A DNA stretch of 64,000 nucleotides from Clostridium sp. HBUAS56010 (GTDB lineage: Bacteria > Bacillota > Clostridia > Lachnospirales > Lachnospiraceae): positions 62,001 through 126,000 of the forward strand of contig NZ_SULJ01000002.1 in assembly GCF_007115105.1 (NCBI RefSeq), given 5' to 3'. A program made the position numbers and the translations under genes. Shown in pieces: positions 1-64,000 of this stretch (the first letter of the stretch is position 1; the number at the start of each line of letters is the position of its first letter). The notes beneath the pieces are model-generated. The model ran no database searches, was not told the DNA's origin, and saw only the letters and a list, made by a program, of their open reading frames with translations.

Positions 1-922
1 CCTTAAATTCATCAGACTGGGCAATGTGGTATTGAGGCTGTCCCTCTGCCGGCATATGCCATTCTTTTACCGGTTCTCCGATTCCATCCCCATTCTGCTC
101 ACAACCGATAAAAGGCCAGCCATTGTTAAAGCACATAGGCTGAAGGTGGGTGATTCTTCCAAGCTCGTACACATCCTGGAAATGAACAAACCAGTGTCTT
201 CCATCCACACCTGTAACCCAGCCGCCCTGGTGAGGTCCGTTCACATCCGTCTCTCCCTGGTGCATCACAATCCGGTATTCATAAGGACCTGTTACAGACT
301 TGGAACGAAGAACAGACTGCCAGCCTGTTGCCACTCCGCCGGAAGGCATTAAAATATAATACTCTTCCTCATATTTATAGAACTTCGGTCCCTCAGTGGT
401 TGGTCCAAGCTGTTCTCCGTCAAAGATGGTAACCGGCTCTCCCAGGATTTTTCTGCATTCCGGATCAATCTCTACAAGATCCAGGCGATGCTTGATTCCA
501 GACCGGCTGTTGGCATAAGCAAATACCATGTATGCTTTCCCATCATCATCCCAGATTGGACATGGGTCAATCCAGCCTTTCGCCGCATGAAGGCAGTGGA
601 GTTCAAATTCTCCATAAGGGTCTTTGCTGCTGGCAACAAAAATCCCTTCATCCGGAAGAGGAATAAATACATAAAATGTACCCTCATGGTGGCGGATGGA
701 GGGTGCCCAGGTCCCGGAACCATGGGAAGGGCGGTCGTACTTTTCAAACGGAAGGGACTTTACACAGTAATTGATGATCTCCCAGTGCACAAGGTCCTTG
801 GAATGAAGAAGAGGAACCCCTGGCAGATAGCTGAAAGAAGAAGCTACCATATAATAGTCTTCTCCCACCCGGATCACGTCCGGATCTGAATAGTCTGCAT
901 ACAAAATCGGATTTTGGTACAT
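1..922 (-). CDS. Glycoside hydrolase family 43 enzyme (beta-xylosidase / arabinofuranosidase type), C-terminus off the window
   Basis: Seen: an open frame from ATG at 922 to the left edge, about 307 codons without a stop, preceded by AGGGGG (ribosome site) eight bases upstream. The protein starts MYQNPILYADYSDPDVIRVG and contains WAPSIR, a WIDPCPIWDDDG stretch and TEGPKFYK. Known of the family: GH43 five-bladed propellers use an Asp in the first SDPD-like motif as base, a second Asp in the DPxxFxDDDG-like motif, and a Glu in the EGP motif as acid; all three are visible. No signal peptide, so it probably acts in the cytoplasm on imported xylo- or arabino-oligosaccharides. It is the last visible gene of the minus-strand transporter operon. 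The exact substrate (xylosidase or arabinofuranosidase) cannot be told, and the C-terminal domain is missing from view. Confidence 0.88.
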   Translation of the reverse strand, partial: MYQNPILYADYSDPDVIRVGEDYYMVASSFSYLPGVPLLHSKDLVHWEIINYCVKSLPFEKYDRPSHGSGTWAPSIRHHEGTFYVFIPLPDEGIFVASSKDPYGEFELHCLHAAKGWIDPCPIWDDDGKAYMVFAYANSRSGIKHRLDLVEIDPECRKILGEPVTIFDGEQLGPTTEGPKFYKYEEEYYILMPSGGVATGWQSVLRSKSVTGPYEYRIVMHQGETDVNGPHQGGWVTGVDGRHWFVHFQDVYELGRITHLQPMCFNNGWPFIGCEQNGDGIGEPVKEWHMPAEGQPQYHIAQSDEFK

Positions 923-1000
923 GTCATTACCCCCTGAGTAATTTTATTTTAATATAGAAAAAGAGGCAGACATTCTGCCCCTTGTTTCTGCCCGAAACCA

Positions 1001-1837
1001 TTATTCCTTTACGGCTCCGATATTAACACCCTGAATGAAATACTTCTGGCAGAACGGATAAATAATCATGAATGGAAGGATTGCAACAATAACTGCCGCA
1101 TTCTTTACCGTATTCTCCGTTGCTCCGCCAATTGCAGTAGGCAAGTCACTTCCCAGTATAACAGACCTTAGCTTCATTTGGAAGTTATATAAGTTTTCAT
1201 TTGTAATATAGAGTTTGTAGTTCGTATAATCATTCCAGTAAGATACTGCATACATCAGACCAATTGCAGTAAGTGCTGCTTTGGAAAGAGGTAAAACAAT
1301 CTTTAAGAAGATTCCCATAGGAGGGCATCCATCAATCTCAGCAGATTCAAAAAGGCTTGCCGGGATTCCCTCAAAGAAGTTTCTCATCAGAACCATATTA
1401 TAAACATTGATTGCAGGAAGCAGGACTACTACAAACAGGGTATTGGTCATATGAAGAGACTTCATAACCAGGTAAGTAGGAATCATACCACCGTTGAATA
1501 TCATGGTAAACAACATTAAGTTTGCGAACAGAGTTCTTCCAGGCATCTTCCACTGGATCAGTACATATGCACCTAATGTGGCAACAATAAGACCGATAAC
1601 AGTACCTACTATCGTTGTAAAACAGGATACTAAAAACGGGCGGTAAAGCGTAGGATTGGTAAATACGGAAATATATCCGGCAAGACCAAACTTTTCAGGA
1701 AAAAGTTTCATTCCATAGGCTGTCTTTAAATCAAATGAGTCAATCAAAACTTTGTAGATGGGAATAATCATGATAAGGCTTATGATCACGAATATTATCA
1801 CCAGCGCATAGTCAAATGCGGTTGCTTTCTTTTTCAT
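1001..1837 (-). CDS. Carbohydrate ABC transporter permease, CUT1 family (LplC/YtcP-like)
   Basis: A 278-residue membrane protein with about six hydrophobic segments. The cytoplasmic EAA loop, which docks on the ATPase, is visible as ESAEIDGCPPMGIFLKIVLP around residues 163-182, and the typical C-terminal ending FIQGVNIGAVKE is present. This length and ending are characteristic of the second permease of the LplABC/YtcQP-YteP type oligosaccharide importers. It follows the other permease gene by 14 bp in the same operon, so it is the second half of the membrane channel. No ATPase gene is adjacent, as usual for CUT1 systems that share a general MsmX-type ATPase. Substrate is inferred only from the neighbouring GH43 gene: a plant cell-wall oligosaccharide. 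Confidence 0.92.
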   Translation of the reverse strand: MKKKATAFDYALVIIFVIISLIMIIPIYKVLIDSFDLKTAYGMKLFPEKFGLAGYISVFTNPTLYRPFLVSCFTTIVGTVIGLIVATLGAYVLIQWKMPGRTLFANLMLFTMIFNGGMIPTYLVMKSLHMTNTLFVVVLLPAINVYNMVLMRNFFEGIPASLFESAEIDGCPPMGIFLKIVLPLSKAALTAIGLMYAVSYWNDYTNYKLYITNENLYNFQMKLRSVILGSDLPTAIGGATENTVKNAAVIVAILPFMIIYPFCQKYFIQGVNIGAVKE

Positions 1838-1851
1838 GTTTTTCTCCTTCC

Positions 1852-2811
1852 CTACACAATTCCCCGTCCTCTAACTTTATAGCTTGCCCTGTTACAAATC
1901 AATACCAGGACACAACCAACCAGTGAGGAAACCAAACCAACCGCTGTTGTATAGCCGTAATCAGGAAGTGCTCCGGAATTAAATGTCTGTGTGTAAATAT
2001 ATGTCTGAAGTACATCTGCCTTCTGAATAACTGCACTATTCTGTAATACGAACACGGATTCAAACAGGTTCATTACTTTAGCCAGATTCAGAATCAGTAC
2101 TGTTATAATCGTATTATAAAGAGCTGGCATGGTGATATAGCGGAGTTTGTTCCATCTGCCTGCACCATCCATGGAAGCGGCTTCATATAGCTCCGGATTA
2201 ATTCCTGAAAGGGTAGCCATGAATATAATTGTTCCCCATCCGGTATCTTTCCAGATATTGATGCCATAGAACATGGAAGTCCACCAGTTCTGATCTCCCA
2301 GGAAGTAAATACCATCTTTTACAATTCCGAACTTCATAAGTAAAGAGTTTACCAGTCCGGCACTGGTAGGAGAAAGAATCAAGGTAAATACAGAAGCAGT
2401 AACTACCCATGACATAAAGTGAGGGAGATATACCACTGTCTGAGCAATCTTTTTGAATATAACGGATCGAAGTTCATTGAGCATAATGGAAAGAATAACT
2501 GCCATGAACGTATTCAGTAATAACTTTAATATACTTAAGGTTATTGTATTGCTAAATGCACTCCAGAAGCCTGGCATATGAATCATCTTATCAAAATGTT
2601 GAAGACCCACAAATACAGGATCTTTGATTCCCTTATAGGAATAAAACGCATACCGGATACCAATCATGGGAAGGTAATGAAAGACCACTGCAAATAACAG
2701 CACTGGTAAAAACATCATGTAAAATCCCTTGTAGTAGCGTAGTGAAACCAGCAGAGGCCGTTTATTGTCGCCTGCAGCTTTCGCTGCAGGCCCTTTCTTA
2801 TTTCCAATCAT
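1852..2811 (-). CDS. Carbohydrate ABC transporter permease, CUT1 family (LplB/YteP-like)
   Basis: A 319-residue integral membrane protein. A cytoplasmic N-terminal tail is followed by the first membrane helix (GFYMMFLPVLLFAVVFHYLP) and five more. The EAA loop is seen as LYEAASMDGAGRWNKLRYIT around residues 208-227. The N-terminal segment with YYKGFYMMFLPVLLF and PMIGIRYAFYSYK is typical of the LplB/YteP branch. It lies 17 bp downstream of the binding-protein gene and 14 bp upstream of the second permease gene, the standard order binding protein - permease 1 - permease 2. Together they form an importer for a complex sugar; specificity is not readable from this subunit. Confidence 0.92.
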   Translation of the reverse strand: MIGNKKGPAAKAAGDNKRPLLVSLRYYKGFYMMFLPVLLFAVVFHYLPMIGIRYAFYSYKGIKDPVFVGLQHFDKMIHMPGFWSAFSNTITLSILKLLLNTFMAVILSIMLNELRSVIFKKIAQTVVYLPHFMSWVVTASVFTLILSPTSAGLVNSLLMKFGIVKDGIYFLGDQNWWTSMFYGINIWKDTGWGTIIFMATLSGINPELYEAASMDGAGRWNKLRYITMPALYNTIITVLILNLAKVMNLFESVFVLQNSAVIQKADVLQTYIYTQTFNSGALPDYGYTTAVGLVSSLVGCVLVLICNRASYKVRGRGIV

Positions 2812-2828
2812 AGTTTACCTTCCTAATT

Positions 2829-4409
2829 CTAGTTTGCAGAAGCCTTTTCGTTTAAAGAATCTACAATCATCTTTGACCATTTTGCTCCGCTTTCGCTTTC
2901 AAATCTCTTATAAGCATCTTCAATCGAAGTTCCCTGAACGATTACGTCTGCAATAATGGAATTCTTCAGTGTTGTTAAATCTCCGTTGTAAGTAGCCATC
3001 GCATCGGTTGACGGTACGATACTTGCCTGACGGCAGTTTTCATTGAAAATTGTCTGAGATATCTCAGCAGTTTCATCAATGGTGTCTTTTCCTGGATCTC
3101 CATCCCATTTAACAATCGAAAGCATTGGATCAATATGCTGTTTTGTATACTGAGTTCCTGGTCTCTCCAGACTCTCTCTCTGGTGGAACTGACCTTCTGA
3201 ATATGTGTTCTCAAGAATGGTCTCAGCCTTTGTTGACCAGTGTACATCTTCTACTCCATAACTCCAGAGAGTCTGCATATCACCACCATCTAACATGGAT
3301 TCAATGAAATATTTATAGATGCCTTCTGGATTCTCTGCAGAAGAGGTAATACACCATACTGGTGCAGTTCTCTCTACATAAGATCCAACTTCTTTGATTG
3401 GCTTTAAGGCTACTAATTCGCCATCTAATCCATTCACTTCTAAGTTGTTCTTTAAGTTGGTTCCCCAGGTACCTGCCCAGTAAGTAAATACGCCAAATTT
3501 ATCTTCGTAGAACTTGTTCCGGCAGTCATTGGTTCCGTTTGTTAAAGTTTCTTTATCAATATAACCCTTTGAATAAGCATCTCTTAAACGGGTTAAAGCT
3601 TCTTTAAAGTTGTCTTTTGTGAATCCATCATAATAGACACCATCTTCACCTTTCATGAAGGAAGGATATGCATCCTGATAAAATTCTGGGAAGTAGTTGG
3701 TAAATGGTGATTCCTCTCCGATGAACTTGGAAGCAGACACACCATAAGTATCTCCGTTAACTCCGTTTCCGTCTGGATCACCCTCGGTGAATGCTTTTAA
3801 CATATTTAAGTACTCATCATAAGTCTCAGGTGCTTTCAGACCTACATTATCAAGCCATTTCTTCTTTACATAAGTGATACAGCCGTTTCCTCTTGTTACA
3901 GGAAGACCATATAACTTGTCATCTATTTTCATATTATCAATTACATCTTCACTGGTTACACGTCCGGAAGCCTTTAATTCAGAATTGTTCCAGGTGTCTG
4001 TCATATCCCAGAGTGCACCCTCCTGTGCATATCCTGCATAGTAGGTAGAAGATAGTAAAATGACATCAGGCCAGTTCTCTGGACCGGAAGCAAATGTCTG
4101 ACCCAATACATCATAATAAGCATCATGGTCTGGCTGAATGATCTCTAACTTAATTCCGGTAAGTTCTTCCCATCGTGCTACAAAAGCATCTCTGTTATTT
4201 GCCTTTGTTGTAACCGTGCCGTTTACCATAACAGTAATCTTCTCCGGTTTCTTTACTTCACTCTTAGCTGTTGATTCTCCCCCAGCGGAGCCTGTTTCTG
4301 CGCTTGTTGTTTCTGTTCCTTTTTTAGAATTTGAGGAACATCCGCTCAGTGCAACAGATGCCACCATTGTTGCAGCCATACCGACTGCAAGCATTTTCTT
4401 AATTCTCAT
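2829..4409 (-). CDS. Extracellular solute-binding lipoprotein of the CUT1 sugar importer
   Basis: A 526-residue protein with a lipoprotein signal peptide: charged start MRIKK, hydrophobic core, and lipobox LSGC with the acylated Cys at residue 24. A Ser/Thr/Glu-rich linker follows, then a family-1 type extracellular binding fold (ITVMVNGTV..., later PDVILLSSTYYAGYAQEGALWDMTD). The large size, about 500 residues, matches the LplA/YtcQ group that binds oligosaccharides rather than monosaccharides. It is the first gene of the minus-strand operon and is divergent from the membrane-bound AraC regulator, which probably controls it. Ligand not determinable from sequence; a xylan, arabinan or pectin fragment is likely from the GH43 neighbour. 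Confidence 0.93.
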   Translation of the reverse strand: MRIKKMLAVGMAATMVASVALSGCSSNSKKGTETTSAETGSAGGESTAKSEVKKPEKITVMVNGTVTTKANNRDAFVARWEELTGIKLEIIQPDHDAYYDVLGQTFASGPENWPDVILLSSTYYAGYAQEGALWDMTDTWNNSELKASGRVTSEDVIDNMKIDDKLYGLPVTRGNGCITYVKKKWLDNVGLKAPETYDEYLNMLKAFTEGDPDGNGVNGDTYGVSASKFIGEESPFTNYFPEFYQDAYPSFMKGEDGVYYDGFTKDNFKEALTRLRDAYSKGYIDKETLTNGTNDCRNKFYEDKFGVFTYWAGTWGTNLKNNLEVNGLDGELVALKPIKEVGSYVERTAPVWCITSSAENPEGIYKYFIESMLDGGDMQTLWSYGVEDVHWSTKAETILENTYSEGQFHQRESLERPGTQYTKQHIDPMLSIVKWDGDPGKDTIDETAEISQTIFNENCRQASIVPSTDAMATYNGDLTTLKNSIIADVIVQGTSIEDAYKRFESESGAKWSKMIVDSLNEKASAN

Positions 4410-4460
4410 TTTAAACCTCCCAATAATTAATATTCTGGTGCGTTTCGGTAACGCAATATG

Positions 4461-4515
4461 ATCATAGCATCAATAATGTTCAATGGCAACGAACACTTTT
4501 TACTTTCATTGTTCA
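4461..4515 (-). promoter_or_regulatory. Promoter of the sugar-transport operon with TGTTCA repeats
   Basis: On the minus strand a TTGCCA box (4489-4484) is separated by exactly 17 bases from TATGAT (4466-4461), a good housekeeping promoter for the binding-protein gene. TGTTCA occurs in direct orientation at 4477-4482 and 4510-4515, 33 bp (about three helical turns) apart, and TGTTC/GAACA forms a small inverted repeat (4477-4481, 4491-4495) around the -35 box. Spaced direct repeats next to a -35 box are the usual form of AraC-family sites; that the divergent regulator binds here is inference. The remainder of the gap to the regulator gene shows nothing further that I can name. Confidence 0.55.
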
Positions 4516-4738
4516 CTTTTCACTTAATGCTCTCTTTATCGACGCCTTTATTGGGAACTTTTTATATTTGATGCTTGATATATCTGGTTTATACCTAAAA
4601 TTTATATGAAAAAACAGGCATTTTCCAAGCATACATTATTTACTCTCAGTATACAGATTTTAAATTATTCACTGATTTGATTGATTTTAGAAGCATTTCA
4701 TACTATAATTTTCTCATATGAACAAAGGAACGGTGCTT

Positions 4739-6985
4739 ATGAAAAATCGCAACAGACACAAACATGGAATTCCATTTAAGAATCAACTGATATTTTCCTA
4801 TACTATTATATTGGCTATTATCCTGATCATTGGGGTGTTTTTATATTTCATTTCCTCCAGGCAGGTTAAAAACGGCATCAATCAGCAGAACCGTCTTTCC
4901 ATGTCTGCCTCCGTTACTCAGCTTGACAGCAGTATGCAATTGATGAATGCCGCAGCAAGGCAGATTTCCGCCAACCGTCTTTTCATTGATCTGGCAGACT
5001 ATTCGGGAACAGAAGGCGTAGACTTTTATTATCAGGGTTATCAGACCCAGCTCAGTTTAAAATCTGTCACACCGGTGGAGCTGCTGCTGCCAATCAGCAA
5101 CTCCTTTATTTACATGGAAAAATCCGGATATGTAGTATCTTCTACCACTTTTTCTGACTTAAGCTTCTTTGCAGCCACCAACACCAAATACCGCCTGGAA
5201 CCGGAATCCTTTTCTAAAATTCTGGTTAATGCAAAGAACTGGAACCGTTTTATTCCCATGACAGATATTGAGGGCAATTCTAAGAACTACCTGTATCTCT
5301 ATCCTTTGTTTAACCCGGTAAGCACAGACGGTAAACCTGTATCCGTTTTGTGCTATTTATTTGATTATGACCTGGTTACAGAATATTTTTCCGGAATTAA
5401 CTTATATGACCAGGGATATGTTGTTTCCTATGATAAGAATGGTTCCCAGATGTTCTTTCTGACCGATGGGGCTTCACCAGTTTCTTTTGATCAGTTAAAA
5501 GGCTTAGATTACCATAATCAGATTGCCCACATGGTATCAGAAGACAGCAGACAGGAGATGTTAGTGACTTCTGCTTCCTCTTCCTATAATAACTGGAATT
5601 ACTATCTGATTCAGCCAGAAGATAAGGCTTACTACTCCATTATGCCTTACCAGAGATTCTTTACCATCATTACCATCGCTTCTTTTATGGCAGGCGGAGC
5701 TCTTGTTGTTGTCTTTTCCTCCTTTGGAAGCCGGTATTTAACCCAGTTATATAATGAACTGGTTTTAAACGAATCCATGGCTTCCTCCTTAAACACTCTT
5801 GTGGAAAAGCAAAAACCTATGGTTTTGGAATCCTATATGAGAAGAATCATGGAAGGCAGCATCACGACCAACGAAGAAAAAGATTACATCATCAATGAGC
5901 TGTCCCTGGAAAAACCAGAGATTAAATACCATGTTCTCTATACAGAGGTGTCTCCTTCTGAGGATTCTAATATTAATTCTCACGATATGGAACTGCTGAT
6001 ACAAAATTATGACACCCTTGTAAGGGAAGCTCTCCGACGCTATTACCCTGACCCTGGTTACATCTACAAACCATCTGACCGAATCTTTGCCATATTGATT
6101 GCTTCCGACAAATCAGAGCCTTACGATGCAATTATGGCACGGGAAAAAGAAACTTTTATCAAACTTCACACAGAGCTTCTTGAAAAATACGGAATCTGGA
6201 TCAGCGGAGGATTCGGAGACAGAAACGGAATGGTATCTTACACATGGAAATCCTATCAGCAGGCAAAAGAGGCACAATCCATTACAACAGCAGATAATTA
6301 TATTTTAAGCTGTGATGTAAACCACTCAAATGATGTTTACTACTATCCGGAAAGTCTTTCCGTACAGTTAAGCGGATTTATCTCCAGCGGAAACAGAGAT
6401 CAGGTCCAGGAATTATTTAAACTGATACGAAATGAAAACACGAAAAAGAAAAATTTATCCTATACCCAGAGAAACTGGCTGGTTGCCGATGTCCGCTCCA
6501 CCGTATTTAAAAAACGGCATAATCTTCTGACAGATAATCTTCCTCCGGAAAAACTAAAACTTCTTGATATGATTGACAAACAGTTTGAAGGAGATATGAG
6601 TTTAAGTATTCTGGAAACCATCGCTTTAGAGCTGTGCGATGTATGCGGTTCAGAGGGGAACGAACTGATCCTTAAGATTCAGGCATACATTAATAACAAT
6701 TATCATGACCCAGACCTGGGACTGACTAAGATTTCCGATGAATTTGGAATATCCGAAAACTATTTCAGCTACCTCTTTAAAAAAGAAGTATCCGAAAACT
6801 TTTCCAACTATCTGGAGCGCCTGCGCATGGCAAAGGCAAAGGAAATCATATCAGAAACAGATACAAGCCTTTCCACCTTATACCAGTACCTGGGTTATAA
6901 CAATGCCGCCTCTTTCCGGCGGGCATTTAAAAAGAATTTTGGTGTTTCACCAAAAGAAATGAGAGATAAAGTAAATGCAAAATGA
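4739..6985 (+). CDS. Membrane-anchored AraC-family regulator (YesS/YtdP-like)
   Basis: An AraC-family activator fused to a membrane sensor. A first transmembrane helix (FSYTIILAIILIIGVFLYFIS) is followed by an extracytoplasmic domain of about 260 residues, a second helix near residues 305-325, a cytoplasmic linker, and a C-terminal pair of helix-turn-helix motifs ending FRRAFKKNFGVSPKEMRD. An ATG at 4718 would give 755 residues. I prefer 4739 (748 residues), because AAAGGA lies nine bases upstream of it and nothing similar precedes 4718. Known relatives in Bacillus sense extracellular glycan products or respond to the binding protein and switch on the adjacent importer. The divergent position next to the transport operon supports that role. 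It overlaps the next gene by 11 bp. Confidence 0.87.
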   Translation: MKNRNRHKHGIPFKNQLIFSYTIILAIILIIGVFLYFISSRQVKNGINQQNRLSMSASVTQLDSSMQLMNAAARQISANRLFIDLADYSGTEGVDFYYQGYQTQLSLKSVTPVELLLPISNSFIYMEKSGYVVSSTTFSDLSFFAATNTKYRLEPESFSKILVNAKNWNRFIPMTDIEGNSKNYLYLYPLFNPVSTDGKPVSVLCYLFDYDLVTEYFSGINLYDQGYVVSYDKNGSQMFFLTDGASPVSFDQLKGLDYHNQIAHMVSEDSRQEMLVTSASSSYNNWNYYLIQPEDKAYYSIMPYQRFFTIITIASFMAGGALVVVFSSFGSRYLTQLYNELVLNESMASSLNTLVEKQKPMVLESYMRRIMEGSITTNEEKDYIINELSLEKPEIKYHVLYTEVSPSEDSNINSHDMELLIQNYDTLVREALRRYYPDPGYIYKPSDRIFAILIASDKSEPYDAIMAREKETFIKLHTELLEKYGIWISGGFGDRNGMVSYTWKSYQQAKEAQSITTADNYILSCDVNHSNDVYYYPESLSVQLSGFISSGNRDQVQELFKLIRNENTKKKNLSYTQRNWLVADVRSTVFKKRHNLLTDNLPPEKLKLLDMIDKQFEGDMSLSILETIALELCDVCGSEGNELILKIQAYINNNYHDPDLGLTKISDEFGISENYFSYLFKKEVSENFSNYLERLRMAKAKEIISETDTSLSTLYQYLGYNNAASFRRAFKKNFGVSPKEMRDKVNAK

Positions 6986-8291
6986 AAAAAAGCTCATGAT
7001 TGAACAAGCAGAAACCATATGGACCAGACTTCAAAACAGCGGACTTCCCATTCACAGTTTTCTTATGGATTATCAGGGGACAACCATAAAAGAAGCCTAT
7101 CAGGCTCCTTATGGACCTTCTGATCTGCACCGGATGTTTTCCATTACCAAAAGCTTCTGTTCTATTGCCATTGGTTTTTTATGTGCTGACAAAAAGATCA
7201 CTTTGGAAGACTTTATTGTGGATTATTTTCCAGAATACTGTTCCGGGGAAACTCACCCATGGCTAAAAGAGATGACCATCCGCCACATGTTAACCATGGA
7301 AACCTGCCACACTTCCACCACCTATAAGATTCATTCGGAAAAAAATTGGGTGGAAAGCTTTTTTATTACTCCGCCTTCTCACCGAAGCGGACAGATCTTT
7401 CTTTATGATACCTCCTCCAGTCATACTCTTGCCGCATTGGTTCAAAAGCTTACTGGAAAAGGGGTCTTACAGTACTTAAGGGACAAATGCCTGGATCAGA
7501 TCGGTTTCTCCAAAGAATCCTACCTTCTCAAGGATCCTTTCGGTGCAGAGATGGGAGGTTCCGGGCTAATGGCTCTTCCTTCTGATTTATTAAAGCTCGG
7601 GCGATACTGCCTGAATGAAATTTTAGAAGGACAGGGCGATTTTGCAGATTATTTGCGAGAAGCGGTTTCATTCCAGGTTCCTACCCTCCATTTTGGTCAG
7701 ACCTTTGAGGAACAACAGGGGTATGGATATCAGTTCTGGCGCATTCGCAAAGGGTTTGCCATGTATGGCATGGGCGGTCAATATGTACTCTTTTATCCAG
7801 AACAGAATCTGGTCTTTGCCATCACCGCTGACACCCAGAATATAAAAGGGGGCAATCAGATCATACTGGATACCATTAGTAATTCCATAGGTTCCATTTC
7901 TATGAAAGAAACCGTCATTCCCCCTATTTGCGGCAGCAGAACTTACCGCCTGTTAGAAAATGAAAAGGGATTTAAGTCCATCTCCCTTTCCTTTGACCAT
8001 TCAGAAGGAGTCTTTGTACTATCCGGCGTCAAAAAAACGTTCTACATTCCATTTTCATTTACAGAAGCTAAAGTGAGTGTTCTAAAGGGTTATGAAGAAC
8101 GAATTGCAGTAAAAGCTGTCTGGGCAGATTCCACTTCTTTGTATCTTCCAGTGCAGATTGTAGGGGAATCGGTTGGCTCCATACACATCATGCTAAAGCT
8201 GTCTGATGAAGCGGTTACCCTTTGGATGAGAAAAGTGGAAGAAACTTATTTTGCTGAATTCCAGGGCTTTTTCGAAGGTATAAGAGAATAA
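6975..8291 (+). CDS. Serine hydrolase of the beta-lactamase / class C PBP-like family
   Basis: A 438-residue protein with the nucleophile motif SITK (residues 56-59, S-x-x-K) and a second motif around YDTSSSH that sits where the Tyr-containing YxN motif of class C enzymes lies. AMYGMGGQYVLFYP corresponds to the third (HxG/KTG-like) region. The C-terminal 130 residues form an additional beta-rich domain, common in esterase-like members. No signal peptide, so it is cytoplasmic, which argues against antibiotic resistance and for an esterase or peptidase on an imported compound. It starts inside the regulator gene (11-bp overlap), implying translational coupling. Deacetylation or deacylation of glycan fragments is a possibility but only inferred from context. 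Confidence 0.78.
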   Translation: MQNEKKLMIEQAETIWTRLQNSGLPIHSFLMDYQGTTIKEAYQAPYGPSDLHRMFSITKSFCSIAIGFLCADKKITLEDFIVDYFPEYCSGETHPWLKEMTIRHMLTMETCHTSTTYKIHSEKNWVESFFITPPSHRSGQIFLYDTSSSHTLAALVQKLTGKGVLQYLRDKCLDQIGFSKESYLLKDPFGAEMGGSGLMALPSDLLKLGRYCLNEILEGQGDFADYLREAVSFQVPTLHFGQTFEEQQGYGYQFWRIRKGFAMYGMGGQYVLFYPEQNLVFAITADTQNIKGGNQIILDTISNSIGSISMKETVIPPICGSRTYRLLENEKGFKSISLSFDHSEGVFVLSGVKKTFYIPFSFTEAKVSVLKGYEERIAVKAVWADSTSLYLPVQIVGESVGSIHIMLKLSDEAVTLWMRKVEETYFAEFQGFFEGIRE

Positions 8292-8313
8292 GAAGGATTA
8301 TTTTCCTCAATGA

Positions 8314-8364
8314 AAAGAACTCCAGATCGTCGGTTAATCTCATTCCGACAATCTGGAGTTCTTT
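8314..8364. terminator. Bidirectional rho-independent terminator
   Basis: A 20-bp stem (8314-8333 with 8345-8364, one mismatch) encloses an 11-base loop. The outer bases are A-rich on the left and T-rich on the right, so it can stop transcription from both converging genes, the serine hydrolase and the small membrane protein. Confidence 0.85.
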
Positions 8365-8378
8365 CTCTATATTCCATG

Positions 8379-8774
8379 TTACTCATTCCCTGCCATATTC
8401 CTTGTATGAAGAACACCACCTTCAATGGTAAACAAACCGCCTTTGCTTCGCATCACCGAGTAATATTCCTGTTCTCCACGAGATAAACCATACACAATCT
8501 GTACGGTCTTCCAATTACTCCGATATATGGTACCTACTTTTGTGATCTCCGGTATCTGGTTGGTTCTGCTGACTTCAACCATATTCCTGTTATGAACCAT
8601 ATCTACATAATTATATCTGGTAATCGTAACAGACAGCACAAGACCCATGGTCAGAAAACCAAAAAGCCCGGTAAACATCACCCATTCCTTTCCTAAAAAG
8701 AATAGAATAAATAACAGAACCATAACTATTATGTATATGATTCCGTAAGCTGTAATACCTACTATATTCGTCAT
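8379..8774 (-). CDS. Small membrane protein of unknown function
   Basis: I do not recognise the family. The start is taken at ATG 8774 (131 residues) because AGGGG lies eight bases upstream; an ATG at 8828 would add 18 polar residues with no ribosome site. Two adjacent hydrophobic segments are visible (GIIYIIVMVLLFILFFLG and VMFTGLFGFLTMGLVLSVTI). They are followed by a soluble tail of about 75 residues with short beta-like stretches (TIYRSNWKTVQIVYGLSRGE and LFTIEGGVLHTR). It stands alone, convergent with the preceding gene and divergent from the following one. Confidence 0.65.
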   Translation of the reverse strand: MTNIVGITAYGIIYIIVMVLLFILFFLGKEWVMFTGLFGFLTMGLVLSVTITRYNYVDMVHNRNMVEVSRTNQIPEITKVGTIYRSNWKTVQIVYGLSRGEQEYYSVMRSKGGLFTIEGGVLHTRNMAGNE

Positions 8775-8983
8775 ATCTCCCACCCCTGTATCTGTTAATC
8801 GTTCACCCTTTCTTCTATATAAAATCATAGCATATCTTGTAATAAAATCATAGGCATAACATCCTTATTTTACCATATAAGGGTAAAACATGTAGAAACC
8901 ATTCAGCAGGCATGATAGAATCATGATAAGTATTGACTTTATGAAACAGGGAACATTAGATGGTGAGAGGAGTGACTAAAAAT

Positions 8984-9778
8984 ATGAAATGGTTTAAAAA
9001 AATTGTGCTGTCAGTCAGTATTGTCTTTTTATTGGCTGCTGCAGGCTTTTATATCTATGTATCTGATTATTACAGGGCTGATGATACTGCAAAAGCTGCT
9101 CTGGAAGAAGGACTGAAAACAGGAGAAGCAATTGCTTATGACCGCTTTATTGTGATACCAGCAAAAAAACAGACTGATTCGGCTCTGATCTTTTACCCGG
9201 GCGGCAAGGTGGAAGCCGCGTCCTATTACCCTCTGCTGTCGGATTTGTCCCAGCGGGGAATTACCTGTATTCTGGTAAAGATGCCATTTCACCTGGCAGT
9301 CCTTAATCCCCAGGCTGCGGACCAGATCTATGGGATCCTGCCGGAGATCAAAAACTGGTATATTGGCGGTCATTCTCTGGGGGGTGCCATGGCAAGCAGC
9401 TATATGGCAAAGAATCCCGCCCGGTTAAAAGGGGTGATTCTCCTTGGTGCTTACCGGTACGGCGATGTCACTCCTTCAAAAGCCATTACCATATATGGGA
9501 CTCTGGATGGAGTACTGAACCGGGAGAAAATAAACTACAAGAAACAGGTTTTCCCCATAGAAGGAGGCAATCACGGCAACTTTGGTAATTACGGCAGGCA
9601 AAAAGGGGACTTAGATGCTGCAATCAGTACCGAAGACCAGCAGGAACAAACCGCTGGTCTGGTACAGGAATTTATCCGTCAGTCAAACCTTACTCCTGGT
9701 TCTCCTTTATCTGATGGCTGTCTGCCCGCTCATTCATGGTGGGAAGTCTCCGGCTGGAGTTCCTATAATAACTTGTAA
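8984..9778 (+). CDS. Membrane-anchored or secreted alpha/beta hydrolase
   Basis: About 264 residues from ATG 8984. A start at 8960 is also open, but MKWFKK at 8984 gives a normal signal anchor, with AGAGGAG 11 bases upstream. The N-terminal helix is IVLSVSIVFLLAAAGFYIY. The nucleophile elbow GHSLGG is in the middle of the protein, and LDGVLN and EGGNHGNFG near the end hold the likely acid and the catalytic His. This is the shape of small dienelactone-hydrolase-like esterases. The last ~30 codons, beyond LVQEFIRQ, overlap the convergent CPBP gene by 89 bp and look like low-complexity read-through. The natural substrate is unknown. Confidence 0.78.
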   Translation: MKWFKKIVLSVSIVFLLAAAGFYIYVSDYYRADDTAKAALEEGLKTGEAIAYDRFIVIPAKKQTDSALIFYPGGKVEAASYYPLLSDLSQRGITCILVKMPFHLAVLNPQAADQIYGILPEIKNWYIGGHSLGGAMASSYMAKNPARLKGVILLGAYRYGDVTPSKAITIYGTLDGVLNREKINYKKQVFPIEGGNHGNFGNYGRQKGDLDAAISTEDQQEQTAGLVQEFIRQSNLTPGSPLSDGCLPAHSWWEVSGWSSYNNL

Positions 9779-10748
9779 AAATAACACCTGCAAACAGCAA
9801 TCCGTTGATTACCAGGGAAGCCAAAACACTATTCCATGTTACGTCCTGGTTTTGAAGAACATCCGGGGAATAATTCCCGCTGATAATAGGAACCAGATTG
9901 TTATTGGCAAAGTGCATGATAACAACCACCCATATGTTATTGGTCTTTAAATACGCCCAGCCGTAGAATATACCTAAGGCAAGACACAGGATTAACTGCC
10001 CGCTCAAACTGATCAGACCAACAGAAGGAGAAGAATAATAAAAAAAGTTAATGGGCAGATGCCACAATCCCCATACCAATCCCAGTATTAAGATTCCCCA
10101 TACCATGCCAAATCTTTTTTGCAAAACCGGCTGAAGATAATACCTCCAGCCATACTCTTCTCCAAAAAATGCTGCAAATACCAAAAAATAATTGATAATT
10201 AAAGAAACCAACATGATCCAGGTAAAAGGATCTCTTATAATTCCAATCATTGTTTCTGTTTCTCCGCCCAAAAGATACATGATTGCAGTTCTCCCTAAAT
10301 AAAGAACCAGATATAACAGAACAATCAGCCATACCGCTTTCCAGCGTCCGCCCTTTAATCCATAAGCAATGCGCTTCTCTTTCTTCTCTGTCAGCAGTAA
10401 TATCCAAAGAACAACAGAACCTGCAATCAGCAAATACTGGGAAAGCATGTTCCAGCCTATTTCTGGAACAAGGATACTGATTACTGCAAAAAACAGCAGA
10501 ATCAGAGTAAGAATTAAAAATCCCGCAAAAAATCGTCTGGGAATCATGGGATCATTCTTACGGGTAATCCATGCCGCTAACATTACACCTGCGGCTGGAT
10601 AAAACATCTGGACCGTAGGGAACACAGACACATCAAACCCTTTGGAATACCCATATCCCATCAAAATCCCCGCTGCATAAGGCAGAAGAAATGCCACTGC
10701 CAGAAAAATAAGAATCTGTGCCTTTTCATTGCTTTTTTTATACTCCAT
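9690..10748 (-). CDS. CPBP family intramembrane metalloprotease (Abi/CAAX type)
   Basis: A 352-residue polytopic membrane protein with about eight hydrophobic helices. The glutamate zinc-ligand motif is seen as FFGEEYGWRYYLQ (EExxxR), the second motif as GLWHLPINFFYY (HxxxF-like), and the third His as MHFANNN. These are the three signatures of the CPBP (CAAX protease and bacteriocin-processing) family. Bacterial members are linked to bacteriocin self-immunity or processing, but no bacteriocin gene is nearby. ATG 10748 is preceded by AAGGAG. The 3' end overlaps the convergent hydrolase gene by 89 bp. Confidence 0.88.
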   Translation of the reverse strand: MEYKKSNEKAQILIFLAVAFLLPYAAGILMGYGYSKGFDVSVFPTVQMFYPAAGVMLAAWITRKNDPMIPRRFFAGFLILTLILLFFAVISILVPEIGWNMLSQYLLIAGSVVLWILLLTEKKEKRIAYGLKGGRWKAVWLIVLLYLVLYLGRTAIMYLLGGETETMIGIIRDPFTWIMLVSLIINYFLVFAAFFGEEYGWRYYLQPVLQKRFGMVWGILILGLVWGLWHLPINFFYYSSPSVGLISLSGQLILCLALGIFYGWAYLKTNNIWVVVIMHFANNNLVPIISGNYSPDVLQNQDVTWNSVLASLVINGLLFAGVIFTSYYRNSSRRLPTMNERADSHQIKENQE

Positions 10749-10866
10749 GAAAATCTCCTTTTTTCTTAATATACCTATTTATAAATTTTGTTCTTTCCTT
10801 GCTATACGCTCGAAAGCTGTTACCGATAGAATAACCTTTAATTTCATTAATATTCTCTTATAATTT

Positions 10867-12432
10867 CTATAATTCTTCTATTTCCGGTGCGCTGTCTAAC
10901 AGTTCTTCAGATTCTGTGGAAGGTAGCTGGGATACCTCTCTTAATTTACTGTTAATTTTCCTGGTCCTGACTCCAATCAGCTTATCAAGCTCTGCACCGG
11001 TCTGCTCGATTCGTTTCTGGGCTGCTGTCAAGACTTCTTCAAACCTTCCAAATTCTGTTTTAACCGCTCCCAGAACATTCCAGACTTCACTGGACCGCTT
11101 CTGAATGGCAAGAGTTTTAAATCCCATCTGCAGGCTGTTCAACAATGCTGCAAAGGTAGTTGGTCCTGCTATGCTGACACGGTATTGCCTCTGTAACGTA
11201 TCAATCAGCCCCTTTCTTACCACTTCAGCATATAATCCTTCAAACGGAAGAAACATAATTGCAAAATCGGTGGTATAAGGAGGATCAATGTATTTATCAT
11301 GAATATCTTTGGCACAGCTCTTGATTCTTGTCTCAAGAGCCGCCTGCGCTGTGGCAATTGCCTCATTGTCTCCAGATTCGTAAGCATCCACCAACTGCCC
11401 ATATGTATCTCCCGGAAACTTGGCATCAATGGGCAGATATACGCATCCTTCGTCTTCTCCCGGAAGACGGATTGCATATTCCACCCGGTTTGCCGTCCCT
11501 TTCTTGGTCACTACATTTTCCTCATACTGCTCTCTTGCAAGAAGCTCTTCAATAATCGCACCTAACTGATATTCTCCTAAAATTCCTCTTGTCTTGACAT
11601 TTGACAGAACCTTTTTTAAGTCTCCTACTCCGGTAGCAAGAGTTTTCATCTCTCCCAGCCCTGTATAAACCTCCTGCAGTCTGTCGTTTACCATCTTAAA
11701 GGATTGGGTAATCCGTTCATCCAGAGTTTTCTGGAGTTTTTCATCAACCGTTTCCCTCATCTTTTCAAGCTGCTGATTGTTATCGCTCCGCAAGGACTCC
11801 AGCCGCTCCTGAACCGTACTCCTGATTCCATCCATGGACTCTTTGTTCTGAGCCGAAAATAGTTTAAACTGTTCATCCACAGACTTCAGACGTTCTGATA
11901 CTGACAGTTCTAAGTTTCCCTGTGCCTGTTTTAAGGTCTGGGTAATCTCGCCCAGCCGCTTGTCCTGCATCTCAAACTGTCTGCCTTGTGCATGGGAAAG
12001 CATGGTGGTGGTCTCTTTTACCTGATCTTGGAAGGTAGCAATACTCTGTGCCTGACTTGCCTGTAAGAGAGATAATTTTTCTCCAATATCCACCTTTAAT
12101 AAATTCTGATTCTTTGAGATACTTTCTGTCAGTTCCCGCAGTCTGATATCCTGTCTGCCGGTTGACTGGGTCTGCATGGAAGTAAATGAATCTGCAAAAC
12201 TCTTCATGGTTCCCTGAATCATTGTGCCCATTTCCGTTCTGGAAGAACGAATCTCATTGATCAGCTCGCCTTTCATAGAACTAAGAATCATGGTCTGCTG
12301 ATTGGCAAATTCTTTTAACAATTCCCGTTTCACTTTTTCCATATCTGCGGACGAAGATTGTTTCACTGCTACAATCAGGTTAATGATCACTGCAATCAGG
12401 ATTGCCGCACTTAAAATAATCAGTATTGTCAT
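10867..12432 (-). CDS. rmuC: DNA recombination protein RmuC
   Basis: A 521-residue protein. An N-terminal membrane anchor (ILIILSAAILIAVIINLIVAV) is followed by a coiled coil of roughly 230 residues, rich in repeated QLEKMRETVDEK-type heptads. The conserved RmuC nuclease-like core follows, with LATGVGDLKKVLSNVKTRG, LGEYQLGAIIEELLAREQYE, LPIDAKFPGD and FAIMFLPFEGLYAEV. RmuC limits DNA inversion and rearrangement in E. coli; its biochemical activity is still inferred from the PD-(D/E)XK-like fold. ATG 12432 has AAAGGAG upstream. The gene stands alone between a CPBP protease and a nucleotide pyrophosphohydrolase. Confidence 0.93.
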   Translation of the reverse strand: MTILIILSAAILIAVIINLIVAVKQSSSADMEKVKRELLKEFANQQTMILSSMKGELINEIRSSRTEMGTMIQGTMKSFADSFTSMQTQSTGRQDIRLRELTESISKNQNLLKVDIGEKLSLLQASQAQSIATFQDQVKETTTMLSHAQGRQFEMQDKRLGEITQTLKQAQGNLELSVSERLKSVDEQFKLFSAQNKESMDGIRSTVQERLESLRSDNNQQLEKMRETVDEKLQKTLDERITQSFKMVNDRLQEVYTGLGEMKTLATGVGDLKKVLSNVKTRGILGEYQLGAIIEELLAREQYEENVVTKKGTANRVEYAIRLPGEDEGCVYLPIDAKFPGDTYGQLVDAYESGDNEAIATAQAALETRIKSCAKDIHDKYIDPPYTTDFAIMFLPFEGLYAEVVRKGLIDTLQRQYRVSIAGPTTFAALLNSLQMGFKTLAIQKRSSEVWNVLGAVKTEFGRFEEVLTAAQKRIEQTGAELDKLIGVRTRKINSKLREVSQLPSTESEELLDSAPEIEEL

Positions 12433-12526
12433 GTATCGCTCCTTTTTTGTTCCTTAACAAATTCCTTTTACTCTGGTCTGATCTTGCCTGATCAGTTGTC
12501 TTATGTAATAGTATAGCAGATCTGTT

Positions 12527-13063
12527 TTACTCATTTTCCACAACTCTTGTAACAGGTTTCCCGCACTTGGCGCACTCACCCTCAAGAATCAGCCCATGTT
12601 TCTCTATTTTGACTGCATAATTAACAATTGATGTCAGCTTGCAATTGCTGCAGAAAACATTATTCAGAAGGATTTCCCTCCATTCCTGTGGAACTCCACT
12701 CCACAGTTTCAATGCCTTTATATCCGAAACCATTCCCACTTTATCTTCTTTATCATCTTCTACCATTTCTAAAAACAGACGTTTTTCAAAACCACCCCGC
12801 TCCTGATGCTTTTGCCTCCGCTTTTCCTCTAAAGCTTCCATCGTGTATCCATGAGCAGTACATATGGCATATAAAACCTCTAAAATATCTGCCATCTCCT
12901 CCAGATTCCTATCTTCCTGGTACTCCTTCACTTCTTCCAAAAGTTTCCTGTCCAGCTCAGAATTATACTCTTTTTCTGATAGTATTCGGAATCTTGCCTT
13001 ACCTCCTGCCTTTTCAATAATTTCAGGAATATTATCTCTTACCAGTTTATTGTGTTTTTTCAA
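12527..13063 (-). CDS. MazG/PRA-PH-like nucleotide pyrophosphohydrolase with C-terminal zinc ribbon
   Basis: The N-terminal ~100 residues begin KKHNKLVRDNIPEIIEKAG and contain EEVKEYQEDRNLEEMADILE. These are the E-x-x-E and E-x-x-D metal-binding pattern of all-alpha NTP pyrophosphatases. The C-terminal third carries two CxxC pairs (CSNCK and CAKCGK), a likely zinc ribbon not found in the minimal family. I choose a TTG start at 13063 (178 residues): AGAGGTG lies just upstream, and the family usually begins at MKKxNKLVRD. The ATG at 13084 has no ribosome site. It probably hydrolyses damaged or excess nucleotides; the substrate is not known. Confidence 0.75.
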   Translation of the reverse strand: MKKHNKLVRDNIPEIIEKAGGKARFRILSEKEYNSELDRKLLEEVKEYQEDRNLEEMADILEVLYAICTAHGYTMEALEEKRRQKHQERGGFEKRLFLEMVEDDKEDKVGMVSDIKALKLWSGVPQEWREILLNNVFCSNCKLTSIVNYAVKIEKHGLILEGECAKCGKPVTRVVENE

Positions 13064-13206
13064 ACAAATGCACCTCTTTTCCATAAGTAAATTTTACGGA
13101 GACAAAAGCCTCTTCTCTTTCTATCATAACCTTGTGGGTTCACTTTTTCAACTGCACATTGAAAAAGAAGGAAGTCAAATAGTGAAACCGGGGCATGGGG
13201 ATTGCA

Positions 13207-14733
13207 TCAATGAACGTTTAGACTCACCTTGGTCAGTTCCTTATAGAATTCTTCTTCATGGGAGACCAGCACTACAGTACCCTTAAAATTATGGAGGGCT
13301 TCTTTCAATGCTTTTTTTGCCTGAATATCCAGGTGATTGGTAGGCTCATCCAAAATCAGAAAATTGCAGGGTTTCAGGGATAAAATACAGATCTTTACCT
13401 TTGTCTGTTCTCCTCCGCTTAATGAACCAACTGCCTGCATTCCATGTTCACTTGAAACACCACATCGTGCAAGGTTCTTTCTTACCTCCTTATTGGACAA
13501 TACCGGATATTCTTCGGATACAATCTCAATTGGTGTTCTGTTTTCATCTTCCCAGGTTAAATCCTGTTTAAAGTATCCAATTACTGTCTGTTCCGAAAAT
13601 AAAAAGGTTCCATATAACGCTGGCAATTGCCCAACCAAAGTCTTTAGTAAGGTTGTCTTTCCAATTCCGTTAAACCCTGTAATCACTACTTTTTCTCCTC
13701 CTTTAACCGAAAAATTAAGATTGGAAAGCACCGGATCTTCATACCCAACCGAAAGCTGCCTTACCAACAGTTTAATTGTGTTGGTAGAAGGCAGCTCTTG
13801 AAATTGAAAATGTGGTTTCATCTCTTTTTCTTGAAGAGCCTCCATTTTATCCATTCGTTCAAGCTGCTTCTGTCGACCTCTTGCCATTTTTGATTTTCTC
13901 CCTGCAATGTTTTTTTCAATAAATTCTTTTGTTTTTTTAATCTCCTTTTGCTGTGCAGAATATTGGCGTACATAATCTTCACGCAATTGATGTTTCTTCT
14001 CCAAAAAACATTTATATGTGCCGGAATACTTCGTTATTTTTTTGTCATCAATATCTGCTATTTTGTTTGCAACTTTATTCAGAAAATCATAATCGTGGGA
14101 AACTACCATAAAAGCATTTTGAAAGTTAAATAGATATTCCTCCAGCCATTCAATGTGTTCCTTGTCCAGGAAATTCGTAGGTTCATCAAGAAGCAGTACA
14201 TCCGGTTCCTCCAGCAATAGCTTAGCCAGTATAACTTTTGCCCTTTGTCCTCCGCTCATCTGGGCAATGTGCCGCTCAAGGCCTATGACTGACAATCCAA
14301 GACCAGAAACCACTTTTGAAATTCTTGTATCAATGGTATAAAAATCATTTTTCTCCAGAGTCTCCTGATATTGTGCTGCAATATGAAGAATGCCTTCCTC
14401 TCCTTGTGCCAATCTCTCATAACACTGATTCAAACTTTTTTCCATCTCATATAAATCAGAAAAAGCGGACTCTAAAAATTCTCTCATTGTCATCCGACCA
14501 TCAATAAAAGCGTTTTGGTCCAGACAGCCGATGGTAATCCTGGGCTGCCAGACAATATTGCCTTGATCGGGGATGATTTGATCCATGCAGATCTTAATCA
14601 GTGTACTCTTACCAGTACCGTTCTGACCTACAATTCCAAGATGCTCTCCCTTATTAAGCTGTAAATGGGCATTTTTATATAGTAAATTGTCTCCATATCC
14701 ATGGGTTAATTCTTTAATCTCTAACAAACTCAT
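13207..14733 (-). CDS. ABC-F family ATPase, probable antibiotic-resistance (ribosome protection) type
   Basis: About 508 residues from ATG 14733, which has AAGGAG five bases upstream; an upstream ATG at 14805 lies inside a terminator hairpin and is rejected. Two ABC domains without membrane segments are seen: Walker A GQNGTGKST (36-44) and GFNGIGKTT, signatures MSGGQRAK and LSGGEQTK, Walker B LLLDEPTNFLD and LILDEPTNHLD. A charged interdomain linker of about 80 residues (KKTKEFIEKNIAGRKSKMAR) lies between them. ABC-F proteins with such linkers enter the ribosomal E site and displace drugs. The long leader with an upstream ORF and two terminators is the regulatory style of drug-inducible members, so resistance to a lincosamide, pleuromutilin or streptogramin is inferred rather than shown. 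Confidence 0.87.
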   Translation of the reverse strand: MSLLEIKELTHGYGDNLLYKNAHLQLNKGEHLGIVGQNGTGKSTLIKICMDQIIPDQGNIVWQPRITIGCLDQNAFIDGRMTMREFLESAFSDLYEMEKSLNQCYERLAQGEEGILHIAAQYQETLEKNDFYTIDTRISKVVSGLGLSVIGLERHIAQMSGGQRAKVILAKLLLEEPDVLLLDEPTNFLDKEHIEWLEEYLFNFQNAFMVVSHDYDFLNKVANKIADIDDKKITKYSGTYKCFLEKKHQLREDYVRQYSAQQKEIKKTKEFIEKNIAGRKSKMARGRQKQLERMDKMEALQEKEMKPHFQFQELPSTNTIKLLVRQLSVGYEDPVLSNLNFSVKGGEKVVITGFNGIGKTTLLKTLVGQLPALYGTFLFSEQTVIGYFKQDLTWEDENRTPIEIVSEEYPVLSNKEVRKNLARCGVSSEHGMQAVGSLSGGEQTKVKICILSLKPCNFLILDEPTNHLDIQAKKALKEALHNFKGTVVLVSHEEEFYKELTKVSLNVH

Positions 14734-14776
14734 AAGAACTCCTTTTCTTATTTCATAAATAAGCTTTAAAAATTTC

Positions 14777-14826
14777 ATCAAAAAAGGCAGAAAGCTCATA
14801 CACAATGGTATATGCCTTCTGCCTTT
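14777..14826 (-). terminator. Attenuator terminator directly upstream of the ABC-F gene
   Basis: Read on the minus strand, AAAGGCAGAA pairs perfectly with TTCTGCCTTT and the stem extends to 19 pairs with one mismatch (arms 14808-14826 and 14783-14801), followed by six T. It lies between the leader ORF and the ABC-F ribosome site, so it would stop transcription unless disrupted. Confidence 0.8.
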
Positions 14827-14849
14827 AGACGTAATCGGTCATAAGTAAC

Positions 14850-14885
14850 AAAAGGCTACAGACAAAACATTGTCCATAGCCTTTT
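14850..14885 (-). terminator. First leader hairpin upstream of the ABC-F gene
   Basis: Arms 14870-14885 and 14850-14865 form a 16-pair stem with a four-base loop and end in TTTT on the minus strand. Two positions pair only as G-U, and only in the minus-strand RNA, which supports an RNA role in that direction. It lies upstream of the second, stronger terminator. Confidence 0.7.
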
Positions 14886-14983
14886 ATACTCACAAAATAC
14901 ATAGGGAAACCAAATAATAGACATACTTTCTCTGCGGATAAGCACCTCTACGTTTGTTTCCCGATGAAATCTTAATGTAGTAT

Positions 14984-15073
14984 CTATATACTATACTCTG
15001 CACAATGTTTCACCGGTCCGGATTGTACAGAGCTGAGCTTCCTTTTGAGTTCGTTGGTTAAGTAAAAATTCAT
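14984..15073 (-). CDS. 29-residue leader peptide of the ABC-F gene
   Basis: ATG at 15073 with AAGGAG upstream opens a frame of 29 codons ending TAG at 14984; it starts MNFYLTNELKRKLSS and ends CAEYSI. Its second half overlaps an 11-pair hairpin (14996-15006 with 15022-15032, one G-U). A promoter, TTGACA at 15137-15132 and TAGTAT at 15114-15109 with a 17-base spacer, lies just upstream. Short ORFs with strong ribosome sites placed before terminators are how several ABC-F and MLS resistance genes sense a stalled ribosome. The function as a stalling leader is inferred from this architecture; I do not recognise the peptide sequence itself. Confidence 0.65.
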   Translation of the reverse strand: MNFYLTNELKRKLSSVQSGPVKHCAEYSI

Positions 15074-15108
15074 TTTCTTCTCCTTTTAAGAGATTATTCT
15101 CTGACTAA

Positions 15109-15137
15109 ATACTACTATACCAAAATCTGTTTGTCAA
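15109..15137 (-). promoter_or_regulatory. Promoter of the ABC-F leader
   Basis: On the minus strand TTGACA (15137-15132) is followed after 17 bases by TAGTAT (15114-15109). Transcription would begin near 15100, some 30 bases before the leader ORF, giving an untranslated leader of about 370 bases before the ABC-F start. Confidence 0.6.
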
Positions 15138-15222
15138 TCTTTGTGTCATGAGTGATCAGATTATCCCACGCTTAACACTCCATCAGGCACTTGATTGCTG
15201 ACCAGTATAATTAAAAGAGAAA

Positions 15223-16461
15223 TTAATAGCTGCTGTCCAGCGCGCAATGACTCCGTATCTGTCTGGCATATTCCGTAGGTGTCATTCCCGTGATCTTTTT
15301 AAACAGCTTACGAAAATAATTCACATCATAGATACCGCATTTTGATGCAATATCCTGAATCGGCATATTGGTGGAGTTCAATAATGTGATTGCCTTTCGA
15401 ATACGCTGCTGATTGATATAATCCGTCAGTGTAATCTTCATCTCCCTTTTAAATAATGTAGACAAATAGCTGGCATTGACCGAATAATCTTCTGACAGGC
15501 ATTTTAAAGACAATTCCTCTGTTAAATTTAAATTAATATGATTTACTACCTTCTGGATAATAGGAGAATATCCTCTCAGGGAGTAATTCTTCACCAGCAT
15601 ACAGTATTTTCTCAGCATCTCAAACATAAACCGGTCCAGCTCGTGATCATTGCTTATTGTTTCCACATGCTTTGCGATCTGAGTTGACAGGGCATCCAGG
15701 TATACAGGGTTCACTCCTCCCTTTTCTGCAGCCTTTCTAAACAGAGTGTTACTTATAATCAAAGAATTTCTCCCATCTCTGACAGGGTCTTTATAGCGTC
15801 TGGCAGGTTTGTATCCTCCCATAATATTTTTGATTTTAAACGCACTTTCTATGTCACCGTTGGTAACCGCTTTCATAAGCTCTCCTTCGATGGCATACCG
15901 TTCCTCTATTATTTTTAAAGTAAGACCATCTTTCAGAGACTCCATTTGAAAATCACTTACTGGAGCAATCTGGCTGACATACTCGGTTTGTATCATCTCG
16001 TTCTGACTCAGTATCCGGTAAAGGATCAGACAAATCTCTTTCCATTGGGTTAGATTGGAAATCACCGGTATTACATTATAATATTCCCTGAAATCATCGG
16101 TATGTTTTCGGGGAATCAATCTGGAATCAATCAATTCCTGAAGCTTCCCTTCCTCTAAAATCGTATTCCGATAAGGTCCAAGAATAACATAATCCCCTTT
16201 TTCCCGCTGTTCCTCTGGAATTGGCATCAGGCAATACTCGGTCTCAAAATAATCAAATATATAATATAACGTATCTTTTTTGTTTAATTGGCTGATCATC
16301 TTGAGAAATCGTTTTTCTTCCTCCTGAGCATATATCATGCGACGAATTCCCAAATCAAAATCAGGAAATTCTTCCATCTCTTTTTTTATAATTGTCATAT
16401 TTACATTATGGCATTTTGCCATTTTTTTCAATATATCAAAGAAATCAATTAACATACACAT
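15223..16461 (-). CDS. AraC-family transcriptional regulator (soluble)
   Basis: A 412-residue cytoplasmic protein with a C-terminal AraC DNA-binding domain of about 100 residues: first helix-turn-helix LSLKCLSEDYSVNASYLSTL, second MPIQDIASKCGIYDVNYFRK, ending FKKITGMTPTEYARQIR. The N-terminal ~300 residues, with YFETEYCLMPIPEEQREKG and a PARRYKDPVRDGRNS stretch, are like the PocR-linked sensory part of Clostridial YesN-type regulators, although I cannot name the ligand. ATG 16461 has AAGGGAG upstream. It lies downstream of the isomerase/dehydrogenase operon in the same direction but is separated from it by a terminator. It may control that operon; this is inference from position. Confidence 0.86.
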   Translation of the reverse strand: MCMLIDFFDILKKMAKCHNVNMTIIKKEMEEFPDFDLGIRRMIYAQEEEKRFLKMISQLNKKDTLYYIFDYFETEYCLMPIPEEQREKGDYVILGPYRNTILEEGKLQELIDSRLIPRKHTDDFREYYNVIPVISNLTQWKEICLILYRILSQNEMIQTEYVSQIAPVSDFQMESLKDGLTLKIIEERYAIEGELMKAVTNGDIESAFKIKNIMGGYKPARRYKDPVRDGRNSLIISNTLFRKAAEKGGVNPVYLDALSTQIAKHVETISNDHELDRFMFEMLRKYCMLVKNYSLRGYSPIIQKVVNHINLNLTEELSLKCLSEDYSVNASYLSTLFKREMKITLTDYINQQRIRKAITLLNSTNMPIQDIASKCGIYDVNYFRKLFKKITGMTPTEYARQIRSHCALDSSY

Positions 16462-16661
16462 TTTAGCTCCCTTCCATTTCCTTATTATTTTGATTTAAAA
16501 ACAGCCATTTAGCATGAGTGATTACGTTTTATATTAAATTACGAAAACCGGTTCTATGTTTTTGACGATATCCGAAAATAACCCTTCTTAATTTAGAGTC
16601 TAATTGCTAACTGGTTTTGTTGCAAGCATTATTCTATAAAATATTTTTAGAAAGACTACAA

Positions 16662-16701
16662 AGAAGAGCATAGTATGAACTAATACATACTATGCTCTTC
16701 T
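16662..16701. terminator. Terminator of the sugar isomerase / dehydrogenase operon
   Basis: A perfect 16-bp stem (16662-16677 with 16686-16701) and an eight-base loop lie 75 bp beyond the last gene of the minus-strand operon. The outer bases are not a long T run, but the stem is strong. The remaining gap up to the AraC gene shows no other clear signal. Confidence 0.7.
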
Positions 16702-16775
16702 GAAAAGGGAAAATCAGCCTTTTATCCATTTCTCTAAGAGGCACTCTTCCACCAATCCGACTTCTCAGAAGTTAT

Positions 16776-17639
16776 TTAAATATGAAACCAATCCTCATAA
16801 CCTAACTCAATCAGGTGATCCCGGCTGATCCTTAAGCTCTCAAACGGATCCCTTCCATAAGTATCATCCTGTTCAATCAAGAAATACTCACTTCCGCCTT
16901 CAAGTCCTGCTTCTATACATTCTTTAATCGGAAGGCTGCCTTCTCCTAATTCTGCAAATTCAATGGTATCAGTAAACGCCTGCATAAAGGTTTTCATATC
17001 AAAGTCACCTTCCGGAAGTTTCACCTCTCTGATGCGGTAATCTTTCAGATGAAGCAAACGAATTCTGCCTGCATATTTCTTTACGAATTCCACGGGATTT
17101 TCTCCTCCGCGCTGAATCCAGTGAATGTCCAGTTCAAATCCCATATGTTTTGTATTATCTTTGATAATATCAAGTAAGAACTGTCCATTGTATTTTATAA
17201 ATTCCACATGATGATTGTGGTAATATAGATCAATTCCATGTTCTTTCAGTCTTGCTGCGACCTCATCCGCCCTTTTCACAAAATCCAATGCCTTCTCCCG
17301 GCTGCCCATACAGGTAAAAGGCAGAATACCGATACGCAGCAAATCACAGTTCAATGTCTTACAATCTGCCACAACTTTATCAAAATCAGTGGTCAGATAA
17401 TCGCCCGGCATCCCCGGCATCATGGGTTCGAGAGATGCACTGCATGCGGCAACTTTAATGCCGTATTCATCACATGCCCTTTTCATATCACTGACATTTT
17501 CAGGAGTCATGGAAATCTGGCTGATCTCCACACAATGATAGCCCAATTCCGCACAGGCTTTCAATGTCTCATATGCCCCTAATTCATCCACTTTCTTTTT
17601 AATGGTGCTCATCTGAATTCCAATTAATCCTTTTTTCAC
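16776..17639 (-). CDS. Sugar phosphate isomerase/epimerase (xylose isomerase-like TIM barrel)
   Basis: A TIM-barrel protein of the AP-endonuclease-2 / IolE superfamily. Metal-site pieces are visible: HCVEIS early, LYYHNHHVEF in the middle, GFELDIHWIQRGG, IRLLHLKDY and LGEGSLPIKE. I prefer a GTG start at 17639 (287 residues), because GGGAG lies seven bases upstream and the family begins with KKGLIGIQM. The in-frame start at 17675 would overlap the preceding stop and has no ribosome site. It probably isomerises or epimerises a keto sugar made by the two dehydrogenases encoded upstream; the exact reaction cannot be read. Confidence 0.83.
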   Translation of the reverse strand: MKKGLIGIQMSTIKKKVDELGAYETLKACAELGYHCVEISQISMTPENVSDMKRACDEYGIKVAACSASLEPMMPGMPGDYLTTDFDKVVADCKTLNCDLLRIGILPFTCMGSREKALDFVKRADEVAARLKEHGIDLYYHNHHVEFIKYNGQFLLDIIKDNTKHMGFELDIHWIQRGGENPVEFVKKYAGRIRLLHLKDYRIREVKLPEGDFDMKTFMQAFTDTIEFAELGEGSLPIKECIEAGLEGGSEYFLIEQDDTYGRDPFESLRISRDHLIELGYEDWFHI

Positions 17640-17671
17640 TGTAACTCTCCCATCTTTTTTTATTTTTATTG

Positions 17672-18676
17672 TCACCGCAATGAAGTATAAGTACCTTTAA
17701 GCCCTGATTCCTGTATGGTGTCAATCAGACGTATGCTCATGAAAGCGTCTTTTACATGAATATAATCCTGATTCTCTTTTTCAATGGAATCATAGAATTT
17801 ATTGATCAGTTTTCCATGGCTGGCTCCGTAATAGAATTTCGTACCAGGCAATCTGGCATCCTCTGTCAGGCGCTCTCTGCTTCCATCCGGCAACATGCGG
17901 TATAACACATTTTCAATAATGGCAAATTCTGCCTGATCCAGTTGAATGGATAACTGGATCGCTTCGTTTTTATAGTTGGCGTTGGTTGCCATGAACAGAC
18001 CTCTTGCACCATTTTCATAAATAAGACTTGCGGTAACCGTATCTTCCACTTCAATCCCATAATCCAGAAGCTGGCTTACCGATGCTTTCACACCGGACAC
18101 CGGTCCGCCAAGATAGTACAAAAGGTCCAGCGTATGCACAGACTGGTTGATCATACAGCCGCCACCTGCGGTATCCCATTTCCCCCGCCATGGTTTGCAG
18201 TCATAATATTCCTTTGGTCTTGACCATGGTACAATTCCTTTCGTACCGCACACATTGCCATATTCTTTGCTGTCAATCATGGTCTTGAGCATCTCCACCG
18301 TTTCATTCAGCCGATTCTGCAGGCAGATTCCTATATGAATATCCGGATGCTCTTTTTCAAAGTCAACAAACTCCTGTCCCTGTACTGCATTCAAAGCCAC
18401 AGGTTTTTCGCAGAACACATGAACTCCCATTTTTGCCGCCGCCATAGAAACAGGCACATGCTGGTAATGAGGGAGACAGATATGTACCACGTCTGGTTTT
18501 TCCCTGGAAATCATATTCTGATAGCTGGTGTAAAATGGTACTCCCTCTGGCGCCTGATCTCTTCTGCCCTCATCTATATCACAGACAGCAACCAGAGTAA
18601 TCTCAGGATTGTTCTGAATACACATTATATGAATGGAAGATATATCTCCCAGACCAATGACAGCCGCTCTTTTCAT
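17672..18676 (-). CDS. Gfo/Idh/MocA family NAD(P)-dependent oxidoreductase
   Basis: A 334-residue dehydrogenase. The N-terminal Rossmann fold shows AAVIGLGDISSIHI with the dinucleotide loop, then VCDIDEGR and the family's CEKPVALN motif, whose Lys is catalytic. The substrate domain includes GGGCMINQSVHTLDLLYYLG, where the His is the second catalytic residue. ATG 18676 has AAGGAGG upstream. It sits between a second Gfo/Idh/MocA enzyme and an isomerase, a set typical of inositol-, glucoside-3-keto- or uncommon sugar-degrading operons. Confidence 0.9.
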   Translation of the reverse strand: MKRAAVIGLGDISSIHIMCIQNNPEITLVAVCDIDEGRRDQAPEGVPFYTSYQNMISREKPDVVHICLPHYQHVPVSMAAAKMGVHVFCEKPVALNAVQGQEFVDFEKEHPDIHIGICLQNRLNETVEMLKTMIDSKEYGNVCGTKGIVPWSRPKEYYDCKPWRGKWDTAGGGCMINQSVHTLDLLYYLGGPVSGVKASVSQLLDYGIEVEDTVTASLIYENGARGLFMATNANYKNEAIQLSIQLDQAEFAIIENVLYRMLPDGSRERLTEDARLPGTKFYYGASHGKLINKFYDSIEKENQDYIHVKDAFMSIRLIDTIQESGLKGTYTSLR

Positions 18677-18697
18677 CTCAACGCCTCCTTGTTGTAA

Positions 18698-19894
18698 TTA
18701 TCTGGTTTCAAATTTCCCTTCTGCAGCAATTTTCTTATTTAATTCCTGTATGTATAATTCTTCATCAACAGGATTTTCTACCTCAGTTCCCAGCCAGGAA
18801 GAAAGAAGAGCTGCATTTGCCAGATTTACTCCGTTGATTCCGTCAGAACCAGGTGCCAGAAGAGGTTCTCCCTCTAACAGGTGCAGAGCAAAGTTTTCCA
18901 TAACGGAACAATGCTGATATCCCCAGCCATCGGTATTTTCAAATGTTTCTATTGTCACCATGTCTCCTGCACCAGCAGAATTGCCGCTTGTCAGTTTGTA
19001 TACTTCCATCATATTCATGGTTGCATTCATTTCTTTTTCATCTTTTTTCAGACGATAAACGGTGGCGGTTTTACTGTTATCTATAACAATCTTTCCTCCA
19101 TCCAGGTCAATCTCCAGACGATCGGTTCCAATAGGATCATGAGTACAGGTAACAAAGCTGCCTGTGGCACCGTTTTTATATTCTGTTACAATCGTTACGT
19201 CATTTTCCACAGCAATGTCTCTATGGCTGCCGTACATACATTTTGCAAATACCTTTTCAGGAACTCCGCAGATCCACTGCCACAGATCCAACTGATGAGG
19301 TGCCTGATTCACTAAAACACCTCCGCCTTCTCCGACCCAGGTTGCACGCCAGTCACTTTGTTTGTAATAGCTGTCTGGACGCCACCAGGAATTAATAATC
19401 CAGCTTGAACGGCGGATCTCTCCTAATTCTCCAGAGGAAACCAGTTCTTTTACCTTCTGGTACAATTTATTAGTTCTCTGGTTAAACATGATTCCAAATG
19501 CCACATCCGGGTGAGCTGCAGCACACTCATTCATCTCACGAACTGATTTGGCAAAAACTCCTGCTGGTTTCTCTACCAGTACATTCATCCCATGCTCCAG
19601 ACAATAAATAGCAATTTCAGTATGAAGATAATGAGGAACTGTGGTGATTACCGCATCCACATCTCCGGAGTTAACCAGTTCCTTCCAGTCTTTATAGAAA
19701 GGAACATCCGGATATTTCTCCTTGCATGCTTCCTCTTTCACAGGATCAATATCGCATAATGCCCCAAGGGTGCAGTGAGGTGGGCATTCCACTGCCGGCA
19801 TTCCTTCAAAACCGGAACTGCCATTTAAAAATCCTGCATAAGCACTGCCCTGTACTCCAACGCCGATCAATCCGTATCGAACTTTTTTCTCCAT
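18698..19894 (-). CDS. Gfo/Idh/MocA family NAD(P)-dependent oxidoreductase (second copy)
   Basis: A 398-residue member, longer than its neighbour. It has RYGLIGVGVQGSAYAGFL (Rossmann loop), LCDIDPVKEE, VEKPAGVFAKS (catalytic Lys), and VGEGGGVLVNQAPHQLDLW (catalytic His region). The WRATWVGEGGG segment resembles oxidoreductases that act on glycosides at C3. ATG 19894 has AGGAGGAAG upstream, two bases after the stop of the preceding isomerase gene. The two dehydrogenases differ clearly in sequence, so they probably catalyse successive or opposite oxidation steps rather than being a recent duplication. Confidence 0.9.
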   Translation of the reverse strand: MEKKVRYGLIGVGVQGSAYAGFLNGSSGFEGMPAVECPPHCTLGALCDIDPVKEEACKEKYPDVPFYKDWKELVNSGDVDAVITTVPHYLHTEIAIYCLEHGMNVLVEKPAGVFAKSVREMNECAAAHPDVAFGIMFNQRTNKLYQKVKELVSSGELGEIRRSSWIINSWWRPDSYYKQSDWRATWVGEGGGVLVNQAPHQLDLWQWICGVPEKVFAKCMYGSHRDIAVENDVTIVTEYKNGATGSFVTCTHDPIGTDRLEIDLDGGKIVIDNSKTATVYRLKKDEKEMNATMNMMEVYKLTSGNSAGAGDMVTIETFENTDGWGYQHCSVMENFALHLLEGEPLLAPGSDGINGVNLANAALLSSWLGTEVENPVDEELYIQELNKKIAAEGKFETR

Positions 19895-19895
19895 T

Positions 19896-20795
19896 TTATC
19901 TTCCTCCTGTTTTGTCCAAATTTATTTTTTTTAATATTTCGCGCAACGCATTATACTGCATTGCGTATCCGTCTGCACCTGTTTCTGCTTTGTTCTCTTT
20001 GATAATTTCTTTGGCATCCTCGAGTTCTAATTGAGCCAGAGAATCAAACAGAACCAGATGAGGTTCCAGAGTTAAAAATCCTTCATCCCCCTCTTCTTCA
20101 ATCGCCTGCTTGAGAATCTCCTTAATCTGCCCCTCACCAGTGCCGCACACCACATTCTCTTTACTTGTTTCCACTGCATCTTTAATGTGTATGTAAGCCA
20201 CATAATCTTTTAACATATTCCAGCAATCCATAGGATTTTCTTTGCACTGTACAAAATTGGCAAAGTCAAATGCACTGCGAAGGCAGGGGTCTGATAAATC
20301 CTCCATCAGCGTTTTACAACGTTTTCCTGTATCGCCATAGATATCTTTTTCATTTTCATGAATCAGAATGATTTTATGTTTCTTTGCAACTTCCACAAAG
20401 CCTTTCATTCTGGACATTACCAGTTCTTTGTAATCATCCGGATCTTTTCCAGACGGAATATAGAAGCTGAATATACGGATATATCTGCAGTCCAGAACTT
20501 TACAGACTTCACAAAGCGTATCCAGTTGCTGAAGCTGCTTCTGATATCCATCTTCATCTTCAATCTGGACCTTTCCAATGGGGGAACCCAGAGAAGATAC
20601 CTTTACACCAAACTGATTCAGTTTTGGAAGAAGCTGCTCCTTTGCTTCATCAACGGTATAATCTGAAATTCCTTTCCCATTTGCTGACCGCAAGGAAATA
20701 TACTCCATCCCAAGCCTGACCACTGTTTCCAACTGCTCCACAAAATCCTTGCAGATTTCGTCTGAGAAGCCAGAAATATTTATATTTTTTTTCAT
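19896..20795 (-). CDS. Sugar phosphate isomerase/epimerase (xylose isomerase-like TIM barrel, second type)
   Basis: A 299-residue TIM-barrel protein, starting with ISGFSDEICKDFVEQLETV. Likely metal-ligand regions are IILIHENEKDIYGDTG, LRSAFDFANFVQ, YIHIKDAV and FLTLEPHL. It is only distantly similar to the isomerase at the end of the operon. ATG 20795 has AAGGAGG. It is the first enzyme gene after the transporter and overlaps neither neighbour. It probably interconverts keto- and aldo- or epimeric forms of the sugar taken up by the GPH transporter. Confidence 0.85.
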   Translation of the reverse strand: MKKNINISGFSDEICKDFVEQLETVVRLGMEYISLRSANGKGISDYTVDEAKEQLLPKLNQFGVKVSSLGSPIGKVQIEDEDGYQKQLQQLDTLCEVCKVLDCRYIRIFSFYIPSGKDPDDYKELVMSRMKGFVEVAKKHKIILIHENEKDIYGDTGKRCKTLMEDLSDPCLRSAFDFANFVQCKENPMDCWNMLKDYVAYIHIKDAVETSKENVVCGTGEGQIKEILKQAIEEEGDEGFLTLEPHLVLFDSLAQLELEDAKEIIKENKAETGADGYAMQYNALREILKKINLDKTGGR

Positions 20796-20849
20796 TATGC
20801 CTCCTTGATTTTCACGAAATTCCGCTTATTACACAAGATTCAGACCATA

Positions 20850-22251
20850 TTATTTACTGAGCCGTCTCTCTTTTAAAATTTCAGAGTTTTCTTGCACTTT
20901 CTTTTTGCCCAGAGGATACACAAACATTAATGTCAGGGCAACACATAAAAACAAAATTGCAGGAACAATGGTTGAAACCGTATACAAACCATTTAGTACT
21001 TCCGGTGTCTGAACCTTAGCTGCGGATTCATATCCGATTACGGACAGTGCATATCCGCTTAAACCGCCTGCCAGAGCCTGACCAACTTTTCTTGCAAAAG
21101 AATACACTGCGTAAATCTTACCGTCTTCTCTTTTGCCGCTCTTTACCTCTACATCATCAATTACATCGGTGATGTTTGCCCAGATAACCAGGTTGAAAAA
21201 GTTAGTACCCAGAAAACCAATTGCTGCTGCAATCATATAAACCCAGGGATTTCTTACTTTTATTAAAAACAACACCACATATACAATTGCGGTAAATATG
21301 GTTGCAATAATTGCAGATTCTTTTTTTCCAACTTTTTTTGTAATTCTTCCAACAAATGCTGCCAGAATCAACGCAAGTATACTGTTAATAAAAGTAAAGC
21401 TGGAAAGTGCTTTGATATCTCCAAAGAAATCAGCATAAAGGTATGTATTTAAGCCCATAATCATCATCTGGCTCAAAAGCAGGAATAATGCTGCAAAAAT
21501 TATACCAAGCATCGCTCTGCTGGAGAAAATCGTCATAAATGTTTTTCCTAGTGATACCTTTGGTGCATTGGGATCCTTCTCAATCTTAATACGCTCTGTG
21601 GTACACTTATAACAAATAAAATAACAGATAACCGCACATATTGAAAATATTCCTGATACAAGAGTAAAAATGTGTCCATTATTCCGAATCACCTGTACCC
21701 CGTCTGCATTGCTTGTATAAATAATAAGGGGAGAGATTACTCCAATAATCAACTGAGCAAAATTAGCACCTATTCCACGAAATGTTGATAATTCTGTACG
21801 TTCTTCTGGTTTGTCCGTAATTACTGATGCCATGGAACCGTAAGGAATGTTGATTCCACTATAGCATACACCGCTCCATAACAGATAAGTTACATACATA
21901 TAAACAATCTTCACCGTCATGGAAGCACCTGCCATGGAGGATTGATACATTAAAAAACTGGCAATTGCCACCGGTCCTGCCATGCGGCGGATCCACTGTC
22001 TGAAACGACCGTCTTTTCCTGGTTTACAAATATCTACGATGCTTCCCATGGTAATATCCATGAACGCATCCACAATTCTGGCTACAAGGAACATCGTTCC
22101 TACTACTGCTCCTGGAATTCCCAGAACCTTCATGTAAAAAAACCATTAAAAACGAACTGGCAAATACAAACGTAAAATCATTACCAAAATCACCAAACAT
22201 ATACCCCAGCTTATCTCTAAGACCAAATGGTCTTATCTGATTATCACTCAT
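20850..22251 (-). pseudogene. GPH-family sugar:cation symporter, split by a frameshift in a T7 run
   Basis: Two overlapping frames together make one MelB/YicJ-type symporter. Codons from ATG 22251 (AAAGGAG upstream) encode MSDNQIRPFGLRDKLGYMFG up to SSFLMVF. The rest, from YMKVLGIPGAVVGTMF to the stop at 20850, is in the next frame. Seven T (minus strand, 22142-22136) lie at the break; six T would give FLMVFYMKVLG and one continuous frame of about 467 codons with twelve membrane helices. GPH transporters import glycosides with Na+ or H+. The gene heads the isomerase/dehydrogenase operon. The break may be a real mutation, phase variation, or a sequencing error in the homopolymer. Confidence 0.85.
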
Positions 22252-22602
22252 TTGTGCATCTCCTTTTAAAATCTGTTCCCCCACCTGACGCAGAATACAT
22301 TATTTTTCTTATTGTTCAAACCCTTTTTTCCTGCCTGTTTTCATTCTGGCAAAGTCTGATTTTTATTTCTAAGTGTTAGATAGTACAAAAATTTAGTTTT
22401 CCGCCGGCTGGAAAAATGTAGCAAAACATTTTCACAAAATAAACTTATTTGTATATATTTTTGCTAAATCCTCCTTGTGTTTTATTGAAATCAGTATAAC
22501 ATAAGTTTTTCTATATTTATGAGTTGTATTTTTGGTAAAAGTGGTGTAAATATTATTTTTTCTTTTTTAAAATGTATAAATTTGCCTTGTGCTTTTATAA
22601 AA
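22252..22602. other. AT-rich gap upstream of the GPH operon
   Basis: No gene. It contains an imperfect inverted repeat AAAATGT/ACATTTT (22413-22419 and 22426-22432), about 160 bp before the transporter start, a possible regulator site. No convincing -35/-10 pair is visible to me. Confidence 0.35.
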
Positions 22603-22637
22603 AAAACCATTATGAAGACATTCTCCACAATGGTTTT
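22603..22637 (-). terminator. Second tandem terminator after the FabH-like gene
   Basis: Read on the minus strand, AAAACCATTGTG and CATAATGGTTTT form a 12-pair stem with one weak pair, followed by eight T. It lies 20 bp beyond the first terminator. Confidence 0.75.
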
Positions 22638-22650
22638 GGGTCTATGAAGC

Positions 22651-22679
22651 TAAAAAAAGTACCGGCTCAGCCGGTACTT
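22651..22679 (-). terminator. First terminator after the FabH-like gene
   Basis: A perfect nine-base stem AAGTACCGG/CCGGTACTT (22657-22665 and 22671-22679) is followed on the minus strand by seven T (22658-22652). It ends the chemoreceptor / FabH-like transcription unit. Confidence 0.88.
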
Positions 22680-22699
22680 AAAATCTGTTTTTTCTTTTA

Positions 22700-23713
22700 T
22701 CATGCTTTGTATAGCAGGGCGGAAGCCGTTAGACCTGAGCCTACACTGCAAAAGATACAATAATCTCCATGGTTCACTTCTCTGTCTTCTACTGCATGGC
22801 TATACGCAAGAACGGGACTGCTTGTACCTGTATAACCATAAATATCTCCAACATATTTCATTTTCTTTCTTGGATAAGCTAACTGGGAAGCCACATGATC
22901 CAGTGCATCTTCTGAAAACTGTGTCATAAACACCATCCTGACTCCAGCCATATCCAGTCCATTATCAGATGCCACCTGACCAATGATTTTTGCACATCTG
23001 CCTTCTGGTTCTGTTGTATCAAATGGGAGCCATTTCCACTTTTTCTTTTCCTTTGGAATGCTGTCATCATATACATTTGACAAACCACATTCTGGCATCA
23101 GAATGGAATCACGCAAATCAATTTTGGTTGCATATACGGAATCTAAAAATCCCGTCCTGCTTTCCCCATTCTGCACTTCTAAGACTGCGGCAGCGGCAGC
23201 ATCCCCTACACAGGCATAGGTAAGAGGATCAGAGGGCGAGCCATAGTGATGAATCATGGAAGCACCTACAACTAATAACCGTTTGATCCTGTGATTTGCT
23301 TTCATAAACGATTGGGCCTGATCCAGTGCAACCACCATTCCCACACAATTGGCATTTAAATCGTAGACAGTATGTGCATTCTCTGCCCCCAGTGCACTGC
23401 ATAACATAAGTGCATTGGAAGGGGAGGTATATTCCGGTGTATCTGTACTGAAAATAATGCCATCTAAATCTAACGGGGATAAACCAGCAGATTCTAATGC
23501 GTTTTTTGCTGCTGCTTCTCCCATTGTTAATACATTTTCCTGTTTATCTTTGCTGATAAATCTGTTTTTTCTGCCTAAGTGCGCTAATAAATGTTCAACC
23601 CGGGTTCCTAGATTTTCATCCATTTTGGAATAGTGATTGATAAAATACTCATTTGAAACTTTATGTTCCGGATGATAAATTCCTGTGGACTTTATTATGA
23701 TATTTCTTGGCAT
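22700..23713 (-). CDS. FabH-like 3-oxoacyl-ACP synthase III family protein with altered catalytic triad
   Basis: A 337-residue thiolase-fold protein. The nucleophile Cys123 lies in NANCVGM, the usual KAS III position. Where FabH has its His (HQAN) this protein reads MTQFSED, and where FabH has its Asn (GNTS) it reads GYTGTSS, so two of the three triad residues appear replaced. The two halves of the thiolase fold are otherwise complete (DGIIFSTDTPEYTSPSN, GDAAAAAVLE). Length is normal. It may use acyl substrates without a decarboxylation step, or make an ester/amide or a polyketide-like starter. It follows the chemoreceptor by 74 bp with a good AAAGGAG, and no fatty-acid genes are near. Confidence 0.8.
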   Translation of the reverse strand: MPRNIIIKSTGIYHPEHKVSNEYFINHYSKMDENLGTRVEHLLAHLGRKNRFISKDKQENVLTMGEAAAKNALESAGLSPLDLDGIIFSTDTPEYTSPSNALMLCSALGAENAHTVYDLNANCVGMVVALDQAQSFMKANHRIKRLLVVGASMIHHYGSPSDPLTYACVGDAAAAAVLEVQNGESRTGFLDSVYATKIDLRDSILMPECGLSNVYDDSIPKEKKKWKWLPFDTTEPEGRCAKIIGQVASDNGLDMAGVRMVFMTQFSEDALDHVASQLAYPRKKMKYVGDIYGYTGTSSPVLAYSHAVEDREVNHGDYCIFCSVGSGLTASALLYKA

Positions 23714-23787
23714 AATAATCTCCTTTCTATTGGGAATAACGTAATGTTATAAATTCCCCTTTTGCAATGCAATTGTTTATTCTCTGT

Positions 23788-25284
23788 TTACTCTTCCATT
23801 TGAGATATTAATTCTAACAGTTCATGGATTCTTTCATCCAGATGATAGAAGTTTTCATAGATACTTTGAATATTCGTATTCTGCTGGTCTGACTTTACCG
23901 CTACTTCGGTAATATTTTGTGACATCGCATCTGTTGATTCGGAAATTTCCTTTGTCTGTTCTTTTACCAGCTTGGCATTCTCTTCTAATTCACTTATCTT
24001 CTCATGAATATCAATAACACTGTTTTCTACTTTTTCAATAAAATCATGTACCGTAGCAAATGTCATAACGGTTTCGTCTGTTCGCACCAGACTTTCTTTC
24101 ATCGCTTCCTGTCCATGATTGATTTTTTCTGAAATAATCGTGGAACTGTTCAAAAGGGGTCTTAAAATCTCACCAATCCGGTCTACACTGCCGGCACTTC
24201 TTTCTGCCAGCATCCTGATTTCTTCGGCTACAACAGCAAATCCCCTCCCCTTCTCACCAGCTCTTGCAGCTTCAATGCTTGCATTTAAAGCCAGTAAATT
24301 GGTCTGCTGTGCAATGCCGTCTATGCTTTGCAGAATATCTTCGATGTTACGGGTCTGATTATTAAATGCCTGTATCAGTACTGCCGTTTCTTCTATAATG
24401 CCGTCTAATTCTTTAAACTTATCAGCCATTAATTTAACGGAGATATCTCCTTCTCTTATGACTTCTACATTCTTTGCGGACAACTCTTCCAAATCCCCTG
24501 AAACATGAAAAACAGAAGTTGTATATTCATAATTCTTTTCCATATATTGATAAATGGACGTTGCTGATGATGCCTGTTCCTCTGTAATAGCCGCTGCATT
24601 GGTAAATGAATTATTAATTTCTCTGGAAGCCGCTGCTGTTTCACCAACAGATCCTTTTACTTTTTCACTAAACCTTTTCAAGAAGTTTACAGAGTCTGAC
24701 ACTTTTATAAGTAAGGTTTTAATGGACTGGTTATTTTTCTGAATTTTTTCCATCTGTTTCTCAGATTCTTTTTGCAAATTGTTAATTAAATTTACTAAAT
24801 CACATAAAACAATACACCCCAGAAGCATATAAAACAGAATAATTAATATACCTTGGATATTATCATAATTTACATACATTTCAGTTCCGTAAACAAAATA
24901 AAACGTGATTAGCATAATCACATTGGACAAATAAATTAAAACAATCAAAACTCTTTTTTGGAATAAGCTGATAAATATCAGATTAAAAAACAACAAAAAC
25001 ACAGAATCAAGACTAGGATGAACCAATGTAATGACTATTGCATGGACAATTAAACCAACAAAAGCAAAATACTTGGTAAAAGATATAAATATTTTTTTCC
25101 ATGTAATAATAGAGAGAATAATTGCTACTGCAGCGCCCAGTGTCAATAAAACAACAATGACATTCATAGGCGACCCTCCAAAATAGTTACATATAACGCC
25201 TAAAATAACAGAAATCCAAAGTAACTTCGTTGCTATTTTGATTTGCTTATACTCACGAGACCGGAGTTCTATTTGTGCTTCCAT
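23788..25284 (-). CDS. Methyl-accepting chemotaxis protein with polytopic membrane sensor
   Basis: About 498 residues from ATG 25284 (AAAGGGG nine bases upstream); a start at 25359 has no ribosome site. The N-terminal 180 residues form about six membrane helices instead of the usual two flanking a periplasmic domain. The signalling domain follows directly, with no recognisable HAMP: its hairpin tip reads [20 protein letters not shown] followed by [17 protein letters not shown], then methylation-helix stretches. Such receptors sense something in or near the membrane, or through the membrane domain; the stimulus is unknown. No other chemotaxis genes are adjacent. Confidence 0.92.
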
Positions 25285-25648
25285 ACGATGTATCCCCTTT
25301 CGATCTAAAACAAATTTACTAATATATATCGACAGATTTCGCATGGATGGGAATGCCAATATTTACCATTTTTTGTTGAAAAAGCAAGTACAAATTGGTG
25401 ATTATTCTTGTTTAAAATCTTTTATTGTTGAAATTCATATCAATGATCCCTACAATTTAGTATAATATTTTTGATTCAGAATCTATTGTTTCTTTATAAA
25501 AATACGATTTTTAGTATAATAAATAGCAGCATGCCAAAGCCTCCCATAATGGGCAGCTTAAAAACACACTGCTGTTTTATACATTTCATATACCGATTCC
25601 TGCATCACAGATTACTGCTATAATCATCTTTCATCGCTGTAAACTCTG
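25285..25648. other. Gap between chemoreceptor and metA, with a 3' stem-loop
   Basis: No gene. A possible minus-strand stem of nine pairs, two of them G-U (25565-25573 with 25525-25533), lies beyond the metA stop and may be its terminator, but the T run after it is weak. A TATAAT-like box (near 25463) is present in AT-rich sequence; its use is uncertain. Confidence 0.35.
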
Positions 25649-26581
25649 CTAAATCACGTATTCCGGTTCTGCTTCTCCCAACTCATAAGGCGTCACCTGA
25701 TATACATAATAATTGAGCCAGTTGGCATATAACGTATTTGCTGCATTCCTCCAGTTTAAAACAGGAGTTGTTGCAGGGTCATCGTTCTCATAATAATTAC
25801 AGGGGATGTCAGGATTAAGCCCTTTTTCCATGTCTCTGTGATATTCTCCGTCAAGAGTCATACGGTCGTACTCCGGGTGTCCCTGAACAAAGATCTGTTT
25901 ACCATCTTCACTCATAACAAGAAAAATTCCTGCCTCTTCCGATTCTGACAAAATCTTAAGCTCCGGGTGCTTTTCAATATCTTCCCTGCGCACTTCTGTA
26001 TTACGGGAATGAGGTGCCATGATGTAGTCATCCATACTTCTCACAAGCGGAACCTTTCTGTCCAGAATCTTATTGCTGTAGATTCCTGAAAGTTTCTTTT
26101 TCATTTTATACTTTTTGATTCCATAGTGGTAGTAAAGTCCTGCCTGGGAACCCCAGCAGATGTGCAGGGTACTGGTGACATGGGTTTTACTCCATTCCAT
26201 GATCTTTGCCAGTTCGTTCCAGTAATTGACCTCCTCAAATTCCATACTCTCTACCGGAGCACCCGTGATGATCATTCCATCATATTTTTTATTCCGGACA
26301 TCATCCAGGTAGTTGTAGAATTTATTTAGATGACTGGCGGAGGTATTCTTTGATGTATGGCTTTCCAACATCAAAAAAGAACAGTCTACCTGAAGTGGTG
26401 TATTGGAAAGAGCCCTTAAAAGCTGGGTTTCCGTCTCTTCTTTTATGGGCATTAAATTTACAATCAGGATTTCCAGAGGCCGGATGTCCTGACTGAGAGC
26501 CCGGTCCTCATCCATGGTAAATATATTCTCTTTTTCCAATATGACCTTTGCAGGCAGGTCCTTTTGTACTTTAATGGGCAT
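25649..26581 (-). CDS. metAA: Homoserine O-acetyltransferase (MetA type)
   Basis: A 310-residue MetA. The catalytic Cys142 is in HICWGSQAG, His235 and Glu237 are in GHPEYD, and [16 protein letters not shown] near the start is a family hallmark. Residue 111 is Glu (GAPVES); known work on Bacillus MetA links Glu at this position to acetyl-CoA use and Gly to succinyl-CoA, so acetylation is predicted. It activates homoserine for methionine synthesis in the cytoplasm. The gene begins two bases after the ligA stop, in the run rluF-ligA-metA. No SAM riboswitch is visible near it, unlike many Firmicute met genes. Confidence 0.93.
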
Positions 26582-26583
26582 AT

Positions 26584-28542
26584 CTATTCCTCCAGTAGTT
26601 TTCTAAAATCTTCCTCCGAAATAATTGGCACTTCCAGCTCTTTTGCCTTTTTATTTTTAGAAGAATTGGATGTGGTATCGTTATTAATCAGATATGAGGT
26701 CCTGGAGGTAACGGAACCAGTGGTTTTTCCGCCATAGGATTCAATAACAGCCTCCAGAGCTTTGCGGTTTTCAAAGTATTCTAAAGAACCAGTGATGACA
26801 AATACCTTTCCTTCCAGCTTCTTATTTCCTTCTTCTTCTTCTTCCTGTTCAATGGTAAGTTCCCGAAGAAGACGGTCCACCATCTCATTGTTCTCTTCCT
26901 GTTCAAAATATTTAATCCAGGCATCTGCAAGAACCTTTCCAATTCCTGATACTAATATCAGTTCTTCTTCCTCCGCATGGCGCATCCTTTCAAAATTATA
27001 GCGAAACTCCTTGCAAAGCATCTTGGCATTGGACAAACCAATTCCTGCAATTCCAAGCCCATAGATGAGTCTTGGAAGTGTGGTATGCGATGCCTTTTTT
27101 ACCGCCTGGATCAAATTATCATAAGATTTTTTTCCAAATCCTTCCATCTGGGTAATGACTTCTCCGTATTGTTCCAGATGAAATATATCAGCAAATTCCT
27201 TAATAAATCCTGCACCTATGAATTTTTCTAAAGTTGCTTCTGAAAGTCCGTCAATGTTTAACGCATCCCGGCTGACGAAAAGAGAAAAACTTTTGATTCT
27301 TTTTGCCTGACATTCAGGATTTATGCAATATAGACTTCGTACGTCATTAACCTGTCTGATCTCCGTCTGTCCCTGGCAGACCGGACATTCCTTTGGAATC
27401 TCAATGGTGTGGCTTCTGGTTAAATTATCAGCGATCTGAGGAATAATCATATTCGCTTTATACACCGTAATGGTATCTCCTTCTCCCAGTTGAAGGGCTT
27501 CCATAATGCTTAAATTGTGGACACTTGCCCGGCTTACGGTTGTCCCTTCCAGTTCCACCGGTTCAAAGATGGCAACTGGATTGATCAGTCCGGTTCTTGA
27601 AGGGCTCCATAGAATCTTTAAAAGCTTTGTCTCCCGCATCTCATCTGCCCATTTAAAAGCAATCGCATTCCGGGGGAATTTAGCTGTGCGTCCAAGAGAC
27701 TCTCCATAAGCAATATCATCGAGCAATAAAACCAGTCCGTCTGAGGGCACATCGTAGTCACTGACCGCTTTTGCAAATGTTTCCACCATAGCCGGCAGAG
27801 TATCCGCCGAAACCATCTCATAATCAACCACATCAAACCCCTGTTCTTTTAACCACTGGAACTGAACTTCTCTGGAGTTTTTGAAATCAACCCCTTCTGC
27901 GGATACCAGGGTGAAAGCCATAAAGTTTACATTTCTCTGTGCTGTAATCTGGTTGTTCAGCTGACGGACAGAACCGCTGCATAAGTTGCGGGGATTTTTA
28001 TATTTGGCATCAACATCTTCAATCTCTTCATTGATCCGGTTAAAATCGGAATATTTAATCACCGCTTCTCCACGGAGAACAAGTTCTCCCTGATGACTGA
28101 TCTGCAGAGGAATGTTTGAAAACACTCTGGCATTGCTGGTTATCACCTCACCAATCTCCCCATTCCCTCTTGTAACAGCTTTTTGAAGCGTTCCATGATT
28201 ATAATTCAGTACTACAGTAAGCCCGTCCAGTTTCCAGGATAAAAGCCCCCTCTGGCTTCCCAGCCATTGAACAAGGGAATCTACGCTTTTTGTCTTATCC
28301 AGGGAAAGCATTGGGCTTTCATGCGCTTCTTTTGGAAGTTCACTAAGCACCTGAAATCCTACGTTCTGGGTTGGACTCTGGGAAAGGATGATTCCTGTCT
28401 CCTGCTCCAGTTTCTGCAGTTCCTCGTAAAGGCTGTCATACTCCAGATTGCTCATAATCTCCCGGCTTTCCTGGTAGTAAGCTTTTCCTGCTTCATTCAG
28501 TATCTGAATCAGTTCCTTCATTCTGTTTTGTTTCGCATCCAT
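26584..28542 (-). CDS. ligA: NAD-dependent DNA ligase
   Basis: A 652-residue LigA, slightly shorter than the usual ~670. Order: Ia domain for NMN binding, the adenylation domain with Lys104 in SWKLDG, the OB fold, a four-Cys zinc finger (CPVCQ and [10 protein letters not shown]), helix-hairpin-helix repeats ([30 protein letters not shown]), and a C-terminal BRCT domain ([17 protein letters not shown]). It seals Okazaki nicks and repair gaps. ATG 28542 has AAGGAG upstream; the gene follows the pseudouridine synthase by four bases. A second ligase elsewhere in the genome is possible, since many Lachnospiraceae carry a longer main LigA. Confidence 0.94.
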
Positions 28543-28546
28543 CAGA

Positions 28547-29320
28547 TTACTCCTTTTTCTGTTCTTTATAGGAAAGACTGCTTGAGCCTTTTAAGGCTTC
28601 TTTCATCTGATGGTATTCTCTCTTCGAAAGTTCCCGGTAGGCTCCTGGCTTTAAATCGCCCAGTTCAATATTCATAATCCGCATCCGTTTTAAAAGCCGT
28701 ACATCAAACCCTAATTCACTGCACATGCGCCGGATCTGCCGGTTCAGTCCCTGGGTTAAGACAATACGGAATGATTTTTCTCCTGTCTTAGCTGCAAAAC
28801 AGGGTCTGGTCGTCACATCCAGTTCAGAAAGATGAACTCCTTTTTTTATTTTACGAATAAAATCATCGGTGACTGGGCGGTTTACTTTTACCAAATACTC
28901 CTTTTCATGAGCATTTCCGCTGCGCATCATTTTATTCACCAGATCGCCTTGATTGGTCATAAGAATCAATCCCTCGGAGTCCTTGTCCAGACGTCCAATG
29001 GGGTAAATGCGTACGGGATACCCTACCATATCTACAATATTAGGGGCACGGTCTTTGTCTGATGTCGTGCATACGATTCCTTTTGGCTTATGAACCGCTA
29101 AAAGAACCGGCTTTTCCTTATGGCTTTTATTCTCCCCGGCAGACGTTATAACCCGGCCCTTTACCTCAACAGACTGCCCCGGCAGAACCTTTTGCCCTGT
29201 GACTGCCAGGCTTCCGTTAATCCGGACCTTTCCTGCTTCAACAAGACGGTCTGCCTCCCTCCGGGAACAGATTCCTGCTTCACTTAAAAATTTATTCAGA
29301 CGGATTCCCTCTGCCTCCAT
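28547..29320 (-). CDS. rluF: 23S rRNA pseudouridine synthase, RsuA/RluB/RluF family
   Basis: A 257-residue enzyme. An N-terminal S4 RNA-binding domain (IRLNKFLSEAGICSRREADR) is followed by the catalytic domain with the signature GRLDKDSEGLI, whose Asp is the nucleophile, and by QGLNRQIRRMCSELGFDV. The C-terminal stretch RIMNIELGDLKPGAYRELS matches the RluF branch (E. coli position 2604) better than RluB, though members act on neighbouring uridines, so the exact site is not certain. It is the first gene of the rluF-ligA-metA run and is divergent from hemerythrin. Confidence 0.88.
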   Translation of the reverse strand: MEAEGIRLNKFLSEAGICSRREADRLVEAGKVRINGSLAVTGQKVLPGQSVEVKGRVITSAGENKSHKEKPVLLAVHKPKGIVCTTSDKDRAPNIVDMVGYPVRIYPIGRLDKDSEGLILMTNQGDLVNKMMRSGNAHEKEYLVKVNRPVTDDFIRKIKKGVHLSELDVTTRPCFAAKTGEKSFRIVLTQGLNRQIRRMCSELGFDVRLLKRMRIMNIELGDLKPGAYRELSKREYHQMKEALKGSSSLSYKEQKKE

Positions 29321-29538
29321 ATTTTTTCTCCCTTATTGTGTACTAGATAAAAATTATAGCATTGCAAACGGGGTACGTCAATTTTAAACGTTGCTTTTAG
29401 ACTTAGGTTTTATCTATATCAGAGGAAATATCAATAATAATTTTTATTATTCTTATAATCAAATTGATTTGATTTTTCCAATTGCTGGATATATAATAAG
29501 AGAAGACAAGATTTATTACCAATGAGGAGGTAACAGGT

Positions 29539-29937
29539 ATGCCATGGACATCTAATTTATCCGTAGGAATTTCAATGATTGACGACCAGCACAAGATGTG
29601 GTTCGAGAAAGCTGAGGCACTTTTTGAAGCAGGTAAGAATAACAAAGCCAAAGAATATGTAGGGGAACTTCTTTCCTTTCTGGATGACTATACAAAAAAG
29701 CATTTTTCTGATGAAGAAAAGTATATGTTGAGTATCCATTATCCGGGATATGACGAGCAGAAAAAAGCTCATACCGCTTTTATTTCACAGCTTACTAAAT
29801 TAAAAAGTGATTATAATGCTTCTGGCGGTAATTTACTGGTAATTTTAAATGCCAACCAGATGATTCTGGACTGGCTTACAAAGCATATTTCCAATATGGA
29901 TAAGAAAATTGGGGAATATGCAAAGAAACCTCATTAA
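29539..29937 (+). CDS. Bacteriohemerythrin
   Basis: A 132-residue four-helix oxygen-carrier fold. Diiron ligands visible are His18 (DDQHKMW), His55 and Glu59 (KKHFSDEE), His78 (KKAHTAF), and His116 with Asp121 (TKHISNMDK). At the position of the usual first His of the HxxxH pair, four residues before His78, there is Gln74. It is soluble and cytoplasmic. In anaerobes such proteins bind oxygen or other small ligands, for defence or sensing. AGGAGG lies before ATG 29539. It is a single-gene unit with its own terminator. Confidence 0.93.
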   Translation: MPWTSNLSVGISMIDDQHKMWFEKAEALFEAGKNNKAKEYVGELLSFLDDYTKKHFSDEEKYMLSIHYPGYDEQKKAHTAFISQLTKLKSDYNASGGNLLVILNANQMILDWLTKHISNMDKKIGEYAKKPH

Positions 29938-29984
29938 TTGCCTGAATTGCTCGAAAAAGCAAAGAGTGCAGAAAGTGTGCAATG

Positions 29985-30031
29985 AAAAAGCGCCATAGCT
30001 TCCTGGATTTTCAGTTTCTATGACGCTTTTT
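29985..30031 (+). terminator. Terminator of the hemerythrin gene
   Basis: AAAAAGCGCCATAG (29985-29998) pairs with CTATGACGCTTTTT (30018-30031), with one mismatch, followed by three more T. It may also serve the convergent small gene, since the left arm begins with A5. Confidence 0.85.
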
Positions 30032-30048
30032 TTGTTACCCCAATTTAC

Positions 30049-30276
30049 TTATACAAACTTATACTTTACTTCACAGCCATAAGAGATGCGGTTGCAGATA
30101 TTTACCACCCGCTCCATAACAGCGGCGGTCTTTCCATTTTCTACTTTGATATTCATTTCTTTTAAATCCTTTGAGATCCTAATATCCTCTACTCCGTCGA
30201 CCTTGGCAATCTCTGTTTCAATATTTCTGGCTTTTTTCCGGTCTGACAAGGCATAAACGTGGTAACTCCGGTTCAC
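30049..30276 (-). CDS. Small HMA-like fold protein without CxxC
   Basis: I choose a GTG start at 30276 (75 residues): AAAGGAGG lies just upstream, and the longer frame from 30297 would begin inside that ribosome site. The sequence VYALSDRKKARNIETEIAKV, then GVEDIRISKDLKEMNIKV, has the beta-alpha-beta-beta spacing of heavy-metal-associated domains, but no CxxC metal motif. It is therefore probably a metal-free ferredoxin-like domain. I do not recognise a function. It is a single-gene unit facing the hemerythrin gene. Confidence 0.6.
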   Translation of the reverse strand: MNRSYHVYALSDRKKARNIETEIAKVDGVEDIRISKDLKEMNIKVENGKTAAVMERVVNICNRISYGCEVKYKFV

Positions 30277-30334
30277 GCTCCCCCCTCCTTTCCACATGTT
30301 ATTCTACTTCTATTGTAGACATGGGGGAGGGTGT

Positions 30335-30511
30335 TTAAACGGTAGGGCCGGGCTTTGTTAAAACTTTTTTAATTTTATCTATAAGCCCTAAATCCGCTGG
30401 AAGCCATTGTACAGTATATAAATTTTCAACTGTCAACCATTTTGCTGCTTCATGTTCTCTAAGTACAAAATCACTACTTTTCATATTGCATAAAAACAAT
30501 CCATGCTTATT
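30335..30511 (-). pseudogene. C-terminal stump of a Nudix (8-oxo-dGTP diphosphatase / CTP pyrophosphohydrolase) gene
   Basis: Minus-strand frame ending TAA at 30335 encodes HGLFLCNMKSSDFVLREHEA, then AKWLTVENLYTVQWLPADLG and LIDKIKKVLTKPGPTV. The segment EHEAAKWLT...VxWLPAD is a hallmark of the last third of small Nudix hydrolases. The Nudix box itself and the start are missing; the frame is closed by TGA at 30514-30512, and the defence island begins immediately beyond. The gene was probably truncated when the island arrived. Confidence 0.7.
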
Positions 30512-30540
30512 TCATTATCTTGTTAATTCTATCCTGTATC

Positions 30541-30969
30541 TTACATTATTAAAATAGTAAAAATCGCTTCTTCAATTACCTTTACACACTCATCTGTATG
30601 TTTTTTAATATCCTCACCCCAGAATCTAATTACGGTCCAGCCTTCGAACAGTAATTTTTTATTGATTGCGTCATCTCTTTCACGATTTCTTGAAATTTTA
30701 CTGATCCAGAATTCACTATTATTGCTTTTTTCTAATTTTAGCTTTAAAACTTCCCAATCCTTTCCATGAAAAAACTCACCATCACAAAAAATTGCTATTT
30801 TATATTTTGTTAGAACAATATCCGGACAGCCTGGTATCTTTTTATAATTTTTACGATAATGGTATCCCTTCTTCCATAAAGCCTTTCTCAGAATCACTTC
30901 TATTTTGGTATCTTTTCCATGGATATTTTTCATATTTTTATGTCTCTGCTCTTTTGTTAAAACATCCAT
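30541..30969 (-). CDS. vsr: Very short patch repair endonuclease (Vsr)
   Basis: 142 residues from ATG 30969, chosen because AGGAGG lies seven bases upstream; an earlier start at 30993 lies before that ribosome site. It starts MDVLTKEQRHKNMKNIHGKD and has CPDIVLTKYKIAIFCDGEFF followed by HGKDWE, and FEGWTVIRFW. Vsr nicks T:G mismatches that arise by deamination of 5-methylcytosine, so it belongs with the two cytosine methyltransferases of this operon. The Asp of PDI matches catalytic Asp51 of E. coli Vsr; where E. coli has His64 this protein has Asp, while the His69 counterpart is kept. It is the last gene of the operon, 10 bases after the R2 stop. Confidence 0.88.
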   Translation of the reverse strand: MDVLTKEQRHKNMKNIHGKDTKIEVILRKALWKKGYHYRKNYKKIPGCPDIVLTKYKIAIFCDGEFFHGKDWEVLKLKLEKSNNSEFWISKISRNRERDDAINKKLLFEGWTVIRFWGEDIKKHTDECVKVIEEAIFTILIM

Positions 30970-30979
30970 AAAACACCTC

Positions 30980-32203
30980 CTATTTTCGTTCAATTAATTT
31001 TGCAAGTTTCATAATTTCATTTTCATCCTGTCGCACATTTATGTTCATCAGTGTTTTGACATCTATAAGGATTCCCTGTATCATTTCAAAGTCGTTTTTA
31101 TTATCTTTCCAGTTACTAATTGCACAACCAGCTTTTATCATTTTCAAATTTTCTTTATATCTACTTTTCAAAGAATCAAATGGCATGACAAAGGCATTAA
31201 ACACCCTCATATTTTCTCCATGAATTTTTTTGATTTTTTCTTCCCCAGCTACGTACTCCCCATATGTGATCTGCTTATTAATTGAGGTTGATCCCGGCAA
31301 ATCCCATGTCTTCCCAGTAACCCCATATTTATAATACTTTGCATCTAAAATATAAATATTATTTTCATACAGCATGATTGTATCTGGCTCTAGTGAAGCA
31401 TTATTATATATTTTCTGTGGTAAAAGCCATGATGTTTTCGGGAAATAATCTGCTTTGTTTTCAATTCCAAATACTTTGTCTATCATTTTCTCCCAGACAT
31501 ATTCAAAACGGTATGTACCATACCTATAAATTTTATCTGCCTCATTGTCACCTTGAAATTTTATAATTGCTATCATATGTTTTAATAAAATTCTATTACG
31601 ATCATTAAATGTATCTGCCAGCCTTGTCTTTATAACTGAGATAAACAGCTTTTTGTTTTTCTTTACTCTTGCTTTTTTAGGCATTGATTTCGTAAACAGC
31701 CATCCAATTTTATCAAAGCTTTCATACACGCACAACTCGTGAATTAAGGTTATTAGCTCATTTTCTTTGATCGTGTTTTTCTTTGTCATAAAGTCCAGAT
31801 AAAATATGTCATTATCTTGCACATATGGATGCTGCGTCTTAATTGTTCTTCCCCAGTTTATCTTTCCTGTTTTCGATACTTCATAGACCATTTCCTGTCC
31901 TTTGAAATAACCCCTGTCATAATAATCTCGGATTATGAACATATAGGATTGAATAGGAAAATCTACTTCATCAAATTTATCCCCTTGGTTAAGAATCTCT
32001 GAATCTTTACGTTCTGTATTAGATCCTAATGTTGAAAATAACAACAAAATATCTTTTCTTAAATCCTTATCATTTTCTGACACATGGTACCCCAGAGGAA
32101 AATTGATACTCAAATCACCATTGTTACACTTTAATCCAACAAAAGTATCCATATCTCTATTTGAATTGATAGAACATTTACTTCTTATATCAATCTCCTG
32201 CAT
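30980..32203 (-). CDS. LlaJI-type restriction endonuclease subunit R2 (McrC-like, PD-(D/E)XK)
   Basis: 407 residues from ATG 32203 (AGGTGG upstream); a start at 32263 would overlap the R1 gene. The nuclease motif is EPDTIMLYENNIYILDAKYY: Asp274, Asp287 and Lys289 form the PD-(D/E)XK triad. The fold and neighbourhood match the LlaJI R2 / McrC group, which cuts DNA when driven by an AAA+ partner. Partner here: the McrB-like R1 encoded immediately upstream. AT-rich like the rest of the island. The cleavage position cannot be inferred. Confidence 0.82.
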   Translation of the reverse strand: MQEIDIRSKCSINSNRDMDTFVGLKCNNGDLSINFPLGYHVSENDKDLRKDILLLFSTLGSNTERKDSEILNQGDKFDEVDFPIQSYMFIIRDYYDRGYFKGQEMVYEVSKTGKINWGRTIKTQHPYVQDNDIFYLDFMTKKNTIKENELITLIHELCVYESFDKIGWLFTKSMPKKARVKKNKKLFISVIKTRLADTFNDRNRILLKHMIAIIKFQGDNEADKIYRYGTYRFEYVWEKMIDKVFGIENKADYFPKTSWLLPQKIYNNASLEPDTIMLYENNIYILDAKYYKYGVTGKTWDLPGSTSINKQITYGEYVAGEEKIKKIHGENMRVFNAFVMPFDSLKSRYKENLKMIKAGCAISNWKDNKNDFEMIQGILIDVKTLMNINVRQDENEIMKLAKLIERK

Positions 32204-32219
32204 CTCGTCACCACCTGGC

Positions 32220-34103
32220 CTAATTATCCAAACCTTCCTTTTTATCCATCTGCATTTTTGCAATCATTTTATTATATATATCTAATCTCAAAACTGTTGC
32301 CAGTTTATCTGTCGTTGAATTTTCATAAGCAGTAATTACATCTTCCAGTGACTTATATTCATCTCTGAATATTGCCACCTTATCCATTTTGAAAGCATCA
32401 TCCCACAGATATTTCAATACTTTTTCTGGAAAACGGGTTACTTCCAATTCTTTCTTTTTTGCAAAATATGCACCAAGTCGCTTATCTTCAGAACTTGCCA
32501 TATCTAGATTTATATCTACAACAAGGTCATTAATAACCGTTGCAAAAGCTCCCCAGCTCAACTCTGTCCCAGCAATTATTGACTTTGAATGATTTGCGGA
32601 ATCAAAATTGTTTTCTATCTGTTTCATATTCCATCTTCGTTGAAACGCGGTATCTAGTGTAAAAACATTCTGATCTGCTGTATTCATTGTAGCAAGAATA
32701 AACATATTTGATGGAATTTTAACAAAATGATTTTCATTACCATACACTTCGTATGCAACATCGTAATTGGCTATTCCGTACTCACTTTCCCCTATTTCTT
32801 CGGTGGAAAACTCCTCTTCGTCATCTTTCCGGTCCAACAATTGAAATATTTCACCAAATATAGCAGGTGAATTTCCCCTGTTAAGCTCCTCTATTATGAG
32901 ATAATAGTAATTTATCGGATCATTTACTGCCTTTTTAAGCATTTTTGTAAATGGTCCAGGCGTAAATACATATTTTAATTTATCCCCATTTTCTGTTTTC
33001 TCAACTCTTGGCAAAATCTGCCCCACAAAATCAGAATATGTGTAATCTGGATGAAAAACTACCCTTTCTATATATCTTTCATCTGCGCAATATTTTGTTT
33101 TAATTATATGGCTCTTTCCAGCTCCTGGAACACCATATAATAAAATATTCTCTGCTCCTGTTTTCCTTTTTGCAGATCCCAAATCACTGCTCATAATTTT
33201 ATCATTTTCTCCTAATATAGAAATCCCATATGTATTTTTGTTTAGGCAACGATAAATGTTTAAGGCTTTTTGTAATTCAGTTGAATATGAATCATTTAAT
33301 CCCGATTCCTTGATAATATCAGGCGCACGAAAATTTTTCTCCAAAATATTCTTTCCATATTTGATTCCGAAAATATGTATGGAAGCCACCCGCATCTTAT
33401 CTTCTGCATTATCATACATATCCTTAAGAATTGTTCCAAGCTGCTGTAATGTATATTTTTTATCAGTAATTTCACTATCATTTATTTCAATCAGCTTCTT
33501 AATATCAACCTTTGTATTTGTTGGAAGTTTATAAAACTTATTATTTAATTTCGATAAATGATAATCACCTTGTGTTTCATCTGTTGCTTTGACTCCGATA
33601 CAATCATATTCCAGGCTTTCCTTATGTTTTAATAAAACCAAGTAATCGCCCGTATGCAAATTCTTTCTAAATTCGACAAACGACTCATCGTCAATAGTTT
33701 TAAGTGATAACTGCACCTGATCCGATTGTGCTTTTCTCCTGCTCCTAACAATACTTGCGTTAACACAGACACTTTCATTTCCATCATAAATATTTTCAAG
33801 ATTATCAGCTCCAAGATAATTGGTATTTTCTTTATACAAATACAGCGGAATCCGTGTGATAAAATATTTTTTTAATTGTTCGTCTCGATTATCGTACTCA
33901 CACTCAAAGTATCCATCAGCCCTCAGATAGGGAAACATATTCATTTGTTCTCCCGAAATTGCGATATGAGTCTGATTGGTTGTACGACCTCCACCTAACG
34001 TATTAGATGTTTCAAGACGCTTTACAATAATGCCATCATATTCATTTTTACTTGACCCACCTACTACATGATGGATTATCTCTAATGCCTCGTTAAATTC
34101 CAT
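32220..34103 (-). CDS. LlaJI-type restriction subunit R1, McrB-like AAA+ NTPase
   Basis: A 627-residue protein. The N-terminal ~200 residues form a target-recognition domain with NQTHIAISGEQ at 43-53, DQVQLSL at 128-134 and LVLLK at 155-159. A linker and the AAA+ domain follow: Walker A GVPGAGKS (324-331), the McrB-specific ELNRGNSPAIFGEIFQLLDR, and sensor NTADQNVFTLDTAFQRRW. McrB-like subunits hydrolyse GTP to translocate on DNA and activate the nuclease R2. ATG overlaps the stop of the methyltransferase gene (TAATG), so the two are translationally coupled. The N-terminal domain is collinear with that of the HNH protein at 36.8-38.0 kb. Confidence 0.9.
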   Translation of the reverse strand: MEFNEALEIIHHVVGGSSKNEYDGIIVKRLETSNTLGGGRTTNQTHIAISGEQMNMFPYLRADGYFECEYDNRDEQLKKYFITRIPLYLYKENTNYLGADNLENIYDGNESVCVNASIVRSRRKAQSDQVQLSLKTIDDESFVEFRKNLHTGDYLVLLKHKESLEYDCIGVKATDETQGDYHLSKLNNKFYKLPTNTKVDIKKLIEINDSEITDKKYTLQQLGTILKDMYDNAEDKMRVASIHIFGIKYGKNILEKNFRAPDIIKESGLNDSYSTELQKALNIYRCLNKNTYGISILGENDKIMSSDLGSAKRKTGAENILLYGVPGAGKSHIIKTKYCADERYIERVVFHPDYTYSDFVGQILPRVEKTENGDKLKYVFTPGPFTKMLKKAVNDPINYYYLIIEELNRGNSPAIFGEIFQLLDRKDDEEEFSTEEIGESEYGIANYDVAYEVYGNENHFVKIPSNMFILATMNTADQNVFTLDTAFQRRWNMKQIENNFDSANHSKSIIAGTELSWGAFATVINDLVVDINLDMASSEDKRLGAYFAKKKELEVTRFPEKVLKYLWDDAFKMDKVAIFRDEYKSLEDVITAYENSTTDKLATVLRLDIYNKMIAKMQMDKKEGLDN

Positions 34104-35536
34104 TATTCATTCCCACCCTTCATATATTTTTTTATAACCTGTGCAATTGCCCTTCCTAATAAAGGAGGAACTGAATTACCTATCTGCATATATGTCTTTG
34201 TATATGCCCCTCTAAAGAAATAATCATCTGGAAACGACTGAACACGTGCTGCTTCTCTTGGAGTCAGCCCCCTTGCTTGATTTGGATGAATATACATATT
34301 GCAATCAAACTTCATATGTGCAGTAATTGTTTTACATATTTTATCATTTTCCAATTTAAAATATTTATCTTTAAAAATATCATTTCTTCTTGCATATGGC
34401 ATAATATCCGCTATTTTAGGATCATCTGACCTGTCTCCTGGCTCCATTCTTCCATATATTTCTATATCTCTGTCATTATTGTAACGTGCCTTGTGGTTAA
34501 TAACTGTATTTATTATGCGTCCTTGATTGATATAAGTAATATACGCATTAGCGTCTGTCTCCATATTTTTCTCTATTTTATATCCACATTCTTGTGAACC
34601 CTCTTCAGTCGAATTTCTGACTCTTGAGGCCTGTAATTCTCTAAGTCCAAATAATGCATCCCCCAAAGTATAATCTGGAATGTTTTTACTTAAAGCAAAT
34701 ATTTCTTTAAAAACGAACTCATTGTCTATTCCAATACGATTTCCAATATAAATCAAACGCTCTCTATTTTGTGGTACTCCGTAATCTTTCGCATTAAGTA
34801 TCCGGCACTCAACTGTATAACCAATGTTTATAAAATCTTCCTTCACCTGTTCCGCAACTGATAGCATCCCCTTTACGTTTTCCATTACAAAGAATTTAGG
34901 ATTCACTTTTTTTACAACTTCCAAATAACTCTTATATAAATGATTTCTTGGATCATCTATTAAACGCTGTCTATTAGCCATACTAAATCCTTGACAAGGT
35001 GGTCCACCGACAACAACATCAACTTTTCTACCAGCTAATAATTCTTTCAGATTATTAACAACATCATTGATATCTCCTAATACAATATGATCTCTTGGTG
35101 TTTCTGGATGATTATGCGCATACGTGTCCACACAGCAATCCTGTATATCATTTGCCAGACTTGTAATAAAACCTTCCTGAGTGAATCCAAGTGATAATCC
35201 TCCTGCTCCACAAAATAAATCTATCATCCTAAGTGCATTTTCAGGCACATTCTTTCTTGCATTCATAATATAAGTATTGCAATACTTGCTTACTGTGCAG
35301 ACACTACAATTCTGACATTCACTATTACATATTGCTGCTATGTTCCTAAATGCATTTTCGAACTCAGAATCAACTAGTAATTCCTTCTTATAGAATTCCG
35401 CTCTGTTATCTAAAAAATATTCACCTGTTTTTTGTGTTACTCGTTGTACACACAAATCTATATTATCATTCTTAGTTAACCCTATTCCAGAAACCGCAAA
35501 TGCTTCAAATTCTGTTTTATCATTTTTATAATTCAT
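34103..35536 (-). CDS. DNA (cytosine-5) methyltransferase M1 of the LlaJI-type system
   Basis: 477 residues from ATG 35536. All C5-methyltransferase motifs are seen in order: I DLFCGAGGLSLGF, IV GGPPCQGFSM with the nucleophile Cys, VI MENVKGM, VIII QNRERLIYIGNR, IX RGLTPREAARVQSFPDD, X QIGNSVPPLLGRAI. The target-recognition region lies between VIII and IX. An unusual N-terminal extension of about 100 residues carries a Cys cluster (CNSECQNCSVCTVSKYC), a possible metal site. A GTG at 35548 is in frame but too close to the GGAG. The start overlaps the stop of M2 (TAATG). It protects host DNA on one strand of an asymmetric site, as in known two-methylase systems. Confidence 0.93.
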   Translation of the reverse strand: MNYKNDKTEFEAFAVSGIGLTKNDNIDLCVQRVTQKTGEYFLDNRAEFYKKELLVDSEFENAFRNIAAICNSECQNCSVCTVSKYCNTYIMNARKNVPENALRMIDLFCGAGGLSLGFTQEGFITSLANDIQDCCVDTYAHNHPETPRDHIVLGDINDVVNNLKELLAGRKVDVVVGGPPCQGFSMANRQRLIDDPRNHLYKSYLEVVKKVNPKFFVMENVKGMLSVAEQVKEDFINIGYTVECRILNAKDYGVPQNRERLIYIGNRIGIDNEFVFKEIFALSKNIPDYTLGDALFGLRELQASRVRNSTEEGSQECGYKIEKNMETDANAYITYINQGRIINTVINHKARYNNDRDIEIYGRMEPGDRSDDPKIADIMPYARRNDIFKDKYFKLENDKICKTITAHMKFDCNMYIHPNQARGLTPREAARVQSFPDDYFFRGAYTKTYMQIGNSVPPLLGRAIAQVIKKYMKGGNE

Positions 35537-36471
35537 TAGTCTACCCACTCTCCAAGTTCCTTTAATGTATTTTTAACAGACTGGGCTACTTCTCTGGAAA
35601 CATTTACTGTTACTGCATTCCCAAACTGTTTATATGCCTGAGAATCAGATACAGGTATTTTAAATGTATCTTCAAACCCCTGTAATCTTGCGCATTCACG
35701 AGGTGTTAATCGTCTCACTCGACCTTTTTGCGTAACATAGTTGTCTTGGCAGGCTCTGTGCATTTTAGCCATAGTAGCACACAAAGGTCTCGCTATTTTT
35801 AAATCAATTTCAGACTTTGCCTTATAACCACCAGTACCATCAGATAATATTGTAGGCAATATCCTGTCCGATAAAAAGTACTTTGGATTTACCTCTTGTT
35901 CCAATAAATCCTGTAAGGTTTTATCAAGCTCCCTTTTCTCTGGAAATTTATAATCTGCACTATCATTCGCAAAACAAACTATGTATGTTCTATTTCTAGT
36001 CTGTGGAACTCCGTAATCCGCCGAGTTCAATATATCACAATATACTTTATATCCCAATTCTTCTTCCAGAATTCTTTGTATTTCTTGATAGGTTCTTCCA
36101 TTATCATGTGTTCTTAGAGATCTTACGTTTTCTAATATAACTGCTTTCGGTTTTTTACCTCTTTCAATTTTATCATTAATAATTTCAGCTATTCTGAAAA
36201 ATAATGTTCCCCTGGTATCTTCAAATCCTTTTTGCTGTCCCATCATACTAAATGGCTGGCATGGAAATCCACCTATCAAGACATCACAATCTGGAATCTT
36301 ATCTAAAGGAATTTCATTTATATCTCCATGTACAATATGTTTACCAAAATTAGTTTCATACGTTTGCACCGCATATTTATCAAAATCATTCGCCCAAATG
36401 ATTTCATATCCCGTTTCAACAAATCCTTTATCAAGGCCCCCGAGTCCACTAAAAAATGATACGACTTTCAC
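35536..36471 (-). CDS. DNA (cytosine-5) methyltransferase M2 of the LlaJI-type system
   Basis: A 311-residue compact C5-methyltransferase. Motif I SFFSGLGGLDKGF, IV GGFPCQPFSMMGQQKG with nucleophile Cys71, VI LENVRSLR, VIII QTRNRTYIV, IX RRLTPRECARLQGF, X YKQFGNAVTVNVSREV. GTG start at 36471 immediately after the stop of the small regulator gene. Two methyltransferases with one restriction enzyme usually mean an asymmetric recognition site, each enzyme treating one strand; LlaJI itself is reported to recognise GACGC. The site here cannot be read from sequence. Confidence 0.94.
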   Translation of the reverse strand: MKVVSFFSGLGGLDKGFVETGYEIIWANDFDKYAVQTYETNFGKHIVHGDINEIPLDKIPDCDVLIGGFPCQPFSMMGQQKGFEDTRGTLFFRIAEIINDKIERGKKPKAVILENVRSLRTHDNGRTYQEIQRILEEELGYKVYCDILNSADYGVPQTRNRTYIVCFANDSADYKFPEKRELDKTLQDLLEQEVNPKYFLSDRILPTILSDGTGGYKAKSEIDLKIARPLCATMAKMHRACQDNYVTQKGRVRRLTPRECARLQGFEDTFKIPVSDSQAYKQFGNAVTVNVSREVAQSVKNTLKELGEWVD

Positions 36472-36669
36472 TTATTTTTCCTCCTTAAGCCTATTATTAC
36501 GTATATATTCTCTAATCCATAATCCAATTTCAACAGAGGCGCTTTTTCCTTCACTATGTAATAAGTCCATGAATTCATCTTTAACCATCGGTTCAATCGC
36601 AATTTCAATTTTCGCTGTTTTTTTTCGACCTGCCGGCCTTCCACAGTTACTATTTTTTTTTCCAGTCAT
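36472..36669 (-). CDS. Ribbon-helix-helix regulator of the restriction-modification operon
   Basis: 65 residues. A basic N-terminus (GRPAGRKKTAK) precedes a predicted strand KIEIAIEP and two helices (DEFMDLLHSEGKSASVEIGL, WIREYIRNN), the outline of an Arc/CopG-type ribbon-helix-helix dimer. ATG 36669 has GGAGGG seven bases upstream. It is the first gene of the operon and abuts the M2 start. It probably times expression of methylation before restriction, as C-proteins do in other systems; an ACACCCT/AGGGTGT palindrome in its promoter is the likely operator. Confidence 0.72.
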   Translation of the reverse strand: MTGKKNSNCGRPAGRKKTAKIEIAIEPMVKDEFMDLLHSEGKSASVEIGLWIREYIRNNRLKEEK

Positions 36670-36687
36670 TTAGTTTCCCTCCATTTA

Positions 36688-36724
36688 ACACCCTTATTAT
36701 ATAGTGTTTTTATCAGGGTGTAAA
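36688..36724 (-). promoter_or_regulatory. Operon promoter with palindromic operator, restriction-modification island
   Basis: On the minus strand TTTACA (36724-36719) is followed after exactly 17 bases by TATAAT (36701-36696). An inverted repeat ACACCCT (36688-36694) and AGGGTGT (36715-36721) embraces the promoter: one half overlaps the -35 box, the other lies just past the -10 box. A protein bound there would block the polymerase. Autoregulation by the ribbon-helix-helix protein is inferred. The HNH gene leaves in the other direction, with its own TATAAT near 36766. Confidence 0.7.
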
Positions 36725-36802
36725 CATATTTTTATTATATTTCTATACATTGCCCAAACCGCTTGATATAATATTCTTACTATTACAAGAAAGGGGTTTT
36801 AT

Positions 36803-37960
36803 ATGTACGCACAAATAATTGACGAACTAAATAATTATCTTAGAAGCTTGAATATAAGTGATAATCCAGTAAATCCAGATGAATTTCAAGCTATATTTGT
36901 AAAGAAATTGTCGAATCAGAATATCATAAAAGACAAACGCAGAATAAACGCAGGAGCTACTGTTTCCACTGTAAACCAGACTCATCTTGATATTACAGGC
37001 CGGCAAAGTATGTTGTTTTTCTTTGAATCTTTAAATGACGAAACTACTTCTATTCAGAACATAGCTATTGACTTATTTGAAACAAATTATAAATACCTTA
37101 ACGATATAGACATTGCACAAAAGTCCTTTGATACAGATGGAAACACCTGCTTTGTCCGTTCTTCTGTTTCTATACCTCCTCATTTGTCTGGATGGAACAA
37201 AAAAATATATAGTTCTGCATACAAAAAATACGGACACACAGGCGATCAGATTCAGATTAACATCCCTGATTCAGATGAGATATTTACCAAATTTCATCAT
37301 TTGGCCTTTCAAGACGACGCTTTAGTTTTATTGAAATATGATTATTTTCATTATCTGGCCATTATAATTCCTTTCGAACTATGTGACATTTTATATTCAA
37401 TCACCAACACTCATGGCTATCAAAATGTAAATGTCACTGTTGATAACCCTTTTTATAATAGAGAAAACGCAAAACAAATCCAGTTCAATGAAATATCACA
37501 GGATCTTATGTATGATGAAGTTGATTTGTCTATGTTACAAAACTCATTAATCAATAGCCCTACTGCTGGAACGGATATTCCTAAACTTATTAAAACACGT
37601 ATCTCACAAGGAGCTTTTCGTAGATTACTACTTTTGGAACGCCATCAATGTCTATTATGCGATGTTACAACCACATCCGTATTACGTGCAAGTCATATAA
37701 AAGAATGGTCTGAATCCTCACGTGAAGAACGAATAGATGCTGCAAATGGATTACTGCTTTGCGCTAATCATGATGCTCTTTTTGACCGGCATCTCATTTC
37801 CTTCAATCCTAAGACAGGGAATATCTGCATATCAGATTCCATTAGCGTCGCGCAAAAAACCTCATTGCGTATTCCTGATAGATTTAATCTTTCTCTTAAT
37901 GACCGAATGAAAAACTATATGAAGATTCACTATCAAAAATACAAGGAAAACGAAAGTTAA
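36803..37960 (+). CDS. HNH endonuclease with an R1-like N-terminal recognition domain
   Basis: 385 residues; AAAGGGG lies six bases before ATG 36803. The C-terminal third is an HNH nuclease of the HNH_2 style: CLLC (283-286), RASHIKEW (His298), and NGLLLCANHDALFDRH (Asn315 to His330). The first ~190 residues are collinear with the N-terminus of the AAA+ subunit R1. IFVKKL matches IIVKRL, NQTHLDITGRQ matches NQTHIAISGEQ, GDQIQINI matches SDQVQLSL, and DALVLLKY matches DYLVLLKH, with spacings that differ by at most five residues. It is divergent from the operon. It is likely a second nuclease that reads the same DNA site or modification. Confidence 0.85.
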   Translation: MYAQIIDELNNYLRSLNISDNPVNPDEFQAIFVKKLSNQNIIKDKRRINAGATVSTVNQTHLDITGRQSMLFFFESLNDETTSIQNIAIDLFETNYKYLNDIDIAQKSFDTDGNTCFVRSSVSIPPHLSGWNKKIYSSAYKKYGHTGDQIQINIPDSDEIFTKFHHLAFQDDALVLLKYDYFHYLAIIIPFELCDILYSITNTHGYQNVNVTVDNPFYNRENAKQIQFNEISQDLMYDEVDLSMLQNSLINSPTAGTDIPKLIKTRISQGAFRRLLLLERHQCLLCDVTTTSVLRASHIKEWSESSREERIDAANGLLLCANHDALFDRHLISFNPKTGNICISDSISVAQKTSLRIPDRFNLSLNDRMKNYMKIHYQKYKENES

Positions 37961-37971
37961 ATACAGCACAA

Positions 37972-38003
37972 AAAAGCAGGGGAAAATGGCTTCCTCTGCT
38001 TTT
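37972..38003 (+). terminator. Terminator of the HNH gene
   Basis: AAAAGCAGGGGAA (37972-37984) pairs with TTCCTCTGCTTTT (37991-38003) in the plus-strand RNA, with one G-U pair and a six-base loop, 12 bp after the stop codon. Confidence 0.85.
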
Positions 38004-38104
38004 GGATATCAACAACACCGCCCCCTAGAGCGACTTCAATTTAATAGTCCATTATAGCTGGAAAACAATCATTTTTATCTTGTGCTGCCGTGATATTATT
38101 AATA

Positions 38105-38743
38105 TCAATTTTCATCCATTTCTGTTCTTCTACCGGAATTAATTTTCCAATATTCATTCATTAACTTGCAATATTTTTCAGTGTCTATATTATCTCCAAT
38201 CATTGCATCTATAAACTCTGTATTTCCAATTAAACATATTTTTTTTACAGTAATCATATATACCATCAAATAATTCAAAATAATCAATTAAACATTGTCG
38301 CTTTCTTTCTGTCATTTCTTCTTGTCTCTTTTCATCTTTATATTTGCGCCCCATGCTTCTAAACAATGGCTCTATTTTCTTATCTGTAAAATATTGATCC
38401 AAAATTCTCAAAAAATCTGTGAATCGTTTTTGACCTTTTGCATTATTTAATCCACCCGTACAAGGCATTAACAAAAAGTTTTTTAACATATGCATATTAC
38501 TCGAATCTTTTACAGTAAAGTCTACATTACATGACATCGTAAAAATGTCACTATATTTTTTTTAAACTCAATTTCTTTAAAATCTTTTTTATTATCAAAA
38601 TCCTGCTTAATAATTCTTGCTTGATTTTTACCTAATAAATTCTTCTCATTAAAATCTTTGTACTTCCAAAATATCCAAATTTGTGATTTATATATGTGTG
38701 AATACAAATGTCTCCATGTGACTTTTTTTCTATCAGCATCCAT
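38105..38743 (-). pseudogene. Unknown AT-rich gene broken by two homopolymer frameshifts
   Basis: Three overlapping minus-strand frames read as one protein of about 210 residues if an A8 run (38572-38565) had nine A and a second A8 run (38246-38239) had seven. Part one starts MDADRKKVTWRHLYSHIYKS at 38743 (GGAG upstream), part two holds KGQKRFTDFLRILDQYFTDK, and part three ends NEYWKINSGRRTEMDEN. I do not recognise the family. It lies beside the defence island and shares its AT-rich character, so it may be another defence gene. The breaks may be real, phase-variable, or base-calling errors. Confidence 0.5.
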
Positions 38744-38857
38744 TTCACTTTACTCCATACTCAATAATGCTTAATTTTTTAGTAGCTAACCGTTACTTCC
38801 ATCATAACACAGAAAACCTATTGGTACGAATAAACATTTAGTCCATTTTAATTCAGT

Positions 38858-39043
38858 TTAATTCATTGCTTCTAGAGAATCCTGTATCATTCGCAGTCCC
38901 AGATTATGGAGCTCCGCAGTCATACTGATTACGTACTCTGCCATTTGCAGTGGGTTTTTTATAAAATTATTTTCGAGTTTTTCAAATCTGTTGATGCATT
39001 CTTCCTCAAAATATCGTATCCTATTAATTATAGAGCACACCAA
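38858..39043 (-). pseudogene. N-terminal remnant of an ISLre2-like (UPF0236) transposase
   Basis: 61 residues, with FEKLENNFIKNPLQMAEYVI and ELHNLGLRMIQDSLEAMN. This resembles the helical start of ISLre2-family transposases as I remember it from Clostridia, where several hundred residues should follow. Here a stop comes directly after EAMN and the sequence behind it is unrelated. It would be a relic of an insertion sequence at the right edge of the defence island. Could instead be a short unrelated protein; moderate certainty only. Confidence 0.5.
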
Positions 39044-39166
39044 TCCTTTGTTTTGTATTAGTTTGTCGCTAAATACTTTATCACAAAGTGGTGTTCTCTT
39101 TTTATTTATTTTCCATTATCCGAATAAAACTTTACGCTAGCCTAAATTTCCTTCAACTAAAACCAC

Positions 39167-39835
39167 CTATTTCCGAATCACAAACAACCGATTCATTCCT
39201 TCCTGCCAGGGATACTGAAATTCCAGATAAATAAGAAGCTCTCCAAATACAGACAACTGTTCTTTCCAGTATCTTGTATCCTCCTGCCGAAGCCGGAGAA
39301 TCCCCTCTTCCTCATAAAGGTCCTCCCCTACCTTTTCATAACCCAGAATATCCAGTTCTTCCTTTGAATAATAAGGATTCATTTTAATGAACCAGCAGCC
39401 GCCTGGTTTTAATATTTTATTTAATTTGTCCATTGTCTCACAAGATACCTCTCGAGGCATGACATCCAGAACATTTGATACAATTATTCCATCAAATTCA
39501 CTCTGCTCAAACTGGTCCAGAAATTCTTCCCCTCCAACAAAAAAGTGAGCTTTCCTATATTGACTTAATCTGGCAGTTTTTTTCGCAAATTGAATACCAG
39601 TTTCCGCTTTATCCACTCCCACAACCTGATGCTCCGGTTCATATTGCAGGTATTGAAAAGAAATATCGCCTGCCCCGCACCCAAAATCAAGGACACGTTT
39701 TGTCATACTGGAAAATAGGTTCAGTGCTTCATCAAACATCGGCTCTACCTTTAAATTTACTCCTCTCAAATCAAGAGGTTCATATTCCTGGAAGACTTTA
39801 TTCCACATAGCGGTTTCACGTTCATAGGCTTTCAT
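39167..39835 (-). CDS. Class I SAM-dependent methyltransferase
   Basis: 222 residues from ATG 39835, chosen for AAAGGAG upstream; an upstream start at 39901 has none. The Rossmann motifs are VLDFGCGAGDISFQYLQ (motif I, SAM-binding), VVGVDKAETGIQFA (acidic end of strand 2), and FDGIIVSNVLDVMPREV (motif IV). The N-terminal part LRGVNLKVEPMFDEALNLF is typical of Clostridial small-molecule methyltransferases. The substrate is unknown. It stands alone between the island and the feo locus. Confidence 0.85.
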   Translation of the reverse strand: MKAYERETAMWNKVFQEYEPLDLRGVNLKVEPMFDEALNLFSSMTKRVLDFGCGAGDISFQYLQYEPEHQVVGVDKAETGIQFAKKTARLSQYRKAHFFVGGEEFLDQFEQSEFDGIIVSNVLDVMPREVSCETMDKLNKILKPGGCWFIKMNPYYSKEELDILGYEKVGEDLYEEEGILRLRQEDTRYWKEQLSVFGELLIYLEFQYPWQEGMNRLFVIRK

Positions 39836-39937
39836 ATGTACTTTCTCCTTTGCCAAAATCATTCCTGCTTTTATTATACGTCTGTTCAGCCATTGTCTCA
39901 ATCCCAGCTATTCTGTTAATTTCATAACCTGAGCCAC

Positions 39938-39971
39938 AAAAAACCATGGCAGCACAGTACCATGGTTTTTT
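39938..39971 (-). terminator. Terminator of the feo operon
   Basis: Perfect 12-bp stem AAAAAACCATGG/CCATGGTTTTTT (39938-39949 and 39960-39971) with a ten-base loop. It lies 51 bp beyond the stop of the FeoB C-terminal part and ends in T6 on the minus strand. Confidence 0.88.
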
Positions 39972-40022
39972 GACACTATAATGTTCAAAACGCAGCTTAT
40001 TGTTGAAAAATCAGTTCTTCAA

Positions 40023-40868
40023 TCAGAGAAAAAGTCTGGCAACAGTGGTAAATAAAAAGCACACAACCACTCCGGTTGCAGTTGGTACCAGCCAGGATAC
40101 TGCTGTCCACTTCACACTTTGCGTCTCTTTGCGTATGGTTAGACAGGTGGTGGAACAGGGCCAGTGCATCAGGGAGAATAACAGGGTGCTGACGGCTGTA
40201 ATCCAGGTCCAGCCGTTATTCACCAAAAGATCCTTTAAAACAGATAAATCACTGATCTCCAGGAGTTTTCCTTCTGCCATATACGCCATAATCATAATAG
40301 GAACTACAATTTCATTTGCCGGAAATCCCAGAATGAAAGCCAGCAAAATCACCCCATCCATGCCAATCATTCTGGCAAACGGATCTAAAAAACCAGAACA
40401 TAGGGAAAGCAATGTAGTATCCCCTATTGTTAAATTAGCCATCAGCCAGATAACCATACCTGCAGGAGCGGCAACCACAATCGCCCGCCCAAGAACAAAT
40501 AAGGTCCGGTCGAAAATAGAACGTACAATCACTTTTCCGATCTGCGGTCTTCGATAAGGGGGAAGTTCCAGGGTAAAGGAGGAAGGAATTCCCTTTAATA
40601 TGGTGGCGGATAATAGCTTTGAAATAACCAGTGTCATAATGATTCCAAGAACAATCACCCCGGAAAGGATTGCCGCAGACAAAACAGAGGAAAATAAACC
40701 CGTAGCTCCTCCTACAAAAAACATGGCAATAATTGCAATCATGGTTGGAAACCTGCCATTACATGGCACAAAATTATTGGTAATCATGGCAATCAGCCGT
40801 TCTCGTGGAGAATCAATAATACGGCAGCCCACGATACCAGCCGCATTGCATCCAAATCCCATACACAT
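40023..40868 (-). CDS. feoB: FeoB ferrous iron transporter, C-terminal part (interrupted gene)
   Basis: 281 residues with membrane helices and the Gate motifs MCMGFGCNAAGIVGCRIIDS, TNNFVPCNGRFPT and, further on, FILGFPANEIVVPI. This is exactly the second half of FeoB, beginning at the codon that would follow KQALT in the first half, 4.8 kb away. In the present arrangement it has no ribosome site of its own and follows the recombinase stop by 12 bp, so it is probably not made into a working transporter. Removal of the intervening element would restore a protein of about 715 residues, a normal FeoB length. Confidence 0.93.
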   Translation of the reverse strand: MCMGFGCNAAGIVGCRIIDSPRERLIAMITNNFVPCNGRFPTMIAIIAMFFVGGATGLFSSVLSAAILSGVIVLGIIMTLVISKLLSATILKGIPSSFTLELPPYRRPQIGKVIVRSIFDRTLFVLGRAIVVAAPAGMVIWLMANLTIGDTTLLSLCSGFLDPFARMIGMDGVILLAFILGFPANEIVVPIMIMAYMAEGKLLEISDLSVLKDLLVNNGWTWITAVSTLLFSLMHWPCSTTCLTIRKETQSVKWTAVSWLVPTATGVVVCFLFTTVARLFL

Positions 40869-40869
40869 G
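40864..40869 (+). repeat. CACATG core repeat, left junction of the inserted element (attachment site)
   Basis: The six bases CACATG occur at both ends of the element, here and at 45676-45681, in direct orientation. They lie inside the feoB codons for T-M-C. The element-side flank ACAAGAGAAATCT (40870-40882) is the inverted partner of the flank at the other end. Confidence 0.8.
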
Positions 40870-40880
40870 ACAAGAGAAAT

Positions 40881-42455
40881 CTATGGTTCTGATTGCTGAT
40901 CTATTTCCGGCGGAAGGGTTTTAAAATAAATCCATACTTCCTGATTTTCTCCAATTTCAATCTTATCAATCAAAAGACGCATCAATCCGGCTGTGATCTT
41001 CTCCTGATTTCCAATATCCTCTAACCAGTCAAAAAGAGCATCCCCCTTCCCCTTTTCCTCTGTCAGCGTTTTATCTTCCTGGACTGCCAAAAGCCTGGAT
41101 TCAATGTCCTTTTTTTCTTTCTCAAAAGCTTTCAGCATATGGAAAAAATGTTCCTCGGAAATTCTCTCATTGACTTTATCTTCATAAAGCTGAGTGGTAA
41201 TAAGAAAAAGTTCTCTCTCTCTTTTTCTTAATGCTTTTTCGGTCCGTTCTGAGGAGGAGATTCTTCTATTATCATTTTTTTGTTCCAGAGATAAACGAAT
41301 TTCTTCTTTCTGCCGACTGGTAAACGTCAAAAGAGAGTTTAATTCTCCGGCTATTACCTGATATAAAAAAGAATATCCAATGGAATGACTGGTACACACT
41401 CTCGTCCCATATTGTTTATATCCTCCGCACACCAAGCGGTATGTTTCCATTTTTCCCGGTTTTCCTGTTACAGACATTTTTCTTCCACAATCCCGGCATA
41501 AGGCAATTCCAGAAAACAGATGAAACATGTTCCCTGTCTGGGAACGTTTTCGTGGAACGCTTCTTTTCGTTACCTGGTCGAAGACCTCCTGGGAAATAAT
41601 GGGTTCGTGCATATTTTTTACCACAACCCACTCAGCCCTTGGAATGGAAAGGGTGATGTTGCTTTTAAATGAAAGTTTGGAAGTCTTTCCCTGGACCACA
41701 TGACCTAAATACACTGGATTTCCAAGTATCTTACAGATGGTACCGGACCGCCATTTTCTTTGGTGATCTGGTCTTTCTGCAGTCTGCTCCGGTTGTCTTA
41801 AAAAGCGATAATCCAGAGGAGTAAACACCTCTCTTTCATTTAAATCTGCGGCGATCTGACCGGGAGATTTACCCTCCTGTGCCTTTTTAAATATATCAAT
41901 TACCACAGAAGCTGCCACCGGGTCCACCAGGAGATGGTTCTTATCCATGGGATCTTTCTTATAACCAAAGGGAGCAAAATTTCCAATATAAGCCCCTTCC
42001 CGTATCTTTGTCTGAAATGCACTTCGAATCTTCTTTGAAGTGTCTCTGGCATACATTTCATTCATAATATTTTTAAATGGTGCAATATCGTTATAGGAGT
42101 TGTCGGAATCATATCCATCATTAATGGCAATATAGCGGACTTTTTTAGAAGGAAAATAAAGCTCTGTCAATTGCCCCGTCAATATGTAGTCTCTTCCCAG
42201 ACGGGATAAATCCTTTGTAATAACCAGGTTGATCCGTTTGGCTTCAATATCCCCAATAAGCTGCTGCCAGGCAGGACGCTCAAAATTGGTTCCGCTGAAC
42301 CCATCGTCCACATATTCCCTATAAATGGGGAACCCATTTTCTTTTGCATAGGAACGGAGCATCTTTCTTTGGGTGCTGATGCTGGCACTTTCCCCCGCTC
42401 CTTCGTCGTCTTTTGATAACCTCATATATAAACCAGCCTGATACTCCTTTCTCAT
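40881..42455 (-). CDS. Large serine recombinase (TnpX/TndX type)
   Basis: A 524-residue site-specific recombinase. The N-terminal resolvase domain has LYMRLSKDDEGAGES, whose Ser is the nucleophile, ISTQRKMLRSYAKENGF and ITKDLSRLGRDY with catalytic Arg residues. The recombinase domain follows, then a four-Cys zinc ribbon (CRDCGRKMSV and RLVCGGYKQYGTRVC), a coiled coil (about 380-450) and a C-terminal tail. This layout is that of TnpX/TndX from Clostridial integrative elements. Its ATG overlaps the stop of the 47-aa ORF (ATGA), and its own stop lies 12 bp from the attachment core. It is the likely integrase/excisionase of this element. Confidence 0.93.
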   Translation of the reverse strand: MRKEYQAGLYMRLSKDDEGAGESASISTQRKMLRSYAKENGFPIYREYVDDGFSGTNFERPAWQQLIGDIEAKRINLVITKDLSRLGRDYILTGQLTELYFPSKKVRYIAINDGYDSDNSYNDIAPFKNIMNEMYARDTSKKIRSAFQTKIREGAYIGNFAPFGYKKDPMDKNHLLVDPVAASVVIDIFKKAQEGKSPGQIAADLNEREVFTPLDYRFLRQPEQTAERPDHQRKWRSGTICKILGNPVYLGHVVQGKTSKLSFKSNITLSIPRAEWVVVKNMHEPIISQEVFDQVTKRSVPRKRSQTGNMFHLFSGIALCRDCGRKMSVTGKPGKMETYRLVCGGYKQYGTRVCTSHSIGYSFLYQVIAGELNSLLTFTSRQKEEIRLSLEQKNDNRRISSSERTEKALRKRERELFLITTQLYEDKVNERISEEHFFHMLKAFEKEKKDIESRLLAVQEDKTLTEEKGKGDALFDWLEDIGNQEKITAGLMRLLIDKIEIGENQEVWIYFKTLPPEIDQQSEP

Positions 42456-42595
42456 GGAAAAGGCTCTCCGGTTTCCCTGGACTTTCTCAGCCGTTCAACC
42501 ACCAGCTCCAGAACCGTTTTTTCTCCCACATAGATCCGTTTCACATTTTCGTCCGGATGTGGTCTTTTCCTGGCAGTCTGTTTGATTGTCTTCAT
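42452..42595 (-). CDS. 47-residue ORF coupled to the recombinase
   Basis: ATG 42595 is preceded by AGGAGG. The product starts MKTIKQTARKRPHPDENVKR and ends KSRETGEPFP; it is basic and contains a stretch IYVGEKTVLELVVERLRKS that looks like a strand plus helix. Its stop overlaps the recombinase start (ATGA), so both are translated together. I do not recognise the family. A recombination directionality factor or a cofactor of the recombinase is possible from position and size; that is inference. Confidence 0.65.
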   Translation of the reverse strand: MKTIKQTARKRPHPDENVKRIYVGEKTVLELVVERLRKSRETGEPFP

Positions 42596-42653
42596 TGGAA
42601 ACACCTCCTGAAAAAGCTTATTCCAGAAGGCTCGTACCGTATACGCCTCTCAC

Positions 42654-42700
42654 AAAAAAAGACCTGCCAGAGAACCATGTCTCTGATCAGATCTTTTTTT
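42654..42700 (-). terminator. Terminator after the VanW-family gene
   Basis: A long hairpin whose outer pairs are A7 and T7 (42654-42660 and 42694-42700) encloses a stem with AGAGA/TCTCT and a few mismatches. On the minus strand the T run closes it, just before the 47-aa ORF. Confidence 0.78.
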
Positions 42701-42708
42701 GTATGAAA

Positions 42709-44244
42709 TTAAGGCTGAGGAACAGGGACCTCAGGCACTGTCATGGCTGCACCTGGTCCATCTACAGACGGAGCCGGCTGTGTCTCCACAGGTGCCTGTG
42801 AATGGGTTTCTGGTGTTGTCTCAGGCTCTGTTTCCACTGGCTTATGTGTTGTGTTTCTATGAATAACTGCAGGCTTTCCCTTGTAGGAACTGTTGTGCAG
42901 CGGTTCTTCCTTTATAACGGTACCGTTCTTTTTTAAGACACGATAGCTCTTATATACCGATCCTGTGCTTCCCTGAGTTACAACCTTTTCCGTCCCAAAT
43001 GGAACGGAGGGATTCTCTTCATAAGTTGGGGCTACCGGAGCCAGATCTCTTACTTTTTCCGAACGAATGGTCACAGTCTCACCAGCCTCTAAAAATGGGA
43101 TTCCAACGATGGAGATCTTAAGGGTTCTGCCTTCCAGGGACCCACGGACCACAACGGCACTTCCACTTGTGTTCTTAAATTTTAAATCCGGACCGGCATA
43201 ACCATCAAAGCTGACCATGGCATCTTGTCCCTTTTCTACATAAGAAGGGGCAAAGCTGTGGGAATTACGTTCTGTTGTCTTAAAGCCACTTTCAATAATG
43301 GCATGGTAGAGGGTGGTGGACACCTGACATACACCTCCGCCAGGTTCTTCTATGAGAATTCCATTCCGGTATGCACCTGCAGGCTGGTAACCTTTCTCCT
43401 TTGTCCGGTTGCCGGTGGCATTATTAAAGGAGAATTCCTGTCCTGGTTTTAAAACCATTCCATTGATGGAATCCACAGCAAGCCTGATATTCTGGTTTCT
43501 ATTTTTATTATCAGTGGTTGTAGTGGTAAAGGTTCCGATCACCTTATAGAGTTCTTTTGCCTGTGCTTCGGTCCGTTCTGGAGGTATCTCTTCAAACTCT
43601 GCCTTTATTTCTGACTGGAAATCCTCTGCTTTCACTGCCTTCATCAGTTCTTCAACCAGCTTTTCCTGATTCAGTGTACGCCCATTCTGCCCGTTTGTGT
43701 AATGGTATGCTCCTGCTTCTTTATCAAAGGACTCCAATTCAGCTCCTACCGGGCTTTGATTCCATTTTTTTGCCAGTTCCTCTGCCTTTGCGGCAAATGG
43801 CGCCTGCATGGCTTCATAATCAATGTCATACTGCTGGGATTCTTCGGGGGAGGTTTCCTCCAGCTTTTTTCTAATCGCCTTAATCTGACCGTCCAAAAGA
43901 TTATCCAGTAAGACGAAATCCGAACCATCACTTGCTGCCAGCCCCCATTGATACCGTTCTTCTATGGTCTCTTCTGCTTCTTCTATGGTCAGACCTGTTA
44001 AATCTGTGGTTCCAACTCTGGCAGAAGTCAGTTTCTTCGTCAGATCAACTTCCTTCCCGGTTGGTTCCGGTCCTTTTCCTTCCTGGTAGCTGGCTGATTT
44101 TGCCTGGCGGCCAGCCGATACATTAGAGTATAGCAGCCATGCAGATAACAGGATGGAAAAAGCCAATACACCAATTCCCAGTTTTCTTCTTCTCCTTCTG
44201 GACCGCCGCCTTCTAATCCTGTTTTTATCCATCGTATCAATCAC
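42709..44244 (-). CDS. VanW-family protein with peptidoglycan-binding-like and G5-like regions
   Basis: About 511 residues. A strongly basic start (NRIRRRRSRRRRRK) and one membrane helix (IGVLAFSILLSAWLLY) place it outside the membrane. A PG_binding_4-like region (TDLTGLTIEEAEETI) follows, then the VanW domain (GQEFSFNNATGNRTKEKGY; EEPGGGVCQVSTTLYHAI), then a G5-like strand region (YKSYRVLKKNGTVIKEEPL) and a Pro/Thr-rich tail. It starts at GTG 44244 or ATG 44232, overlapping the CcdA-TlpA gene; the ribosome site fits neither perfectly. VanW proteins are cell-envelope proteins of unclear activity. It is unusual cargo for a small integrative element. Confidence 0.88.
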   Translation of the reverse strand: MIDTMDKNRIRRRRSRRRRRKLGIGVLAFSILLSAWLLYSNVSAGRQAKSASYQEGKGPEPTGKEVDLTKKLTSARVGTTDLTGLTIEEAEETIEERYQWGLAASDGSDFVLLDNLLDGQIKAIRKKLEETSPEESQQYDIDYEAMQAPFAAKAEELAKKWNQSPVGAELESFDKEAGAYHYTNGQNGRTLNQEKLVEELMKAVKAEDFQSEIKAEFEEIPPERTEAQAKELYKVIGTFTTTTTDNKNRNQNIRLAVDSINGMVLKPGQEFSFNNATGNRTKEKGYQPAGAYRNGILIEEPGGGVCQVSTTLYHAIIESGFKTTERNSHSFAPSYVEKGQDAMVSFDGYAGPDLKFKNTSGSAVVVRGSLEGRTLKISIVGIPFLEAGETVTIRSEKVRDLAPVAPTYEENPSVPFGTEKVVTQGSTGSVYKSYRVLKKNGTVIKEEPLHNSSYKGKPAVIHRNTTHKPVETEPETTPETHSQAPVETQPAPSVDGPGAAMTVPEVPVPQP

Positions 44245-45529
44245 GCTCCCCTTTTAATGTTTGTTCTATAATGCTGTGCATCATGTCTTTTGTCAACTGT
44301 CCGCTTGCATAACCGAACACATTGCCTTCCCGGTCTATCATATAGGTAGTTGGAAAAGAGTAGATGCCGTAAGCTTCAAATAATTCTGCGTTCGTATCCA
44401 TTAAAACCGGATAAGCATACCCATTCTCTTTAAGAAAATCCTTAATTCCCTGTTCGTCTTTTTCATCTCCATAGTCAGGAGCTGCCACTCCCAGAATGAT
44501 TACCCCGTTTTCTCCGTCTGTCTCCTGTGTCTCATATAGTTCCTGAATGTCCGGCATCTCTGCACGGCATGGAGGGCACCAGGTAGCCCAGAAGTTTAAA
44601 AAGATTGTTTTTCCTTTATAGTCAGACATAGAATGGGTATTCCCAAACTGATCTTTTAATGTAAAATCAATGGCAGGAAGGGGTTCCTTTTCCGTGGTTT
44701 CCTCTTGGGACTCTGTTTCCCTTTGTGTCTCTGTTTCTTCCCGGGTTATGTTTTCTGTCTCTTTCTCCCCGGCTTCCTCTCTGGCCTGAGGCGAAGAAGG
44801 AAGAACTGATAAATACCCGCTGATTCCATTCATCTTTCCTGTAAACATCAAGGCACCTATTACAATCAAAAGAGCGCCTCCGGCTTTCACCGCATTTTTT
44901 GTTACATTCCTATGAGCTTTAAAAAATGCCAGCACCGTTGTGGTGAAAAATCCAACAAACAGAAACGGAAGAACAAAGCCAAGTGTATACACTCCAATCA
45001 AAAGAAATCCGAGTGTTCCTGATGAGGCGGAGGTTGCCATGAGCAGTACACTTGCAAGTGCCGGACCAACGCAGGGTGTCCATGCAAAGCTGAATGTAAA
45101 TCCCATGAAAAGTGCAGTCAGCGGGGACATGGCAAGCTTGTCAAAGGAAAAAGGAAGTCTTCTGTCCCGTTCAATCAAAGTTGATGTTCCTAAAAGTCCC
45201 AGTTGATACAAGCCAAACAAGAATATCACCACACCGCCTGCTCTGGCAAATAAAAGCTGATGGGATCTGAAAAAGCTTCCAAGTGCCGTAACTCCAAGCC
45301 CCAGCAAAAAGAAAGTAAAGCTGATTCCAAGGACAAAACAAATGGTGTGGATAATGACCTTTCTGCGGTTATAGATGATCTGTCCATCTTCTCCTGCAAC
45401 ACCGGTCCCTCCGGATAAATATCCAATATAAAGAGGGATCAGCGGAAGAACACAAGGGGAAAAGAAACTTACAATCCCCTGCAAAAACACCGTTAAAACA
45501 GGAATACTTATATCTAGGGAAAAACCCAC
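44237..45529 (-). CDS. CcdA-TlpA fusion: membrane disulfide-electron carrier with thioredoxin domain
   Basis: 430 residues, GTG start at 45529 with GGAGG seven bases upstream. Residues 1-235 form six helices of a CcdA/DsbD-type channel with the paired redox Cys26 (SFFSPCVLPL) and Cys153 (FAWTPCVGPA). A Glu/Thr-rich linker (about 248-283) leads to a TlpA/ResA-type thioredoxin domain with CPPC at 318-321 (NFWATWCPPCRAEMP). It carries electrons from cytoplasmic thioredoxin to the outer face and reduces disulfides there. Fusion of both halves in one chain is known in Firmicutes. It lies first in the element and has its own strong promoter. Confidence 0.92.
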   Translation of the reverse strand: MGFSLDISIPVLTVFLQGIVSFFSPCVLPLIPLYIGYLSGGTGVAGEDGQIIYNRRKVIIHTICFVLGISFTFFLLGLGVTALGSFFRSHQLLFARAGGVVIFLFGLYQLGLLGTSTLIERDRRLPFSFDKLAMSPLTALFMGFTFSFAWTPCVGPALASVLLMATSASSGTLGFLLIGVYTLGFVLPFLFVGFFTTTVLAFFKAHRNVTKNAVKAGGALLIVIGALMFTGKMNGISGYLSVLPSSPQAREEAGEKETENITREETETQRETESQEETTEKEPLPAIDFTLKDQFGNTHSMSDYKGKTIFLNFWATWCPPCRAEMPDIQELYETQETDGENGVIILGVAAPDYGDEKDEQGIKDFLKENGYAYPVLMDTNAELFEAYGIYSFPTTYMIDREGNVFGYASGQLTKDMMHSIIEQTLKGERD

Positions 45530-45598
45530 TCCTATACCTCCTTTTTGGTTTTAAATACTGAAAAATGTATCCTTTTTCCGAAACTTCTGTACTAATTT

Positions 45599-45649
45599 TA
45601 GTTACAGTTTTATTGGTGTAACTATACCATTTTAGACAAAAAGTGTCAA
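45599..45649 (-). promoter_or_regulatory. Promoter and palindromic operator of the ccdA-tlpA/vanW unit
   Basis: Minus strand: TTGACA (45649-45644), 17-base spacer, TATAGT (45626-45621). A perfect inverted repeat TAGTTACA (45599-45606) and TGTAACTA (45617-45624) with a ten-base spacer covers the -10 box and start point. A further TGTA half-site lies beyond, near 45590. TACA/TGTA pairs are typical of BlaI/CopY-type repressors, but no such gene is in the element, so the regulator would be encoded elsewhere. Confidence 0.7.
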
Positions 45650-45674
45650 GTATGAAAAGCATAAATTTCTTCTG

Positions 45675-46982
45675 TCACATGGTCAGTGCCTGCTTCCCGC
45701 AGGCAGAGCACTTCTTAAAGCAGCGATCCAGGTTAAATGCTACTCTGGGAAGGTATCCAAAGTCTTCCAAAAGAGTAAACATTGGGAAAAAGATTGCCAT
45801 AGGAGGAAGCATTACCGATACTACCCAGGCAAGAACCCGGTAGACCCCATGGATGAGAAGATTGGACAGAATTGAGGGCACTCCTGCCCAGTCTGCAGCA
45901 CTGCTCAGCCAGTCTTCTACGGAAAATAATGCCTTGCTAAGCAGTTGGGAGGGATAATTGGCACCAGTTATGGTCAGCCAGAAAATTCCAAGAAGAACCA
46001 GAAACATAATGGGAAAGCCAGTGGATTTACTGGTAAAAAGCCAATCCAGTTTCCGGTCTTTCCGGTTATACGTCTGATTTTCATAAATCACAACATCTTT
46101 GCATAAATATTCTGCTTTTTTTATAAATACATTTGCCATATCATCGCTGACTCTCTCCTGGTCATAGCCTTCTTCCTTCCACTGGCTGCGGATCTCTTCC
46201 AGACACGCCATAACTTCCTGGGATTCTGCAACCGGCGCTACATAGGTTTTTACTGCTGTCATCAGATTTTCATTGGAGTCCAACAGTCTGGCACAGAGCC
46301 ATCTGGTATTAATTTTATCAGAAGACAGGGGTTCTGCAATGGGAATCAGTTTTTCAATGGCTTTTTCAATATATTCCGGATAATTGATCAGTCTGGGACG
46401 AAAGGCTTTTTCCTCTTTCTCTTCCAGACAGCGGGACAGACTGGTATAAATCTGATCCAGCCCTTTTTTGCTTCTTGCAGCCGTACCTGCCACCGGAACT
46501 CCAAGGCGCTGTTCCAACAGATCCAGACGAACTGTGATCTGCTTCTTTTCTGCCTCATCCATCAGATTGACGCATACTACCGAATAAGGAGAGGCCTCCA
46601 ATACCTGCAAAACCAGATTCAGATTCCGTTCCAGGCAGGTGGCATCACAGACTACCACCACTGCATCTGGATTTTCAAAACAGATAAAATCTCTGGCAAC
46701 CTCTTCTTCTGTGGAATGAGCCATAAGGGAATAGCAGCCCGGAATGTCAACCATTACATATCCCTGACCGCCGTCGCTGCAGTAGCCCTGGGCATTGGCA
46801 ACCGTCTTTCCCGGCCAGTTTCCCGTGTGCTGGTTCATGCCTGTGAGCTGGTTAAACACGGTACTCTTTCCCACATTGGGATTTCCTGCCAGAGCAATGA
46901 CTTTATCCGTTTCACTTCGCTTTTTAATTTCCAGCCCCATATCTACAGATTTAATTCCAACCGAATCTCTGCTTAATCCCAT
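45675..46982 (-). CDS. feoB: FeoB ferrous iron transporter, N-terminal part (interrupted gene)
   Basis: 435 residues: the G-protein domain with GNPNVGKS (33-40), DIPG (79-82) and NLMD (139-142), the GDI-like helical region, and the first membrane helices ending FGYLPRVAFNLDRCFKKCSA. It stops at TGA 45677-45675, created where the element begins. It starts 10 bases inside the end of feoA. The soluble G domain is intact, but the transport pore (second half at 40.0-40.9 kb) is missing, so the transporter should be inactive until the element excises. In other bacteria feoAB is controlled by Fur or DtxR-like proteins; a DtxR-family gene is divergent here. Confidence 0.94.
   Translation of the reverse strand: MGLSRDSVGIKSVDMGLEIKKRSETDKVIALAGNPNVGKSTVFNQLTGMNQHTGNWPGKTVANAQGYCSDGGQGYVMVDIPGCYSLMAHSTEEEVARDFICFENPDAVVVVCDATCLERNLNLVLQVLEASPYSVVCVNLMDEAEKKQITVRLDLLEQRLGVPVAGTAARSKKGLDQIYTSLSRCLEEKEEKAFRPRLINYPEYIEKAIEKLIPIAEPLSSDKINTRWLCARLLDSNENLMTAVKTYVAPVAESQEVMACLEEIRSQWKEEGYDQERVSDDMANVFIKKAEYLCKDVVIYENQTYNRKDRKLDWLFTSKSTGFPIMFLVLLGIFWLTITGANYPSQLLSKALFSVEDWLSSAADWAGVPSILSNLLIHGVYRVLAWVVSVMLPPMAIFFPMFTLLEDFGYLPRVAFNLDRCFKKCSACGKQALTM
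45676..45681 (+). repeat. CACATG core repeat, right junction of the inserted element (attachment site)
   Basis: Direct copy of the core at 40864-40869. The element-side flank AAATTTCTTCTGT (45663-45675) matches, in inverted orientation, the flank at the other end. The outer side continues into feoB codons for KQALT. Confidence 0.8.
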
Positions 46983-47287
46983 TGTTCCTCCTCCTGAGGA
47001 ACTGCCGCCGCTGCTACTTCTTCTTCATAATGGCGCTTCAGCACTGTTTCGTCCTCCACACGAATTAAAACACGTCCTGCATCTTCGCTTCTAAGAGCAA
47101 TAACTGCACCTCTTATTAAAAATGCAGTTGGATCACCAAGAGGGCTTTTCCCCAGACATTCCACAATAGTTCCTTCAATCAGCCCGATGTCCTGCAATCG
47201 TCTTCTCATATCATCATAGGCCGCCAGTTTTAAAATGACTGCCTTCTGGCCTCTCTTTAAATTGGATAAGCTTATTTTTTCCTTCAT
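46973..47287 (-). CDS. feoA: FeoA iron transport accessory protein (SH3-like)
   Basis: 104 residues from ATG 47287, with GGAGG upstream; an open extension to 47359 has no ribosome site. The FeoA domain is clear: SLSNLKRGQKAVILKLAA, RRLQDIGLIEGTIVECLGKS and DPTAFLIRGAVIALRSEDAG. A C-terminal tail of about 25 acidic/Ala residues (EEEVAAAAVPQEEEQWD) is longer than usual. It modulates FeoB at the membrane. The gene overlaps feoB by 10 bp and is divergent from the DtxR-family gene, with about 160 bp of shared control region between. Confidence 0.9.
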   Translation of the reverse strand: MKEKISLSNLKRGQKAVILKLAAYDDMRRRLQDIGLIEGTIVECLGKSPLGDPTAFLIRGAVIALRSEDAGRVLIRVEDETVLKRHYEEEVAAAAVPQEEEQWD

Positions 47288-47448
47288 CTCGATTACCTCC
47301 GCAATGTTTCCATATCCTAACATATGCAGAAAGGAAAAATCAGGTTCCAAAAAAATCAAATAAGCTTTTTCCCTCTCCCACTCATAGAACCATCGCTTTT
47401 AGAATAGTAATAAACAGGGACTACGCAAAAGAAAGGAGACTGATTCCC

Positions 47449-47868
47449 ATGACTCAGACAGATAATTTTTACACGCTGAAGGGCTATTCTCTTCTGGAGC
47501 AGACAAAAATCACTTCTTCTATGGAAGATTATCTGGAAATGATCTGCCGGCTTCATCATAACGGACACACCGTACGGATTAAAGAGCTGGCGGAATGTCT
47601 CCATGTAAAACCGTCATCAGCCTCAAAAATGGCTGGAAATCTAAAAAAAGAGGGTCTGGTGGATTTTGAAAAATACGGTGCTGTCACCCTTACGGATGGA
47701 GGGCTTGAACTGGGAGAATACCTTCTTTTCCGCCACGACGTGCTTCATCGTTTTTTCTGCTATATCAATCAAAATACCAACGAGCTGGAACAGGTGGAAA
47801 AAGTGGAGCATTTCATGGACCCGGAAACCGTGTATAATATACAAAAATGGTTGAATAAATTTGCATAG
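47449..47868 (+). CDS. DtxR/MntR-family metal-dependent regulator
   Basis: 139 residues. The winged helix reads SSMEDYLEMICRLHHNGHTV and RIKELAECLHVKPSSASKMA, followed by the wing LTDGGLELGEYLLFRHDVLH and a dimerisation helix with the metal-binding His/Glu pattern (HRFFCYINQNTNELEQVEKV and EHFMDPETV). No C-terminal SH3-like domain, so it resembles MntR/short Clostridial DtxR. ATG 47449 has AAAGGAG. It is divergent from feoAB, which it most likely represses when iron or manganese is sufficient. Confidence 0.88.
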   Translation: MTQTDNFYTLKGYSLLEQTKITSSMEDYLEMICRLHHNGHTVRIKELAECLHVKPSSASKMAGNLKKEGLVDFEKYGAVTLTDGGLELGEYLLFRHDVLHRFFCYINQNTNELEQVEKVEHFMDPETVYNIQKWLNKFA

Positions 47869-47938
47869 ACAGACTTGTGTGAATTCTGATTATGTCGTAT
47901 ACTAGAGCAAAACAGGAACATTTCAGGAGGACAAACAC

Positions 47939-49135
47939 ATGGATAAGATTAAAATGACAACTCCCATCGTTGAAATGGATGGCGATGAGATGACCCGGAT
48001 TCTCTGGCAGATGATTAAAGATAATCTCCTGCTTCCTTTCATTGACTTAAAGACAGAATATTACGATCTGGGTCTTGCCCACCGGGAAGAAACCAATGAT
48101 CAGGTAACCATTGATTCCGCCAATGCCACAAAGAAATATAAGGTTGCTGTCAAATGTGCTACCATAACTCCCAATGCCGACCGTGTAAAAGAATACAATT
48201 TAAAGGAGATGTGGAAAAGCCCCAACGGCACAATCCGTGCGATCTTAGATGGAACCGTATTCCGTGCTCCCATTGTTGTCAAAGGAATTGAACCATGTGT
48301 GAAAAACTGGAAAAAACCCATTACCATTGCAAGACATGCTTACGGTGATGTATATAAGGGTTCCGAGATGAAGATTCCCGGGGCCGGAAAGGTAGAACTG
48401 GTCTATACTGCAGAGGACGGAGCAGAGACAAAAGAGCTGGTCCATAACTTTCAGGGTTCCGGAATTGTGCAGGGTATGCACAACTTAAACGATTCCATTA
48501 AAAGCTTTGCAAAAAGCTGTTTCCGTTATGCGCTGGACACCAGACAGGATCTGTGGTTCTCCACAAAGGATACCATTTCAAAGAAATACGACCACACCTT
48601 TAAGGACATTTTCCAGGAGATTTTTGAAGCTGATTTTAAAGACAAATTTGAAGAAGCAGGCATCACTTACTTCTACACCTTAATTGATGACGCAGTAGCC
48701 CGGGTTATGAAATCAGAAGGCGGATACATATGGGCATGTAAGAATTATGATGGCGATGTAATGAGTGATATGATCTCTTCCGCATTTGGTTCTCTTGCCA
48801 TGATGACCTCTGTGCTGGTTTCTCCTTCCGGCGACTTTGAATACGAAGCAGCACATGGAACCGTGCAACGCCATTACTACAATCACTTAAAAGGTCAGGA
48901 GACTTCCACCAACTCTGTAGCCACAATCTTTGCATGGACCGGTGCTTTAAGGAAACGTGGAGAACTGGATAAAAACCCGGAACTCACTGCATTTGCTGAC
49001 AAACTGGAAAAAGCCACCATCGACACCATTGAAGGCGGTGAGATGACCAAAGACCTGGCAATCATTACCACTATTTCTAACCCAACTGTTTTAAATAGTG
49101 AAGATTTTATCAAAGCTATTGCAAAACGTCTTTAA
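47939..49135 (+). CDS. icd: NADP-dependent isocitrate dehydrogenase (eukaryote-like type)
   Basis: A 398-residue enzyme that turns isocitrate into 2-oxoglutarate and CO2 in the cytoplasm, supplying glutamate synthesis. It starts [20 protein letters not shown], has [20 protein letters not shown] (substrate loop), [20 protein letters not shown] (metal Asp) and the NADP-binding [20 protein letters not shown]. The closest group is the homodimeric eukaryote-like IDH, common in Clostridia. AGGAGG lies upstream of ATG 47939, 70 bp after the DtxR-family gene, and a terminator follows at 49155-49192. Confidence 0.95.
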
Positions 49136-49154
49136 TCCAGTCGGTTAATCACTG

Positions 49155-49192
49155 AAAAAAAGAAAGCCGCATAACTGCCGCTTTCTTTTTCT
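49155..49192 (+). terminator. Terminator of icd
   Basis: AAAAAAGAAAGC pairs with GCTTTCTTTTT around a short loop, and more T follow. It lies 20 bp after the icd stop and 15 bp before the GNAT gene. Confidence 0.8.
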
Positions 49193-49206
49193 TTTAGGAG
49201 GTATGT

Positions 49207-49755
49207 ATGAAATATAAGCCAAAATCGGTTACACTAAAAAATGGTATTTCCTGTATCTTAAAAAGTCCGGGACCAGAAGATGCTCCCACTGTACTCCGTA
49301 TGCTTTACACAACATCAGAGGAAACCAGCTTCCTCTCCCGATACCCTGATGAGATTGATATTACCATAATCCAGGAACAGCAATTTCTGCAGCACTGTTT
49401 AAAAAGCAAACAAGATCTGATGATCTGCGCATTCATTCAAGGCAATCCGGTGGGGAGTGTGGGGATTAATCCCATTGCACTGCACGAACGGTATGCCCAT
49501 CGGGCTTCCTTCGGCATCTCCATCTGCAAAGATTACTGGGGACTTGGAATCGGTTCCCATTTGCTGACTGCCGCCTTAAGCGGTGCCAGGGAAATCGGAT
49601 TTGAACAGTTGGAACTGGAGGTGGTATGCACCAATGAACGCGCTATTGCCCTTTATGAAAAGTTTGGTTTTTACACTTACGGAACCAGAGAACAGTGTTT
49701 TAAATACAGAGACGGAACCTATGCTTCTGAATACTTAATGATGAGAAAGGTTTAA
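49207..49755 (+). CDS. GNAT-family N-acetyltransferase
   Basis: 182 residues with the acetyl-CoA-binding motif A GISICKDYWGLGIGSHLL (around residues 99-116; Q/RxxGxG/A type), then QLELEVVCTNERAIALYEKF, the motif B that ends RimJ/RimL-like members. The start KYKPKSVTLKNGISCILKSP with the early TSEETSFLSRYPDE resembles acetyltransferases acting on amines or on ribosomal-protein termini, but the substrate cannot be told. AGGAGG is upstream of ATG. Confidence 0.85.
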   Translation: MKYKPKSVTLKNGISCILKSPGPEDAPTVLRMLYTTSEETSFLSRYPDEIDITIIQEQQFLQHCLKSKQDLMICAFIQGNPVGSVGINPIALHERYAHRASFGISICKDYWGLGIGSHLLTAALSGAREIGFEQLELEVVCTNERAIALYEKFGFYTYGTREQCFKYRDGTYASEYLMMRKV

Positions 49756-49854
49756 AAATTTCGACATTATTCTCAAAATATCTGTTCATCTCATTATCAA
49801 AATGATATAATGAGTATTATCATATGTCATGTTGGTAATGGAAGGATCGCAATC

Positions 49855-50733
49855 ATGAATTTAAGACATCTTACTATCTTTAAAACGGTGTGTGAGGAAG
49901 GCAGCATTACAGGAGCGGCAAAAGCTCTGTCCATGACGCAGCCTGCTGTCTCCCACGCCATCAATGAACTGGAAGAAACCGTTGGTTCCCCCTTATTCGA
50001 CCGGGTATCCAGAAGAGTGGTGATTAACGAAAACGGAAAATTCTATCTCTCAAAAGTTATTCCCCTTTTAGAACTTTATCAGGACCTTGAGAAGTATTCT
50101 GGTATGCTTCACCTCCAGGCACCTCTGCGCATTGGGTCCTGTGTCACCCTTGCCAGTTACCTGCTGCCAGGTGCAGTCTCCCGTTTTACAGCAGCAAACC
50201 CGGATATTCAGACCCGGGTTACCGTCTCCAACTCACAGGAAATTACTGCAAAGCTCCTAAAGAATGAACTGGACATCGGTCTGATCGAAGGGGTAATCTC
50301 AGATGATAAGTTAGAAAAGATTCCATTTTCTTCCTATCCCATGGCAGTTATCTGCGCTCCCTGCCATCCCTTTGCAAAGAGGACTGCCCAGCCGGTTGCT
50401 CTGGACGGACTGATGAAAGAGCCTCTTCTTTTAAGAGAATCCGGGTGTACATTAAGAGACACTTTTGATTATGCCCTTGCCCTTAATAACCTTTCTGCAG
50501 AACCACTCTGGTCCAGCACCAATTCTGATGTGATTTTGCAGGCAGTGAAAGAGAATATCGGCATCGGTGTGGTTCCAAGGATTTTCGCTGACGAATCCAT
50601 CAAGCAGGGAGATGTGGTTGAGATTGAAGTGAAAGACCTGGAACTGAGCTGCATGAACCATGTGGTTTTTCAAAAGGACAAGTTCCAGACAGAAGCATTC
50701 CAGGCGTTTATTAACCTGATCTTATTCGAATAG
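49855..50733 (+). CDS. LysR-family transcriptional regulator
   Basis: 292 residues from ATG 49855 (AAGGA eight bases upstream); the open start at 49810 adds a tail with no ribosome site. The winged helix is NLRHLTIFKTVCEEGSITGA followed by AKALSMTQPAVSHAINELEE. Then a periplasmic-binding-like effector domain (LRIGSCVTLASYLLPGAVSR; LDIGLIEGVISDDKL). Regulators of this class sense a small metabolite. It ends before a shared terminator with the convergent aminotransferase gene. Its target is not visible. Confidence 0.9.
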   Translation: MNLRHLTIFKTVCEEGSITGAAKALSMTQPAVSHAINELEETVGSPLFDRVSRRVVINENGKFYLSKVIPLLELYQDLEKYSGMLHLQAPLRIGSCVTLASYLLPGAVSRFTAANPDIQTRVTVSNSQEITAKLLKNELDIGLIEGVISDDKLEKIPFSSYPMAVICAPCHPFAKRTAQPVALDGLMKEPLLLRESGCTLRDTFDYALALNNLSAEPLWSSTNSDVILQAVKENIGIGVVPRIFADESIKQGDVVEIEVKDLELSCMNHVVFQKDKFQTEAFQAFINLILFE

Positions 50734-50749
50734 GAATTCTATATAAAAA

Positions 50750-50787
50750 GTACCTTAAAATGGCAGCTTATAACCATTTTAAGGTAC
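50750..50787. terminator. Bidirectional terminator, LysR / aminotransferase
   Basis: Perfect 14-bp stem GTACCTTAAAATGG / CCATTTTAAGGTAC (50750-50763 and 50774-50787) between two convergent genes, with a ten-base loop. T/A flanks are short, but the stem is complete. Confidence 0.82.
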
Positions 50788-50799
50788 ATCAAAACCAAG

Positions 50800-52095
50800 C
50801 TATTCTTTCTCTGATAAAATCTTATCTATGCTCACCAACTTCACACACAGGGTAAACAGTTCCAATGCCAGTAGCAGATCGCTTAAAGTCGGATAGGAAG
50901 GAGCAATACGGATATTTGTATCCTGTGGATCTTTGCCATATGGATAAGTAGCTCCTGCCGGGGTCATAATCAGACCGGCTTTTTTGCATTTTGCAACAAT
51001 CGCCTTTGCGCAGCCAGGTAAGGAATCAAAGGAGATGAAATAACCGCCTTTGGGATTGGTCCATTCCCCAATAGAAGGACCGCCCAGTTCCTGTTCCAGA
51101 CTGTGGATGACCGCTTCAAACTTCGGTCTGATGATGTCCGCATGTTTTCTCATATGCTCAATCATTCCATGAATATCTCCAAAGAAACGCACATGACGAA
51201 GCTGGTTTACTTTGTCGTGTCCAATCGTCTGAATCCTTAACTGCCTTTTAATATCCACCAGATTATTCTGACTGGCTGCTATGGCCGCAATTCCAGAGCC
51301 TGGAAAACTCACCTTGGATGTAGATGCAAACTTATATACCAGATCCGGATTGCCTGCTCTCTTACATTCCGCCAGAATCTCAATTAAGTGGTCCTGGTCG
51401 TGGTCATATAGATGATGAATGCTATAGGCATTATCCCAGTAAATACGGAAGTCACTGGCTGCCGGTTCCAGGCGGGCAAACCGTCTTACGGTCTCATCAG
51501 AATAGGAAATCCCAGAAGGGTTGGAATACTTTGGCACGCACCAGATTCCTTTTATGGAATCATCATTTTCCACCAGTTTCTCCACCAGATCCATATCAGG
51601 ACCAGAAGGGGTCATGGGAATATTAATCATCTCAATTCCGAAATATTCGGTGATGGCAAAATGTCTGTCATATCCGGGCACAGGACATAAAAACTTCACC
51701 TTGTCAAGCTTGCACCAGGGAGTGCTGCCCATTACTCCATGGGTCATGGAGCGGGAAACCGTATCATACATGACATTTAAACTGGAATTTCCATAGATAA
51801 TAATGTGGTCAGGCGCTACTTCCATCATATCGGCAACAAGTTCCTTTGCCTCTTTAATCCCATCAAGAATTCCATAATTACGGCAGTCCATGCCGTCCTC
51901 ACAGGTCAGATCATCACTGCTGCTTAACACATCCATCATACCCATGGATATGTCAAGCTGCTCTGTGTTAGGCTTTCCTCTTGACATATCAAGCCTTAAA
52001 TCTCTTCCCCGAAACTCCTTATACTGTTCAGAAAGTTCTTTTTTCAGCTCCTGTAATTCTTCCTTTGTCATCTCAACATACGGTTTCATAGACAC
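50800..52095 (-). CDS. PLP-dependent aminotransferase, aspartate aminotransferase Ic-like
   Basis: 431 residues. PLP-site pieces visible: YGNSSLNVMYDT (phosphate-binding), PKYSNPSGISYSDET, IYWDNAYSIHHLY (Asp and Tyr over the ring), and the Schiff-base Lys in FASTSKVSFPGSGIA. This pattern and the start SRGKPNTEQLDIS match the group Ic aspartate aminotransferases (PF12897-like) found in Clostridia. Start is GTG 52095 (GGAGG five bases away) or ATG 52089. It sits 24 bp downstream of gatB in the same direction; supply of aspartate to the Asp-tRNA(Asn) pathway is an attractive but unproven link. Confidence 0.88.
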   Translation of the reverse strand: MSMKPYVEMTKEELQELKKELSEQYKEFRGRDLRLDMSRGKPNTEQLDISMGMMDVLSSSDDLTCEDGMDCRNYGILDGIKEAKELVADMMEVAPDHIIIYGNSSLNVMYDTVSRSMTHGVMGSTPWCKLDKVKFLCPVPGYDRHFAITEYFGIEMINIPMTPSGPDMDLVEKLVENDDSIKGIWCVPKYSNPSGISYSDETVRRFARLEPAASDFRIYWDNAYSIHHLYDHDQDHLIEILAECKRAGNPDLVYKFASTSKVSFPGSGIAAIAASQNNLVDIKRQLRIQTIGHDKVNQLRHVRFFGDIHGMIEHMRKHADIIRPKFEAVIHSLEQELGGPSIGEWTNPKGGYFISFDSLPGCAKAIVAKCKKAGLIMTPAGATYPYGKDPQDTNIRIAPSYPTLSDLLLALELFTLCVKLVSIDKILSEKE

Positions 52096-52119
52096 CTTAT
52101 CCTCCTCATATAGACTCCA

Positions 52120-53553
52120 TTAACCCAGCAGTTCCTTTATAATCCGGTTGACTGCCGCCGGATCAGCTTTTCCTTTCATGGACCGCATGGTCTGGCCAAC
52201 CAAAAATCCCATTGCCTTTTCTTTTCCATTGTGGAAATCTTCCACAGACTGAGGATTGGCATTCACGATGGCTTCAATGGCAGTGCGAAGTGCACCTTCA
52301 TCATTGACTACCTTTAGTCCATGTTCCTCCACATACTGCTCCGGATCAACATCTTCTGAGAAAATCTTCTCAAACACTTCTTTTCCCACGGTTCGGTTAA
52401 TGGTTCCATTATCCACTAACTGAATCAATTTTGCAAGGTTTTCCGGGGAAAAAGACATATTTTCCGGTTCCATCTCATGCTCCTTTAACAGACGCATCCC
52501 TTCCACCATCAGCCAGTTTGCCGCCTCTTTTGCCTTGCCACCAAGAGCCGTAACCGCCTCAAAAAGATCCGCCATGTGCTTGGAACCAGTAATAATGTCT
52601 GCATCGTATTCCGAAAGAAGATATTCCTCCTGATACCGTTTCATCTTCTCCGTTCGAAGTTCAGGCTGTCTGGAGCGGATGGTTTCAATCCACTCATCGC
52701 TGATTACAATCGGCGGCAGGTCCGGGTCAGGGAAATAACGGTAATCCTTTGCATCTTCTTTGGAACGCATGGCATAAGAAGACTCCTTATTATCATCCCA
52801 TCTTCTGGTTTCCTGGACGATTTGTTTTCCTTCCTCAATCAATTCGATCTGACGCTTTCTCTCCCCTTCAATTGCTCTGGCAATTGCCTTAAAGGAGTTT
52901 AAGTTTTTCATCTCTGTTCTGGTTCCAAACTCTTTTGCTCCTGCTTCCCGTACCGATAAGTTCACATCTGCTCTCATGGAACCTTCCTGAAGCTTACAGT
53001 CCGAAGCTCCCAGGTACTGAATGATCAGCCTTAATTTTTCCAGATAAGCAATCACTTCTTCTGCACTTCTCATATCCGGCTCGGAAACGATCTCAATTAA
53101 AGGAACTCCGCTTCGGTTAAAATCCACCAGGGAACAGTCTTCCCATTCGTCGTGAATCAACTTTCCCGCATCTTCTTCCATATGAATCTCATGAATACCA
53201 ATCTTCTTTTTTCCTGCTGCCGTATCAATCTCCACATATCCGTCATGACAGATCGGAAGATAGAGCTGGGATATCTGATAGTTCTGTGGATTATCGGGAT
53301 AGAAATAATTCTTTCGGTCAAACTTGCAGTACTGGTTTATCTCACAATTTGCTGCAAGCCCTACTGCAAGAGCATACTCCACCACCTGCTTATTTAAAAC
53401 AGGCAGGGACCCGGGCATTCCGGTACATACCGGACAGGTATGGGTATTGGGTGCTCCTCCAAACTCTGTGGAACAGGAGCAGAAGATCTTTGTTTTGGTG
53501 GCAAGTTCCACATGAACTTCCAGACCGATAACGATTTCATATTGTTTACTCAT
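52120..53553 (-). CDS. gatB: Glu-tRNA(Gln)/Asp-tRNA(Asn) amidotransferase subunit B
   Basis: 477 residues. N-terminal cradle domain EIVIGLEVHVELATKTKIFC, with zinc Cys residues in CSCSTEFGGAPNTHTCPVC, and LPVLNKQVVEYALAVGLAAN; helical and tail (YqeY-like) domain at the end, MGFLVGQTMRSMKGKADPAA. GatB phosphorylates the misacylated aminoacyl-tRNA and receives ammonia from GatA through a tunnel. It is the last gat gene; the start lies one base beyond the gatA stop. Confidence 0.97.
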   Translation of the reverse strand: MSKQYEIVIGLEVHVELATKTKIFCSCSTEFGGAPNTHTCPVCTGMPGSLPVLNKQVVEYALAVGLAANCEINQYCKFDRKNYFYPDNPQNYQISQLYLPICHDGYVEIDTAAGKKKIGIHEIHMEEDAGKLIHDEWEDCSLVDFNRSGVPLIEIVSEPDMRSAEEVIAYLEKLRLIIQYLGASDCKLQEGSMRADVNLSVREAGAKEFGTRTEMKNLNSFKAIARAIEGERKRQIELIEEGKQIVQETRRWDDNKESSYAMRSKEDAKDYRYFPDPDLPPIVISDEWIETIRSRQPELRTEKMKRYQEEYLLSEYDADIITGSKHMADLFEAVTALGGKAKEAANWLMVEGMRLLKEHEMEPENMSFSPENLAKLIQLVDNGTINRTVGKEVFEKIFSEDVDPEQYVEEHGLKVVNDEGALRTAIEAIVNANPQSVEDFHNGKEKAMGFLVGQTMRSMKGKADPAAVNRIIKELLG

Positions 53554-55050
53554 TTACTTCTCCTCCCTTCCGGAGATCGCATCCATTGCCATGGGCGCCA
53601 TCTCATAAGATCTTCCCTGCTCCAGCGCATAACCGGCTGAAAGAATGGTCTTTTCTTTGAAACAGTCACCAATTAACTGTACACCGATGGGCAGCCCTTT
53701 GCTGTCTTTACCAAATGGCACAGAAAGTCCTGGAAGCCCGGCTAAATTAACGGAAATGGTATAAATATCTCCTAAATACATCTTAAGCGGATCCGTCAGA
53801 CTTTCGGAAAGCCTGGGAGCAGTTGTGGGAGCAACCGGTCCAAGAATTACATCATATTTTGCAAAGGCATCATCAAATGCCTTTTTAATCAGTGCCTTTG
53901 TCTTCAGTGCTTTCAAATAATAAGCATCATAATAGCCAGAACTAAGCACAAAAGATCCCAACATGATCCGTCGTTTTACTTCCGGTCCAAATCCCTGGGA
54001 ACGGGTTTTTTTATACATACCATGAAGTCCTTCGTAATCTTTGGCACGATAACCGTACTTCACCCCGTCAAACCGGGATAAGTTGGAGCTTGCTTCTGCA
54101 GATGCAATCACATAATAAGCCGGAATGGCAAACTCTACCATACCAAGATCAAAGGTTTCTACAACAGCCCCTTGTTCTTCCAGCACCCTGGCTGCCCGGA
54201 AAATGGTTTCCTTCACTTCCTCATTAAGACCTTCCCGCAGATAATCACCTGGAATTCCCACTCTCAGCCCTTTTACATCTCCGGTCAAAGCTTTGGTAAA
54301 CTGGTAATCTTCACATTCTACAGAAGTGCTGTCCTTTTTGTCATAGGAAGCCAAAACCTCTAAAATTGCCGCACAGTCTGTTACATCCTTTGCGATTGGT
54401 CCGATCTGATCCAGAGATGATCCATAAGCCACCAGTCCATAACGGGAAACGGTTCCATAGGTTGGCTTTAACCCTGTTACACCGCAGTAAGAGGCAGGCT
54501 GTCTGATGGAACCGCCGGTATCAGATCCCAGTGCGTAAAAACATTCTGCTCCTGCCACTGCTGTACAGGAACCGCCGGATGAGCCTCCCGGAACATGATT
54601 GGTATTCCATGGGTTTTTTGTGACTCCAAAAGCGGAAGTCTCTGTCGTACTTCCCATGGCAAATTCATCCATATTGGTTTTACCAAGAATAACCGCTCCT
54701 GCCTGAATCAAATTTTCCACTGCCTGTGCGGTATAAGTAGGAACAAACTCTTCCAGAATCTTAGAACTGCAGGTGGTTTTCATTCCTTCCACGCAGATAT
54801 TATCTTTTATTGCAACCGGAACACCGGCTAAAGGTCCGTTAAGCTCTCCGGCTTCAATCCGTTTCTGGACTTCTTTGGCCTGAGCAAGAGCATATGCTTC
54901 GTCGATGGTTACAAAACTGTTCAGTTCCGGCTCCATGGCTTTCATCTGCTCCAGTACAGCCTTTACCGCTTCCACAGAGGTTACTGCTCCGTCTTTTATT
55001 TTCTTTCCAAGACCTACTGCGGTCAGGGACAATATTTCCTGTTGTGTCAT
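53554..55050 (-). CDS. gatA: Glu-tRNA(Gln)/Asp-tRNA(Asn) amidotransferase subunit A
   Basis: 498 residues of the amidase-signature family: GPLAGVPVAIKDNICVEGMK with catalytic Lys, VPGGSSGGSCTAVAGAECFY, and GSDTGGSIRQPASYCGVTGL with the nucleophile Ser of the Ser-cis-Ser-Lys triad. It hydrolyses Gln or Asn to deliver ammonia for converting Glu-tRNA(Gln) or Asp-tRNA(Asn). GGGGG lies upstream of ATG, 11 bp after gatC. Confidence 0.97.
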   Translation of the reverse strand: MTQQEILSLTAVGLGKKIKDGAVTSVEAVKAVLEQMKAMEPELNSFVTIDEAYALAQAKEVQKRIEAGELNGPLAGVPVAIKDNICVEGMKTTCSSKILEEFVPTYTAQAVENLIQAGAVILGKTNMDEFAMGSTTETSAFGVTKNPWNTNHVPGGSSGGSCTAVAGAECFYALGSDTGGSIRQPASYCGVTGLKPTYGTVSRYGLVAYGSSLDQIGPIAKDVTDCAAILEVLASYDKKDSTSVECEDYQFTKALTGDVKGLRVGIPGDYLREGLNEEVKETIFRAARVLEEQGAVVETFDLGMVEFAIPAYYVIASAEASSNLSRFDGVKYGYRAKDYEGLHGMYKKTRSQGFGPEVKRRIMLGSFVLSSGYYDAYYLKALKTKALIKKAFDDAFAKYDVILGPVAPTTAPRLSESLTDPLKMYLGDIYTISVNLAGLPGLSVPFGKDSKGLPIGVQLIGDCFKEKTILSAGYALEQGRSYEMAPMAMDAISGREEK

Positions 55051-55061
55051 TTGATTTCCCC

Positions 55062-55355
55062 CTATTCCACTGTCTTTGGTACCTTAAAGGCTCCGTCTTT
55101 TTTCTCAGGAGCATTCTTTAAGATGTTCTCTCTGTCATCACCATGCTCCACCACATCTTCCCGGAAAACATTGTGCACCGGAAATACATGGGATACGGGT
55201 TTTACATTGTCTGTATCCAGCTCATTCAATTTATCAATATAATCTAACATCCGCCCCATATCTTTCTTGGCAGCTTCCCGTTCTTCTTCCTTTAATTCCA
55301 GCTTTGCCAGAATTCCAACGTACTCAATGGTTTCATCGTCAATTATGTGTCCCAT
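55062..55355 (-). CDS. gatC: Glu-tRNA(Gln)/Asp-tRNA(Asn) amidotransferase subunit C
   Basis: 97 residues, a short wrapping subunit that steadies GatA on GatB. It has the two hallmark pieces: [20 protein letters not shown] at the start and [20 protein letters not shown] in the middle. AAGGAGG precedes ATG. It follows aspS by 14 bp, so all four genes form one operon. Confidence 0.95.
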
Positions 55356-55369
55356 ACTTTAACCTCCTT

Positions 55370-56701
55370 CTATGGTTCCAGTCTTGTTACATCTCTTGGA
55401 AACAACGTAGTTTCCCTTACATTTGCTTCATCAAGAAGCCGCATGGTCAGACGCTCTAAACCAATTCCCAGCCCTCCATGAGGAGGCATACCGTACTGAA
55501 AGATCATTAAATAGGAAGAGATATCCTCCGGGTTCATACCTCTTGACTCCATTTTCTTAATTATGGTGTCATAATCATGGATTCTCTGTCCGCCTGTGGT
55601 AATCTCAAGTCCCTTAAACAGTAAATCAAAGCTTAAAGTAAACCTGTTATCAGCCGGATCATCCATGGCATAAAAAGGACGTTTTTTCGACTGATAATGG
55701 GTAACAAATACGAAATCACTTCCGCATTCCTCTTTAAAATATCTTCCGATCAACGCTTCCTCTTCCGGCTCCAGATCATAAGGATTACGAATCTTTCTGT
55801 CATACTTTTGGGAAACCAGTTCTTTTGCCTCATCAAAGCGGACAGCCGGAATCGCAGATACATCCGGAAGATCCACTTTTAACATCTTTAATTCCTGTTC
55901 ATACTCTTTCGAAAGTAAGGCAAAGGTATACTTTAGCATACCAGCCTCCATTTCCATGATCTCCTCAAACCCGTCAATATATCCCATCTCAAAGTCCATA
56001 CTGGTGTATTCATTCAGATGTCTTGTAGTATTATGCTTTTCCGCACGAAATACCGGTGCCACCTCAAATACCCTGTCATAGACTCCGACCATGGTCTGTT
56101 TATAAAACTGAGGGCTTTGCCCCAGTTCTGCTTTTTTATTAAAATAATCCAGTTTGAATACATTGGAACCGCCTTCTGCTCCCCGTGCTACAATCTTAGG
56201 TGTGCGAATCTCCGTAAATCCCTGTTTATGCAGGAAATCCCGAAATCCCCGTACAATTCCCTCCTGAATCTTAAACTTTGCCCGTTCCATGGGATTCCTT
56301 AATGTAATGGGACGCAGCGCCAGCTTTGTTTCAAGTGAGGTGTTTAATTTCCATTTGCTGATGGCAATGGGCATCACCTCTGCCGGCTGGGATAATACTT
56401 CAATGGCTGTCAGACGCAGTTCAAATCCGCGGGGCGCACGATCCTCCTTCGAAACCATTCCGGTAACCCGGATAGCCGATTCTTCTTTCAAAAGACTTAA
56501 ATCAAATGCTGTCTTTCCTTCTTCAAACACACACTGTACAAGCCCCTCTGCCTTACGCAGAATGACAAATGCCACATCTCCCATATCCCTGATGGTATGG
56601 ACACTGCCTTCCATCTGAACGGTCTTTCCTTCATAATCACCGGAACAGATCTCCATAATTCCTACCGTTTCCTTTTGTTTCACACCTTTGATAAATTCCA
56701 T
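55370..56701 (-). CDS. aspS: Aspartyl-tRNA synthetase, archaeal/eukaryotic-type, probably non-discriminating
   Basis: 443 residues, much shorter than bacterial-type AspRS (~590) because the bacterial insertion domain is absent. The OB-fold anticodon domain (VQMEGSVHTIRDMGDVAFVI) is followed by class II motifs: 2 FEVAPVFRAEKHNTTRHLNE and 3 GGLGIGLERLTMRLL. In organisms with gatCAB such enzymes load Asp on both tRNA(Asp) and tRNA(Asn), and GatCAB then makes Asn-tRNA(Asn). The T-box before it and gatCAB behind it support the non-discriminating role. Confidence 0.92.
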   Translation of the reverse strand: MEFIKGVKQKETVGIMEICSGDYEGKTVQMEGSVHTIRDMGDVAFVILRKAEGLVQCVFEEGKTAFDLSLLKEESAIRVTGMVSKEDRAPRGFELRLTAIEVLSQPAEVMPIAISKWKLNTSLETKLALRPITLRNPMERAKFKIQEGIVRGFRDFLHKQGFTEIRTPKIVARGAEGGSNVFKLDYFNKKAELGQSPQFYKQTMVGVYDRVFEVAPVFRAEKHNTTRHLNEYTSMDFEMGYIDGFEEIMEMEAGMLKYTFALLSKEYEQELKMLKVDLPDVSAIPAVRFDEAKELVSQKYDRKIRNPYDLEPEEEALIGRYFKEECGSDFVFVTHYQSKKRPFYAMDDPADNRFTLSFDLLFKGLEITTGGQRIHDYDTIIKKMESRGMNPEDISSYLMIFQYGMPPHGGLGIGLERLTMRLLDEANVRETTLFPRDVTRLEP

Positions 56702-56760
56702 CTTTCTTTCTCCTTACCTGGTTGTGTGTAAATGTAATTGCTTTGATTCCGGAGAAAAGG

Positions 56761-57178
56761 ATTTTTACAATAAAAATATCCCGTCCCGGAATACAGTTAC
56801 ATATTCCGGGACGGGATTTATATGGCTATAAGTTCCCGCGGTACCACCCGCATTGAGACATATGCAAAAGGACATATCTCTCCACTCTGACATTTAACGC
56901 ATGCTTACGGATAAATCTACCCATGACACCGGAATAATAAAATTCCGGCCGCTTCGATCTACCGGCTCCGGAGTGTTCCCATAGCCAAGTCCCACATGAC
57001 GGCGCTCTCAGTCGGTGACGCCCTCTTCCTGTCGAGGTCCATAGGCCAGAGTCTCCTTCTCTGCCTTTTTTATATCTGATTTTCAATTCTGTGATGTATG
57101 ATTCCCTGTTTTTAAATAATTTATCACTTCATCACAATGAATTTCACTTATAATATCACAATCTTTTTTATCCTGCAA
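56761..57178 (-). promoter_or_regulatory. T-box riboswitch and promoter of the aspS-gatCAB operon
   Basis: Minus strand. The T-box sequence GGGTGGTACCGCGG is at 56849-56836, with stem I, II and III sequence upstream (from about 57070). The terminator is ATCCCGTCCCGGAATA with TATTCCGGGACGGGAT (56802-56817 and 56778-56793) followed by a T-rich run. The likely specifier is GGGAACACT, with GAAC at 56978-56975: AAC is an Asn codon, and GAA, one base earlier, a Glu codon. A candidate promoter is TTGCAG (57178-57173), 17 bases, TATTAT (57155-57150). Uncharged tRNA would disrupt the terminator and raise aspS-gatCAB expression. Confidence 0.9.
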
Positions 57179-57293
57179 GAATTATTTTCAAAAAAAGGAT
57201 GAACTATGCTCTCCAAATACCCCCATGTTGACTTTTCTTGTCGAAACGGTTACAATTTTTTAATACGAATTATAAGACTGAGGTGAGCGTCCA

Positions 57294-57842
57294 ATGGGTT
57301 TTGATTATCTTCTGGTAGATGGCTACAACATCATATTTGCCTGGCCTGAATTAAAAGAGCTTGCAGGGACCAACATGGACTCCGCCAGAACAAAGCTTCA
57401 GGATATTCTCTGTAATTATCAGGGTTATAAAAAATGCAAAGTGATTCTGGTCTTCGACGGTTATAAAGTCAAAGGAAATCCAGGAACAGTTATAGAATAC
57501 CATAACATCCATGTAATTTTTACAAAAGAAGCAGAAACTGCAGACCAGTATATTGAAAAAGTCAGCCAGCAGATCGGCAGACAATATCAGGTACGGGTAG
57601 CAACTTCCGATAAACTGGAACAGATTATCATTCTGGGAAAAGGATGTACCAGACTATCCGCAAGAGATTTAAAAAAAGAGATTGATGAGACTAATTCCGA
57701 GATAAAAAAAGAACACCTGGAACGAATGCCCTCCCAGAAAAACTGGCTCTTTGATCATGTAGACCCGGAATTGTTTGAATATCTGGAAGGGATTCGGTTG
57801 AATAAGGGAAAGGGGGGAAATAAGGGGAAAGGAAAAAAATGA
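57294..57842 (+). CDS. NYN-domain ribonuclease (YacP/Rae1-like)
   Basis: 182 residues. The PIN-like NYN domain has LLVDGYNIIFAWPELKEL (first metal Asp), LVFDGYKVKGNPGTV, TKEAETADQYIEKV (second Asp) and VRVATSDKLEQIIILGKG (third Asp). In Bacillus this family (Rae1/YacP) cuts mRNA in the ribosomal A site. The last 12 residues are Lys/Gly-rich (NKGKGGNKGKGKK). AGGTGAG lies upstream of ATG 57294. It stands alone after the T-box leader of the opposite operon. Confidence 0.88.
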   Translation: MGFDYLLVDGYNIIFAWPELKELAGTNMDSARTKLQDILCNYQGYKKCKVILVFDGYKVKGNPGTVIEYHNIHVIFTKEAETADQYIEKVSQQIGRQYQVRVATSDKLEQIIILGKGCTRLSARDLKKEIDETNSEIKKEHLERMPSQKNWLFDHVDPELFEYLEGIRLNKGKGGNKGKGKK

Positions 57843-58066
57843 GGGGAGGAGAGAGGGAAGATTTTGCAGGCAGGGTTAGAGTTACTTAGAACAAACGGGT
57901 GCAGAAAACATGGGTGAGGATTGGCTTCCAAGCCAATTCCTCAAGGAAACCCGGAGTGCGAATTTCTTTCAGAAATTCGGACGAAGTGTTTCCGATCCCA
58001 TGTTTTCTGTGCTCTTTTGTTCTTAGTAACCCTCCCTGCCGAAACCATTTCCCCTCTCTCCTCCCC
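57843..58066 (+). repeat. Large branched palindrome, possible structured RNA or repeat element
   Basis: Outer arms: GGGGAGGAGAGAGGG (57843-57857) with CCCTCTCTCCTCCCC (58052-58066), perfect. Next inward: TTACTTAGAACAAA (57882-57895) with TTTGTTCTTAGTAA (58016-58029), one mismatch, and GTGCAGAAAACATGGG (57899-57914) with CCCATGTTTTCTGTGC (57997-58012), where two pairs are G-U on the plus strand. Inside are two separate hairpins: 57916-57942 (TTGGCTT/AAGCCAA) and 57945-57993 (GGAAAC/GTTTCC around GAATTTCT/AGAAATTC). No open gene fits. A multibranch RNA or a small mobile palindromic element would explain it. Confidence 0.78.
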
Positions 58067-58154
58067 ACCGCCTTTTTCCCTCCCCCTCCCCTCGTTCTAC
58101 CCCCTCAAAAAAAAGCATATACTTAATAAATCCTCCCAGGAGTCCATCTTCATC

Positions 58155-58718
58155 ATGACCTTAATCGAACTTTTCCTGATCGCCACCGGTGTTTCCATGG
58201 ATGCCTTTGCAGTTGCTGTATGCAAGGGTCTCAGCCTGTCAAAAATGAGTTGGAAACATGCACTGGTAATCGGAATTTACTTTGGCGGTTTCCAATCGGC
58301 AATGCCTTTTCTCGGATATATTCTAGGTTCTCAGTTTAAAGATGTGATTGCCGTCTTTGACCAGTGGATCATTTTCATTCTTCTTGCAGGCATTGGAATC
58401 AATATGATGAAAGAATCGTTTTGTTCTGACCTGGAAGACTGTGTCAACTGTTCCCTGGAGCCGGGACAGATGATTATGCTCGCCCTCGCTACCAGCATTG
58501 ATGCACTGGCGGTAGGGGTTACCTTCTCGTTTCTTAAAGTTCACATTATTTCCTCTATTTTTATTATTGGTCTTACTTCGTTTCTCTTTTCTGTCCTTGG
58601 GGTAAAGATAGGGAATTTATTTGGCATCCGGTTTAAATCAAAGGCTGAATTTTTTGGAGGCGCGATTCTAATACTGATGGGAACAAAAATTTTGTTGGAA
58701 CAGACGTTATGGGAATAA
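58155..58718 (+). CDS. mntP: Manganese efflux pump MntP
   Basis: 188 residues, about six helices. The paired MntP motifs SMDAFAVAVCKG (early) and TSIDALAVGVTF (after the middle) hold the Asp residues that bind Mn2+. ATG 58155 has AGGAG 12 bases upstream. A longer open frame from 57921 runs through the palindrome and is rejected. It exports manganese across the cell membrane. It may respond to a yybP-ykoY riboswitch in other organisms; the palindrome just before it is not of that type as far as I can see. Confidence 0.93.
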   Translation: MTLIELFLIATGVSMDAFAVAVCKGLSLSKMSWKHALVIGIYFGGFQSAMPFLGYILGSQFKDVIAVFDQWIIFILLAGIGINMMKESFCSDLEDCVNCSLEPGQMIMLALATSIDALAVGVTFSFLKVHIISSIFIIGLTSFLFSVLGVKIGNLFGIRFKSKAEFFGGAILILMGTKILLEQTLWE

Positions 58719-58753
58719 ATTTCTGGTCTGATCCGGTTTCCTGAAACAAAAAA

Positions 58754-58789
58754 AGAAGGACATGGCTAAATAAAACTGCCTGCCCTTCT
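58754..58789 (-). terminator. Terminator of the small membrane protein gene
   Basis: AGAAGG/CCTTCT arms with further pairs and a few mismatches form a hairpin 9 bp beyond the stop of the gene at 58798, and seven T follow on the minus strand. Confidence 0.7.
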
Positions 58790-58797
58790 ATGTACGA

Positions 58798-59109
58798 TCA
58801 GCTTGCTTTTTCTAATAAACCTCTGCGCTCCATCTCATCACGGTATAACAGATAAGTGCCTTCCTGCATCTTTAAAAATGAGCTGTAAAAGATTCCATAC
58901 ATAAAGATTGCCAGTATTTTACTTCTGCGTCCCCGCTCGGAGGCTTTATAAAGATTCATCAACTGCTTGTCATTGATCTTTCCCTTTGCAATTCTCTTTC
59001 GAATGCTGTTCTGGGTAATGGTGCCAAGCAATTTACTATACAGACTGAAAACAAACATCGCAATTGCTATAATTGCTATACATAAAATAATTGTTGTAAC
59101 TGTATTCAT
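58798..59109 (-). CDS. Small membrane protein of unknown function
   Basis: 103 residues. One N-terminal membrane helix (TIILCIAIIAIAMFVFSLYS) is followed by a soluble helical part with a basic stretch (NSIRKRIAKGKINDKQ) and a C-terminal segment (YGIFYSSFLKMQEGTYLL). I do not recognise a family. AAAGGAG lies 11 bases before ATG 59109. It is a single-gene unit between mntP (convergent) and the pectin operon. Confidence 0.6.
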   Translation of the reverse strand: MNTVTTIILCIAIIAIAMFVFSLYSKLLGTITQNSIRKRIAKGKINDKQLMNLYKASERGRRSKILAIFMYGIFYSSFLKMQEGTYLLYRDEMERRGLLEKAS

Positions 59110-59199
59110 TGTTTTGCATTCTCCTTTCTACTCTTTTGTAGTTGTATACCATAAAAAAGAAGAAATGTAAACATCTTACTTTTATTTTATGATTGAAAA

Positions 59200-60024
59200 T
59201 TAATGTCCGCATTCCGGCAGATTTACCTGCGTTCCTCCGGGAATTTCTATCTGGGTGTTGTCTACACTGATCCACACACTGGAGGCCGAAGGATTATATA
59301 CCATGGAGCTATCAATGGAAAATTTCAAATTGGCCGCTGCCTTCATATAATCCACGATTTCAATATTGGTGGCATACCAGATATCATCTCTTCCTCCTGC
59401 CATTCGGCAGAATTCCTCCATTAATTCCCAGTTATTATCTCTTGGAAATTCAAAACTGTGTCCCCACACATACATCATATAGAGGTACTGGGTTTTAAAC
59501 AGCTCAATAAAACGTTTTCCGTTTTCCAGTAGATTGTGGTTGTGATGACAGGTGGATTTCCACTCCAGATAATTCTCCGGCATTTCAAACCCATCGGTAC
59601 TGCCTACGACCCTGCAGTATTCAATGCCAAGCCCTGGAAGCATATCCACAATTTCTTTTGTATAAGAACCGTTTGGATAGGACATTCCTCTGACCGGATA
59701 TCCAGCCACCCGTTCCAGTGCTCTCCGGTCTTCTAAAATCTGCAGCGCCACCTGGGGGAGAGGACACCTGGCAATGGTGGGGTGAAGCACGGTATGGCAG
59801 GAAATCTCATGCCCTTTGTACACGGTACTCCACTCCTCTGGCTTCAGCCTGTTTTCAAGATCCGACAGACCTGAATTAATGTGGAAAGTACCCTTGATTC
59901 CATTGGCATTCATGATATCTACCAGCCGTCTGTCTTCCACTCTTCCATCATCATAACTCATGGTAAGAACCTTATGTTTTCCCTCTGGAAAACAGATATA
60001 TATGTTTTTTAATTGATCTGTCAT
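59200..60024 (-). CDS. Polysaccharide deacetylase (NodB-type, CE4)
   Basis: 274 residues, no signal peptide. NodB motifs: TMSYDDGRVEDRR (Asp25 as base, Asp26 as metal ligand), GHEISCHTVLHPTI (His77 and His81 as metal ligands), and VRGMSYPNGSYTKE, the third motif. It removes acetyl groups from sugars. Its start overlaps the GH105 gene by four bases (ATGA), so it is coupled to rhamnogalacturonan breakdown and probably deacetylates imported pectin fragments in the cytoplasm. Chitin oligomers are a less likely alternative. Confidence 0.85.
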   Translation of the reverse strand: MTDQLKNIYICFPEGKHKVLTMSYDDGRVEDRRLVDIMNANGIKGTFHINSGLSDLENRLKPEEWSTVYKGHEISCHTVLHPTIARCPLPQVALQILEDRRALERVAGYPVRGMSYPNGSYTKEIVDMLPGLGIEYCRVVGSTDGFEMPENYLEWKSTCHHNHNLLENGKRFIELFKTQYLYMMYVWGHSFEFPRDNNWELMEEFCRMAGGRDDIWYATNIEIVDYMKAAANLKFSIDSSMVYNPSASSVWISVDNTQIEIPGGTQVNLPECGH

Positions 60025-61070
60025 AATGCACCATCTCCTGCAACATTTTCAAAATTTAAGACGGCGGCAAAGAATGCCAGAGCCATTCCCTGTCCCCACC
60101 CCTGAATCCATTTCTTCGAAATATTCCGGTATCCGTCCCGGTCCTTCATCACCGCTGTTCCGCCGGATACGTCGGTCAGTCTCCCGTCGGTATCCACATG
60201 GGAGAGCACTCCTTTTATAGACTTATTGATGTATTTGATATGAAGGGGATTCCCTTTTATGGTCATGGCTGCTGCAATCCCTGCAGAAGCTGACAATTCC
60301 TCATAGGATTCTTCATCATCAAGAATGGTTCTCCACAGACCGTTTTCTGTCTGCAATTGCTTTAAAGCAGAAAGCTGTTCATTTAAACTGCCGACAATTT
60401 CCAGATACTCCGGATAGAGATAGCACTCTGGTAAAATATGCCCCACCTTACTCATGGTATAGGCCGCCCAGCAATTCGCCCTTCCCCAGTAAAAACCGGA
60501 CATATGATCTTTTGTCATATGATTATAGCCATGATACCACAACCCGGTCTTTTCATTCTGGAGATACTGGATGTGCCAGTAATACTGGTTTAAAGCATCT
60601 TTAATCAGATCCCCGTCTTTGGTCATAACGCCTACCCGGAGAAGAAAAAATGCAGCCATAAACAGGGTGTCAGCCCAGCACTGTTCCGGAAAATCATTGG
60701 AAGCAGATACGGTGTGCTGGAGCACCTGATCTGCGAACCGCAGAGCTTCCTGCCTTAAATACGCAACTTTGGATTGAATGACATCCATGTATTTTTCTTC
60801 TCCTGTAGCTTCATAAAGAGTGATCAGGCAATGCCCCATGGCACAGGTATTGACCGTCCACACCGGAAGCCCCAGCTCCATTAATTCATCCACCCGGTCT
60901 TTTAAGAAATCCAGATACTCTTTCTTTTTTGTGATCTCATAGGCTTCTGCCAGCCCATAATATGCCACACCACATGGCCAGTCCCAGGACAGGTCCATCC
61001 GCTTGGTTCTCTCAAAAATCCGGTCTATGGCATCTTCCATCTGCACTCTGTCAAATGTAAGCTTCCCCAT
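60021..61070 (-). CDS. Unsaturated rhamnogalacturonyl hydrolase (GH105, YteR/YesR-like)
   Basis: 349 residues in an (alpha/alpha)6 barrel. Signature pieces: DWPCGVAYYGLAEAYEIT, TCAMGHCLITLYEATGEEKY, HGYNHMTKDHMSGFYWGRAN with a likely catalytic Asp, and GIAAAMTIKGNP. It releases the terminal unsaturated uronic acid that rhamnogalacturonan lyase leaves. No signal peptide. GGAGG precedes ATG 61070, 19 bp after the lyase-esterase gene. It works directly after that enzyme. Confidence 0.9.
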   Translation of the reverse strand: MGKLTFDRVQMEDAIDRIFERTKRMDLSWDWPCGVAYYGLAEAYEITKKKEYLDFLKDRVDELMELGLPVWTVNTCAMGHCLITLYEATGEEKYMDVIQSKVAYLRQEALRFADQVLQHTVSASNDFPEQCWADTLFMAAFFLLRVGVMTKDGDLIKDALNQYYWHIQYLQNEKTGLWYHGYNHMTKDHMSGFYWGRANCWAAYTMSKVGHILPECYLYPEYLEIVGSLNEQLSALKQLQTENGLWRTILDDEESYEELSASAGIAAAMTIKGNPLHIKYINKSIKGVLSHVDTDGRLTDVSGGTAVMKDRDGYRNISKKWIQGWGQGMALAFFAAVLNFENVAGDGAL

Positions 61071-61089
61071 CTGCTATACCTCCATATTT

Positions 61090-64000
61090 TTATTCTATTA
61101 TAAGTGATTTTAGCTGTTCTGCCAATAAGCCGGCATACTTATTCGCACCTTTTTCCGAAAGATGAACAAGGTCTTCCAGATAAAATTCTCTCGCCTGTTT
61201 TTCTCCGGCTTTTTCACAACATTTCTTTGTTATGGCATACATATCCACAAAAAGAACCTGTTCCCTTTGGGCATAAGCCCTCATTGCCTCTGTATAATCA
61301 GGAAGAAGGCGGTTTATCCTGCCCTTTTCTCCCTCTTCATTGTCCTTGCAGGGACATAGACAGACCGGAGCAAGAAGAACTGGAATAGAGCCTTGCTTCC
61401 TGGCTGCCTGGACATACTGGTTCAGATACCACGAAAACTCAGAAACAGGTACATACCGTTCCGGCTTCTCCTTTGACGCATCGTTATGCCCAAACTGAAT
61501 CAGAAGATAATCTCCCCATCTTAGCTGCTTTTCCATTTCCTCCAGCCTGCCTTCTTCTATAAAACTTCTGGAAGAACGACCTGCCATGGCACAGTTATTA
61601 ACAACAAGATGTCTGCTTTCGTAGCGCACCTGGTTGGAAAAAGAAGAATTTTCCTCTTTTTTTATCTGATACCTGTTTCCCGGGTCCAGATACTTTATTA
61701 ATTTCTCTCCCAGTCCGGTTCTTGGAGATTCCTCCCTGGATGCGGTCTGGCTGATGGAATCTCCTGCCAGATGCACCACGATTTTTCTCTTCATATAAGG
61801 GAGAACCCGGTCAAATTCCATGTCAGAAGCGTAATAGAATCTGGGGTAACAGGGCTGGTTGTAACAATTATTCTGCCAGGCGACTCCACAGCGGTACTGG
61901 GCATCCTGCATGAGAGTAAAGAGTTTATGATCGGTGACCTCCGTATTGGTATAGATACGGATAGCCTGACTGTCCTCTGTGCGAAGAAGAATTTCTTCCC
62001 GGAAATCTCCAAAGATATCTGCCACCAGACAGGGATTCCCCTTTGTGCCGTTATTGGTTTTTGTATCCTTTGGCGTCAGCATAATCCCATGGATAAAATC
62101 CCGGATTACTCCAGTGGGATGCTGCTTTAAATAATCCTCACCATCTGTAATCTGAGTGGTTAAATCTCCTGCCCACCGAATGGACATGTTGGTTCCCAGA
62201 GTTTCCTTTTTGATCAGATTTCCGTGACAGTCATAGGTTCCCACACCATTGATCCAGCACTGTAATCCTCTTACCTGAGGGTTAATATCTCCAATCATAC
62301 AACGTCCTAAATCTGTTTCGGCATACGTTCCAAAAAGCACGGCTCCGCTCTCCCCGTCACGAAGTGCATAGCCATAGGGAGCATGCTCTGCGCCTTCAAA
62401 TACGTTAAAGATCTCATAACCTGGCCGGTCCGGGTCAATGTCGGCTGCGTGCATGGCATCGCCATGTCCCAGCTTTGCCTCTCTCCCGTCCGGCAGCCTG
62501 TCTTTGGAACTGTAAAGCAGATTTCCGTCATGGTCAATGCAGGCACCGCCGTAGATAATCTCCATACAGCCGTCCCCGTCTACATCGCAGATTGCTACTG
62601 AATGATTGCCCTGTCCTGCCAGTGCACCATAGACCGGATCAGTTCCATCTTCCGCCCCAAGTGTATCATTAAAAGGATTATTCATGGGAACAAATCCACT
62701 GTCAGCAGACCACACCTGTTGAAAACGATTCTCAAAAAACTGGTAAGCAGCCACAGCCGACCGGGTATAATATCCCCGGCAGACAACCAGGTAAGGACGC
62801 TTTCCATCCAGATAAGCAACTGCGGATAAAAACCGATCTGAACGGTTACAGGGTTCGATTCTTTTTCCCGCATAATCTCCCCATAAAAGCCCGTCATCTT
62901 CCCGTAAGAAAGGGAAAGGAATAGTTTCCATCTCTTTTCCGTCACCTGAAAACATGGTTAAATATTCCGGGCCCTCATAGATAAATCCGTCAAATTCCCG
63001 AAGTCTGTTTCTGGGACTTTTGCCGGGGGCATAGACATCAAGAAAATAATCTGCCAGACTGCCTGCATCTTCTTTTGAGAGAGGGTAGGAAGCCATGGCA
63101 GGAATCTGAAAACATTCCTCTAACGTCTTTGGCCAATGCCCTTGTTTTACTTCCGGATGGTCCTGCCAGTTACCGAACATTTTGATTAAATGGGAGCGAT
63201 AATCAGATGCACTGGATACATAGGAATCATTATGGCTGTATCCTTTCTTTAAGTCCTCTTCCGGCATGGTAATAAAATATGTATCTCGCACATTTCCAGC
63301 CTCATCAAACCTTGTCATACGGGTTCCGGGAGCTGTCTTTAACGCCATCTCCGCTTTCCCATCTCCGTTAAAATCATAGCACATAAACTGGGTGTAATGG
63401 GCACCTGCCCGGATGTTAGGTCCCATGTCCAGACGCCACAGCAGTCTTCCATCCAGTTTATAACAATCAATATAACAGGGACCGGTATAACCTTTTATGG
63501 AGACATCCTGAGAATTTGACGGATCCCATTTTACAAAGTACTCATAATCCCCGTCTCCATCTACATCTGCTACCGACATGTCATTGGCAGAATACGTGTA
63601 GACTTCTCCGTTTGGAGTCACCCCATCTTCCGGTTTTCTCAGAGAAAGGTCCAGATAGCCCTGATCCCAGATATTTACAGCTTCACAGGCAAATTCCTCT
63701 TTTTCTCCAATTACGGCAGCCACCTGATATGCAGATTTATCGCTGCCCTCTTTATCCAGATAATTGGTACTGTCTGAAACCATTCCAATCAGCACTCCAT
63801 CCCGGTATACCTTAAAGTTTACACCGGTCAGTCCACCCAGCTTCTGATCAAATCCTGTTACTTCTGTTACAAAGAAACGCCAGCTTAAAAAGATTCCCTG
63901 CTTTGTTTTTACTGCCACCAGCCCCCGGTTCAGTGTCTCCAGCTGTTCCTCTAACATGTAATGAACTGGTGATATAAGTGTCTCTTCCTGTACTTTCTTT
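61090..64000 (-). CDS. Rhamnogalacturonan lyase (PL11) fused to a rhamnogalacturonan acetylesterase (CE12/SGNH), possibly extending beyond the window
   Basis: At least 955 residues. The first ~720 residues form the PL11 lyase (YesW/YesX-like) with the start LNRGLVAVKTKQGIFLSWRF and calcium-type loops (VADVDGDGDYEYFVKWDP, CYDFNGDGKAEMALKT, CDVDGDGCMEIIYGGA). From ~728 comes a GDSL/SGNH esterase: HLAGDSISQTAS (nucleophile Ser), NNCAMAGRSSRSF, FGHNDAS, and DLVHLSEKG (Asp/His). Lyase and deacetylase in one chain can attack acetylated rhamnogalacturonan I. ATG 63957 lacks a ribosome site, and the frame stays open to the right edge, so the true start may lie outside. No signal peptide is seen in the visible part. 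Confidence 0.88.
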   Translation of the reverse strand, partial: KKVQEETLISPVHYMLEEQLETLNRGLVAVKTKQGIFLSWRFFVTEVTGFDQKLGGLTGVNFKVYRDGVLIGMVSDSTNYLDKEGSDKSAYQVAAVIGEKEEFACEAVNIWDQGYLDLSLRKPEDGVTPNGEVYTYSANDMSVADVDGDGDYEYFVKWDPSNSQDVSIKGYTGPCYIDCYKLDGRLLWRLDMGPNIRAGAHYTQFMCYDFNGDGKAEMALKTAPGTRMTRFDEAGNVRDTYFITMPEEDLKKGYSHNDSYVSSASDYRSHLIKMFGNWQDHPEVKQGHWPKTLEECFQIPAMASYPLSKEDAGSLADYFLDVYAPGKSPRNRLREFDGFIYEGPEYLTMFSGDGKEMETIPFPFLREDDGLLWGDYAGKRIEPCNRSDRFLSAVAYLDGKRPYLVVCRGYYTRSAVAAYQFFENRFQQVWSADSGFVPMNNPFNDTLGAEDGTDPVYGALAGQGNHSVAICDVDGDGCMEIIYGGACIDHDGNLLYSSKDRLPDGREAKLGHGDAMHAADIDPDRPGYEIFNVFEGAEHAPYGYALRDGESGAVLFGTYAETDLGRCMIGDINPQVRGLQCWINGVGTYDCHGNLIKKETLGTNMSIRWAGDLTTQITDGEDYLKQHPTGVIRDFIHGIMLTPKDTKTNNGTKGNPCLVADIFGDFREEILLRTEDSQAIRIYTNTEVTDHKLFTLMQDAQYRCGVAWQNNCYNQPCYPRFYYASDMEFDRVLPYMKRKIVVHLAGDSISQTASREESPRTGLGEKLIKYLDPGNRYQIKKEENSSFSNQVRYESRHLVVNNCAMAGRSSRSFIEEGRLEEMEKQLRWGDYLLIQFGHNDASKEKPERYVPVSEFSWYLNQYVQAARKQGSIPVLLAPVCLCPCKDNEEGEKGRINRLLPDYTEAMRAYAQREQVLFVDMYAITKKCCEKAGEKQAREFYLEDLVHLSEKGANKYAGLLAEQLKSLIIE

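Follow-up and report, generated by a model that had tools for sequence, protein, structure and literature searches.

An HNH nuclease gene beside a LlaJI-type restriction operon encodes an N-terminal domain related to that of the operon's own AAA+ subunit

A restriction-modification (R-M) system is usually portrayed as a single nuclease paired with one set of methyltransferases. The stretch of Clostridium sp. HBUAS56010 DNA analyzed here, 64,000 nucleotides in all and hereafter called the window, raises the question of what a further nuclease, a one-chain HNH protein, does beside a LlaJI-type R-M operon. A preliminary description had proposed that this protein and the McrB-like subunit R1 carry the same reader domain, making a two-nuclease system that checks one site in two ways.

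The operon occupies the minus strand and is of the LlaJI type, as first described; it combines two C5 cytosine methyltransferases, M1 (35536..36471; PF00145, E 3.5e-87) and M2 (34103..35548; PF00145, E 2.6e-71), with the 627-residue McrB-like AAA+ subunit R1 (32220..34103; AAA_5 at residues 319-490, E 9.1e-12), the RE_LlaJI nuclease subunit R2 (30980..32263; PF09563, E 1.3e-36, 127.1 bits against a cut-off of 23.6) and a Vsr mismatch endonuclease (30541..30993; PF03852, E 1.9e-30). Residues 262-615 of R1 also match the PADLOC model REase_II (E 2.2e-95). An HTH_73 domain (residues 218-289, 33237..33452; PF24718, E 2.1e-22) follows the R1 N-terminal reader domain (residues 1-212, 33468..34103), which is predicted to adopt a B3 fold; this modeled reader, the two methyltransferases, the McrB-like R1 and the RE_LlaJI R2 together place the operon among LlaJI-type systems. 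Alignment to relatives suggests that R2 probably starts some 20 codons downstream of its annotated start. At the operon head lies a 65-residue ORF (36472..36669, minus strand) that looks ribbon-helix-helix-like by eye and has no match in Pfam or NCBIfam. The 385-residue HNH protein is encoded on the plus strand (36803..37960), its N-terminal reader domain spanning residues 1-215 (36803..37447). Two promoter-like sites stand back to back between the genes, TTTACA-17-TATAAT for the operon (36696..36724, minus strand, 11/12 consensus matches) and TATACA-17-TATAAT for the HNH gene (36744..36772, plus strand, 10/12), in a scan that found 13 sites against 8.9 expected by chance. The operon site and the TATAAT of the HNH gene are each kept in five of six aligned loci and absent in the sixth, L057.

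The catalytic half of the HNH protein is readily placed. Its sole Pfam match is HNH_2 (PF13391, residues 283-335, 37649..37807, E 1.4e-12), with no PD-(D/E)XK or phospholipase D (PLD) catalytic domain in Pfam and no EVE match there at E up to 1. H298, N315 and H323, assigned to the HNH triad by inspection, are invariant in five aligned sequences from class-A loci, that is, loci with the window-type reader. Residues 256-352 match the HNH endonuclease 6yex (E 4.2e-13), which we take to be VcaM4I. Like that type IV EVE-HNH enzyme, the window protein places a reader before a C-terminal HNH domain; unlike it, it has two methyltransferase genes adjoining and an R1-like reader, and it aligns to 6yex only over the HNH part, its N-terminal domain matching that of R1 instead. 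It also falls far below the cut-off for PT-dependent SBD-HNH proteins (NF045808, 26.9 bits against 180, residues 224-351 only). Among B3 restriction enzymes, EcoRII and UbaLAI use a PD-(D/E)XK catalytic domain. BfiI uses a phospholipase D domain, as described in the accessible text of PMC4081073, and the HNH domain of the window protein sets it apart from all three. The window HNH protein matches 64 plasmid and two phage records, none covering more than 80% of it; among the matches listed (15 plasmid, two phage) the alignment starts at residue 184 or later, and no methyltransferase appears among the features listed for three plasmid neighborhoods examined. Viral contigs yielded no relative of this protein and none of the R1 N-terminal domain, and their 29 R2 loci include none with a class A-E companion.

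The proposed kinship of the two N-terminal domains began with short sequence blocks, all of which are present at the residues claimed: IIVKRL (R1 25-30) and IFVKKL (HNH 31-36), NQTHIAISGEQ (43-53) and NQTHLDITGRQ (58-68), SDQVQLSL (127-134) and GDQIQINI (147-154), and DYLVLLKH (153-160) and DALVLLKY (172-179). The spacings first given for R1 and HNH (85 and 90, 27 and 26) were each one too large, the start-to-start distances being 84 and 89, and 26 and 25. In pairwise alignment, the domains share 45 of 168 residues (BLASTP, E 1e-6 for a single comparison), and their Smith-Waterman score of 105 compares with a mean of 34.6, a standard deviation of 5.9 and a maximum of 72 over 2000 shuffles. The profile-profile comparison (hhalign; six HNH N-terminal domains against nine from R1, L075 left out) bears out the shared domain, with 97.2% probability and E 4.1e-11 over 130 columns at 30% identity. 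L075 had been a candidate for class A by its HTH domain and was dropped, its R1 N-terminal domain being unrelated. Across 299 whole genomes at E<=0.001, the R1 N-terminal profile finds the R1 proteins of G000, G205, G268 and G280 and, of four HNH relatives known, reaches three (G280, 8.8e-6; G000, 8.8e-5; G268, 9e-4) and misses the one in G013; an additional match at E 0.0068 was taken as chance. When 75 R1 N-terminal domains were searched with phmmer against ORFs from 93 loci (E 0.01), class-A HNH proteins were reached only by the R1 proteins of relatives; the R1 of the window did not find the HNH protein beside it. At the level of sequence comparison, these results show that the HNH N-terminal domain is homologous to that of R1.

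Structure prediction of both proteins gave an uneven result. VIA-align of the predicted structure assigns the R1 N-terminal domain to the B3 DNA-binding fold, with LlaJI.R1 (6c5d) absent among the matches listed; Foldseek alone was uninformative. The full HNH protein model, built from five sequences, is of low confidence (pLDDT 44), and its best PDB match is H. pylori LlaJI.R1. Sequence profiles of the two domains found no B3 match in the PDB; one had six sequence matches there, which at E 0.098 to 0.26 were put down to chance, and the other none. The B3 domain of LlaJI binds site-specifically (PMC7680126) and is described, in the accessible text of PMC12707154, as a reader of unmodified DNA. 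Because R1 is modeled with this same fold, the earlier suggestion that its N-terminal domain may read a modification appears unlikely here.

Related loci allow us to ask how closely the HNH gene is tied to this system. It is optional to the class-A system, being present in five of nine class-A R1+R2 loci, where it lies 331-337 bases from M1. All six distinct class-A HNH genes found adjoin an M1/M2 pair, and in the five loci other than the window M1 is 80-89% and M2 68-80% identical to the window's. A full-length HNH relative occurs in 4 of 299 genomes, all four with the M1/M2 pair. In L057, where the 16 kb examined contain neither R1 nor R2, the HNH gene persists with both methyltransferases, and its N-terminal domain again matches the class-A reader best (76.7%, E 2.1e-5). 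The same locus encodes a 376-residue protein in which only a C-terminal zinc ribbon is recognized and which PADLOC does not match.

The pairing extends beyond the window genome to other LlaJI-type operons, including some whose reader domains are unrelated. R2 relatives were drawn from an R2 alignment (the best 80 of 163 were used); PF09563 alone had found three matches over 398 genomes of the phylum, own genome included. After removal of duplicates (L055, L056, L058, L060, L061), an HNH companion of more than 200 residues was found in 14 R1+R2 loci, a limit that leaves out five HNH ORFs of 136-159 residues lying 8-9 kb from R2 (L116, L122, L123, L124, L195). Each companion was compared individually with ten reader groups by hhalign and with its own reader by pairwise BLASTP. 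The five class-A companions pick the class-A reader (94.1-97.2%). In class B, found in two genomes, Pfam MTaX1 (methylase-associated X1, PF20296) lies on both R1 and HNH (L058, identical to L094, and L059), and the L094 and L059 companions pick the MTaX1 reader at 98%; this domain, proposed in the accessible text of PMC10853773 to discriminate modified DNA, was not detected on the window proteins. The companions of L080 and L097 carry a relative of a reader of about 206 residues encoded by a gene of their own operon and pick it at 92 and 95%. For these nine, the next-best reader groups reach at most 1.1%, and BLASTP E values against the reader of the same operon lie between 6e-5 and 3e-12. We conclude from these profile matches, which show it at the level of predicted proteins, that the HNH-R1 reader pairing recurs within single operons with two other reader families.

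Four companions do not match and were counted as failures: L063 and L148, with class-D HNH proteins beside class-15 R1 proteins, and the class-E companions of L079 and L083. L062 was counted to neither side (class-D group 6%, own reader 0.6%, BLASTP E 0.001). Random placing over 120 R1+R2 loci, a set that includes viral-contig loci and partial contigs, may hold near-duplicates and has 33 members without a reader class, gave 0.74 own-reader matches on average and never more than 6 in 200,000 draws. Counted by lineage, three of six match, a value reached in 165 of 200,000 draws. The class-D HNH-to-reader match (99.1%) comes from L063 and L148, in which R1 itself belongs to a different class. L165 pairs HNH with a class-19 reader, and a LlaJI gene was not detected within the 15 kb covered there. 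Judged by such matches, class D and class 19 readers are common to AAA+ systems and HNH nucleases across different loci.

These exceptions, with L062 and L165, are what one would see if the shared domain were real and the HNH gene only a neighbor shuffled within defense islands, having a separate target. Nine matches among 14 where fewer than one is expected, and the tight spacing to M1 in class A, make that account improbable in our judgment. The HNH protein might instead serve R1-R2 as a subunit or accessory nuclease, for instance by nicking the site so that the AAA+ complex is loaded or assisted. The HNH gene does lie immediately 3' of R2 in L080, L097, L062, L079 and L083, overlapping it (by 4 bases in L097) or following within 51 bases (exactly 51 in L080). 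LlaJI itself, an R-M system of a Lactococcus plasmid with an H. pylori counterpart of known R1 N-domain (6C5D), resembles the window operon in its two C5 methyltransferases, McrB-like B3 R1 and RE_LlaJI R2; its R1 and R2 neither cleaved nor nicked DNA in vitro, where, according to the authors, some required factor may have been lacking (PMC1459862, accessible text). That text describes four genes and does not mention an HNH protein, Vsr or 65-residue ORF such as the window adds. We nonetheless think an accessory role unlikely, if worth keeping in mind, since the class-A HNH gene is retained with M1/M2 in L057 and a companion accompanies just 14 of the 120 R1+R2 loci examined, whose flanks are often incomplete.

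A different possibility makes the HNH protein a type IV nuclease, one whose reader recognizes the site in its methylated form or another modification and which is silenced by M1/M2-dependent repression, as in PcaI/PcaII of Pectobacterium. Its catalytic half, closest to 6yex, resembles PT-dependent HNH enzymes, the divergent promoters would allow methylation-controlled expression, and PcaII is an antagonistic HNH enzyme coexisting under repression, in one genome, with the McrBC-like PcaI, which cuts unmethylated DNA (PMC8989522). But PcaII, according to the accessible text of that paper, acts on methylated DNA, lacks a neighboring methyltransferase gene and carries a TRF1-like N-terminus, with no reader reported as shared with PcaI, whereas the window-type HNH gene adjoins methyltransferases in every distinct class-A locus and its reader is homologous to a B3-type domain whose LlaJI counterpart is described as recognizing unmodified DNA; we give this account little chance. 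Still less do we expect that the protein mainly regulates the system or joins Vsr in repair at methylated sites: the Vsr gene within the operon and the divergent promoters would suit such a role, but the HNH core residues are conserved in class A, and class-B L059 and L094 have the HNH protein while Vsr was not detected in the stretch examined.

A shared reader that is repeated with unrelated domains in related operons suggests instead that two cutters are aimed at one site. We lean toward the HNH protein being a one-chain B3-HNH nuclease that serves as an optional second effector of the adjoining LlaJI-type system. Its B3-like N-terminal domain would read the same short, unmethylated and probably asymmetric site as R1, and methylation of host sites by M1 and M2 would protect them from both readers. 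Where invading DNA is unmodified, R1 would recruit the translocating AAA+/PD-(D/E)XK machine (R1-R2), and the HNH protein would bind and nick or cut the same site directly. The back-to-back promoters may set transcription, with the small protein encoded at the operon head as a possible regulator. Of the two-nuclease interpretation as originally put forward, the operon type, the shared N-terminal domain and its recurrence stand, and the reading of a modification is the part we would set aside. The accessible literature on LlaJI, B3, MTaX1, McrB/HNH, same-site pairs and BsuMI gives no earlier description of an HNH companion, in keeping with the preliminary claim of novelty, nor does that on LlaJI and related systems describe a reader common to R1 and an HNH protein.

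More broadly, we give about even credence to the idea that LlaJI-type systems have a modular reader slot, filled by at least three unrelated readers (B3-like, MTaX1 and the ~206-residue family), and that one-chain HNH nucleases with a reader of the same family have been drawn into the same operon, so that a translocating cutter and a direct one guard the single site that the methyltransferases define. This can be asked directly: does one and the same reader domain direct both a motor-driven and a direct-acting nuclease to a single sequence? If it does, the benefit of having two effectors for each site would need explaining, and protection against inhibitors of the AAA+ machine is one candidate. 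The HNH protein would also become a candidate for the activity missing in vitro from LlaJI-type systems, as described in the accessible text of PMC1459862, and such proteins would be small one-chain nucleases whose site may be inferable from the adjoining AAA+ system.

The gene for the HNH protein (36803-37960, plus strand) is divergent from a minus-strand operon made up of a 65-aa operon-head ORF (36472-36669), the C5 cytosine methyltransferases M1 (35536-36471) and M2 (34103-35548; both Pfam C5 methylase), the McrB-like AAA+ subunit R1 (32220-34103; Pfam HTH_73 and AAA_5), the nuclease subunit R2 (30980-32263; Pfam RE_LlaJI) and Vsr (30541-30993; Pfam Vsr). All the sequence features of LlaJI systems are present in this operon. 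Pfam places HNH_2 at residues 283-335 of the HNH protein and returned no match to the N-domain of either R1 or the HNH protein. The 65-aa ORF is conserved and lies between M1 and the divergent promoter-like sites, which in loci with the window-type reader (class A) stand back to back with their -35 boxes ~20 bases apart. It appears ribbon-helix-helix-like by eye, has no match in protein-family libraries, and is a candidate regulator of both arms. At 30-40 kb the G+C is 0.33-0.34, lower than in the directly adjoining 26-30 and 40-46 kb (0.41-0.45); some stretches further to the left also fall to 0.35-0.37. A feoB-like sequence is split within 40023-46982, with FeoB_N/Cyto at 45675-46982 and Gate/FeoB_C at 40023-40868; between the pieces lie a large serine recombinase (40881-42455), a VanW-like protein and a DsbD/thioredoxin protein, as if the gene had been host to an inserted recombinase element.

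The preliminary description proposed that R1 and the HNH protein have an N-domain in common. Its four quoted sequence blocks are all at the positions it gave, and the common domain is borne out by BLASTP (E 1e-6) and shuffling (z 12). The profile comparison it called for, carried out with 6 HNH N-domains against 9 R1 N-domains, gave an hhalign value of 97.2% (E 4.1e-11, 130 columns). Most telling is a blind test, in which the R1 N-domain profile was searched against 299 whole genomes of the family at E<=0.001. It matched four R1s (G000, G205, G268, G280) and the HNH proteins of G000, G268 and G280, with one extra match at 0.0068; the HNH protein of G013 was not reached. Thus, the closest relative of the R1 reader in that search is located on the adjoining HNH protein.

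The pairing recurs in other genomes: a class-A HNH gene accompanies R1 and R2 in L070, L071, L072 and L073, where it lies 335-337 bases from M1, and where M1 and M2 are 85-89% and 77-80% identical to those of the window. In L057 (G013), the HNH gene is found with M1 (80%), M2 (68%) and Vsr, and neither R1 nor R2 was found within the 16 kb examined; elsewhere in G013, a whole-R1 search matched solely an AAA part (residues 318-504, 40%), located on a different contig. Between M1 and the HNH gene of L057 lies a 376-aa protein (L057:5514-6644) that has a C-terminal topoisomerase-type zinc ribbon and is possibly a further nuclease for the same site. Across the family, the window HNH protein is matched in 23/299 genomes. 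The match is full-length in four, all with an adjoining M1/M2 pair; 18 of the remaining 19 are confined to residues 211-382, and that of G271 covers residues 157-252 with a stop inside. At L075 (2645-4546), M1 and M2 are 80/75% identical to the window's and the AAA/HTH part is related, with a different R1 N-domain, a natural reader swap where the methyltransferase pair is apparently constant. L060 (=L096) is a decayed class-A operon, with R1 in pieces and M1 short; within the stretch examined, no ORF for R2 or an HNH protein was detected.

Matching to the system's own reader extends to other reader families. Pfam MTaX1 (class B) is found on both R1 and the HNH companion in L058 (=L094) and L059. 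L080 and L097 have a ~206-aa reader as a stand-alone ORF ahead of the AAA gene (class C), and the HNH protein encoded downstream of R2 starts with a relative of this reader. Comparing HNH N-domain groups with reader groups, hhalign gave 97.3% for A-A (with misfit L075 in the reader group; 97.2% in the comparison without it), 99.3% for B-B and 98.1% for C-C; mismatched pairings gave <=0.64%. Taken singly, all nine class A-C companions choose their own reader group (91.6-98.3%, next best <=1.07%), with pairwise BLASTP E values to their own reader of 6e-5 to 3e-12; single-sequence hhalign is weaker, from 22% (L080) up to 95.9% (L059). The HNH_C and HNH_B profiles, searched against whole genomes, match a reader ORF in G036 (6.3e-7) and an R1 N-domain in G024 (4.8e-13); the R1 of G056 is absent among the matches listed.

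Readers are also spread across loci. In L062 and L131 the class-D reader is encoded as a stand-alone ORF ahead of the AAA gene; it is also found on the HNH proteins of L063 (7367-8686) and L148 (4509-5735) at hhalign 97.3 and 97.8%; the R1s of these two loci belong to another reader class. The L063 HNH protein also has a sub-threshold Hom_end match. The L062 HNH protein is weakly like class D (6%; BLASTP E 0.001 to its own reader). The reader of class-19 R1s is fused to HNH in L165 (6582-7844; E 1.4e-26); in the surrounding 15 kb, no LlaJI gene was detected. L062, L063, L104, L131 and L148 have a C5 methyltransferase and an N6/N4-type methylase (called by Pfam for L063, by similarity for the others), not two C5 enzymes. 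A protein of ~400 aa whose C-terminus has a weak CGNR-type zinc finger (L104:11307-12503 and relatives) is often convergent with R2; it is present in 39/88 loci and in 29/29 viral-contig R2 loci.

Of the 120 distinct loci examined that have R1 together with R2, 14 contain an HNH companion (>200 aa). In nine, the companion's reader is that of its own system (window, L059, L070-L073, L080, L094, L097); in four it is not (L063, L148, L079, L083), and L062 is in neither group. Random placing of companions gave 0.74 expected matches and a maximum of 6 in 200,000 draws, versus 9 observed, and with six lineages as units 3/6 match, a value reached in 165/200,000 draws; 33 loci lack an assigned reader, and this, along with relatedness and partial contigs, limits these figures. 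Chance neighbourhood is unlikely for classes A-C, where the readers are matched; at L063, L148, L079 and L083 the HNH gene may be a chance neighbour. In L080, L097, L062, L079 and L083 the HNH gene lies directly behind R2, with -32 to +51 bases between the two genes, a spacing that argues for joint expression.

It is possible that the HNH protein is a helper nuclease of R1-R2, given that LlaJI R1 and R2 are reported to show no cutting in vitro (PMC1459862), but L057 counts against dependence on R1-R2. It is also possible that the HNH protein is a PcaII-like type IV enzyme. Three plasmid HNH_2 relatives have no methyltransferase nearby among the matches listed, and PcaII is described (PMC8989522) as coexisting with its R-M system under repression, but the reader type of the HNH protein and the linkage of its gene to M1/M2 both count against this assignment.

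The literature searched, mostly open-access, describes neither an HNH companion of LlaJI systems nor a reader common to AAA+ and HNH arms; the main text of a McrBC census (PMC11090510) does not feature LlaJI, and HNH is not among the matches listed from it. In kind, the window system is LlaJI-type, supplemented by an HNH arm with a matching reader. The HNH gene remains linked to the same methyltransferase pair even in the absence of R1/R2, and its product uses an R1-type reader; on these grounds, the simplest reading is that the HNH protein would be a second restriction enzyme for the M1/M2 site: it would read the same site as R1, would be kept off host DNA by M1/M2 methylation, and would cut DNA itself.
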